From positions 1-36,519 of the forward strand of contig CAJFNV010000002.1 in NCBI GenBank assembly GCA_904395805.1: a stretch of 36,519 nucleotides of DNA. The letters are read 5' to 3'. Each line of letters opens with the position of its first letter. Positions within the stretch are counted from its first letter, which is position 1. The DNA is from Candidatus Gallispira edinburgensis (lineage in GTDB: Bacteria; Bacillota; Clostridia; Lachnospirales; CAG-274). The notes beneath the pieces were generated by a model, which was not told the DNA's origin, did no database searches, and saw only the letters and a list, made by a program, of their open reading frames with translations. Positions 1-36,519 of the stretch are shown here, piece after piece. A program made the position numbers and the translations under genes.

Positions 1-307
1 CAAGTCCCACTCTTTCAAGAAGCTCCATAGCCTTCTTTTCAGCATCTTCCTTACTCTTTTTAAGAAGCTTAACGGGACCGATCGTCAAATTTTTCATTAT
101 ACTCATATGAGGAAAAAGATTAAACTGCTGAAAAACCATACCCATTTTCTATCTGTGCTTATTCAGATTATTTTTAGGGTCTGTTATATCAATTCCCTCA
201 AAATATATGTGTCCTTCCGTAGGCACCTCAAGAAGGTTGAGGCATCTTAAAAATGTGGATTTACCGGAACCTGAGGGCCCTATTACAACAACGACTTCTT
301 GGGTAAT
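1..307 (-). pseudogene. Remnant of polar amino acid ABC transporter ATPase (GlnQ type)
   Basis: Read on the minus strand, the segment encodes the middle of a GlnQ/HisP-like ATPase. It starts at [19 protein letters not shown] (Walker A) and runs through KMGMVFQQFNLFPHM (Q-loop) to the helical region ending ELLERVGL at the window edge. Two lesions are visible. An in-frame TAG at 151-149 replaces a residue just before KMGMVFQQ, where the family normally has a charged residue. Upstream of the Walker A strand the frame meets TGA at 310-308 within four codons, so the usual 25 or so N-terminal residues and the start codon are missing. No ribosome binding site is present. Family assignment is firm; inactivity is inferred from the lesions. 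The 3' part lies outside the window. Confidence 0.8.
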
Positions 308-409
308 TCAATATAAAAGGAAATTAATTTTGTTTATTTTTTGCTTAATTCATAAATATTATATTGCATAATTCAGATTTTTATTATATTGCGGTCATAT
401 CTGCAGCTA

Positions 410-438
410 TTGATATTTTCTTTATTTTAAGGTATACT
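410..438 (+). promoter_or_regulatory. Sigma-A promoter of ligA
   Basis: TTGATA at 410-415 and TATACT at 433-438 are separated by exactly 17 nt, about 35 nt before the ligA start codon. A GGAG ribosome binding site follows at 461-464. Confidence 0.75.
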
Positions 439-472
439 ATATTTAATTATACTGAAAAACGGAGAAAAAATT

Positions 473-2425
473 ATGAATAACAACATGGACAGAATGAAGG
501 AATTAATAGATATACTTAACAGTGCCTCAAAAGCATATTACCAGGAAGACAGAGAAATCATGAGCGATTTTGAATATGACAAGCTCTATGACGAGCTTAC
601 CGTACTTGAAAAATCCACAGGCATAATTCTGTCGTCAAGCCCGACACAAAAAGTCGGTCATCAGGTTCTAAGCTCCTTAAAAAAAGTGCCTCATGAAAGC
701 AGAATGCTCTCTCTTGACAAAACAAAGGACGTAAATGCCCTCAAAAGTTTCCTGGGAGATCATAAGGGCATCCTTTCATATAAAATGGACGGACTTACAG
801 TTGTCCTCACATATAATAATGGAGAGCTTGCACAGGCAGTTACAAGAGGCAACGGGGAAATTGGCGAGGATATTACTCACAATGCAAGATTTTTCAGAAA
901 CATCCCTCTTAAAATCGATTTCAAAGAAGAACTTGTTCTCAGAGGCGAAGCCGTAATTTCATTTAAGGATTTCCGTATCATAAATGAGGACCTTCCCCCC
1001 GAAGATAAATACAAAAATCCCAGAAATCTCTGCAGCGGTACAGTCCGTCAGCTCAATTCGGAAATTTCAGCCAAAAGAAATGTAAATTTTATAGCCTTTG
1101 CCCTTTTTAAGGCAGAAGGAAAAGACTTCGGCGATGATAAAAACGAAAGATTTGCATGGCTTGAATCAATGGGCTTTGAATGTGTAGAGAGAAAGGAAGT
1201 TACATCAGATAATATCGAGGCTGCAGTCAGAGAATTTGAAGATAAGATACCTCATAATCCCTATGCAACAGACGGACTTGTTCTCACATTTTCAAGTGTT
1301 GAATATTCCGAAAGCTTAGGTACAACTGCAAAATTTCCAAGAGACTCCATTGCCTTTAAATGGGCAGATGAACTTGCGGAAACCCATCTTACAGATGTAA
1401 TATGGAATACATCAAGAACAGGCTTGATCAATCCCATAGCAGTTTTCGAGCCTGTAGAGCTTGAAGGTACCACAGTAGAAAGAGCTTCTCTTCACAATTT
1501 AAGCATAGTTGAAAACCTTAAGCTTGGCATCGGTGATAAGATCACTGTGTATAAAGCAAATATGATAATACCGCAGGTGGCAGAGAACATTACAAAAAGC
1601 GACACTCTTAAAATACCGGAAGTCTGTCCCGTATGTAATGAAACTGCTGAAATTATATCCCTACGTGACGGAAAGGCCCTCAAATGTCCTAACCCAAACT
1701 GTAAAGCACAAAGGGTATCAAGCCTTGAACACTTTGTATCCCGTGATGCAATGAACATTGAAGGACTTTCAGAAGCTACTATAGAAAAATTTATAAGTAA
1801 TGGTTTTATTGACAATTACACCGATCTGTTCAGACTGGAAAGGTACAGAGATGATATAATATCAATGGAAGGCTTTGGCGAAAAATCCTATAACAACATT
1901 ATTTCCGCCATTGATAAGAGCAAAAATATACCTCTCCCCAATTTTATTTATGCTCTGGGAATTAACAATGTAGGCTTGAGCAATGCAAAGCTTCTCTGCA
2001 AAAAATTCAATAATTCCCTTGATGAAATAAGAAAAGCGGATTTTGACTCACTTATTTCAATTGACGGCTTTGGCGATGTAATTGCAAACAGCATTATTAA
2101 ATATTTCAGTAATGCTGAAAACAATAAATTAATAGATGAGGCTCTTAAATTTATTACATTTACAGATACAGCAGATGAAAATACAGACCTTAAGCTTGAG
2201 AATATGACATTTGTTGTAACAGGTGATGTCCATATTTACAAAAACAGAAAGGAGCTTCAATCCCATATTGAAAAGCTGGGAGGAAAAGTAACGGGCAGTG
2301 TAAGTTCCAAAACAAATTATCTTATTAACAACGATGTAAATTCCACATCTTCAAAAAACAAAAAGGCAAAAGAACTTAATATTCCTGTTATAAGTGAAGA
2401 AGACTTTCTTGATTTAATAAAATAG
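473..2425 (+). CDS. ligA: NAD-dependent DNA ligase LigA
   Basis: The 650-residue protein seals nicked DNA using NAD+. Domains follow the family order: N-terminal NMN-binding domain Ia (YYQEDREIMSDFEYDKLYDEL), adenylation domain with the AMP-accepting lysine in KMDG (K104), TRGNGEIGEDIT and LRGE motifs, OB fold, a four-Cys zinc finger near residues 385-412 (CPVC...CPNPNC), helix-hairpin-helix repeats, and a BRCT domain from about 575 to the end. The start follows GGAG with 8-nt spacing and lies behind a good promoter. Motifs such as NPRNLCSGTVRQLN differ from the NPRNAAAGSLRQL form of textbook LigA. That variant occurs in clostridial ligases, and some of those genomes carry two ligA copies, so this could be the second one. 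All catalytic features are present. Confidence 0.96.
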   Translation: MNNNMDRMKELIDILNSASKAYYQEDREIMSDFEYDKLYDELTVLEKSTGIILSSSPTQKVGHQVLSSLKKVPHESRMLSLDKTKDVNALKSFLGDHKGILSYKMDGLTVVLTYNNGELAQAVTRGNGEIGEDITHNARFFRNIPLKIDFKEELVLRGEAVISFKDFRIINEDLPPEDKYKNPRNLCSGTVRQLNSEISAKRNVNFIAFALFKAEGKDFGDDKNERFAWLESMGFECVERKEVTSDNIEAAVREFEDKIPHNPYATDGLVLTFSSVEYSESLGTTAKFPRDSIAFKWADELAETHLTDVIWNTSRTGLINPIAVFEPVELEGTTVERASLHNLSIVENLKLGIGDKITVYKANMIIPQVAENITKSDTLKIPEVCPVCNETAEIISLRDGKALKCPNPNCKAQRVSSLEHFVSRDAMNIEGLSEATIEKFISNGFIDNYTDLFRLERYRDDIISMEGFGEKSYNNIISAIDKSKNIPLPNFIYALGINNVGLSNAKLLCKKFNNSLDEIRKADFDSLISIDGFGDVIANSIIKYFSNAENNKLIDEALKFITFTDTADENTDLKLENMTFVVTGDVHIYKNRKELQSHIEKLGGKVTGSVSSKTNYLINNDVNSTSSKNKKAKELNIPVISEEDFLDLIK

Positions 2426-2430
2426 CATTA

Positions 2431-2460
2431 AAAAATCCGGAACAAAAGCTCCGGATTTTT
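2431..2460. terminator. Bidirectional intrinsic terminator
   Basis: An 11-nt perfect inverted repeat (TCCGGA core flanked by A5 and T5) with an 8-nt loop lies between the convergent ends of ligA and the aldo/keto reductase gene. The A/T flanks give a U-tract in both directions, so it can end ligA and the six-gene minus-strand operon. Confidence 0.9.
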
Positions 2461-2486
2461 TCTTTTAAACAAAATATTTACTTTAA

Positions 2487-3449
2487 TTATATTGCACCTA
2501 CAACTTTATGAGGTACATAAGGTTCCTCAATGTATGCAATTTCTTCATCTGTAAGCTTAATATCAAAGCTTCCTGCCGCATCCTCTATATATTTTGCCTT
2601 TGTTGCACCTATAATAGGAGATGCAACTCCTTTGGCAAAATGCCATGCAAGAGTGATCTGTGTCATAGTTGCATTTTTGTTTTCCGCAAGCTCAGCCACT
2701 CTCTTTACAATTTCCATATCACTTTCCTTAGTGCTGTCATATTTGCCCTCAGCCACAACATCGGTCTTGCTTCTCAGTGTATCAGCACTCCATGTAGGGC
2801 GTGACAACCTTCCTGCTGCCAGAGGACTGTAAGGAGTTCTTGCCACATTGCCTTCATTGCATATCGGAATAAGCTCTCTTTCATCCTCACGGTATAAAAG
2901 ATTGTAATGATTCTGCATTGAAACAAACTTAGTCCAGCCGTTCTTTTCGGCAGTGTACTGCAGCTTTGTAAACTGATATCCATACATAGCAGAGGCACCT
3001 ATTGCCCTTACCTTTCCTGATTTAACCACATTATGGAGAGCCTCCATAGTCTCCTCAACAGGTGTATCGTAGTCATATCTGTGTATAATAAGCAGATCAA
3101 TATAATCTGTACCAAGCCTTTTAAGTGAACCTTCAACCTCTCTGGGTATTGCCTCTTTAGACAGCTTACCTTCGTTAAAATATACCTTTGTCGCAAGTAC
3201 GACCTTATCTCTTGCCACATTGTTTTTTATAGCTCTTCCGAGGTATTCCTCACTTGTACCTGCCGAATAGCAGTTGGCTGTATCAAAAAAGTTAATACCC
3301 AGATCAAGAGCCTTCTTTACAATAGCCTCACTGTCCCGGGGATTAAGTGTCCACGCGTGCATTTTGCTTGCAGGGTCCCCAAAGCTCATACATCCTATAC
3401 AAAGCTTAGATATATCAATTCCCGAATTGCCTAATTTAGTATATTCCAT
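2487..3449 (-). CDS. Aldo/keto reductase (last gene of redox operon)
   Basis: The 320-residue NAD(P)H-dependent oxidoreductase has a TIM-barrel fold. The expected catalytic tetrad is visible: Asp and Tyr in FFDTANCYSAG, Lys in LATKVYF and His in IIHRYDYDTP. NWxK-like and C-terminal cofactor segments are also present (PIIGATK). The best start is the ATG at 3449, preceded by GGTGAT. A TTG four codons upstream is possible but sits too close to its SD-like sequence. It is most like the YajO/Tas-type stand-alone reductases; the substrate is unknown. It is sixth in the operon, 34 nt after the exported flavodoxin gene, and ends at the shared terminator with ligA. Confidence 0.92.
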   Translation of the reverse strand: MEYTKLGNSGIDISKLCIGCMSFGDPASKMHAWTLNPRDSEAIVKKALDLGINFFDTANCYSAGTSEEYLGRAIKNNVARDKVVLATKVYFNEGKLSKEAIPREVEGSLKRLGTDYIDLLIIHRYDYDTPVEETMEALHNVVKSGKVRAIGASAMYGYQFTKLQYTAEKNGWTKFVSMQNHYNLLYREDERELIPICNEGNVARTPYSPLAAGRLSRPTWSADTLRSKTDVVAEGKYDSTKESDMEIVKRVAELAENKNATMTQITLAWHFAKGVASPIIGATKAKYIEDAAGSFDIKLTDEEIAYIEEPYVPHKVVGAI

Positions 3450-3483
3450 ATTTATCACCAACCCTTTCTTATATGTAAGTATA

Positions 3484-4521
3484 TCAGTTTATTCCGAGTT
3501 CTGTCAACCATTCATCTATACTTTCCTCTGACACTCCCCTGTCAAACCTCTGACCATCAAGCCAGTTTGCATCGGCAAGAGATTTAAGAGTGTTTTCGCT
3601 TGTACTTATTCCGCTGCCCCCTGATGTACAGAAAGGTATTACAGTCTTGTCTGTAAAATCATAGCTTTCCATAAATGTGCATATAATTTTCGGAGCATCT
3701 CCCCACCATATAGGATAGCCTATAAATACAATATCATAATCTTCCATATTTTCAACACTGTTTGCTATTTCAGGTCTTGCTGCAGGGTCATTCTGTTCAT
3801 TATTTGCCCTGCAGTCATCAACATTGTAGTTTAAGTCCTCTTCAGTATAAGGATCACTTGGCTGTATTTCAAAAATATCTCCGCCTGTCACTTCAGCGAT
3901 TGTATTTGCCACACTTTCGGTGTTCCCTGTATTTGAGAAGTAAGCAACAAGTATTTTTGAGCCATCTCCCTCATTTTCAATATCAGCCTCAGTAACTTCT
4001 GCAGTCGTCAATTCTGTTGTTTCTTCTGCAGTGGTTGTCTCTGTTGATACTTCCCCGGCTGTTTCTGAAATTGTTATTGTTTTGCTTTCACTGTCCCATT
4101 CCACATCAAAGCCAAAGCTCTCAGCAATGAATCTTGCGGGAAGCATCGTTCTTCCGTTTACAATAACAGGAGCTGTATCAATTTCAACAGCAGCGTTATT
4201 ATAATAAGCTGTTGTGCTGTCAATAGTAAGTCTTATTTCATCACTTCCGTAATTTAATACAGCAGTCTTTGTATCATTATCCCGCTGTGCACTGCCGCCG
4301 ATAGCTTCAATCAGTCCTCTTACGGGAATATAGGTTCTGTCATTTATTATAGTCGGTACAGTGTTGCTTTCATCAATATTTCTGCCGGCTCCGTCAACTG
4401 TGATCACAGGATTATCTATCTGCATCACAACTGTTTTCCCGCCTTCAGCACCTAATGCGGTAACAGCCGAAAGAACCGCAAAAGCAAAAATCATAAAAAT
4501 TACACTTAAATATTTACGCAT
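3484..4521 (-). CDS. Exported flavodoxin with N-terminal copper-amine-oxidase-like stalk domain
   Basis: The 345-residue protein starts with a signal peptide (residues 1-24, hydrophobic core ending ALGAEG). It continues with the repeated stalk-type module typical of surface proteins (INDRTYIPVRGLIEAIGG and VNGRTMLPARFIAESFGFDVEW, about 28-155). A Thr/Glu-rich linker (about 156-183) leads to a complete flavodoxin domain (about 190-345) with the FMN phosphate loop SNTGNTESVA and the IGYPIWWGDAP aromatic loop. The SD AAGGAGG lies 7 nt before ATG. The flavodoxin part resembles the cytoplasmic flavodoxin at 7939-8409. Flavodoxins are normally cytoplasmic, so export suggests electron transfer at the cell surface, or FMN loading outside the cell; that role is inference. 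It lies in the TetR-controlled operon beside an S-layer-domain protein. Confidence 0.9.
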   Translation of the reverse strand: MRKYLSVIFMIFAFAVLSAVTALGAEGGKTVVMQIDNPVITVDGAGRNIDESNTVPTIINDRTYIPVRGLIEAIGGSAQRDNDTKTAVLNYGSDEIRLTIDSTTAYYNNAAVEIDTAPVIVNGRTMLPARFIAESFGFDVEWDSESKTITISETAGEVSTETTTAEETTELTTAEVTEADIENEGDGSKILVAYFSNTGNTESVANTIAEVTGGDIFEIQPSDPYTEEDLNYNVDDCRANNEQNDPAARPEIANSVENMEDYDIVFIGYPIWWGDAPKIICTFMESYDFTDKTVIPFCTSGGSGISTSENTLKSLADANWLDGQRFDRGVSEESIDEWLTELGIN

Positions 4522-4559
4522 ATCAAAACCTCCTTATATAAAACCTTTTATGTCATCTG

Positions 4560-5582
4560 TTACTCTGTAACAGCCTCAATTGTGACCTTGATCGGCTCCT
4601 TGCCTGTAAAAAGATCAAGACCTGACTCAAATGTACCCAGCTTTATAATTCCGTCAATTATTTCATTATCCTGAGCATAGAATATTATCATACTGTCATA
4701 AGGTGTGCCATAGCTGAAATCACCGATCTCATAGCCTGAAAGCAATGCCTCATTTTCGCTTAAGGCAACAGGCATTGCACCGAATACTTCTCTGTCACCG
4801 AAATCACTGAAATCAACAGTCATAGGGAGCTGAGAGATAAATTCTCTTGTCGGCTTGCTGTCAATAAGAGAAACAATAGCCTCTCCCTCTTTTCCTTCCA
4901 CAGTCAATCTTACTTTTGGTATAAATTCAGCTTCCTCAGCTTCTGAAACAATGTTGTTTCCGCCATTTGCAATATAAGGAGTCTCATACAAATTAAGGTA
5001 ATTCATAAGTACCTGTGCGGCCTTTCCTCTTGTTACAACAGCCTTTGGTTCAAAATTATTTACATCTGCCATTATATTGTTTTCTGCTGCCCACAATACA
5101 GCCTGCACTGCCCAGTCGGAAACATTGTCTGTATTTACTGAACTGCTGCCTGTAACAGCAGGACTTCCCGCATATCTGTATAAAGCTGTATAAAGCTGTT
5201 CTTCCGTTACACCATCATTTACGCCAAAGCTGCCGTTACCGTAACCTGTTAAGACAGAATTTTCTGCCGCCCAGATAACACCTGTCTGAAACCATCTTCC
5301 CGTTTCCACATCATCAAATGTTATATCTGATTCAGTCACAGGACTTTCCTCCATTCTGAAAAGAATGCAAGCAAAAAGCTCTCTGTTTAAATTTTCTTCA
5401 GGAGAAAACTCGGTAACACCTGTTCTTCTTATAACCCCGTTATCAACACAGTATTCGATACCTTCCGCATACTCATAATCAGCGGAAACATCATCAAATC
5501 CCGTATCTTCAACTGCAGAAAACGCAGGAAGAGTAAAGCTAATCGTCATTAAAGCCGTTAATAAAAATAATTTCTTTTTCAT
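4560..5582 (-). CDS. S-layer homology protein with C-terminal cyclophilin-like domain
   Basis: The 340-residue protein has a signal peptide (MKKKLFLL... ending AFSA). Three S-layer homology modules follow across about residues 23-195 (FDDVSADYEYAEGIEYC, FDDVETGRWFQTGVIWAAE, VSDWAVQAVLWAAENNI), and these normally bind cell-wall polymers. After a short linker, about residues 225-340 match the cyclophilin-like fold family (PF18050-type: SKPTREFISQLPMTVDFSDF, then YEIGDFSYGTPYDSMIIFYA). That domain is usually a small stand-alone protein found next to flavodoxin and aldo/keto reductase genes, and its activity is not established. The ATG at 5582 is preferred over GTG 5591 because GGGTG lies 6 nt before it. 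The gene starts 12 nt after the aldo/keto reductase gene ends. Confidence 0.88.
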   Translation of the reverse strand: MKKKLFLLTALMTISFTLPAFSAVEDTGFDDVSADYEYAEGIEYCVDNGVIRRTGVTEFSPEENLNRELFACILFRMEESPVTESDITFDDVETGRWFQTGVIWAAENSVLTGYGNGSFGVNDGVTEEQLYTALYRYAGSPAVTGSSSVNTDNVSDWAVQAVLWAAENNIMADVNNFEPKAVVTRGKAAQVLMNYLNLYETPYIANGGNNIVSEAEEAEFIPKVRLTVEGKEGEAIVSLIDSKPTREFISQLPMTVDFSDFGDREVFGAMPVALSENEALLSGYEIGDFSYGTPYDSMIIFYAQDNEIIDGIIKLGTFESGLDLFTGKEPIKVTIEAVTE

Positions 5583-5594
5583 ATTCATCACCCT

Positions 5595-6521
5595 TTATTC
5601 CATAATCTTTTCCCAGTATCTTATTGTTGAAACATCAATACTGTCAGCCATATTTTCCATAGTTTTTATTTCATCCTCTGTAAGGACTATATCCGCAGCC
5701 TTTACAGCATCTGTTACATGTCCTGTCTTTGTCACACCTATTATCGGCAATGTACCCTTTGCTATTGCCCATGCAGTTGCGATCTGCGCAGCACTTGCAT
5801 TATATTTTTCTCCTGTTTCCTTCATTACTGCAACAAGCTTTTCTATTTCCCCAAGTATAGGATTGTAGGCATTAGCTCTGTCACTATTTTCGGGAAACAG
5901 ATGAGCTGTATCATATTTTCCTGTAAGCGCTCCCTGTTCAAGTACCATATAAGCATAAAATGTAATATCATTTTCTTTGCAGTATTCAAGAATACCGCTT
6001 GTTTCAGATGAACGGTTAAGGAGGCTGAAATGATTCTGTACAGCAGAAATTTTAAGCCCTTCGGCATTAAGAATTTCATTTACCCTTTTGATTTCACTTA
6101 AATTGTGATTTGATACACCTATTTCCTTTATCTGACCCCTCTTTGCAAGAGGTATGATCATAGGGGTATATTTTTCAACATCCATAGGATTGTGTACCCA
6201 ATAGATATCAATGTAATCCGTATTAAGCCTTTCCATACTTCCCTTTATCATATTCTCCATTGCCTTCGGAGTTCCGTCCTCGATCTGAGGAGTAAACTTT
6301 GTTGAAAGTATCAGATTCTCTCTCGGAGTTTCCCTTGTAAGCTCTCCCAGAACACTCTCTGATACACCCATACCATAAGCCACTGCCGTATCCCACAGAT
6401 TAAAGCCATTTTCCATAGCGGTTTCATATACATTCTTTAAATCGGCAGAGGTATAACTATCACCGAAAGTTCCGTCATTACCCCATGCCCATGCACCCAT
6501 TGCAATTTTAGGTAAATTCAT
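5595..6521 (-). CDS. Aldo/keto reductase
   Basis: The 308-residue aldo/keto reductase has the tetrad in LWDTAVAYGMG (Asp, Tyr), LSTKFTP (Lys) and IYWVHNPMD (His), with a C-terminal cofactor motif PIIGVTK. It is a different subfamily from the reductase at 2487-3449: shorter, with GAWAWG at the N-terminus. The start has AAAGGATG upstream at good spacing. It is third in the operon, 15 nt after the FMN reductase-like gene and 12 nt before the S-layer gene. The substrate is unknown; the clustering with flavin proteins suggests a role in a shared reductive detoxification or redox-stress response. Confidence 0.92.
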   Translation of the reverse strand: MNLPKIAMGAWAWGNDGTFGDSYTSADLKNVYETAMENGFNLWDTAVAYGMGVSESVLGELTRETPRENLILSTKFTPQIEDGTPKAMENMIKGSMERLNTDYIDIYWVHNPMDVEKYTPMIIPLAKRGQIKEIGVSNHNLSEIKRVNEILNAEGLKISAVQNHFSLLNRSSETSGILEYCKENDITFYAYMVLEQGALTGKYDTAHLFPENSDRANAYNPILGEIEKLVAVMKETGEKYNASAAQIATAWAIAKGTLPIIGVTKTGHVTDAVKAADIVLTEDEIKTMENMADSIDVSTIRYWEKIME

Positions 6522-6536
6522 TTAAATCATCCTTTC

Positions 6537-7070
6537 TTATTTCAAATTTCTGCCCAGCTCATAAGCTTCACTTAAATAATGCTTTGGCATCATACCCACA
6601 GTTCCCGCACCTTTAGCAAGAATCATTCCCTTATTTTTAAAGGCAAGATAGTCGAATATAATGTCAAAATGTGTCTTAATTCCTTTCATTACAACACTGT
6701 CATTATTCCATGCCGTTGCCAGAAGCACAGCTCCAAGCCTTTTAGCCGTAATTGCACCGTTTCTTGCATAAAAACGGTCAATCATCATTTTAAGCTGTGC
6801 ACTCATACCAAAGTAATAAACGGGAGTTGCAAAAACAACAACATCACAGTTAAGAAGCTTATTAAGCACTTCATTTCCATCGTCTTTCTGAATACAGTTT
6901 CCGTTCATACCGCAGTGGTCACAGCCCATACAAGGGTGTATGTTGCCATGTGCACAGTCATAGACTTCTGTTCTGTGCCCCGCTTCCTCTGCACCTCTTA
7001 TAAATTCCTTAACAAGTGTGTTTGAAGTTCCGTTTTTATGGGGACTTCCTGTCAAAATTAAAATATTCAT
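6537..7070 (-). CDS. NAD(P)H-dependent FMN reductase / iron-sulfur flavoprotein-like protein
   Basis: The 177-residue flavodoxin-fold protein begins NILILTGSPHKNGTSNTL, the FMN phosphate-binding loop of the NADPH-dependent FMN reductase family. CMGCDHCGMNGNC (about residues 48-60) resembles the compact cysteine motif of archaeal and clostridial iron-sulfur flavoproteins, so a 4Fe-4S cluster is possible. VVFATPVYYFGMSAQLKMMIDR is the conserved FMN-contacting strand and helix. It is second in the operon, between the flavin reductase and the aldo/keto reductase. The electron partner is not evident. Confidence 0.9.
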   Translation of the reverse strand: MNILILTGSPHKNGTSNTLVKEFIRGAEEAGHRTEVYDCAHGNIHPCMGCDHCGMNGNCIQKDDGNEVLNKLLNCDVVVFATPVYYFGMSAQLKMMIDRFYARNGAITAKRLGAVLLATAWNNDSVVMKGIKTHFDIIFDYLAFKNKGMILAKGAGTVGMMPKHYLSEAYELGRNLK

Positions 7071-7132
7071 ACTTCCGTCTTCCTTCTGAATATCACGCCA
7101 AATTAAAGCCAGTCTGAATACATCCCCGTTTA

Positions 7133-7690
7133 TTATTCTTCATTCGGATTTTTCTTAAATGAAAGGCACTTGCTCATAACTTCACCTGTCTTAATATACT
7201 GATATGTAGGGAATTCAAATAACACAGGCTTTAATATGTTGTAATCGATTTTTCCATTATCGTCAATATATTTTTCCTCTGCATATGTATTATCAATAGT
7301 ACATATAAAGCTTTCAAAGTTTGGAGTATTATATACATCCACAACAGAACACTCCATTGTAAGAGGTGCTGCCTTTATAACAGGTGTTCCCTTCTCCCCT
7401 GTTTCATACTCAAACAAATTGCTTTTATCCGTCTTTACTCCGCTTACTGAGCCTGAATAATCAGCCTCAGGCAGAATATCTTCATTTACCATATTGATTG
7501 ACAGCTTATTGCTTTTCTTAATAACACTGTTTATAAAATGAGGTGCAGCAAGACTTACAAGAACCCTGTCATGACCTATGATCCCCACATGAGCAACCAG
7601 AGTCCATGTAGGCTTATCATCATTCATCGCACCTATAACAGTAACAGGCATTGGATATAATGCCAAAAGTGAACCTAAATTTTTCTTCAT
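7133..7690 (-). CDS. Flavin reductase-like FMN-binding protein (first gene of operon)
   Basis: The 185-residue protein belongs to the flavin reductase-like split-barrel family. PMPVTVIGAM at the N-terminus, VLVSLAAPHFINSVIKKS, and LSINMVNEDIL are typical FMN-binding segments. Such proteins reduce flavin with NAD(P)H or hold FMN as a stable flavoprotein. It is the first gene downstream of the double-operator promoter at 7712-7761. The SD is weak (AGAGAG). Six genes follow one another on this strand with gaps of 3-66 nt to the terminator at 2431-2460, so one transcript is likely. Confidence 0.88.
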   Translation of the reverse strand: MKKNLGSLLALYPMPVTVIGAMNDDKPTWTLVAHVGIIGHDRVLVSLAAPHFINSVIKKSNKLSINMVNEDILPEADYSGSVSGVKTDKSNLFEYETGEKGTPVIKAAPLTMECSVVDVYNTPNFESFICTIDNTYAEEKYIDDNGKIDYNILKPVLFEFPTYQYIKTGEVMSKCLSFKKNPNEE

Positions 7691-7711
7691 AATAATTGCT
7701 CTCTTCTATAT

Positions 7712-7724
7712 TGACATTGTGTCA
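7712..7724. promoter_or_regulatory. Second TetR-type operator just downstream of the start site
   Basis: TGACATTGTGTCA is a perfect TGACA-N3-TGTCA palindrome, centred 36 bp from the operator at 7748-7760. Bound here, a repressor would block the initiating polymerase. Confidence 0.65.
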
Positions 7725-7732
7725 GTATAAGT

Positions 7733-7761
7733 ATTATAACACCATTCTGACACCGTGTCAA
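7733..7761 (-). promoter_or_regulatory. Consensus promoter of the redox operon
   Basis: On the minus strand, TTGACA (7761-7756) and TATAAT (7738-7733) are separated by 17 nt. Both hexamers are perfect sigma-A consensus. The start of transcription should fall near 7725, 35 nt before the flavin reductase gene. Confidence 0.9.
7748..7760. promoter_or_regulatory. TetR-type operator overlapping the -35 box
   Basis: TGACACCGTGTCA is a 13-bp palindrome that covers the -35 hexamer. The same sequence with one change occurs at the tetR promoter (9151-9163). Confidence 0.75.
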
Positions 7762-7856
7762 TACAATACCCTGATTTTTTTTAATTTAGTAATTTTATAC
7801 GAAAATAATACTTTAAATTTATATAAAATAACAATGAATAAACATATTAAAATTCT

Positions 7857-7892
7857 TCATAAAAAAAGAAAGTGAATGTATATCCACTTTCT
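7857..7892 (-). terminator. Intrinsic terminator of the tetR-flavodoxin operon
   Basis: GAAAGTG (7868-7874) pairs with CACTTTC (7885-7891). On the minus strand the stem is followed by a run of seven T. It lies 47 nt after the flavodoxin stop codon. Confidence 0.85.
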
Positions 7893-7938
7893 CAATAAAT
7901 TATTTTATAGTTATTCACTTTTTCAAATTATTGTTTTA

Positions 7939-8409
7939 TTACCGATCAAACACTTCAGCCCATTTTTTAAGTTCTTCACGGGACGGATTGACTTTACCCT
8001 CTTTGATTACAGCTCCGGGGCAGCTGGGCGCAAGCTCCTGAACCGTTTTGCCGAATCCGCTTCCCCCTGATGTTGCAAAAAGTATGATTCCCTTGCCTTC
8101 AAAATTATAGCTTTCAAGAAAAGTATTAATAATTGTAGGTGCCACATACCACCATATAGGAAAACCTATAAAAATTCTGTCATAAGATGCAATATCGGCA
8201 TTCTTATCTGCAAGCTCAGGTCTGAAAGATTTGTCACTCATTTCAACGGAACTTCTTGATTTTTTGTCCATCCAGTTCAGATCTGCCTGTGTATACTTAA
8301 CTGCCGGCTTTATTTCGTATAAATCCCCTCCTATAGCATCAGCCAGATTTTTTGCCGTTCTTGCCGTTGTGCCGCTTGCTGAAAAATATGCTACCAATGT
8401 TTTGCTCAT
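7939..8409 (-). CDS. Cytoplasmic flavodoxin
   Basis: The 156-residue flavodoxin has the FMN phosphate loop SASGTTARTAKNLAD, the IGFPIWWYVAP aromatic loop and the FATSGGSGFGKT segment. It has no signal peptide. It is a close relative of the flavodoxin domain of the exported protein at 3484-4521, so the two may derive from one gene. The SD AAAGGAGG lies 7 nt before ATG. It follows tetR by 45 nt and shares its operator-controlled promoter, so its level should rise with the divergent regulon. It probably supplies low-potential electrons to the reductases. Confidence 0.93.
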   Translation of the reverse strand: MSKTLVAYFSASGTTARTAKNLADAIGGDLYEIKPAVKYTQADLNWMDKKSRSSVEMSDKSFRPELADKNADIASYDRIFIGFPIWWYVAPTIINTFLESYNFEGKGIILFATSGGSGFGKTVQELAPSCPGAVIKEGKVNPSREELKKWAEVFDR

Positions 8410-8454
8410 ATATATCCTCCTTTAACCTTTATAATCAACTTGCTTTATATCAAA

Positions 8455-9078
8455 CTATGTCCCTAACATTTTTCTTATACTATTATAAGAAATTTCATAT
8501 ATTGAATAATAAACAAAGGGGACCTCAGCCTTCTCCATAGCCTCACGCTGTTTTTCCGTAACAACTGCATAGGGATAAATTCCGTATACAAAAGGGAAAA
8601 AAGCATATATAAAGTCCTGCCTGTCAACTTCACTCATTTGAGGGCAGAATTTCTTAAGACAATTTGTAACCGCTTTTATAGAATTTCCGTAAGCTCTCTT
8701 AAATTCTATAAGCCGTTCCATACTGCTGTTTTCTTCCATATCAAAGTGATTCATTGACATGATCTTTAACAGCAGTTCACGTTTTTCAAGAGAATGCGCA
8801 AGTGCATCTGCCAGCTGATCTCCTGTCAGCACTTCATTTCTTTCAATCAAATCATCTAAATCAGCCACCCAGTATTCATATTCCTTCTGTAAAATAGCAA
8901 GAAATATTTCCTCCTTTGTGCTGAAATAATTATATATTGATGTTCTTGTAAATGAGGTCTCATTTGCAATTTCCTTAATGCTTATATTCTTAAAGTTCAT
9001 AGTTTCATAGAGCTTTATGCAGGCATTAAGTATTTCCTCTCTTCTTGCATTAGTCAGCTCCTCCGAGCCCTTTGGCAT
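8455..9078 (-). CDS. TetR family transcriptional repressor
   Basis: The 207-residue protein has an N-terminal TetR helix-turn-helix (residues about 10-55: RREEILNACIKLYE, ISIKEIANETSFTRTSIYNYF, STKEEIFLAIL) and an all-helical C-terminal ligand domain. The start at 9078 is chosen because AAAGGAGGAGG precedes it. The in-frame codon at 9156 lies upstream of the -10 box and cannot be used from this promoter. The palindrome in its own promoter matches that of the neighbouring six-gene operon, so autoregulation and control of that operon are inferred. The inducer is unknown; a quinone, electrophile or similar redox-active compound would fit. Confidence 0.93.
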   Translation of the reverse strand: MPKGSEELTNARREEILNACIKLYETMNFKNISIKEIANETSFTRTSIYNYFSTKEEIFLAILQKEYEYWVADLDDLIERNEVLTGDQLADALAHSLEKRELLLKIMSMNHFDMEENSSMERLIEFKRAYGNSIKAVTNCLKKFCPQMSEVDRQDFIYAFFPFVYGIYPYAVVTEKQREAMEKAEVPFVYYSIYEISYNSIRKMLGT

Positions 9079-9135
9079 AGTTCCTCCTCCTTTCATTTCC
9101 CGCTGCCCAAAAAGCAGACCTGTATTTCTGAATAT

Positions 9136-9164
9136 ATTATAACACCATTCTGACACCGCGTCAA
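9136..9164 (-). promoter_or_regulatory. tetR promoter with embedded operator
   Basis: TTGACG (9164-9159), a 17-nt spacer and TATAAT (9141-9136) form the promoter. TGACACCGCGTCA (9151-9163) overlaps the -35 box. The stretch from the operator to the -10 box is almost identical to that of the redox operon promoter, which suggests duplication of one control region. Confidence 0.85.
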
Positions 9165-9226
9165 TATGTATTCAATTTATATTTAAATCGGGTAATCTCC
9201 CACACCACCGCTCATGCTGTTCCACA

Positions 9227-9351
9227 GGTTCAACAATTTTGAGTGTGGTTTATTTGATTATATCTGTTTACATTTCCCCCACAGGCTCCCTTGTAAGCAA
9301 TACTGTAAACTTAAATGGTTAGCATAAACCTGACCGTTCAAAAAAAGGCGG
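9227..9351. repeat. Dispersed intergenic repeat, copy A
   Basis: About 125 bp align with 21080-21203 in the same orientation: GGTTCAACAATTTT, CTGTTTACA, TTGTAAG, AACTTAAA, AGCATAAACCT and AAAAAGGCGG are shared in order, with substitutions between. Neither copy encodes protein. The right end merges with the trpB terminator stem. The rest of 9165-9378 shows no gene. Confidence 0.7.
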
Positions 9352-9370
9352 CACATTACTGCACCGCCTT
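9340..9370 (-). terminator. Intrinsic terminator of trpB
   Basis: AAGGCGG (9345-9351) pairs with CCGCCTT (9364-9370), and the minus strand continues into a run of T at 9346-9340. It lies 8 nt after the trpB stop codon. Confidence 0.88.
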
Positions 9371-9378
9371 ATAAACTC

Positions 9379-10755
9379 TTATTTATCGACCCTAGGCAAT
9401 TTGGCAAGACTTACTGCAATTTCCTCATCAGTAGGAATATTGTCACTCATAACACCGTCATTAAACTTTTCATAAGCCACCATATCAAAATATCCTGTAC
9501 CTGTAAGTCCGAAAAGTATAGTCTTTTCTTCATTGTTTTCCCTGCACTTAACAGCTTCATCAATAGCCACCTTTATAGCATGAGCACTTTCGGGAGCAGG
9601 AAGAATTCCTTCAATTCTTGCAAAATACTCAGCAGCCTTGAATACATCTGTCTGCTGTACGGAAACAGCTTCCATAAGTCCGTCATCATAAAGCTGAGAA
9701 AGAGTCGAACTCATACCATGGTATCTTAATCCGCCTGCATGATTTGCAGAAGGTATAAAGTCACAGCCCAGTGTATACATTTTAGCCAGAGGACAAACCA
9801 TACCTGTATCACAGAAATCATAGGCAAACTTGCCTCTTGTAAAGCTTGGGCATGAAGCAGGCTCAACAGCAATAATTCTGTAGTCGGCTTCCCCTCTTAA
9901 CTTTTCACCCATAAAAGGAGATATAAGACCGCCAAGATTAGAACCGCCTCCTGCACAGCCAATAATAACATCAGGCTTGACGCCATATTTATCAAGAGCT
10001 GTTTTTGACTCAAGACCTATAACAGACTGATGCAAAAGCACCTGATTGAGCACACTTCCCAGCACATATCGGTAACCTTCTGACTTTGTAGCCTTTTCAA
10101 CTGCCTCTGATATAGCACAGCCAAGGCTTCCTGTAGTACCCGGATGTTCTGCAAGTATCTTTCTTCCTATTTCCGTTTCCATAGAAGGAGAAGGAGTGAC
10201 AGATGCGCCGTAAGTACGCATTACTTCCCTTCTGAAAGGCTTCTGTTCATAAGAAACCTTTACCATATACACCTTGCAGTCCAGATCAAAATAAGAACAA
10301 GCCATTGAAAGAGCTGTACCCCACTGACCTGCACCTGTTTCTGTTGTAACACCTTTAAGTCCCTGTTTCTTGGCATAATATGCCTGAGCTATTGCAGAAT
10401 TAAGTTTATGACTTCCGCTTGTATTGTTTCCTTCAAATTTATAATATATCTTTGCGGGAGTCTGAAGTTTCTTTTCAAGACAGTATGCCCTTACAAGAGG
10501 TGAAGGTCTGTACATTTTATAAAACTCACGAATTTCCTCAGGTATTTCAAAATAAGCGGTAGTATCATCCAGTTCCTGCTTAATAAGCTCATCACAGAAC
10601 ACAGGAGCAAGTTCTTCCGCCTTCATAGGCTCAAGTGTACCGGGATTTAAAAGGGGAGCAGGCTTATTTTTCATATCTGCCCTCATATTGTACCAAGCCT
10701 TTGGCATCTCGTTTTCTTCAAGGTAAATTTTGTAGGGAATTTTCTTTTCTGACAT
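9379..10755 (-). CDS. trpB: Tryptophan synthase beta chain, type 2 (TrpB2-like)
   Basis: The 458-residue PLP enzyme condenses indole with serine to give tryptophan. The PLP lysine lies in GSHKLNSA (K117), and the phosphate-binding glycine loop is GCAGGGSNLGG. The N-terminal extension (PKAWYNMRADMKNKP) and the length match the TrpB2 class (TIGR01415), not the 390-400 residue TrpB1. The ATG at 10755 follows AAAGGAG. No trpA or other trp gene is nearby, so the enzyme may salvage free indole instead of working in a TrpAB complex. A tryptophan-type T-box controls it. Confidence 0.93.
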   Translation of the reverse strand: MSEKKIPYKIYLEENEMPKAWYNMRADMKNKPAPLLNPGTLEPMKAEELAPVFCDELIKQELDDTTAYFEIPEEIREFYKMYRPSPLVRAYCLEKKLQTPAKIYYKFEGNNTSGSHKLNSAIAQAYYAKKQGLKGVTTETGAGQWGTALSMACSYFDLDCKVYMVKVSYEQKPFRREVMRTYGASVTPSPSMETEIGRKILAEHPGTTGSLGCAISEAVEKATKSEGYRYVLGSVLNQVLLHQSVIGLESKTALDKYGVKPDVIIGCAGGGSNLGGLISPFMGEKLRGEADYRIIAVEPASCPSFTRGKFAYDFCDTGMVCPLAKMYTLGCDFIPSANHAGGLRYHGMSSTLSQLYDDGLMEAVSVQQTDVFKAAEYFARIEGILPAPESAHAIKVAIDEAVKCRENNEEKTILFGLTGTGYFDMVAYEKFNDGVMSDNIPTDEEIAVSLAKLPRVDK

Positions 10756-10784
10756 AATTTTGTCTCCTTTCTTTTTGGGACAAA

Positions 10785-11055
10785 TAAAAAACCTGTCCCA
10801 GATCAATATTAGTAATCTGCTGGGACAGGATAATTTCAAAATTCCTGCGGTGCCACCCGGCTTGGTGTACAATACACCCACTCAATGCATACCATCATAT
10901 GCTGACCTTTGATTACGGAGAGCCGCTCCGTCGCCCATACTAAAATTTCAGGTTGCCCTCAGAAGCCCATTCAACTTTATGTGATCACTGTGTCACACCA
11001 CCCCACAGCTCTCTGGAGATCAGGTATAAAGCCTACTCACTCTTCCTCATCGGTT
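10785..11055 (-). promoter_or_regulatory. T-box riboswitch, probably tRNA-Trp responsive
   Basis: The minus-strand leader carries the T-box sequence CGGGTGGCACCGCAGG (10860-10844). A strong terminator follows: CTGGGACAGG against CCTGTCCCAG at 10820-10829 and 10792-10801, with a U-tract at 10791-10785. Stem I elements (GAGTGAGTAGGC and CCAGAGAGCTG) lie upstream. The putative specifier region reads GTTGAATGGGCTTC, containing TGG, the Trp codon. This agrees with the downstream trpB. The T-box class is certain; the exact specifier position is inferred without folding. Confidence 0.92.
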
Positions 11056-11061
11056 TAGTGT

Positions 11062-11090
11062 AGTATAGCATTAAATTGTCCTGTTGTCAA
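11062..11090 (-). promoter_or_regulatory. Promoter of the T-box-trpB transcript
   Basis: TTGACA (11090-11085), 17 nt, TATACT (11067-11062) on the minus strand, just before the T-box leader. Confidence 0.88.
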
Positions 11091-11140
11091 TAGACAATTT
11101 TAAATTTTTTCATTTTTATAAATTTTAATTTTCATTATCT

Positions 11141-11254
11141 TTAAAGAACATATGACCCAATTATCTGACCTATTGTAATAATATCGCTGTCCCCTGTAAA
11201 CTCAAATTTGATCTTTCCCGCACCCCTGTAATAAACCTCAAGTAAGCAATGTAC
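11141..11254 (-). pseudogene. Possible 3' remnant of an unidentified gene
   Basis: One minus-strand frame stays open for 37 codons between TAA at 11257-11255 and TAA at 11143-11141 and reads like protein (KIKFEFTGDSDIITIGQIIG). There is no start codon or ribosome binding site. I do not recognise the family. It may be the tail of a lost gene or chance. Confidence 0.25.
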
Positions 11255-11327
11255 TTATAACAGGAGGAACAGGTCAGTTACTTTTCTTTAATTTAAAAAA
11301 TCCTTTGTTGTTAAAAACTATCATTAT

Positions 11328-12551
11328 TTATTCATATCTCAACGCTTCGATAGGATCAAGCTTTGCAGCCTTTCTTGCAGGATAAACACCGAATATAATA
11401 CCTATTGCACTTGAAATTGCAACGGCTATTATTATTGAACTTACGGAAACCACACTTTCCATACCCATTATGGCACCTGCCGCCAGTCCTGCTATCCAGC
11501 CGAATATGATACCCAGTATGCCGCCCATAAACGTAAGTATTATAGCCTCAACAACAAACTGGAACATTATATCCCTGTTTTTTGCACCTATTGACTTTCT
11601 TATTCCTATTTCCCTTGTTCTCTCGGTAACCGTAACCATCATAATATTCATAACACCTATACCGCCTACAATAAGAGATATTGCAGCCACACCGCTTATA
11701 AGCAATGTTACTGTTCCCGTTACTTCATTCATAGCCTCAAGCTGTTCTGTAGTGCTTTCGCAGTTGTACATTTCCGTTGTTCCATGAAACTCATCAAGCA
11801 TAGCAATTATTCTGTCGCCAAGTTCATCTGTGTTGTCGGGATCTTCCGCAACAAGAGTAATGTTTGTAAGTGTCTTTTGATTAAAAAGCCTTTGTGCCGT
11901 TGAAATAGGTATCACCATACTTTCGGGATATTCATCTTCATACTGTAATTCCGTTTCAGCATTGGGATTTTCAACAATACCTATTACCGTATATTTCTTG
12001 GAACCCTTCCATGACTTGATAGAAATTTTCTGATCAATTACGGACTCATCACAGTATCCGAATACCTTTTGAGCCGTAGTATCCGTTATTACAACTACAC
12101 TGCTCTTGTTGTCAACATCCTCCTGATCAATGTACTCTCCGTAAAGAAGCGTAGGTGACATTATATCATAATAATCAGCACCTACTCCCGTTATTGAGGC
12201 AGTATTTGTTTCCTTAGGATCAAGGAGCTTTACAGAATAATAACTTGCTGAATATGTAGGAGTAATATACTTGATCCCCGGACAGGTTTTAAGCAGCTCA
12301 TAGTCATCAAGTGTCAAAGCATCACTTGTAAACATATTTCTGGGTGAATTGCTTCTCAGTGTTACAGTCATTCTGCCTACACCAAGACTGTCAAACTGAC
12401 TCTCTATTTCCTGCTGTGAACCGTTTCCTATTGAGGTGATTGCAATAACAGAGGCAATACCTATAATTATGCCAAGCATAGTCAGAAAAGTTCTCATTTT
12501 ATTTCCCATAACATTTTTAAATGCCGACTTAATATTTTCGCCTAAATGCAC
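11328..12551 (-). CDS. MacB-type ABC transporter permease
   Basis: The 407-residue permease has one N-terminal membrane helix (FLTMLGIIIGIASVIAI), a large extracytoplasmic MacB core domain (about 45-260) and a C-terminal FtsX-like domain with three helices (about 275-400). VTERTREIGIRKSIGAKNRDI is the conserved coupling motif, and YPARKAAKLDPIEALRYE is the classic C-terminus. It starts with GTG: the ATPase stop and this start share one base (TAGTG), which implies translational coupling. With the adaptor and ATPase it forms a MacAB/YknXYZ-like complex, probably exporting a peptide, lipid or toxic compound. Confidence 0.94.
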   Translation of the reverse strand: MHLGENIKSAFKNVMGNKMRTFLTMLGIIIGIASVIAITSIGNGSQQEIESQFDSLGVGRMTVTLRSNSPRNMFTSDALTLDDYELLKTCPGIKYITPTYSASYYSVKLLDPKETNTASITGVGADYYDIMSPTLLYGEYIDQEDVDNKSSVVVITDTTAQKVFGYCDESVIDQKISIKSWKGSKKYTVIGIVENPNAETELQYEDEYPESMVIPISTAQRLFNQKTLTNITLVAEDPDNTDELGDRIIAMLDEFHGTTEMYNCESTTEQLEAMNEVTGTVTLLISGVAAISLIVGGIGVMNIMMVTVTERTREIGIRKSIGAKNRDIMFQFVVEAIILTFMGGILGIIFGWIAGLAAGAIMGMESVVSVSSIIIAVAISSAIGIIFGVYPARKAAKLDPIEALRYE

Positions 12552-13255
12552 TATGCCTCACCTCCTACTATCAGCTGCTTTTCAACAGGCTCATCACTTA
12601 TTTTACTTCCGTCTTTAAATGTTACTATTCTTTTTGTATATACAGCCACATCAGGCTCATGGGTTACCATAACTATCGTAGCACCTTCATTGTTAAGCTG
12701 CTGAAAAATACCTATTATTTCAAATGTTGACTTGCTGTCCAGATTTCCCGTAGGCTCATCAGCCAGAATTATAGAAGGATTATTTACAAGTGATCTTGCA
12801 ATTGCGACCCTCTGCCGCTGACCTCCCGAAAGCTCATTTGGCTTGTGGTTTACTCTCTTTTCAAGCCCCACTCTTTCAAGTGCCTCCATAGCCCTTTTCC
12901 TTCTTGTAGTTCCGTCTATCCCGGCATACACCATGGGAAGCTCAACATTTTCAAGAGCGCTTAATTTAGGCAGCAGATTAAAAGACTGAAATACAAAACC
13001 TATTTTCTTATTCCTTATTTCAGACAGCTTGCTGTCAGGAGTTTTTGATATATCAATACCATCAAGAATGTAAGTCCCCGATGTAGGCTTATCAAGACAG
13101 CCTAAAATATTCATCATTGTAGACTTGCCTGAACCTGAAGAACCCATAATTGACACGAACTCGCCGGGTTTAACCCATAGGTCCACCCCCGCCAAAGCCA
13201 CCACCTCCAGGGCCCCCTGACGGTACACCTTGGTTAGCCCCTCTATTTTGATCAT
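12551..13255 (-). CDS. MacB/LolD-type ABC transporter ATPase
   Basis: The 234-residue ATPase has Walker A GSSGSGKST (38-46), the Q-loop FVFQSFNLLP, signature LSGGQ (142-146) and Walker B IILADE (162-167) followed by PTGNLD. The ATG at 13255 is chosen over the in-frame start at 13270 because GGAGG lies 8 nt before it. Its first 28 codons lie inside the adaptor gene in another frame. It should energise the permease encoded immediately downstream. Confidence 0.95.
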   Translation of the reverse strand: MIKIEGLTKVYRQGALEVVALAGVDLWVKPGEFVSIMGSSGSGKSTMMNILGCLDKPTSGTYILDGIDISKTPDSKLSEIRNKKIGFVFQSFNLLPKLSALENVELPMVYAGIDGTTRRKRAMEALERVGLEKRVNHKPNELSGGQRQRVAIARSLVNNPSIILADEPTGNLDSKSTFEIIGIFQQLNNEGATIVMVTHEPDVAVYTKRIVTFKDGSKISDEPVEKQLIVGGEA

Positions 13256-14813
13256 TTGGCATTCCTCCATTTCTCATATCTTCATTTCCGCTTTCCGATC
13301 TTTCGCTGCCTGTGTTTGTATTAGTATTATTTGCTATCTGCTCTCTGTATTCATCAAGAGTCATTCCCTCTGTAATGCTGTCATCAGGACTTGTTATGAT
13401 TTCATCGCCCTCATTAAGTCCCGATACGATCTCTATTTCTGTATCATTAGTTTCTCCCGTAGTTACCTCTCTTTTGCTTATTACTCCACCGTCAACAACG
13501 TACACATATTTTGTGCCTGCCTTAGCATCGGTCATGACCGCACCTGATGAAACTGCCAGTACATCCTGCTTGTCAACAACTGTTATTTCAAGGTCAAGAG
13601 TATATCCGGGCTTTAAAACGCCATCGGGATTATCAACAGAAATCTCTATAGGTACCGCTGTTTCCGTACCCATATTTGTTGATGTATCCTCAGCACTGTC
13701 ATTTACTCTTGTTACAGTGCCCGTATACTCCTTTCCCTCAAGTCCGTCTGATGTCATAACAACTTTCTGACCAACGGCAACAAAGGGAGCATCATATTCC
13801 TCTATGCTTGCACTTACAATAAGCTTATTAAAATCGGCAACCTTTAATATAACTGTATTTTCCTCTGTATATGTACCCTCATCAACACAAACCTCAGTTA
13901 CTTTGCCGTTTACTGTTGATGATGTAGAATAAACAAGCTCACTCAGATCCTGTTCATAATCTGCAAGATTATCTTTAAGCCCCTGTAATGTAAGCTGCTG
14001 CTGCTGATATTGTATTTTTTCCTGCTCAGTACTTAAAGGTGTCTGTGCATCATTATATTCATTCTGTGCATTGGTCAGATCATTTTCAGCAGTAGTAATA
14101 CTCATTTTTGCATTGCTCTGTTCTGTCACAAGATCATTATAAGCCTGCTGTGCCTCCGTAAGAGTTTTCTTTGCCTTGTTAAGAGTGGTGACCGCTGTGT
14201 CATATTCACTCTGTGTTGCACCTCCTACCTCCATAAGAGCCATTGTATCGGATACTTCTTTTTCAGCATCAGACACATCCTGTTCTGCATTTTCAACTGT
14301 GTTCTGCTGCTGTGTAAGCTTTGTTGCATAGCTGTCATAGGAAGTTTTTGCATCCTGAAGGGATTTTTCCTTTGAAGTAATCTCACTTTTCAGCCTTGCA
14401 AGCTCTGTGTCGGAAGTAGCTGCTGTCATACTTTCAAGAGAAAGCTCTGCATTCTCAATTTCCCTTTTCGTATCTCTTATCTGATTTTCAAGTTCTTCCT
14501 GTCTGTCCTCTACATCATATTCCACAAGGAGGTCACCCTCACTTACCGTATCCCCCTCTTCAACCAGTATTGTCTTTACAATGTTCGTTTCTCCCTCTGC
14601 ATATACCTCTATTTCATCATCAAGAAGTACACTGCCAGAAGCTGTGATAGTACTGACAAAAGAACTTTTGTCAACGGTTTCAGTTAATTCATTTTTTCTT
14701 TCCATCACAGGCATATTGCTCTTGTTTTTAAAATGTCTGTATGTGAAAAAGCCGCCCGCGCCTATAGCAAGGACAAGAACAATTGCTATTCCCGCTTTAA
14801 TTTTTTTCTTCAA
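13170..14813 (-). CDS. HlyD/MacA-type efflux adaptor (membrane fusion protein)
   Basis: The 547-residue adaptor has one N-terminal membrane helix (about 6-26), a biotinyl-lipoyl-like segment, a very long Gln/Glu/Ala-rich coiled coil (about 100-290), a beta-barrel and a membrane-proximal domain (about 300-480). A Ser/Asn/Gly-rich tail ends in PGGGGFGGGGPMG. A TTG start at 14813 is preferred because GGAGG lies at good spacing and the Lys-rich KKKIKAG follows. The ATG 17 codons upstream has no clear SD. The glycine-rich tail overlaps the ATPase gene by 86 nt in a different frame and looks unusually GC-rich. Confidence 0.9.
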   Translation of the reverse strand: MKKKIKAGIAIVLVLAIGAGGFFTYRHFKNKSNMPVMERKNELTETVDKSSFVSTITASGSVLLDDEIEVYAEGETNIVKTILVEEGDTVSEGDLLVEYDVEDRQEELENQIRDTKREIENAELSLESMTAATSDTELARLKSEITSKEKSLQDAKTSYDSYATKLTQQQNTVENAEQDVSDAEKEVSDTMALMEVGGATQSEYDTAVTTLNKAKKTLTEAQQAYNDLVTEQSNAKMSITTAENDLTNAQNEYNDAQTPLSTEQEKIQYQQQQLTLQGLKDNLADYEQDLSELVYSTSSTVNGKVTEVCVDEGTYTEENTVILKVADFNKLIVSASIEEYDAPFVAVGQKVVMTSDGLEGKEYTGTVTRVNDSAEDTSTNMGTETAVPIEISVDNPDGVLKPGYTLDLEITVVDKQDVLAVSSGAVMTDAKAGTKYVYVVDGGVISKREVTTGETNDTEIEIVSGLNEGDEIITSPDDSITEGMTLDEYREQIANNTNTNTGSERSESGNEDMRNGGMPNDQNRGANQGVPSGGPGGGGFGGGGPMG

Positions 14814-15093
14814 TTCCTTTCCCTCCAAGCTTAAATATAAATCAAATGAAATATTTGCCCCCATGATACCGACAGCTTTCTTTGCGTTTCACGTTCTCGA
14901 GATACGGAAAACATTATCTTCTGCCTTTGGTATCAAATTGTTTTTTTATTATATACAGGCTTTATTAATCAATCCTTAATCAAACATTAACAAATGGTTA
15001 AAAACAAATAAATTTCTCTTAAGTTATAAGCTCGGATATGCCTCTTTTGTTTAAAATTGATAGTATTATTTATAAATTCTCAAACAAATACAG
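14814..15093. other. Intergenic control region upstream of the efflux operon
   Basis: No gene is visible. On the minus strand a TATAAT lies near 14950 without a clear -35 box. A short inverted repeat, TTAACAAATGGTTAA, lies near 14988-15002, and GATACC/GGTATC arms about 60 nt apart lie in the leader. Any of these may be a regulator site, but none is well supported. Confidence 0.3.
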
Positions 15094-15131
15094 CAAAAAA
15101 GAACCTTTTCGATCTATAGCAATCAAAAAGG
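15094..15131 (-). terminator. Intrinsic terminator after the D-2-hydroxyacid dehydrogenase gene
   Basis: A 10-bp stem, CCTTTTCGAT (15104-15113) with ATCAAAAAGG (15122-15131, one G-U pair), is followed on the minus strand by a T-run at 15100-15094. Confidence 0.75.
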
Positions 15132-15143
15132 CACTTCCTCAAT

Positions 15144-16133
15144 TTATCTGTATACAATTATATTTTTATTTTCAATTCCCTTTTCCATGTCCAGAACACA
15201 TTTAATTGTCTTTTCAGCCATGTTTGAGACAACGATTCTGGAATAAAAAGCAGTATGAGGTGTCAGTATAACATTAGGGAAAGAACGCAGCACTGCCATA
15301 CGTCTGTTTACTATAGGATCCCCCATTCTGTTTGCATAATACAGTCCATCTTCATGCTCCAGAACATCAAGGGCAGCTCCCTGAACCTTTCGGCTTTCTA
15401 TGGCATCAATAAGAGCATCTGTGTCAATAAGCCTTCCCCTTGCAGTGTTTATAATTATAACGCCATCCTTCATTTTATTAAAAGCCTCGGCATTAAGCAA
15501 ATGATGATTTTCATCTGAGCCTGGAGTATGAAGGGATATAATATCGCTTTCTCTTAAAAGCCTGTCAAAACTCACATACTCCGCAGCATTTTTGACCTCA
15601 TCATTTTCATAGGGATCATAGGCTAATATTTTGCAGCCAAAGCCTGTAAGTCTTTTTATAACGGCTCTTCCTATGTTTCCCGTGCCTATAATACCCACCG
15701 TACAGTCACCTATGTTTTTGCCTATTTTCCCGTTAAGGCTGTAATCCTGAAGCTCAGACCTTTTTAAAATATGTCCTATTTTCTTGCAGCTCATTAACAT
15801 AAGCATCAGGGTAAAGTCAGCCACGGTATCGGGAGGGTAGCTTACATTTGAAACACCAATTCCAAGGGATTTTGCATACTCTGTATCAATATGGTCAAAG
15901 CCTATTGAACGTGTTGCAAAATATCTTATTCCCAGGCTATAAAACCTGTCGATCATTTTTTTACCCATATCACAGGGTGTAAAACTTACAGCATCATATC
16001 CTTCAGCTAATACAGCATTATCATAGTTGGGATAATCTGCCGTATACCCGTATTCAACTCCATACTTTTCAGCAAACTCATCAAAAAATTCCTTTTCATC
16101 AAATTCTCTGAAACAATACACAAAAATTTTCAT
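15144..16133 (-). CDS. D-lactate dehydrogenase / VanH-like D-2-hydroxyacid dehydrogenase
   Basis: The 329-residue NAD-dependent enzyme interconverts a 2-keto acid and a D-2-hydroxy acid, most likely pyruvate and D-lactate. It shows the Rossmann motif GIIGTGNIG, the substrate arginine in NTARGRLIDT, the glutamate in LDVLEHEDG and the catalytic histidine in LTPHTAFYS. TRSIGFDHID and NVSYPPDTVADFTLMLMLM are typical of fermentative D-LDH and of VanH. No vanA or vanX partner is present, so a fermentative or housekeeping role is more likely. The ATG at 16133 is chosen because AAGG is 9 nt upstream; ATG 16139 is too close. Confidence 0.9.
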   Translation of the reverse strand: MKIFVYCFREFDEKEFFDEFAEKYGVEYGYTADYPNYDNAVLAEGYDAVSFTPCDMGKKMIDRFYSLGIRYFATRSIGFDHIDTEYAKSLGIGVSNVSYPPDTVADFTLMLMLMSCKKIGHILKRSELQDYSLNGKIGKNIGDCTVGIIGTGNIGRAVIKRLTGFGCKILAYDPYENDEVKNAAEYVSFDRLLRESDIISLHTPGSDENHHLLNAEAFNKMKDGVIIINTARGRLIDTDALIDAIESRKVQGAALDVLEHEDGLYYANRMGDPIVNRRMAVLRSFPNVILTPHTAFYSRIVVSNMAEKTIKCVLDMEKGIENKNIIVYR

Positions 16134-16215
16134 ATACATAAACCTTCTTTAGCCATTAATTTCAAATATATACTATCATATTTTAATGCTTTTTTCAACA
16201 AACCTATATGAAATC

Positions 16216-17217
16216 TTATACATTTTCAAAATACCAGCATTTGCTGATATCTGCATTTTTCATATTTTCACTTATAAGTATTTTTGCATATGCTGCCTCA
16301 GGAGATATATTAAATAACGGAATTATTCCCCTTTCAAGCATTTCATTACTTGACTTGTAAACTTCTTCAAGATTTTCATTTTTAAAGGAGGCGCCGTATA
16401 TTTTTATATTTTTTGCGGCACACCTTTCGGCAAATTTCAATACAGATGTTTCCTCTCCTGCCGTACATGCAGTGGCAGAGTGATACATGTAGTGAACAAC
16501 GGCACTTATTCCCTCAAGACTTATATTGTCATAACTCATGCCCGGATAAGGTCTTATAAGCATGACTTTGTTATTCAAACTCAAAGGTCTTTCATTAATA
16601 ACGGCTTTAAACTCATCATTGATCATATTGATACCTGATTTTGCATTTATAATAAGTTTATTACCCGATATTTTACCCCATGGTGCTCCGTCAAAGCTTC
16701 TGTACTGGTCAGTATAAGGGTCTGACTCCACTATTCTTGTTGCCAGATATATGTCATTTTCCCCTTTATTATTGCTGTAAGCCGTAAATACTCCGCGCAT
16801 CCCCTGCTTAACAACCAAAACTGCATTTCTCAGATTTATAATACCATTACTTTTTGGGTTTTCAAGCTCATAATTTGCCGCAATAAGCACAACCGGAATA
16901 TTAAGCTTGTTATAAAGCAAACCTATAAATGCGGAAGTATATGAGAGTGTATCTGAGCCATGACATATAATTATACCTCTGTATTTACTCACATCAACAC
17001 TGTCAATACATTCACAAAGCCTGAGCCATATATCATAAGTCATGTTCTCACTTAATATATTAACAGGCTGTACAGTCTCAAATTCCACATCATTTCCAAA
17101 TCTTTCATGATACATACTTACAAGTTTGTATGCCGATGCTGAATTTACATTTATAATGCCGTTTTCGGAAAAGCTTCCTATTGTTCCCCCTGTTAATATT
17201 AAAAGAATTTTATCCAT
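16216..17217 (-). CDS. L-asparaginase, type I family
   Basis: The 333-residue amidohydrolase should convert asparagine to aspartate and ammonia. The first active-site block LTGGTIGSF has the nucleophilic threonine. The second block reads ICHGSDTLSYT, where the usual HGTDT has Ser in place of the first Thr, a conservative change in a catalytic position. The rest is fairly divergent, so another amide substrate is possible. It lies 3 nt after thiD on the same strand and 82 nt before the dehydrogenase gene. Confidence 0.85.
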   Translation of the reverse strand: MDKILLILTGGTIGSFSENGIINVNSASAYKLVSMYHERFGNDVEFETVQPVNILSENMTYDIWLRLCECIDSVDVSKYRGIIICHGSDTLSYTSAFIGLLYNKLNIPVVLIAANYELENPKSNGIINLRNAVLVVKQGMRGVFTAYSNNKGENDIYLATRIVESDPYTDQYRSFDGAPWGKISGNKLIINAKSGINMINDEFKAVINERPLSLNNKVMLIRPYPGMSYDNISLEGISAVVHYMYHSATACTAGEETSVLKFAERCAAKNIKIYGASFKNENLEEVYKSSNEMLERGIIPLFNISPEAAYAKILISENMKNADISKCWYFENV

Positions 17218-17220
17218 ATT

Positions 17221-18009
17221 TTACACCTGCCCGATTTTATAACAGTGATTTACGGGACCATTGCCCTTTCCTATGTCAAGTCCGGCTTTTAAAGCTCCCG
17301 TAAGATAATCTTTTGCATTTCTTATACTTTCTTCTAAACTGCAGCCCTTTCCCGCATTACAGGCTATAGCAGAACTTAATGTACAGCCTGTTCCATGGGT
17401 ATTTTTTGTATCAATTCTTTCAGATGAAAACTCATATATATTTCCCTTGTCATAAAGTACATCTGTAGCCTTTTCATTTAAGTGTCCGCCCTTTATAAGC
17501 ACACTGCACCCATATTTTTCACTTAACTTGCATGCGGCATTTTTCATATCCTCAACATTTCCTATTTTTCTTCCCAGCAAAACACCGGCTTCATCAAGAT
17601 TAGGCGTAATAACTAAGGCAAGAGGCAAAAGCTCTCTTTCAAGAGTTTCTATTGCATCATCTTTGAGCAGTCTGCTTCCGCTTGTAGATACCATTACAGG
17701 GTCCACAACTATGTTTACAGCCTTGTATTCCTTAAGTTTGTCTGCAATAGCTTTTATAAGTTCCTTATCGGAAACCATACCTATTTTTACCGCATTGGGA
17801 AATATATCGGTAAATATGCAGTCAAGCTGCTTACATAAAAACTCTGCACTGGAATCATATATTCCATATACGCCTGTTGTATTCTGTGCAGTTAGTGAAG
17901 TTATGGCAGACATAGCATACATACCATGAGCAGTTATTGTCTTAATATCTGCCTGAATACCTGCTCCTCCGCTGCAGTCGCTTCCTGCAATTGTCAAAAT
18001 TTTATACAT
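17221..18009 (-). CDS. thiD: Hydroxymethylpyrimidine/phosphomethylpyrimidine kinase ThiD
   Basis: The 262-residue ribokinase-fold enzyme phosphorylates HMP and HMP-P for thiamine synthesis. Substrate segment LTIAGSDCSGGAGIQADIKT, VDPVMVSTSG, VLIKGGH and the catalytic anion-hole motif NTHGTGCTLSSAIA are all present. No thiC, thiE or TPP riboswitch is visible here, so a salvage role is possible; pyridoxal kinase activity in this family cannot be excluded. GAGG lies 8 nt before the ATG. The gene follows the TPR gene by 54 nt. Confidence 0.92.
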   Translation of the reverse strand: MYKILTIAGSDCSGGAGIQADIKTITAHGMYAMSAITSLTAQNTTGVYGIYDSSAEFLCKQLDCIFTDIFPNAVKIGMVSDKELIKAIADKLKEYKAVNIVVDPVMVSTSGSRLLKDDAIETLERELLPLALVITPNLDEAGVLLGRKIGNVEDMKNAACKLSEKYGCSVLIKGGHLNEKATDVLYDKGNIYEFSSERIDTKNTHGTGCTLSSAIACNAGKGCSLEESIRNAKDYLTGALKAGLDIGKGNGPVNHCYKIGQV

Positions 18010-18063
18010 ATATATTACCTCTTTTCAAAAAACATATTCTTTTTAATATCTTGGCTTATGCCT

Positions 18064-18864
18064 TTAATGTTTAATACACCCTATATATTTACACTGCCAC
18101 AGCATTACGGGAGTATATTCATATTCATTTATAATTCTCTCCCTCTTCTTTCTGCTGTCCACAAGACTTAATACTTCACTGTCAAATTTACTGATTTCAG
18201 CTATATTGTTTTCTTCAATGCATTCATATAACATAGCAAGAACAGGCATACCAAATTCCCATTCAGCAATAACTCTTTCTGCCATGCTGTATGCCTTTCC
18301 CTTATCCCCAAGAAAATAATAAAGTATAAATCTGTCCAGCACAGTCCACTTGTCATCACTTATACTTTCAAGAATTTCACTGTAATCCTCCCTGCATTTT
18401 AAAAAGGAATAACAATAGGATATTTTTATGTCATCAATATTTTTATCAGCAATTTTTAAAGCCTTATCAAAATACATACAAGCCTTTACATAACCGCCAA
18501 GCCTGTAGCACCCGCATGCAAGATTATTATAGGTTCTGTGATCACATTTGATTTCAGATGCCTTTTTATACAGCTTGCACGCTTCCTGGGTACTTCCGTA
18601 ATGATAGTTATACTCAGCAAGAGCAATCAGATTTTTATAATTTATATCACAGTTATAAGCCATTTTAAGATAATTATATCCCTTTTCTCTTGCCTCTTTA
18701 GTATCCGAATTCTTGAACTGTATACCATTATCAATATAAAATACTCCCATATTGTTATAGGTTTCACAGCACGGTTCTTTTTCTGCAGCCTCTTTCAGCA
18801 CTTCCTGAGCTTCAAACCACTTTTCTTCTTCCATAAGCTTTAAAGCAATATCCGTATATTCCAT
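18064..18864 (-). CDS. Tetratricopeptide repeat protein
   Basis: The 266-residue helical protein contains about four to five TPR-like units, for example WFEAQEVLKEAAEKEP, TYNNMGVFYIDNG, NLIALAEYNYHYGSTQEACKLYKKA and RTYNNLACGCYRLGGYVKACMYFDKAL. There is no signal peptide or membrane segment, so it is likely a cytoplasmic interaction protein. ATG 18864 is preceded by AGGTGG; codons upstream of it are not supported. It is first in the probable operon with thiD, the asparaginase and the dehydrogenase. The partner is unknown. Confidence 0.82.
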   Translation of the reverse strand: MEYTDIALKLMEEEKWFEAQEVLKEAAEKEPCCETYNNMGVFYIDNGIQFKNSDTKEAREKGYNYLKMAYNCDINYKNLIALAEYNYHYGSTQEACKLYKKASEIKCDHRTYNNLACGCYRLGGYVKACMYFDKALKIADKNIDDIKISYCYSFLKCREDYSEILESISDDKWTVLDRFILYYFLGDKGKAYSMAERVIAEWEFGMPVLAMLYECIEENNIAEISKFDSEVLSLVDSRKKRERIINEYEYTPVMLWQCKYIGCIKH

Positions 18865-19014
18865 AACACCACCTGATTTCCAATGTAATGAATTAAATCC
18901 TGACAAATTAGGGTAATACATACTTCTGCAGACAATTTTTAGCATTATATTATTGATTTCGCATCAGTACTTAAAAACTAATAAATTCCAATTTATTGCA
19001 TCATCAACATATAG

Positions 19015-19068
19015 CCTCCCTTGCCTAAAGGGAGGAGGAGAAACGCTTGCGTTTCGGAGGAGGGATTC
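19015..19068. repeat. Palindromic intergenic repeat (double hairpin)
   Basis: CCTCCCTT (19015-19022) pairs with AAGGGAGG (19028-19035). GAAACGC (19040-19046) pairs with GCGTTTC (19049-19055). The unit then ends in GGAGGAGGGATT. The same layout (CTCC hairpin, short GC hairpin, GGAGGATT) recurs at 36465-36510. The remainder of 18865-19126 holds no visible gene. Confidence 0.7.
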
Positions 19069-19126
19069 CCTAAATTCCCGTTTACCGCATCAATAAAAAT
19101 CTCCACTTATAAAAAAACAATATCCC

Positions 19127-20161
19127 CTAATCTCTCAACTTCACAGCCCTTGCAGCCCTTCTTCTATTGTCATCCTGCATCTGGGCATAATGTTTTCTTG
19201 TTGTATTTACATCCTTGTGCCCCAAAACATCAGCCACAAGATATATATCCCCTGTCTCATTATAAAGAGCTGTACCATATGTACTTCTCAGCTTATGTGG
19301 TGAAATTTTTTTAAGTGTAGTCACCTTCTGGGCATATTTTTTAACAAGCTTTTCAACTGAACGTACCCCTATCCTTTTATTCTGTATAGAAAGGAAAAGT
19401 GCATTTTCACTTCCCTTTTGCGCTTTAATTTTTTTCCTATCCTCAATATAATCCTTTAAAGCCTTTTCAACTTCTTCCCCGAAGTAAACTACCATTTCAT
19501 TTCCGCCCTTGCGTGTAACCTTAACCCCATTAACCTGAAAATCAATATCGTCAATATCTATTCCCACACATTCTGAAACTCTTATTCCCGTGCCTAAGAG
19601 CAAAGTGACAATTGCAAGGTCTCTCTTACCGTTTTTATTAAAGTATTTCTTTTCACCGTCAGTAAGCTTTTCACCCTTTTCTATAACATCCAACAGTTCT
19701 GCCGTTTCATTTGGCTCAAGCCTTATTATTTCTTTTTCATGTATTTTTGGCTTATTTACAAGTTCTGCAGGATTTCCCGGAATTTTTTCCATTCTGTAGA
19801 AATATTTAAAAAGGCCTCTTACTGCAGCCAGCTTACGTGACTTGCCATTTTCATGATTAGTCTTTTCCTCACCTTCGGAATTTAAATAATACTCCGTATA
19901 ACTCATAAACTCATTAATATCTGTAGCGGTTATCTGAGCAAGATCCGATATTGTGATTTCCTTAACAGCCTTCCCGCCAAATTTTTCTTCTGCCATATAG
20001 TTAAAGAATATTCTCAGATCATAGGCATAGGCAACTCTCGTTCTTATTTCTCTGCTGTTTGCCATGGACAAAAAGAACTCCCTGCAAAAATCAGGCAGCT
20101 CTCTTATTAATTCCCTTAACTTTAACGTAAGTTTATTTTTTACATCTTCGCTGTATGTCAT
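19127..20161 (-). CDS. Tyrosine recombinase / site-specific integrase (XerC/D-like)
   Basis: The 344-residue recombinase has an N-terminal core-binding SAM-like domain (about 20-130) and a catalytic domain with all expected residues: R194 (GTGIRVSE), K218 (TRKGG), H289 and R292 (SPHKLRSTYG), H315 (LGHKDVNTT) and Y325 (RKHYAQ). The start ATG directly follows the ttcA stop (TAAATG), so translation is coupled to ttcA. No attachment repeats, excisionase or phage genes lie beside it. A chromosomal Xer-like role is therefore more likely than a mobile-element integrase, but this is inference. Confidence 0.92.
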   Translation of the reverse strand: MTYSEDVKNKLTLKLRELIRELPDFCREFFLSMANSREIRTRVAYAYDLRIFFNYMAEEKFGGKAVKEITISDLAQITATDINEFMSYTEYYLNSEGEEKTNHENGKSRKLAAVRGLFKYFYRMEKIPGNPAELVNKPKIHEKEIIRLEPNETAELLDVIEKGEKLTDGEKKYFNKNGKRDLAIVTLLLGTGIRVSECVGIDIDDIDFQVNGVKVTRKGGNEMVVYFGEEVEKALKDYIEDRKKIKAQKGSENALFLSIQNKRIGVRSVEKLVKKYAQKVTTLKKISPHKLRSTYGTALYNETGDIYLVADVLGHKDVNTTRKHYAQMQDDNRRRAARAVKLRD

Positions 20162-20884
20162 TTAATCCTCAACCTTCCACCCCTGCAAATATGACCTCTT
20201 TATTGCGTTAAATGTTCTGTCCTCAAAATGGTTATATTTAAGTGACAATTCCTTGATCATATTTTTAATATCTTCTCTTGTTGTCTTGCCGTCAACAGGA
20301 CATTTATTTTTTACTACAGGCAGATTTTCCTTTCTCGCAAAGCCTATTACATCCTTTTCAGGCACATATATAAGAGGTCTTATTGAAGCGATCTTTTTTC
20401 TGCTTAAATATGTATAAGGACTGAAACAATATATCCTTCCTTCATAAAAAAGTGCCATAAAAAATGTCTCAATAACATCATCTTTATTATGTCCCAATGC
20501 AATTTTATTGCACCCTAGCTCCTCAACCTTTGTATTAAGAGCTCCCTTTCTCATTTTAGCACAGAGAGAACAGGGATTTTTTTCTTTCCTCTCCTGAAAT
20601 ACAATTTCAGATATATCCGTATTTACTATATGATAATTTACTCCAAGCTCCTCGCAAAACTTTTCAATAGGTGAAAAATCCATTCCTTCAAAACCTACAT
20701 TTACCGTAATTGCCTCAAGCTCAAATTTCTTAGGATAAAACCTCTGCAAAGCCTTAAGCACTGCAAGCATTGAAAGACTGTCCTTGCCTCCTGAAATACC
20801 TACTGCTATTCTGTCGCCGTCCTCTATCATATTGTAATCCTGCACTGCCCTTCTTACAAGGCTTAGCATCTGCTGCATCTTCAT
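20162..20884 (-). CDS. TtcA-like tRNA 2-thiocytidine synthetase
   Basis: The 240-residue PP-loop ATPase probably thiolates cytidine 32 of tRNA. SGGKDS (31-36) is the PP-loop. C105 and C108 (NPCSLC) plus C195 (NKCPVDG) are the three cysteines that hold a 4Fe-4S cluster in TtcA, and GHNKDDVIET is the family motif. ATG 20884 follows GGAGG. A strong promoter lies 29 nt upstream. Related TtcA/TtuA-type proteins act on other tRNA positions, so the exact target nucleotide is not certain. Confidence 0.9.
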   Translation of the reverse strand: MKMQQMLSLVRRAVQDYNMIEDGDRIAVGISGGKDSLSMLAVLKALQRFYPKKFELEAITVNVGFEGMDFSPIEKFCEELGVNYHIVNTDISEIVFQERKEKNPCSLCAKMRKGALNTKVEELGCNKIALGHNKDDVIETFFMALFYEGRIYCFSPYTYLSRKKIASIRPLIYVPEKDVIGFARKENLPVVKNKCPVDGKTTREDIKNMIKELSLKYNHFEDRTFNAIKRSYLQGWKVED

Positions 20885-20912
20885 ATACTTACCTCCAACT
20901 ATTCGTAAAATA

Positions 20913-20941
20913 AGTATATACCAAAACCCGCTTAAAGTCAA
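20913..20941 (-). promoter_or_regulatory. Promoter of the ttcA-recombinase operon
   Basis: TTGACT (20941-20936), 17 nt, TATACT (20918-20913) on the minus strand. Confidence 0.88.
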
Positions 20942-21079
20942 TTCATTAATAATTCAAATCTATAAACTATCCAATGTTGGTGTAACTTGATCATTTAGTT
21001 CTCCTCTGCACTCCTTTAATATGGTTTGGTCACTTTATTATAAGGTATTTTTGCAAATTGTCTTCTTTTTTGTAAAAAA

Positions 21080-21203
21080 GGTTCAACAATTTTTAGTGTT
21101 GTTAATTTTATTCTCTCTGTTTACAACTCCCGCACTGGTCCTTTGTAAGATCAATGCTGTCAACTTAAAGGATCAGCATAAACCTAACTGTTTAAAAAGG
21201 CGG
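21080..21203. repeat. Dispersed intergenic repeat, copy B
   Basis: This is the diverged second copy of the repeat at 9227-9351, in the same orientation and also ending in AAAAAGGCGG. No coding capacity is visible in 20942-21200. Confidence 0.7.
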
Positions 21204-21515
21204 CGTGCCCGCCCTTCAGAACTTTTGACTGTTCAGCACTTTCATCTCCGCTGAAAGCCGCACTATGTGCGTCCGGCTATTCTGCCGGTGGCAAATGTCA
21301 AAAGCGACACTTCGTGTCGGCAAATATTCTTTTGCTTCAAACTTGGCTCCTTTGTAAAGGAGCTGTCAGCGCATTCAGCACTTTCAGCCAAAGGCTGAAA
21401 GCCATCCTAACGGATGTCCGCATAATTCTTGCGGTACAGTGCTGTCTGAGGATTTTTTTCCTAACACTTCCAACTCAGCAAATGCTTGCGTATGCGAAGC
21501 ATCAATTTTTTCCGT
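21195..21515. repeat. Block of tandem short hairpins
   Basis: At least seven short inverted repeats stand in a row: GCACTATGTGC, CCGGC/GCCGG, CGACAC-TTC-GTGTCG, CTCCTTT/AAAGGAG, CTTTCAGCC-AAA-GGCTGAAAG, CATCC/GGATG, CCGCA/TGCGG and a stem in ATGCTTGCGTATGCGAAGCAT. GGCTCC...GGAGCTGTCAG and a later CTGTCTGAGGATT resemble the two ends of a known style of clostridial palindromic repeat, with other hairpins between them. No gene is supported. Confidence 0.65.
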
Positions 21516-21540
21516 TAAACCACACATTTGGCAAAGACCA

Positions 21541-21601
21541 AAAAAAAGCAAAAAAATAGCTTGCTATCCATAATACTTTCGTAAAACAGATAACAAGCTA
21601 T
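21541..21601 (-). terminator. Strong minus-strand intrinsic terminator closing the ORF-less transcript
   Basis: A 13-bp stem with one G-U pair joins GATAACAAGCTAT (21589-21601) and ATAGCTTGCTATC (21556-21568). On the minus strand it is followed by seven T, GC and seven more T. No gene ends here, so the transcript it ends must come from the promoter near 22880. Confidence 0.8.
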
Positions 21602-22850
21602 CTTATTGAATCTTCAGTAAACATTTTAACTCGCTTTCTTTAATTAATAGTTAATAGTAACTTTTTTACGTTTGATTAATTAATCTCCTCTGACATTTAA
21701 GTCTTAATTAACCATCACAATATTTAATTTTACTTTTTTAGATTTACAATTATCAAGTGTTAAAATTGAAACCCTTTAATCCGATCCTTTTATTCAGGTA
21801 TCAACATTTTAGAATCATCAAATACTAGCATATCTTACTCTACCTTGTCCGGAACTAATATTATTTCTTATCTTAAATATTGACTCCAAACTTCAGAATC
21901 TTATTTTACAGGATTTTAATGGTTATATTTTTTTACCATTTATTTTACAGCTTTTCTAATTTATAAATCTTATAAACATTCACATTTCATCAAACTTTAA
22001 AGCTTCTTTTATGAAAATATTTATTACCTATAAACTTCAATTTCCTATGACAACTTAAGTAATATTAATATAACTATTTACTTCTTACACTAACACCACT
22101 TTTAATTAACTAAATGACTAACCTTCTCAATACCCCAATTATAATTAATTAACCTTCATATTAAATTTACTTTATAAATATTAAGCTTTGAAATTTATCA
22201 CATTAAACTTTAATATAAGATATCTTTACAATATTTCTATTATATAAATTTCTTTTATTATAAATTTAACTTGATCTTAACTTTATCATTTCTGATTTTG
22301 TTATTGATTTCTTTTCTTAAATATTTACAAATCTTTAAATATTTTCATTACTTAAATCTTTAGAATTCGCTTTATGTAAATATTTATTTTTAATTCTGAA
22401 TCTTCAACATCATATATTTTTAATCCGACAATATTCAAATCAAAATTTAAACCTTATCTGATTTTTTTAATATATCAATGTTTCAGATTTTTGATTTTAA
22501 ATTATAAGAGTTAAAGCAGATATTAAACATCATTTTTATTATAACACTTATTCTTACTTCTTCTCTGCTAATTTATAAATCATTTTAACATTTACGTACA
22601 CGGTCTAACTTTTACATCCTTACCATCTATGTAAACATTTCCTGGTCGTTATAACTTCTTCAACTGTAAACTATATATGCTAATTTCTACACTGATTTTT
22701 AACATTTATTTTTCATAACCAACTTTAAAAAGAATCATTGTCAATCTCTTAATGTCAAATACTTTTGTAAATGTTACAGTTAAAAAGTTATAAGACTAAT
22801 TTTCTCTCTTTGGCGGAACCCACTCCCTTCTTTAAATTTTGTTTTGTTAT
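21602..22850 (-). other. Extreme AT-rich, ORF-less transcription unit: candidate long ncRNA or decayed gene
   Basis: A hand count of 21601-22800 gives 72 G and 186 C on the plus strand: 21.5% GC and a strong strand skew, far from the neighbouring genes. Stop codons occur in every frame at about the density expected from composition, and no frame is open beyond short stretches. Even so, the unit has a consensus promoter with an operator-like palindrome on one side and a strong terminator on the other, both for the minus strand, giving a transcript of about 1.3 kb. Short protein-like fragments, such as NVYIDGKDVKVRPCT near 22580-22625, leave open the option of a decayed gene. No known RNA family is recognised. 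Confidence 0.5.
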
Positions 22851-22851
22851 T

Positions 22852-22867
22852 ATAACCAATTGGTTAT
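22852..22867. promoter_or_regulatory. Perfect 16-bp palindromic operator
   Basis: ATAACCAATTGGTTAT is fully palindromic and lies about 5-20 nt after the predicted start site of the minus-strand promoter. Size and symmetry fit a MarR-type repressor site. No marR gene lies in the window. Confidence 0.65.
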
Positions 22868-22878
22868 CTTGTATATAT

Positions 22879-22907
22879 ATAATAACCTATAAAACCATTT
22901 TTGTCAA
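22879..22907 (-). promoter_or_regulatory. Consensus promoter reading into the ORF-less AT-rich unit
   Basis: TTGACA (22907-22902), 17 nt, TATTAT (22884-22879) on the minus strand. No coding region follows. Confidence 0.85.
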
Positions 22908-23054
22908 GTACTTTTGCAAAATTTTTTAAAATTTTTCCAAAAAAGTTGCACAAATTCACCAAAGCTTTTTTGTGCAAAATCTATGTCCATATGTCAATCT
23001 GCCGGTAAAAACAAAACACAACTGCCCGTCCCATAGCCGCTTGACTTTTTATAT

Positions 23055-23095
23055 GAAAAAATCCGTCCTCATGGCTTATCGCCCTGAGAACGGAT
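23055..23095 (-). terminator. Intrinsic terminator of the decarboxylase operon
   Basis: ATCCGTCCTCA (23061-23071) pairs with TGAGAACGGAT (23085-23095) with one G-U pair. On the minus strand a T-run follows at 23061-23056. It lies 21 nt after the last gene. The stretch 22908-23054 shows nothing else. Confidence 0.88.
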
Positions 23096-23116
23096 AACTT
23101 ATAATACTGATAAATT

Positions 23117-24520
23117 TTAAACAGGATAAACCCTGTGGTCAACATCAGCTAAATTCGGATCGATACCAAACTTCTGGGCCTGTCTGAACTTAAAATATTC
23201 TATAGCCTGCTGAGGGAAGAGAACATAGCTTAAAACATCCTCGTCCTTTTCCTTATAATCGCTTATTTCAGCCTCAGCTTTTTCAAGCTCCGGAGCTAAA
23301 AGATCAGCAGGTCTGCATGTAATAGGCTCCTCGTCACCTATTATCTTCTTTCTGATCTCTTCTGAAATAGGCACCGGAGTTCTTCCGTATCTTCCTCTTA
23401 CAATGTCCTTTGTTTCCTTAGGTACCATCTTGTATCTTTCACCCATAAGAATATTGAGCACAGCCTGTGTTCCCACGATCTGGCTTGAAGGTGTTACAAG
23501 AGGAGGATAGCCCAGGTCAGCTCTTACCTTAGGTATTTCCTTAAGCACTTCATCATACTTATCCTCTGCATTTGCAGCCTTTAACTGGCTTACAAGATTG
23601 GAAAGCATACCGCCGGGAACCTGATAAAGAAGAGTTGCAATATCAACAGCAAGCATTTTAGGACTTAAAAGTCCGCTGTCAATAGCTTCCTCTCTTATAG
23701 GCTTAAAGTAATCTGATATTTCCTTTAAAAGACTTTCATCAAGACCTGTATCAAATTCAGTGCCCTTTAATGCAGCAACCATAACCTCTGTTGCAGGCTG
23801 GGCAGTACCCATACTGAGAGGTGACATATCAGTATCAATAATGTCAGCCCCTGCTTCAACAGCCTTAAGATAAGTCATTGAAGCCACACCGCTTGTATAG
23901 TGGCTGTGTACTTCTATAGGAAGGTCAACCTCTTCCTTAATAGCCTTAACAAGATCATAAGCAGGCTTAGGAAGCAAAAGTCCCGCCATATCCTTTATAC
24001 ATATTGAATCGGCACCAAGATCTCTGTATGTCTTTGCTAAATTAACATAATACTCAAGAGTATGCACATCACTTAAAGTATAGCTTATTGCAAGCTGAGC
24101 GTGAGCACCCTTTTCCATTTTAACAGCCTTTACGGCAGTTTCAAGATTTCTTGCATCATTTAATGCATCAAATATTCTAAGTATGTCAATACCGTTTTCA
24201 ATACTCTTTCTTACAAAAGACTCAACAACATCATCAGCATAATGTCTGTAGCCCAGAATATTCTGACCTCTTAAAAGCATTTGTAATTTTGTATTCTTGA
24301 AAGCTGAGCGGAATTTTCTCAGTCTTTCCCATGGGTCTTCCTTTAAGTATCTGAGGCAGGAATCAAATGTAGCACCGCCCCATACTTCAACGGCACCGAA
24401 TCCAACCTTATCCATTTTATCTAAAATAGGGAGCATATCCTCTATTCTCATTCTGGTAGCAATTAATGACTGCTGTCCGTCTCTTAAAGTACAGTCACAA
24501 ATTTTAATAGGCTTAGCCAT
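23117..24520 (-). CDS. Oxaloacetate decarboxylase alpha / transcarboxylase 5S-type carboxyltransferase
   Basis: The 467-residue TIM-barrel carboxyltransferase moves CO2 between biotin and pyruvate/oxaloacetate. The metal- and substrate-binding motif is CDCTLRDGQQS (8-18), the catalytic lysine is K176 in CIKDMAGLL, and metal-binding histidines are H205 and H207 in EVHSHYTSG. A PYC_OADA-type C-terminal domain follows. There is no fused biotinyl domain, unlike many OadA proteins of about 590 residues; the carrier is the separate protein at 25785-26231. It is last in the operon, 17 nt after oadB. It could serve oxaloacetate decarboxylation, the reverse pyruvate carboxylation, or a transcarboxylase with the MmdA-like protein. 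Confidence 0.93.
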   Translation of the reverse strand: MAKPIKICDCTLRDGQQSLIATRMRIEDMLPILDKMDKVGFGAVEVWGGATFDSCLRYLKEDPWERLRKFRSAFKNTKLQMLLRGQNILGYRHYADDVVESFVRKSIENGIDILRIFDALNDARNLETAVKAVKMEKGAHAQLAISYTLSDVHTLEYYVNLAKTYRDLGADSICIKDMAGLLLPKPAYDLVKAIKEEVDLPIEVHSHYTSGVASMTYLKAVEAGADIIDTDMSPLSMGTAQPATEVMVAALKGTEFDTGLDESLLKEISDYFKPIREEAIDSGLLSPKMLAVDIATLLYQVPGGMLSNLVSQLKAANAEDKYDEVLKEIPKVRADLGYPPLVTPSSQIVGTQAVLNILMGERYKMVPKETKDIVRGRYGRTPVPISEEIRKKIIGDEEPITCRPADLLAPELEKAEAEISDYKEKDEDVLSYVLFPQQAIEYFKFRQAQKFGIDPNLADVDHRVYPV

Positions 24521-24537
24521 TTATAAAAACCTCCCTT

Positions 24538-25764
24538 TTATCTGTAAAGTGACAAGAAAATACCTGATGCAATTGCAGAGCCAATTACACCGGCAACATT
24601 AGGTCCCATTGCATGCATAAGCAGATAGTTGTTAGGATTTTCCTCCTGTCCAACTTTCTGGGCAACTCTTGCAGCCATAGGCACTGCAGAAACGCCTGCC
24701 GCACCTATAAGAGGATTTACCTTTCCTCCCGAAAGCTTGCACATGACCTTTCCCAACAAAACTCCTCCCGCTGTAGAAAAAGCAAAAGCAGCAAGACCAA
24801 GAATAAGAATTTCAATTGTTTCAAATTCAAGGAACTGGTCAGCCCTTGTTGTTGCGCCGACACTGATACCTATAAAAATACTTACAATATACATCAAAGC
24901 TTCTGAAGCATGAGTAGCAAGTTTCTGAGTAACTCCTGATTCCCTGAAAAGATTACCTAACATAAGCATACCTATAAGAGAAGCTGTATCAGGAAGAATA
25001 AGTATAACAAGCATAGCTGTTATAATAGGGAAAAGGATTTTTTCCTTCTGGGAAACAGTTCTTAACTGCTCCATTTTAACCATTCTTTCTTTCTTCGTTG
25101 TAAGAAGCTTCATAATAGGCGGCTGAATAATAGGTATAAGAGCCATATATGAATAAGCTGCAACCGTAATTCTTGACAAAAGATGGGGAGCAAGATTAGT
25201 TGTAGTAAATATGGCAGTAGGTCCGTCAGCACCGCCTATAATACCTATAGAAGCAGCCTCCTGGGGAGTAAATCCAAGGGCAAGAGCACCTAAAAAGGCA
25301 GCAAATATACCGAACTGTGCAGCTGCACCAAGAAGAATACTCTTAGGGTTTGCAATAAGGGGACCGAAATCGGTTAAGGCACCTACACCCATAAATATAA
25401 GGGGCGGAAAAATACCAAGGACATCACCCTGATAAATATACCACAGCATACCGCCTACAGTTGTAGTTTCTCCCGGAACCTGTGCCAGATAAGGCATTCC
25501 TGATGAGGTATCAACACCTATTACATTTATAAGCTCCTTAACAGGCTCACTCATAAGCCCGCTGTTTGGCAGATTTGCAAGAAGCATACCAAATGAAATA
25601 GGCAGCAGTAAAAGAGGCTCAAATTTCTTTACAATTGCAAGATACATAAAGAACAATGCTACCACAATCATAATAAGAAATTTATAATTATCTCCAACAA
25701 AAAACTGTGCAAAGCCGGAGCTGGCAAAGAAATCAAGCACAGCCTCTTCCAACATTTCAAACAT
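24538..25764 (-). CDS. Na+-pumping decarboxylase beta subunit (OadB/MmdB/GcdB family)
   Basis: The 408-residue polytopic membrane protein decarboxylates carboxybiotin and exports Na+. FMGVGALTDFGPLIANP (about 124-140) and GIIGGADGPTAIF (about 174-186, with the conserved Asp) are hallmark segments, and about nine hydrophobic helices are visible. AGGAGG lies 8 nt before the ATG. Sequence alone does not tell oxaloacetate, methylmalonyl-CoA and glutaconyl-CoA systems apart, because the beta subunits are alike. It follows the biotin carrier gene by 20 nt. Confidence 0.95.
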   Translation of the reverse strand: MFEMLEEAVLDFFASSGFAQFFVGDNYKFLIMIVVALFFMYLAIVKKFEPLLLLPISFGMLLANLPNSGLMSEPVKELINVIGVDTSSGMPYLAQVPGETTTVGGMLWYIYQGDVLGIFPPLIFMGVGALTDFGPLIANPKSILLGAAAQFGIFAAFLGALALGFTPQEAASIGIIGGADGPTAIFTTTNLAPHLLSRITVAAYSYMALIPIIQPPIMKLLTTKKERMVKMEQLRTVSQKEKILFPIITAMLVILILPDTASLIGMLMLGNLFRESGVTQKLATHASEALMYIVSIFIGISVGATTRADQFLEFETIEILILGLAAFAFSTAGGVLLGKVMCKLSGGKVNPLIGAAGVSAVPMAARVAQKVGQEENPNNYLLMHAMGPNVAGVIGSAIASGIFLSLYR

Positions 25765-25784
25765 ATTTCATGCCTCCTAATAAA

Positions 25785-26231
25785 TTATTCGGCAACAGTT
25801 ATAAGCACATCACCTGAGTTAACAGCCTGACCCTTAGTTACATTTATTGAAGCAACTGTACCTGCATAAGGAGTCACAATATCATTTTCCATTTTCATAG
25901 CTTCAAGTACTATAACAACCTGATTTGTTTCAACTCTGTCACCCACATTTACCTTAATGTCAAGAATATTTCCGGGCATAGGAGCAGTTACTTCCTGACC
26001 GCCTGATACAGGTGCAGGTGCAGCTGCAGGAGCAGGTACAGGTACCGGTGCTGCTGGCGCAGGAGCAGGAGCCGCTGCCGGTGCAGGTGCAGCCTGAACA
26101 GGCTGTACAGGTGCCGCTGCTGGAGCTGGTGCAACAGGTGCTGCTGCAGCAGGTGCAGGAGCTGCTGTACCCAAATCCTCTACCTGAACATCATAAATAT
26201 TTCCGTTTACTGTTATTCTATAATTTTTCAT
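25785..26231 (-). CDS. Biotin carboxyl carrier protein
   Basis: The 148-residue carrier has a short N-terminal segment (MKNYRITVNGNIYDVQVED), a flexible Ala/Pro linker (about 22-78) and a C-terminal biotinyl domain with the biotinylated lysine K113 in LEAMKMENDI. It carries CO2 between the two carboxyltransferases and the OadB channel. The linker is encoded by a GC-rich imperfect repeat (GCTGCTGGTGCAGGA-like units), which makes this stretch look unlike its neighbours. It lies between oadG and oadB with 12- and 20-nt gaps. Confidence 0.95.
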   Translation of the reverse strand: MKNYRITVNGNIYDVQVEDLGTAAPAPAAAAPVAPAPAAAPVQPVQAAPAPAAAPAPAPAAPVPVPAPAAAPAPVSGGQEVTAPMPGNILDIKVNVGDRVETNQVVIVLEAMKMENDIVTPYAGTVASINVTKGQAVNSGDVLITVAE

Positions 26232-26243
26232 TTCAATATCCTC

Positions 26244-26606
26244 CTAAAATAAATTGTTCTGCTGTTCCTGAATAGCTTCTCTGTTCCATGTGTTTACTCT
26301 TCTGAAACTTCTTACAACAAGCCTGTCCGGGCTTGTATTGTTTCCCTTTGCACATTCATAGGCAGCAACTGCAGCAGTAATTGCAGCAACAAGTTCCATA
26401 TCCTTATTCAAATTATTTACATTGTCAGCCTTCATTACAGGAGAAGCCTTTACTGCAGGTTTATTCTCCTCAGTTTTTTTGTCGCTTTCCGTATTTTTCA
26501 TTATATATCCCATAACAGCAAGTATAAGACATATAAATATAAGCACTACAAACACGGTACACATTCCAAGGATCGTGACCATAAGGCCTTCAGTCAACCA
26601 TTCCAT
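26244..26606 (-). CDS. Decarboxylase gamma subunit (OadG/MmdD family)
   Basis: The 120-residue protein has one N-terminal membrane helix (about 7-33, VTILGMCTVFVVLIFICLILAV), a charged linker, and a C-terminal part (AAITAAVAAYECAKGNN, RSFRRVNTWNREA) typical of OadG-like subunits that hold the complex at the membrane. The family is poorly conserved, so the call rests on the helix, size, motif and position between the carboxyltransferase and biotin carrier genes. Confidence 0.85.
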   Translation of the reverse strand: MEWLTEGLMVTILGMCTVFVVLIFICLILAVMGYIMKNTESDKKTEENKPAVKASPVMKADNVNNLNKDMELVAAITAAVAAYECAKGNNTSPDRLVVRSFRRVNTWNREAIQEQQNNLF

Positions 26607-26617
26607 AATCTCACCTC

Positions 26618-27997
26618 TTAGAATTCAATACTTGAATGTTTCTTTGCAACAGTGTATTCTCTCTTTGAAAGAAGCATTTCAAGGGCAACAAGCACCCTCT
26701 TTCTTGTGCTTGCAGGAATAATAACATCATCTACATATCCGTCACCTGCGATCTGATAAGGTGTTGATAATTTATTATATTCCTTTTCACCATATCCCAT
26801 AACATTTGTTGCCGCCTTTTTGTCAATAAGGGCAACATTTGCAGAAGGCCATGCATATACAATATCGGCACCTATATGCTTCGAATTCATAATAAGATAT
26901 GCATTTCCTATTCCGTTTCTTACAATAACGTTTATCTTCGGCACTGTTGCGCTTGCAAAAGCAAAGGCAAGCTTTGCACTGTATTTGATAACATCGCTCT
27001 GTTCATCAATGTGCATTGCCTCATATCCTGCCACATCGGTAAATGAAACGATAGGTATGTTAAAAGCATCACAAATGTTTATAAACTCTCCCGCTTTTCT
27101 TACACCTGCTATATCAAGCATTCCGCTGTTTGCAATAACGCCTGTTGTAATACCGTCAAGTCTTATAAAGCCTGAAATAATATTTTCGGCACTGCTTGCA
27201 CTTACTTCAAGAAATTTTAAATTATCGGCAACTGATTTAATAATTGCTCTCATGTCAATTTCAGTTGTGTCATCCTCAGGCACAATAAAGTTAAGATTTT
27301 CATCAATTCTGTTAAGGTCATCGGATATTTCAGAAACAACGATATCATCAAGGTTGTTTGCCGGCAGCATTTCAATAAGTTCCTGAGCCTTTAAAAAGCA
27401 TTCGTCATCATTACTGCACACAAAGTGTACAAGTCCCTTCTGAGCAAGGGCTTCCGCACCACCGATATCCTCATAGGTAGTTTCCTTGCCGTCAAGTCCT
27501 GAATATACGTTGGGACTTAAAAGAAACATCTTTGCACTTTCTTCGGACATAATAACAAAATCAGATAAAGCAGGAAGGAAAGTGCTTATACCCAGACAGT
27601 CACCCATTACAATGCTTATCTGAGGCACAACGCCGCTTGCAGATGCCTGACTCTTAAACATAACACCATATGAGTCAAAGGTATCAAGTCCGTCCTCAAG
27701 AGCAACCCCCTTTGAATCCATAACAGCCACAACAGGACAGCCCATTTTAAGGGCAAGGGTATATACATCAGCAATTTTCTTTGCATGCTTGGTATTTACA
27801 ACTCCCTCCTGTGCAAAAGCATAAACAAGCTTTCCGCCTACAGTACCATATCCTGTAACAACTTCCGCTTCGGTATTAAAAGCACCAAGCTCAACAAAGC
27901 TGTTTTCATCAAAGAGCATTTCAAGTCTTTGTCTTGCAGTGGACGGGTCACTCTGCATTTTGGCTATAAGCTCATTAATTTCGTCAAATCTGCTCAT
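26618..27997 (-). CDS. Divergent acyl-CoA carboxyltransferase (MmdA / transcarboxylase 12S-like)
   Basis: The 459-residue protein has two crotonase-fold halves of the carboxyltransferase family, as in methylmalonyl-CoA decarboxylase alpha, but is about 50 residues shorter. Family segments remain: ASGVVPQISIVMG, FTDVAGYEAMHIDEQ, SATVPKINVIVR and YAWPSANVALI. Key loops have drifted: the usual SGGARIQEG reads SKGVALEDG (95-103), the PCAGGA loop reads DCLGIS, and GGAY reads GNAY. The acyl-CoA substrate may therefore differ, or the protein may be structural. AGGAGG precedes the start. It is first in the operon, divergent from a LysR gene. Confidence 0.85.
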   Translation of the reverse strand: MSRFDEINELIAKMQSDPSTARQRLEMLFDENSFVELGAFNTEAEVVTGYGTVGGKLVYAFAQEGVVNTKHAKKIADVYTLALKMGCPVVAVMDSKGVALEDGLDTFDSYGVMFKSQASASGVVPQISIVMGDCLGISTFLPALSDFVIMSEESAKMFLLSPNVYSGLDGKETTYEDIGGAEALAQKGLVHFVCSNDDECFLKAQELIEMLPANNLDDIVVSEISDDLNRIDENLNFIVPEDDTTEIDMRAIIKSVADNLKFLEVSASSAENIISGFIRLDGITTGVIANSGMLDIAGVRKAGEFINICDAFNIPIVSFTDVAGYEAMHIDEQSDVIKYSAKLAFAFASATVPKINVIVRNGIGNAYLIMNSKHIGADIVYAWPSANVALIDKKAATNVMGYGEKEYNKLSTPYQIAGDGYVDDVIIPASTRKRVLVALEMLLSKREYTVAKKHSSIEF

Positions 27998-28043
27998 TAT
28001 TTATTACCTCCTGCAAATTTTTGAAAAAAATTTGATAATTTAC

Positions 28044-28072
28044 TTGTAATTATATATAATTTATTGTACTAT
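28044..28072 (+). promoter_or_regulatory. Putative lysR promoter
   Basis: TTGTAA (28044-28049), 17 nt, TACTAT (28067-28072). It lies 75 nt before the lysR start codon. Confidence 0.5.
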
Positions 28073-28073
28073 A

Positions 28074-28105
28074 AAGACAAAACAATTGAAAATATTATTT
28101 GTCTT
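28074..28105. promoter_or_regulatory. Inverted repeat between lysR and the decarboxylase operon
   Basis: AAGACAAA (28074-28081) and TTTGTCTT (28098-28105) are exact 8-bp inverted arms separated by 16 nt in the divergent control region. A LysR-type binding site is likely, by position. Confidence 0.5.
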
Positions 28106-28146
28106 ATACCCAATATAACTATTTCCCTATAAGGAGGACTATCAAT

Positions 28147-29052
28147 ATGGACTTAAAGGAATTTGAATACGTTCTGGCGATAAATGAGGAACGAAGCTTC
28201 TCAAAGGCAGCCAAAAAGCTTTTTATTTCACAGCCCTCATTAAGTCAGTATATAAACAGACTTGAAAGCCAGCTTGGCGTAACGATTTTTGACAGAAACA
28301 CAATACCTCTTTCACTTACATTTGAAGGAGAGCTTTATATTGAATCCATTAAATCTATCATGAATATAGTGAATAATCTTTATAAAAGCTTTGAAGATAT
28401 TTCCGATTTAAAAAAAGGTCGTGTAAACATCGGTCTTACACCTTCAAAGGCAAATAATCCGCTTCCTGCCATACTTCCTGTTTTTAAGGAAACATATCCC
28501 GGCATTGAACTTATAATTACAGAAAGAAATTCATCAGAACTTGAGGATATGCTTATGAGAGGTCAGGTTGATGTATGCCTTCTCAATCTGCCTATTAAAT
28601 CAAAAGGAATTGAATATGAACCTATAATTAAGGAAAACATTTATATTGCAGCACCTCCCGATTACAACCCGCCTGCTTATGCAGATACAAGCGAAAAATA
28701 TCCTCAGCTCAGTATAAATGACATAAAGGATGAACAGTTTATTCTTCTCCATTCAAGTCAGAGATTAAGACAGATTGCCGATACCGTATTTAATGACGAA
28801 AACATAAAGCCTAAAGTACTTCTTGAAACATCAAGCATAGAAACTTCTCTGAGACTCTCTGCAGCAGGTATGGGATTCAGCTTTGTTCCCGAGTCTGCGG
28901 TACGATTTGCCGGTCTTACAAATCCGCCCAAATACTTTAAACTTCCTCAGGACTTAAACTGGACTCTTGTCATTGCCTACAGAGAGGGAGCATATAAAAC
29001 CAAAGCAGTAAAAGCCTTTTCGGATATTGCTAAAAAGGTTATTACGGAATAG
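28147..29052 (+). CDS. LysR family transcriptional regulator
   Basis: The 301-residue regulator has the N-terminal winged helix-turn-helix (1-60: FEYVLAINEERSFSKAAKKL, SQPSLSQYINRLESQLGVTIFDR) and the two-lobed effector domain (about 90-295; INIGLTPSKANNPLPAILPVF-like start). ATG 28147 follows AAGGAGG; the longer reading from 28099 lacks support. LysR genes often control the divergent neighbour, here the Na+-pump decarboxylase operon, usually activating in response to a pathway metabolite. The effector is unknown. Confidence 0.93.
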   Translation: MDLKEFEYVLAINEERSFSKAAKKLFISQPSLSQYINRLESQLGVTIFDRNTIPLSLTFEGELYIESIKSIMNIVNNLYKSFEDISDLKKGRVNIGLTPSKANNPLPAILPVFKETYPGIELIITERNSSELEDMLMRGQVDVCLLNLPIKSKGIEYEPIIKENIYIAAPPDYNPPAYADTSEKYPQLSINDIKDEQFILLHSSQRLRQIADTVFNDENIKPKVLLETSSIETSLRLSAAGMGFSFVPESAVRFAGLTNPPKYFKLPQDLNWTLVIAYREGAYKTKAVKAFSDIAKKVITE

Positions 29053-29061
29053 GAGAAATTT

Positions 29062-29658
29062 ATGTTGACTATTATAGATTTGGAGTTTAATCAGGCATTT
29101 GATTTCGGCGAAGAAAAGACCGAGCCGAATCCTAAATGCAGATTTGAAATTATACAGATAGGTGCTGTCAAGGTTAATGATAAATATAAGGTAACAGATA
29201 AATTTAATATATACATCAAACCCACTCTCTATCCAAGAATACATCCATATGTTGAAAAAATCACAGGCTTTAAGACAGAGGATTTCAGCTTTGCTCCCCG
29301 TTTTAAGGAGGCATATTCCAAGTTCAGATACTTTCTCGGAGAGGATACGGTTCTTGGCACATGGGGGTACAGCGACATTAAAGCCCTGTACAGAAATATT
29401 ACATTTAACGATATTATGGAGCCTCCCATAATTATAAAATATGTAGACATACAAAAAATTGCAACAAAACATTTAAAATATTCAAAAGGCGGTACAATAG
29501 GTCTTAAAAATGCTGTAGAAGCCCTTGATATCAAAATTGAAGAAAACAAGCATTTTCATAATGCTCTCGGCGATGCCTACTACACAGCAAAAGTCCTCGA
29601 AACAATTGATCCCGAGACCCTTCCCGTCAGAATATTTAACTCAAAACATATAAAATAA
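29062..29658 (+). CDS. DEDDh-family 3'-5' exonuclease
   Basis: The 198-residue protein has the full exonuclease set: D6 and E8 (IIDLEFN), D105 (WGYSDIKAL), H166 and D171 (HFHNALGDAYYTA). It resembles KapD/ERI-1-like and sporulation-associated exonucleases that act on RNA or DNA 3' ends. The start has AGGAG 7 nt upstream and lies 9 nt after lysR, so the two are cotranscribed. The stop codon lies inside the first copy of the 31-bp terminator repeat. Confidence 0.9.
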   Translation: MLTIIDLEFNQAFDFGEEKTEPNPKCRFEIIQIGAVKVNDKYKVTDKFNIYIKPTLYPRIHPYVEKITGFKTEDFSFAPRFKEAYSKFRYFLGEDTVLGTWGYSDIKALYRNITFNDIMEPPIIIKYVDIQKIATKHLKYSKGGTIGLKNAVEALDIKIEENKHFHNALGDAYYTAKVLETIDPETLPVRIFNSKHIK

Positions 29659-29685
29659 CCCCGGTACATATTGCCGGGGTTATTT
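29655..29685 (+). terminator. Terminator hairpin, copy 1 of a perfect 31-bp direct repeat
   Basis: AACCCCGG and CCGGGGTT form a strong stem, starting at the exonuclease stop codon. In this copy the T-tract is cut to TTATTT before the inserted block. Identical to 29987-30017 over 31 nt. Confidence 0.85.
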
Positions 29686-29986
29686 GATGCTGTCGAAAAA
29701 TCGACAGCATTGAAAGAAATGCTCACATTTCTTTCAGTTAGCTAATGAAGGAACCATCAGAACTTTTGCTTCGCAAAAGCAAGGCTTCGCCTTGTCGGAT
29801 CAATCTTTCCGATTCAATTCAAGTTTTCCGCAATTTTGACGTTAAAAACGTCAAAATTACAGAAAAGTTCCTGTCCTCAGGCGAAATGCGATTTCACCTT
29901 GCGGATTAAAGTCTGCGACGCTAATTGCAAGTTAGCTGTACAAAATTTGCGAATCTTTGACTAAAAATAAGTTTATTGACAGTCTG
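29686..29986. repeat. 301-bp block of tandem perfect hairpins between two terminator copies
   Basis: Consecutive stems include ATGCTGTCGA/TCGACAGCAT (29687-29710), TGAAAGAAATG/CATTTCTTTCA (29711-29736), CTTTTGC-TTC-GCAAAAG, CAAGGC-TTC-GCCTTG, TCGGA/TCCGA, AATTTTGACGT/ACGTCAAAATT, AGGCGAAAT/ATTTCACCT and GCTAA/TTAGC. There is no ORF. The ends (ATGCTGTC and GACAGTCT) are only loosely inverted. The 31-bp flanking repeats suggest insertion with duplication of the terminator, or recombination between terminators. Confidence 0.75.
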
Positions 29987-30017
29987 ATAACCCCGGTACA
30001 TATTGCCGGGGTTATTT
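29987..30017 (+). terminator. Terminator hairpin, copy 2 of the 31-bp direct repeat
   Basis: Same hairpin as 29655-29685, but here followed by a long T-tract (ATTTTTTT), so this copy is the fully competent terminator and probably the ancestral site. Confidence 0.9.
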
Positions 30018-30085
30018 TTTTACATTCTTTTCAAATCAAACAGAAATATCATACGCAAAAAACAAATTACGACCATATTATACAT

Positions 30086-30100
30086 TGAGGGCGGCCCTCA
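30086..30100. promoter_or_regulatory. Palindrome upstream of the ymaF-like gene
   Basis: TGAGGGCGGCCCTCA has perfect 7-bp arms. It lies just after an AT-rich TATTATAC (possible -10 box) and 12 nt before the AAAGGAGG ribosome binding site, so it may be an operator or a 5' hairpin. Confidence 0.55.
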
Positions 30101-30126
30101 GATAATCAATTAAAGGAGGCAATTAT

Positions 30127-30498
30127 ATGAATACTCTTTCAATAGACAACTGCGAAAAATGCAGGGAATGCTGTGAAAGATGCAAAGAAAACGAGCATGT
30201 TCACGAGATTCTTGGCTCCACACTTCTTGCAAACTGCTGCAAAGATGCCCATAACCATAGATTTGCAACTGTTTCTCAGGAAGCTATGAAAAGCGGTTCA
30301 AGCCATGTTCACAAAGTAAAGTTCAGAACAGATTCATACGAAGGTCATTACCATGAATTTGAAGGAACTTCAGGACCAGCAATTCCTGTAGGCGACGGCA
30401 GACATGTTCACTTTGTAAAAGCTTATACAAAAGAAGCTGATAACCACAAGCACGAATTCCGTGTTGCAACACTTATAGATAATCCGATTGGTGACTGA
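30127..30498 (+). CDS. YmaF-family His/Cys-rich protein
   Basis: The 123-residue soluble protein matches the YmaF family, whose function is unknown. Six HxH motifs are spaced through it (HVH at 24-26, HNH at 42-44, then HVH, HYH, HVH, HKH), several followed by F/K/E in a repeated beta-strand pattern (SHVHKVKF, GHYHEFEG, RHVHFVKA, NHKHEFRV). The N-terminus adds CEKCRECCERC (9-19), and CC occurs at 37-38. This dense ligand set strongly suggests metal binding (zinc, nickel, copper or iron), which is inference. AAAGGAGG lies 7 nt before the ATG. It forms a single-gene unit bounded by the palindrome at 30086 and the hairpin at 30544. Confidence 0.9.
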   Translation: MNTLSIDNCEKCRECCERCKENEHVHEILGSTLLANCCKDAHNHRFATVSQEAMKSGSSHVHKVKFRTDSYEGHYHEFEGTSGPAIPVGDGRHVHFVKAYTKEADNHKHEFRVATLIDNPIGD

Positions 30499-30543
30499 TT
30501 TATATTATTAAAATCACTGTGATCAGTCTGTAAATTTAGTGTA

Positions 30544-30580
30544 AGCCCCCTTACCGATATTTTTGTCGGTAAGGGGGGCT
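30544..30580 (+). terminator. Long stable hairpin after the ymaF-like gene, without a U-tract
   Basis: AGCCCCCTTACCGA (30544-30557) pairs with TCGGTAAGGGGGGCT (30566-30580) with one extra G. No T-run follows on either strand. It may act as a factor-assisted terminator or a 3' stabilising stem. Confidence 0.6.
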
Positions 30581-30626
30581 CCCTTTCAATAAAAGCATTA
30601 ACAGAAAAATTTATAATAGAAAGCAG

Positions 30627-30655
30627 TTGACTTAAATGTAAAAATGGTTTAAAAT
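30627..30655 (+). promoter_or_regulatory. Promoter of the split lysO operon
   Basis: TTGACT (30627-30632), 17 nt, TAAAAT (30650-30655). Confidence 0.8.
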
Positions 30656-30778
30656 CTAAAAGCGTAAATTTGCTTATATAACTGTCATCCCACGCTTGTA
30701 TTTTCAGACATCTGAAAGCAAAGTGTGATATTATGTTTTCACACTGTAATGTTCGCTTTTAGGTGTTTTTTGTTTTAA
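30656..30778 (+). promoter_or_regulatory. Structured leader of the lysO operon, possible riboswitch or attenuator
   Basis: CTAAAAGCG (30656-30664) and CGCTTTTAG (30754-30762) are exact inverted arms that enclose TTTCAGA/TCTGAAA (near 30703-30718) and AGTGTGA/TCACACT (near 30722-30745). A U-rich stretch follows the closing arm, as in an attenuator. The classical lysine riboswitch consensus is not visible. One caution: the predicted start site (about 30661) falls inside the 5' arm, so the closing stem may be only partly transcribed. Confidence 0.45.
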
Positions 30779-30789
30779 GGAGGTTACAA

Positions 30790-31095
30790 ATGATTACTTT
30801 ATGTGTTATGTGTCTTGGCATTATTGCAGGCAGATATTTCTTTTCGGATAAATTTAAAACCGCAAACGGACTGCTTCAAACAATATGTACCGTATTACTT
30901 ATATTTTCAATGGGAGTAACTTTAGGAAAAAAAGATAATTTTTTTGATATATTGCTTTCTCTGGGATTTGACAGTTTTTTGTTTTTTGCTTTTCCCACTG
31001 CAATATCCGTCATACTGGTTTACTTTTTTTCAAACCGCCTTCTCTGTGACAGAAAAACAAATGAAACTGATGATTTTAACCAGGGAGATCAATAA
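30790..31095 (+). CDS. LysO-type lysine exporter, N-terminal half
   Basis: The 101-residue membrane protein has about three helices (LCVMCLGIIAGRYFF, LLQTICTVLLIFSMGVTLG, FLFFAFPTAISVILVYFFS) and matches the N-terminal part of LysO (YbjE/DUF340). Together with the next gene the length is 299 residues, the size of a one-chain LysO, so the transporter is split into two chains. ATG 30790 follows AAGGAGG. The stop lies 2 nt before the next start, which points to coupled translation. Confidence 0.8.
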   Translation: MITLCVMCLGIIAGRYFFSDKFKTANGLLQTICTVLLIFSMGVTLGKKDNFFDILLSLGFDSFLFFAFPTAISVILVYFFSNRLLCDRKTNETDDFNQGDQ

Positions 31096-31097
31096 CC

Positions 31098-31694
31098 ATG
31101 TTGATTTTAGCACTCATTGCACTTATTACAGGTATATTATGCGGCACATGGAATTCGGATAATATTATTATTTCCGCAATTTCATTACATAAAAATTTAA
31201 TTTTATACATTCTTATGTTTTCAGTGGGAATAAGTATCGGCAGGCATCATGAACTTATTCGCAAAATTAAGGAGTATCACATAAAAATATTTATTATTCC
31301 GACAGGTGTTATACTCGGGTCTTTGATCGGCGGAATTATATGCAGCTTTATTACAGGCTATTCAGTTTATGACGGTGCAGCAGTTTCAAGCGGTCTTGGT
31401 TGGTATAGTCTTGCTGGGATCACAATAGAAAATTTATCGGGAGTGCAGTTAGGAAGTATTGCCTTTTTAAGCAATCTTATGAGAGAACTGTTTTCATTTT
31501 TCAGCATTCCCATTATATCCAAAAGATTAAACTATTATTGTTGTATTGCAGCAGCAGGAGCAACAAGTGAAGATACCACTTTGCCAATGATGATCAAATA
31601 TACCAACGAAGAAACAGTAATATTTTCGGTATTAAACGGAGTAATTTGTTCTGCATTTGTCCCAATACTAATTTCTTTATGTTATAGTTTTTAA
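31098..31694 (+). CDS. LysO-type lysine exporter, C-terminal half
   Basis: The 198-residue membrane protein has about six helices. DGAAVSSGLGWYSLAGI, LGSIAFLSNLMRELFSFFSIP and AAGATSEDTTLPMM are the conserved LysO substrate-region segments. It should work with the 101-residue partner to export lysine or a related toxic analogue. GGGAG lies 9 nt upstream of the ATG. No clear plus-strand terminator follows; the hairpin at 31748-31781 is suited to the opposite strand. Confidence 0.9.
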   Translation: MLILALIALITGILCGTWNSDNIIISAISLHKNLILYILMFSVGISIGRHHELIRKIKEYHIKIFIIPTGVILGSLIGGIICSFITGYSVYDGAAVSSGLGWYSLAGITIENLSGVQLGSIAFLSNLMRELFSFFSIPIISKRLNYYCCIAAAGATSEDTTLPMMIKYTNEETVIFSVLNGVICSAFVPILISLCYSF

Positions 31695-31747
31695 ATCGAT
31701 ATTTAAAGAAAATGGCCATAAATCTTATTAAAAATATCAGAAACAGT

Positions 31748-31781
31748 AAAAATAGCCGCCTACCACTGAACAGTAGACGGC
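31748..31781 (-). terminator. Intrinsic terminator of the flavoprotein operon
   Basis: GCCGCCTAC (31755-31763) pairs with GTAGACGGC (31773-31781); the single plus-strand mismatch becomes a G-U pair on the minus strand. TATTTTT follows the stem there. Confidence 0.8.
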
Positions 31782-31820
31782 AACATAACATTAAATCCCA
31801 ATAAGGTACAACTCCCGCTG

Positions 31821-33386
31821 TTAATTTCCCCCTCTGATAACAGCCTCGGCACATTTCACCCCGTCAACAGCTGCCGACATTATACCTCCCGCATAGCCGC
31901 AGCCTTCACCGCAGGGATAAAGTCCCTCAACATTTGTTGACATAAAATTTTCACCTCTGGTTATTCTCACAGGAGATGAAGACCTGCTTTCAACAGCTGT
32001 CATTACAGCATCATCACAGGCAAAGCCTTTGATCTTTTTATCCATTTCCCTTAGTGCAAGCTCAAAGGACTCATTCATAAATTCGGGAAAAACATTCCTT
32101 ATATCCGTATATGTCACTCCCGGCTTATAGCTTGGCATAACACTTCCTGCTCCCACAGATGCTTTCTTATTTAAAAAGTCACCGACCTTCTGAACAGGAG
32201 CATTGTAATTGCTTCCGCCCGCAATATATGCCTTCTTTTCAAGGCTCCTCTGCATTTCCACACCTGCAAGAACATAGTCAGAACCGAAGTCCTCTGTATT
32301 TATACCTATAAGAAGTGCGGAATTTGCATTTTCCAGATTTCTTTTGTAATAACTCATACCGTTTGTAACAACACTTTCACTTTCCGATGCTGCTCCCACA
32401 ACTACACCTCCGGGACACATACAAAAGGTATAAGCACTTCTTCCGTTAGACAAATGTGCCACAAGCTTGTAATCTGCCGCAGGCAGATACTTTGCAAATT
32501 CTCCGTACTGAGCCTTGTTTATCATTTCCTGACTGTGCTCGATCCTTACACCCATAGCAAAAGGCTTCTGTATCATATCCACACCTTTTTTATAAAGCAT
32601 TTCAAAGGTATCTCTTGCAGAGTGACCTATTGCCATAATTACATTGTCACAATCATACTCTCTGTTATTAACAGCAACAGACTTTACTTTGCCATTTTCA
32701 ATAACAATGTCACTTACCCTGCTGTCAAAATGTATTTCTCCCCCGAGAGAAATAATTTCTTCCCTTATGTTTTTTACAATATTCACAAGCTTGTCCGTTC
32801 CTATATGAGGCTTTGCTTCATATAAAATTTCTTCGGGTCCGCCGAATTTCACAAATTCCTCTAATACATATCTGCACCTTATATCCTTTATACCCGTTGT
32901 AAGCTTGCCGTCTGAAAAGGTTCCTGCACCGCCCTCGCCAAACTGTACATTGGACTTTGTGTCAAGCTTTCTGCCATACCAGAAGCCGTTTATTGCCTTC
33001 TGTCTTTCCTCAACATCATATCCTCTTTCAAATATAACAGGTCTTGCCCCTGCTCTTGCAAGAGTAAGTCCCGCAAGCATACCGGCAGGACCAAATCCTA
33101 TTATAACAGGTCTTTTTTCAAAATTGCTTTTTTGCGGAATAATGTATTCAGTCTTTTTAGCCTTTGAAACATTTTTTATTCTTAAGTATCTGTCCTCATT
33201 ATCAACACTTGCTTCAACAGCCAGATTGTAAAAAACATCAGTTTTTTCCCTTGCGTCAACAGATTTTTTTACTATCTTAACATATTTTATATTTTGACAT
33301 CTGAGTATTCTCTTTACTTTATTTATAATAAGCTCATCACTTATTTTTTCCCTTACGGAAATTTTAATATTAGATATTTTAAGCAT
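31821..33386 (-). CDS. FAD-dependent dehydrogenase, COG2509 family
   Basis: The 521-residue flavoprotein has an N-terminal alpha/beta domain of about 90 residues, then the FAD Rossmann motif VIIGFGPAGMLAGLTLARAG. NVQFGEGGAGTFSDGKL, MAIGHSARDTFEML and a C-terminal SSSPVRITRGENF...GLYPCGEGCGYAGGIMSAA segment define this group of uncharacterised FAD-dependent dehydrogenases. The reaction is unknown. The ATG at 33386 overlaps the region just after the upstream gene's stop (3-nt gap), and AAGGAG is shared with the end of that gene, so the pair is translationally linked. Confidence 0.9.
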   Translation of the reverse strand: MLKISNIKISVREKISDELIINKVKRILRCQNIKYVKIVKKSVDAREKTDVFYNLAVEASVDNEDRYLRIKNVSKAKKTEYIIPQKSNFEKRPVIIGFGPAGMLAGLTLARAGARPVIFERGYDVEERQKAINGFWYGRKLDTKSNVQFGEGGAGTFSDGKLTTGIKDIRCRYVLEEFVKFGGPEEILYEAKPHIGTDKLVNIVKNIREEIISLGGEIHFDSRVSDIVIENGKVKSVAVNNREYDCDNVIMAIGHSARDTFEMLYKKGVDMIQKPFAMGVRIEHSQEMINKAQYGEFAKYLPAADYKLVAHLSNGRSAYTFCMCPGGVVVGAASESESVVTNGMSYYKRNLENANSALLIGINTEDFGSDYVLAGVEMQRSLEKKAYIAGGSNYNAPVQKVGDFLNKKASVGAGSVMPSYKPGVTYTDIRNVFPEFMNESFELALREMDKKIKGFACDDAVMTAVESRSSSPVRITRGENFMSTNVEGLYPCGEGCGYAGGIMSAAVDGVKCAEAVIRGGN

Positions 33387-33389
33387 AAA

Positions 33390-34613
33390 TTACTCCTTCA
33401 TTGCCGCTGACCTGCCTGCAAGCCTTCCGCTGCTCCATGCCCACTGTAAATTGTAGCCGCCGCAGTCACCGTATATATCAAGAACTTCACCGCAGCCATA
33501 CAGTCCTTCAACAATCCTTGACTCCATTGTTCTGCTGTCAAATTCATCGGTAAGGGCACCCCCTGCAGTTACCTGTGCATTCTGAAATCCCTTTGTTCCC
33601 GTTATTTCAAGTTCATAATTCTTAATAAGTGATGTCATAGCCCATAAAAGCTGTCTGTTAAGCTCACTTACTTTAAAAGAAAGCTTCTCAATTCCCGCTT
33701 TCCTGGCGACAAGGTTTCCTATCCTCTTGTTCAGAAGTCCCACAAAATAATTTTCCATAGTCATATGCCCAAGACAGTCTTTTCTGCTTTCAAGAATATC
33801 ATATACCTCTTTAGGGGAATACCCGGGCATAAAATCAAGAGCAACCTTTAAATTCTTTTTAAAAGCCGCCTTTACCGAAAGCTGAAAAACAGGAGGTCCG
33901 GAAATGCCGTAATCCGTAAAAAGCACCTCTCCCTGCTCTTCACTTATAATATTGTCCTTGTATATAAGGCTTACTCTTCCCGTAAACTTAATACCCTGCA
34001 GACTCTTGACCTCTTTTGGATCAGTCTTAAGCTGTACAAGAGCAGGTGCTGTATTTGTTATTGTATGACCAAGTTTATTAAGCAAATCAAAGGCAGAACC
34101 GTCAGAGCCCAGAACAGGAGAAGCACATCCGCCCCCTGCAACAATGACCTTATCCGCACTTACATTTCTTCCGTCCTTAGCCTCTATTTTAAACTTCCAT
34201 TTATTCCTTTTAATATCCGTAACATAAAACCCGGTCATTATTTCAATTCCAAGCCTTGACAGTTCATTTCTCAATGCATCAGATACGGCAGAAGCCTGTT
34301 CCGAAAAAGGATAAAGCTTTCCGTCCTTTTCCTCTTTAGGAAAAACGCCCAGACGATTAAAAAAGTTTACCGTATTGTCAACAGTAAACTCATCTAAAGC
34401 ATATGAAACAAAGCCCTTGTTCCTGCCGTAATAATTATTTATGCCCGCATTTATATTGCTGTAATTACATCTGCCGTTTCCTGTTGCAAGTATTTTTTTA
34501 CCGACTCTGTCAAGTCTTTCAAGTATAATAATTTCCGCCCCGGGATCAGTATAAGCTGCCTCAATAGCTGCCGCCATACCTGATGCCCCTCCGCCGACTA
34601 TTGCTAATTTCAT
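33390..34613 (-). CDS. HI0933/BaiN-family NAD(P)/FAD-dependent oxidoreductase
   Basis: The 407-residue flavoprotein belongs to the HI0933 family (COG2081). It has the N-terminal FAD motif AIVGGGASGMAAAIEAA, RVGKKILATGNGRCNYSN, the VIVAGGGCASPVLGSDGSAFDLL strand and the C-terminal signature FQNAQVTAGGALTDEFDSRTMESRIVEGLYGCGEVLD. One clostridial member (BaiN) has been reported to reduce bile-acid intermediates, but the family is broad and no bai genes are here, so no substrate is assigned. GGAG precedes the ATG. It is first of the two-gene flavoprotein operon. Confidence 0.92.
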   Translation of the reverse strand: MKLAIVGGGASGMAAAIEAAYTDPGAEIIILERLDRVGKKILATGNGRCNYSNINAGINNYYGRNKGFVSYALDEFTVDNTVNFFNRLGVFPKEEKDGKLYPFSEQASAVSDALRNELSRLGIEIMTGFYVTDIKRNKWKFKIEAKDGRNVSADKVIVAGGGCASPVLGSDGSAFDLLNKLGHTITNTAPALVQLKTDPKEVKSLQGIKFTGRVSLIYKDNIISEEQGEVLFTDYGISGPPVFQLSVKAAFKKNLKVALDFMPGYSPKEVYDILESRKDCLGHMTMENYFVGLLNKRIGNLVARKAGIEKLSFKVSELNRQLLWAMTSLIKNYELEITGTKGFQNAQVTAGGALTDEFDSRTMESRIVEGLYGCGEVLDIYGDCGGYNLQWAWSSGRLAGRSAAMKE

Positions 34614-34663
34614 TTCTATTCTCCAATCCGAACAGTTTAAAGAACTGCAATTATTTTAGTTAT

Positions 34664-34692
34664 AGAATAGCATAATACTTCTCTCAAGTCAA
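34664..34692 (-). promoter_or_regulatory. Promoter of the flavoprotein operon
   Basis: TTGACT (34692-34687), 17 nt, TATTCT (34669-34664) on the minus strand, about 50 nt before the HI0933-type gene. Confidence 0.78.
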
Positions 34693-34699
34693 CATAACA

Positions 34700-34840
34700 T
34701 ATATTATCGGAACTCTGTTCCGATTGCCGTATGCCACGGCGGCATCCCTTCGGACTGCCAATATAACATCCTCGGCTAACGCCTCGGTGACTTTTCGCAC
34801 AAAATTGAAAACAAGCTTTCATTTTGTTGCTCATAAGTCA
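34700..34840. repeat. Intergenic palindromic repeat cluster
   Basis: ATCGGAAC/GTTCCGAT, the GCCGTATGCCACGGCGGC region and GGCATCCCTTCGGACTGCC form short stems, with CCTCGG occurring twice around GCTAACG. The 65-codon minus reading frame across it reads only through repeats. The rest of 34614-34966 has the promoter described and a GGGATTT/AAATCCC inverted pair near 34887-34926 without a T-tract. Confidence 0.5.
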
Positions 34841-34966
34841 TATTATCCAAATTAAATCCTCTTGTCATTCTCTCAAATATTTATAATAGGGATTTCTCCT
34901 TAATACAGCCTATTTTCTCATAAATCCCTTAAGCCGATAACATTATCTTTTTTATTTTAACCGTTA

Positions 34967-36298
34967 TCAATTCTTTTCCACAACCCGTTGATAAATAAAT
35001 ACAGATGCCACAGCAGTGACCCATTCAGCAACAACAAAGGCATACCATACCCCCTCAGCTCCCATCAAACGGCTTAAAATAAAAGCTGCGGGAATAATTA
35101 TAATAACATACCTGAGCAATGAAATAATAAGGGAAGGCAATCCCATTCCAAGCCCTTCAAGAGTTCCCGAAGAAGTTACTGACACTGATGATACTATAAA
35201 ACCAAAGCTTATAATACTAAGTGCCATTCCTCCTGCCTTAAGAGTTTCACTGTTTGAAGTGAAAAATCCCATAAGTTCCCCTGGAACAGCTAAGCATAAA
35301 ACCATACCCAAAGCCATAATAAATGCGATCATTACAAGTCCTGTTATATAAATATCTCTTACTCTTTTATGCTCACCTGCTCCGTAATTATATCCCACTA
35401 TAGGCCTCATACCCTGAACTATACCGTTTGCAGGCAGATAAAGAAAAGTCTGGAGCTTATAATAAACACCAAGTACAAGAACATAGATCTGTGAATACAT
35501 AGAAAGTATTGCATTTAACGCCGAAATCAAAAGTGAAGGCAAGGCAAGATTAAGTGTTGATGAAATACCTATTACATAAAGCTTTTTTATTATTTCACCC
35601 TCAGGCTTAATGTACTTCATTCCCAATTTAACATTAATGGGCTTTATTACATAAATAACTATATAAATAATGAGAGTAAGTACCTGCCCTATTACAGTTG
35701 CGATTGCCGCACCTTCTATACCCATGGGCGGAATAAATCCAAAGCCGAAAATAAATACAGGGTCTAAAATAATATTTGCAATACATCCGCAAAGCATGCT
35801 TATCATTGACACAGCCATTTTCCCGACTGACTGAAATATTTTCTCAAAGGACAATCCCAAAGCCACTATTACAGAAAAGCCAAACACAATGTTTGAATAC
35901 CTTATTCCCAGAGAAATAATTTCCGTATCACTTGTGTACATTTTAAGAAATGCAGGCATAACTCCAATACATACTGCAGTCAATACAGCTCCGTGAAGGG
36001 CATTTAATATAAGTCCCTGAGTAGCTGCCTTGTTTGCCATATTAATGTTTCCTGCTCCGTTATAAAAGGATATGATCGCATTTATACCCACACCGAAGCC
36101 TATTGCCGCAGCATTTACAAGATTTTGTATGGGATAAACAAGTGAAAGAGCTGTCATAGCATTTTCACTTATCTTTGCAACAAAAAAACTGTCTACAATA
36201 TTATACAGGGAATTAACAAGCATAGAGATAACCATAGGAAGTGCCATTGACATAATAAGCGGCAAAATCGGTTTCTCCTTCATAAAAGTCTGATCCAT
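34967..36298 (-). CDS. MATE family efflux transporter
   Basis: The 443-residue membrane protein has about twelve helices in two MatE halves. The N-terminal LIMSMALPMVISMLVNSLYNIVDSFFVAK is the family signature, mirrored by the second-half segment LALPSLLISALNAILSMYSQI and PLVGYNYGAG-like GMRPIVGYNYGAG. MATE proteins use Na+ or H+ gradients to export cationic drugs or other metabolites; the substrate cannot be read from sequence. AAAGGAG precedes the ATG at 7-nt spacing. It is transcribed alone. Confidence 0.95.
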   Translation of the reverse strand: MDQTFMKEKPILPLIMSMALPMVISMLVNSLYNIVDSFFVAKISENAMTALSLVYPIQNLVNAAAIGFGVGINAIISFYNGAGNINMANKAATQGLILNALHGAVLTAVCIGVMPAFLKMYTSDTEIISLGIRYSNIVFGFSVIVALGLSFEKIFQSVGKMAVSMISMLCGCIANIILDPVFIFGFGFIPPMGIEGAAIATVIGQVLTLIIYIVIYVIKPINVKLGMKYIKPEGEIIKKLYVIGISSTLNLALPSLLISALNAILSMYSQIYVLVLGVYYKLQTFLYLPANGIVQGMRPIVGYNYGAGEHKRVRDIYITGLVMIAFIMALGMVLCLAVPGELMGFFTSNSETLKAGGMALSIISFGFIVSSVSVTSSGTLEGLGMGLPSLIISLLRYVIIIIPAAFILSRLMGAEGVWYAFVVAEWVTAVASVFIYQRVVEKN

Positions 36299-36317
36299 TT
36301 TTACACTCCTTTAAATT

Positions 36318-36370
36318 CAAGTTTATAATTTATAATTTATAATGCATAATGTACAATTCATAATTTTACA
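36318..36370. repeat. AT-rich short iterated repeat
   Basis: Repeated TATAATTTATAATTTATAATGCATAA-type words and related TACAATTCATAATTTTACAT run upstream of the MATE gene. This is low-complexity sequence that includes possible -10 boxes. Confidence 0.5.
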
Positions 36371-36431
36371 TTATTTTCCAAACAGTGCTCTAAATTCCGG
36401 TTTAACTCACCAACAACCTGACAACCCACCA

Positions 36432-36510
36432 TCTGTAGGGGCGAGCATTGCTCGCCCGCAATCAGCCTCCTTTAAAAAGGAGGGGGACCGCGTCAGCGGT
36501 GGAGGATTTT
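36432..36510. repeat. Two palindromic intergenic repeats at the right edge
   Basis: GGGCGAGCATTGCTCGCCC (near 36438-36456) is a near-perfect hairpin of a style common in clostridial spacers. It is followed by CCTCCTTT/AAAGGAGG (near 36466-36484), ACCGC/GCGGT and GGAGGATT, which match the layout of the repeat at 19015-19068. Confidence 0.65.
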
Positions 36511-36519
36511 CACTCCTCA

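Follow-up and report, generated by a model that had tools for sequence, protein, structure and literature searches.

We report a conserved structured RNA gene of about 1.3 kb on the minus strand of the window, a 36,519-nt stretch of DNA from Candidatus Gallispira edinburgensis, in which the unit runs from about position 22872 to about 21540. That the unit is such a gene appears nearly certain from sequence comparison, because its paired positions covary, it has homologues, and its elements keep a constant order. It represents a new RNA family, known to date from a single family of uncultured gut Clostridia, and is neither the mRNA of an ordinary protein nor a pseudogene. The overall reading that we prefer, at a probability of about 0.5, goes further: we infer that the structured RNA is transcribed, docks on the 30S ribosomal subunit and acts in trans as a regulator or decoy, with a micropeptide frame at its end.

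The consensus promoter that an earlier note on this DNA had reported on the minus strand (TTGACA-17-TATTAT) was recovered with 11 of 12 consensus bases, and the transcription start is placed at about 22872 from the position of the -10 hexamer. In a promoter scan this was the best of 13 promoter-like sites, and shuffled sequences give 12.7 such sites, so that in such AT-rich DNA the promoter match by itself proved nothing. Alignment of 14 copies showed 31 of the first 43 positions to be invariant. The comparison of promoter and body that the note had called for revealed a conserved promoter, first 160 nt or so and 3' end, flanking a middle of variable length. A genome-wide search with the -10 region (TATAGGTTATTATATATA) found no second close match, the next best having two mismatches and being as frequent as in the reversed control, and a regulon shared via this region was rejected accordingly. 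The 16-bp palindrome described at the start site (ATAACCAATTGGTTAT) is exact in the window copy. In the alignment, conservation is limited to its 6-bp arms, where changes are compensated (ACC/GGT, ACT/AGT); the four central nucleotides are often non-palindromic (TAAA, TACA), and the spacing is lost in the g11 copies. Given the compensated arms and often asymmetric centre, the element would be explained at least as well by a 5' hairpin of the RNA as by a repressor site; an operator role is possible.

At the other end, the terminator with a 13-bp stem and double T-tract is present as described when read by eye, having been missed by our scanner because the latter accepts loops of at most 8 nt. 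Near the 5' end, AGATAAC (22869-22863, minus strand) is complementary to the terminator segment GTTATCT (21594-21588, minus strand). Both are nearly invariant in the genera g1 and g4, the terminator segment even although its own stem partner strand varies. Judging from these letters, a switch pairing of the 5' AGAUAAC with the terminator GUUAUCU could be envisaged in g1 and g4, though not in g11.

Of the seven genomes in the window's genus, six yielded related units in DNA searches and the seventh, an incomplete one, gave a chance match only; a family-wide search added five further units in a second genus. The resulting 14 units of g1 and g4 share one order of elements in alignment. The exact promoter-plus-palindrome pattern had 14 matches in the species-genome contigs, 13 of them being units and one a chance match inside an unrelated protein-coding gene. 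A model of the 5' sequence led to G047, a divergent unit of 40% GC in a third genus (g11), and a second model including the P2 and P3 helices led to G046, likewise divergent, of 40% GC and from g11, which was absent from that model. This brings the total to 16 homologous units in 13 genomes of three genera. The shortest RNA, that of G003, measures about 410 nt and the longest, that of the window, about 1,310 nt. Outside the family, the first model found no members in 295 genomes of the order, two marginal matches (E 5e-4 and 8.5e-4) aside, and the second found none in 391 genomes of the class; both searches used strict filters, so that weak members could be missed. Further weak matches (G002_C18, G001_C15, G004_C27, G045, G036, G028 and L058) proved to be ordinary promoters or coding sequence. 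Three genomes (G004, G005 and G006) each hold a second, paralogous copy (L027, L026 and L028) in which the 16S-like motif discussed below takes a variant form, GAAGGGAGUGAGUUGAACCCGGCAGG.

The 5' domain of the RNA is closed by two nested long-range helices, P2 (GUC-UUAUAACUU with AAGUUAUAA-C-GAC) and P3 (AACUGUAA with UUACAGUU), whose strands change together: GUC/GAC becomes GCC/GGC, UAUAAC/GUUAUA becomes UACAGU/ACUGUA, and G047 has AUUAACC with GGUUAAU. Counted on a model alignment of the 16 copies, which was fitted to the structure and thus favours it, 15 of 20 pairs in P2 and P3 have changes on both sides, 84.6% of cells are paired (70.5% when shuffled, 29-42% when slid, with none of 500 shuffles as good), and the covariation score is 0.347 (0.155 shuffled, 0.05-0.12 slid). 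For P2 alone, with hand-cut strands and shuffling of partners, none of 20,000 shuffles did as well. In energy folding, the window RNA forms the 5' hairpin as well as P2, P3, P4 and P5, at pair probabilities between 0.84 and 0.97. The body of the window copy has a folding z of -6.3 against dinucleotide shuffles (15 shuffles only) and G047 one of -2.8; the bodies of the shorter copies lie between -0.4 and -3.1, several short ones (z -0.4 to -2) being no better than shuffles. The covariance analysis of homologous loci proposed in the earlier note thus yielded compensatory pairs in favour of a structured RNA, and the note's suggestion of a long structured RNA draws further support from folding energy and from the homologues in three genera.

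The extra sequence of the window copy, about 650 nt (22620-21972), consists of added hairpins. Internal duplications are discernible as segments of 67 nt at 76% identity (E 2e-8) and 60 nt at 75% (E 3e-5); the P4 strand AGAUUUAUAAAUUAG is part of the 60-nt one. The simplest account would be that this copy grew by modular duplication of hairpins.

Features of the unit in the window (positions in the direction of the strand where joined by a hyphen)
Feature	Position	Strand	Basis
-35 hexamer TTGACA	22907-22902	-	promoter scan; invariant in 14 copies
-10 hexamer TATTAT	22884-22879	-	promoter scan; 17 nt from -35
TATAGGTTATTATATATA around -10	22874..22891	-	promoter scan, alignment of 14 copies, genome-wide motif search
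Palindrome ATAACCAATTGGTTAT, predicted 5' hairpin (6 bp, 4-nt loop)	22852..22867	-	pair probability 0.97; compensated changes
AAGAAGGGAGUGGGUUCC, complement of 16S rRNA 3' end GGAUCACCUCCUUUCU	22815..22832	-	dG -17.4 kcal/mol, strongest site of the RNA
P2, 5' strand GUCUUAUAACUU	22785..22796	-	8 of 12 pairs changed on both sides
P3, 5' strand AACUGUAA	22774..22781	-	7 of 8 pairs changed on both sides
Conserved GUGUAGAAAUUAGCAUA	22676..22692	-	identical in G001 and the distant g11 copy G047
P3, 3' strand UUACAGUU	22662..22669	-	covariation count
P2, 3' strand AAGUUAUAA-C-GAC, conserved 1-nt bulge	22645..22657	-	covariation counts
Conserved CAGGAAAUGUUUACAUAGAUG after P2	22624..22644	-	alignment of copies
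Expansion region, largest in window copy: extra hairpin modules	21972..22620	-	self-comparison, folding
P4/P5 arm, whole	21740..21970	-	energy folding, copy comparison
Helix P4	21970-21961 with 21749-21740	-	pair probabilities 0.88-0.95 (P4/P5); equivalents in G001, G004a
Hairpin P5 inside P4, AAUGGU with ACCAUU	21940-21935 with 21923-21918	-	base changes kept paired
GAAAGCGA, ribosome-site-like motif before micro-ORF	21631..21638	-	conserved across copies
Micro-ORF MFTEDSIR* (AUG UUU ACU GAA GAU UCA AUA AGA UAG)	21598..21624	-	equivalent frame in 16 of 16 copies
Intrinsic terminator	21540..21601	-	sequence read directly; stem pair probability 0.95-0.98
Terminator stem strands	21601-21589 / 21568-21556	-	13 bp, 20-nt loop
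Terminator T-runs	21556-21550 and 21547-21540	-	sequence read directly

The best-conserved motif inside the RNA, GAAAGGAG-UGA-NNCC and its variants, is a 14-16-nt, near-complete complement of the 16S rRNA 3' end (GGAUCACCUCCUUUCU). Ribosomal RNA operons are often missing from assemblies of this kind; as a search of all seven genomes in the window's genus did not recover the 16S 3' end, pairing energies were calculated with the standard Firmicutes sequence. In all 14 RNAs tested the motif is the strongest 16S complement, at -14.7 to -19.7 kcal/mol, and the ribosome sites of 23 genes in the window are all weaker (-5.6 to -13.6 kcal/mol). Shuffled RNAs reached the energy of the motif in 0, 0, 0, 1, 1 and 4 of 60 cases for six copies, the four matches belonging to the G004b/G006b type, in which the motif is also predicted to be mostly paired (0.15-0.17 unpaired). 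A start codon 4-13 nt downstream of the motif is absent in 10 of 14 copies, including that of the window, and is TTG or GTG in the other four; when read from the alignment, no frame beginning at this 5' ribosome-like site is common to the copies. The sponge RNA suggested in the earlier note can accordingly be narrowed, the conserved element being a complement of the 16S 3' end.

The claim that no frame can be translated holds for ordinary ORFs, as there is none of at least 80 aa inside the unit, but it overlooks the 8-codon ORF MFTEDSIR* at its end, equivalents of which, seen only across copies, could not have been revealed by a single sequence. Every copy has an AUG and 4-7 further codons just before the terminator, preceded in most by a conserved GAAAGYGA. 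The predicted peptides are MFTEDSIR, MILDDSIR, MIFDDSIR, MISEDFEG, MIEESMR, MSNDLFM, MIEESK, MIDESK, MIDEVK and MIDESV, and that of G046, read separately from the codon table of the other 15 copies, is MVEFM; all contain an acidic residue. Insertions and deletions occur in 3-nt steps, the stop may be TAA, TAG or TGA, and single-base codon differences number 6, 5 and 11 at codon positions 1, 2 and 3. With so small a sample, and a stop that touches or overlaps the stem of the terminator, the micro-ORF is likely, rather than proven, to be coding.

The genomic context, with neighbours named from a reading of their proteins, offers no gene common to all copies. The unit lies about 100 nt after a parC-like topoisomerase gene in G003 and in all five second-genus copies, a position which is probably ancestral; other copies lie after pnp ahead of an aminotransferase gene or beside a pectate-lyase-like gene, and that of the window lies between oadA-like and ttcA-like genes. 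Relatives are devoid of the RNA at the window's location, as is the window's genome at the aminotransferase site, which dismisses a fixed site beside oadA or the aminotransferase; nor does any neighbour persist across lineages as a candidate partner. These differing neighbours and empty sites point to a stand-alone unit that changed place rather than the leader of one operon. A phage or plasmid origin was rejected, there being no meaningful DNA match and no match to the promoter-plus-palindrome pattern in viral contigs. Between the terminator and the ttcA-like gene, positions 21100-21500 form a GC-rich stretch (up to 51%) that contains short inverted repeats, among them CTTTCAGCC-AAAGGCTGAAAG; similar-looking stretches in intergenic DNA of G002 (L029) and G005 (L099) suggest that it is possibly an intergenic repeat family.

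A search of the window and seven loci against the 4,227 families of Rfam gave no bacterial family up to E 1, only noise of microRNA models on hairpins, and the G047 locus gave sub-threshold chance matches only. Known families such as OLE, ROOL, GOLLD and raiA were therefore discarded at gathering and permissive thresholds alike. A T-box leader was likewise discarded for the unit; the only one in the window lies elsewhere (10818-11059, minus strand; RF00230, 106.9 bits), ahead of a gene for a TrpB-like pyridoxal-phosphate enzyme, named from its protein (9379-10881, minus strand). We found no earlier description of such an RNA in the literature searched, which does not exclude one.

We propose the following course of events. 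The RNA would begin with a small hairpin followed by the 14-16-nt complement of the 16S 3' end, fold into the P2/P3 and P4/P5 arms with optional extra hairpin modules, and end in an ORF of 5-8 codons and the terminator. It would dock through the 16S tail on free 30S subunits and, by contacting the ribosome, serve in trans as a regulator or a decoy; such docking might also promote translation of the micropeptide at its end. The RNA might thereby hold back free 30S subunits, guide them, or load them for the micropeptide. We favour contact with the 30S subunit since no other part inside the RNA is as constant as the 16S complement, and as a mechanism we hold docking tentatively, at somewhat less than even odds. 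The fullest version, wherein the RNA pairs with nearly the full length of the single-stranded 16S 3' tail, captures 30S subunits in this way with no initiation nearby, couples this to its own 3' peptide of 5-8 aa and varies threefold in size through duplication of hairpin modules, is doubtful, though it merits consideration.

Among other explanations, the earlier note had raised a repressed gene that decayed recently; in that case its promoter and terminator would have survived. While the AT-rich unit, with its many stops and no ordinary ORF, has the look of such a relic (the window copy has about 22% GC, and the transcribed strand of the body is 44% A, 34% T, 16% G and 6.5% C), no copy in any genome has an ordinary ORF there, and no intact relative turned up in any of them. 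The body shows no codon periodicity, with a flat composition by codon position. A comparison of six read-through frames with Pfam recovered no family at cut-off, the only match being Phage_TAC_2 at 15.6 bits against a cut-off of 27 and on the opposite strand. Together with the compensatory changes that preserve the helices, these results lead us to reject decay, whose residual probability is negligible.

Alternatively, the unit might be an mRNA for the micropeptide, the long folded part being a 5' leader that controls the 5-8-aa peptide as the sole product that matters. The presence of the micro-ORF in all copies, its coding-like substitutions and the GAAAGYGA ahead of it in most would fit, and the extended 5' ribosome site could then be a standby site. 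However, both the helices and the 16S-like motif are better conserved than the peptide (MIDESV as against MVEFM within one genus), and the leader varies threefold in length; we consider this unlikely. We deem it decidedly improbable that the unit is a cis attenuator, in which the terminator would be opened, and the next gene made accessible to polymerase, by a ribosome at the micro-ORF stop or by the AGAUAAC-GUUAUCU pairing. The contact of the stop codon with the terminator stem, the complementarity of these segments in nearly all g1 and g4 copies, and the many co-directional downstream genes are in keeping with it; nevertheless, those genes are unrelated (aminotransferase, lipoproteins, Dus-like, and ttcA-like at a distance of 600 nt), the next gene is convergent in G004b, and the g11 terminators are without GUUAUCU. 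Finally, the RNA could have some other function, as a protein scaffold or a homo-oligomer like OLE, ROOL and GOLLD, with the 16S-like motif being merely structural. This would agree with the modular multi-helix fold, the lack of a protein partner nearby and the predicted pairing of the motif with a distal strand in G047, but the motif remains the strongest 16S complement of each tested copy despite its sequence changes, and we rate this as rather unlikely.

If the preferred reading of a 30S-contacting structured RNA is correct, RNA-based control of free 30S subunits becomes directly testable, and pairing with the 16S tail in the cell would mean that an RNA addresses the ribosome via the Shine-Dalgarno contact itself. 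The conserved ORF of 5-8 codons would rank among the shortest candidate genes. An RNA confined to one uncultured family, and with so low a GC content in the window, would be passed over as empty DNA; to our knowledge, bacteria have few large structured RNAs, and it was their wide distribution that led to the discovery of most.

Dual-function regulatory RNAs such as RNAIII and SgrS also hold a small ORF. The new unit likewise contains a small ORF, a candidate with codon-like substitutions and frame-keeping indels, but this has only 5-8 codons and lies at the extreme 3' end, no homology being seen. The extended Shine-Dalgarno sites of Staphylococcus aureus provide a comparably long complement to the 16S tail (PMC13009471), whereas the site in the new RNA is mostly without a start codon at a working distance. 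The raiA motif RNA, or ModT, is likewise a structured RNA of Clostridia and acts in trans (PMC11706538), but it occurs in more than 2,500 species (PMC11706538), in contrast to the three genera of the new family, which has no match to the raiA Rfam model. ROOL and GOLLD share with the new RNA a length of hundreds of nucleotides, a multi-helix fold and the lack of a known protein partner (PMC12286853); their genes lie in phages and prophages, in many cases close to tRNA islands (PMC12286853), whereas the new RNA has chromosomal neighbours, with no match to its pattern in viral contigs and no tRNA in the window. OLE, for its part, has been proposed to sequester the ribosomal protein RpsU, and hence has a link to the 30S subunit (PMC12286853). 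The new RNA is distinguished from it by its AT-richness, its lack of an Rfam match and of a conserved partner gene beside it, and its 16S complement and terminal micro-ORF; yet both are large structured bacterial RNAs, and by analogy OLE would be the nearest parallel for the proposed contact with the 30S subunit.
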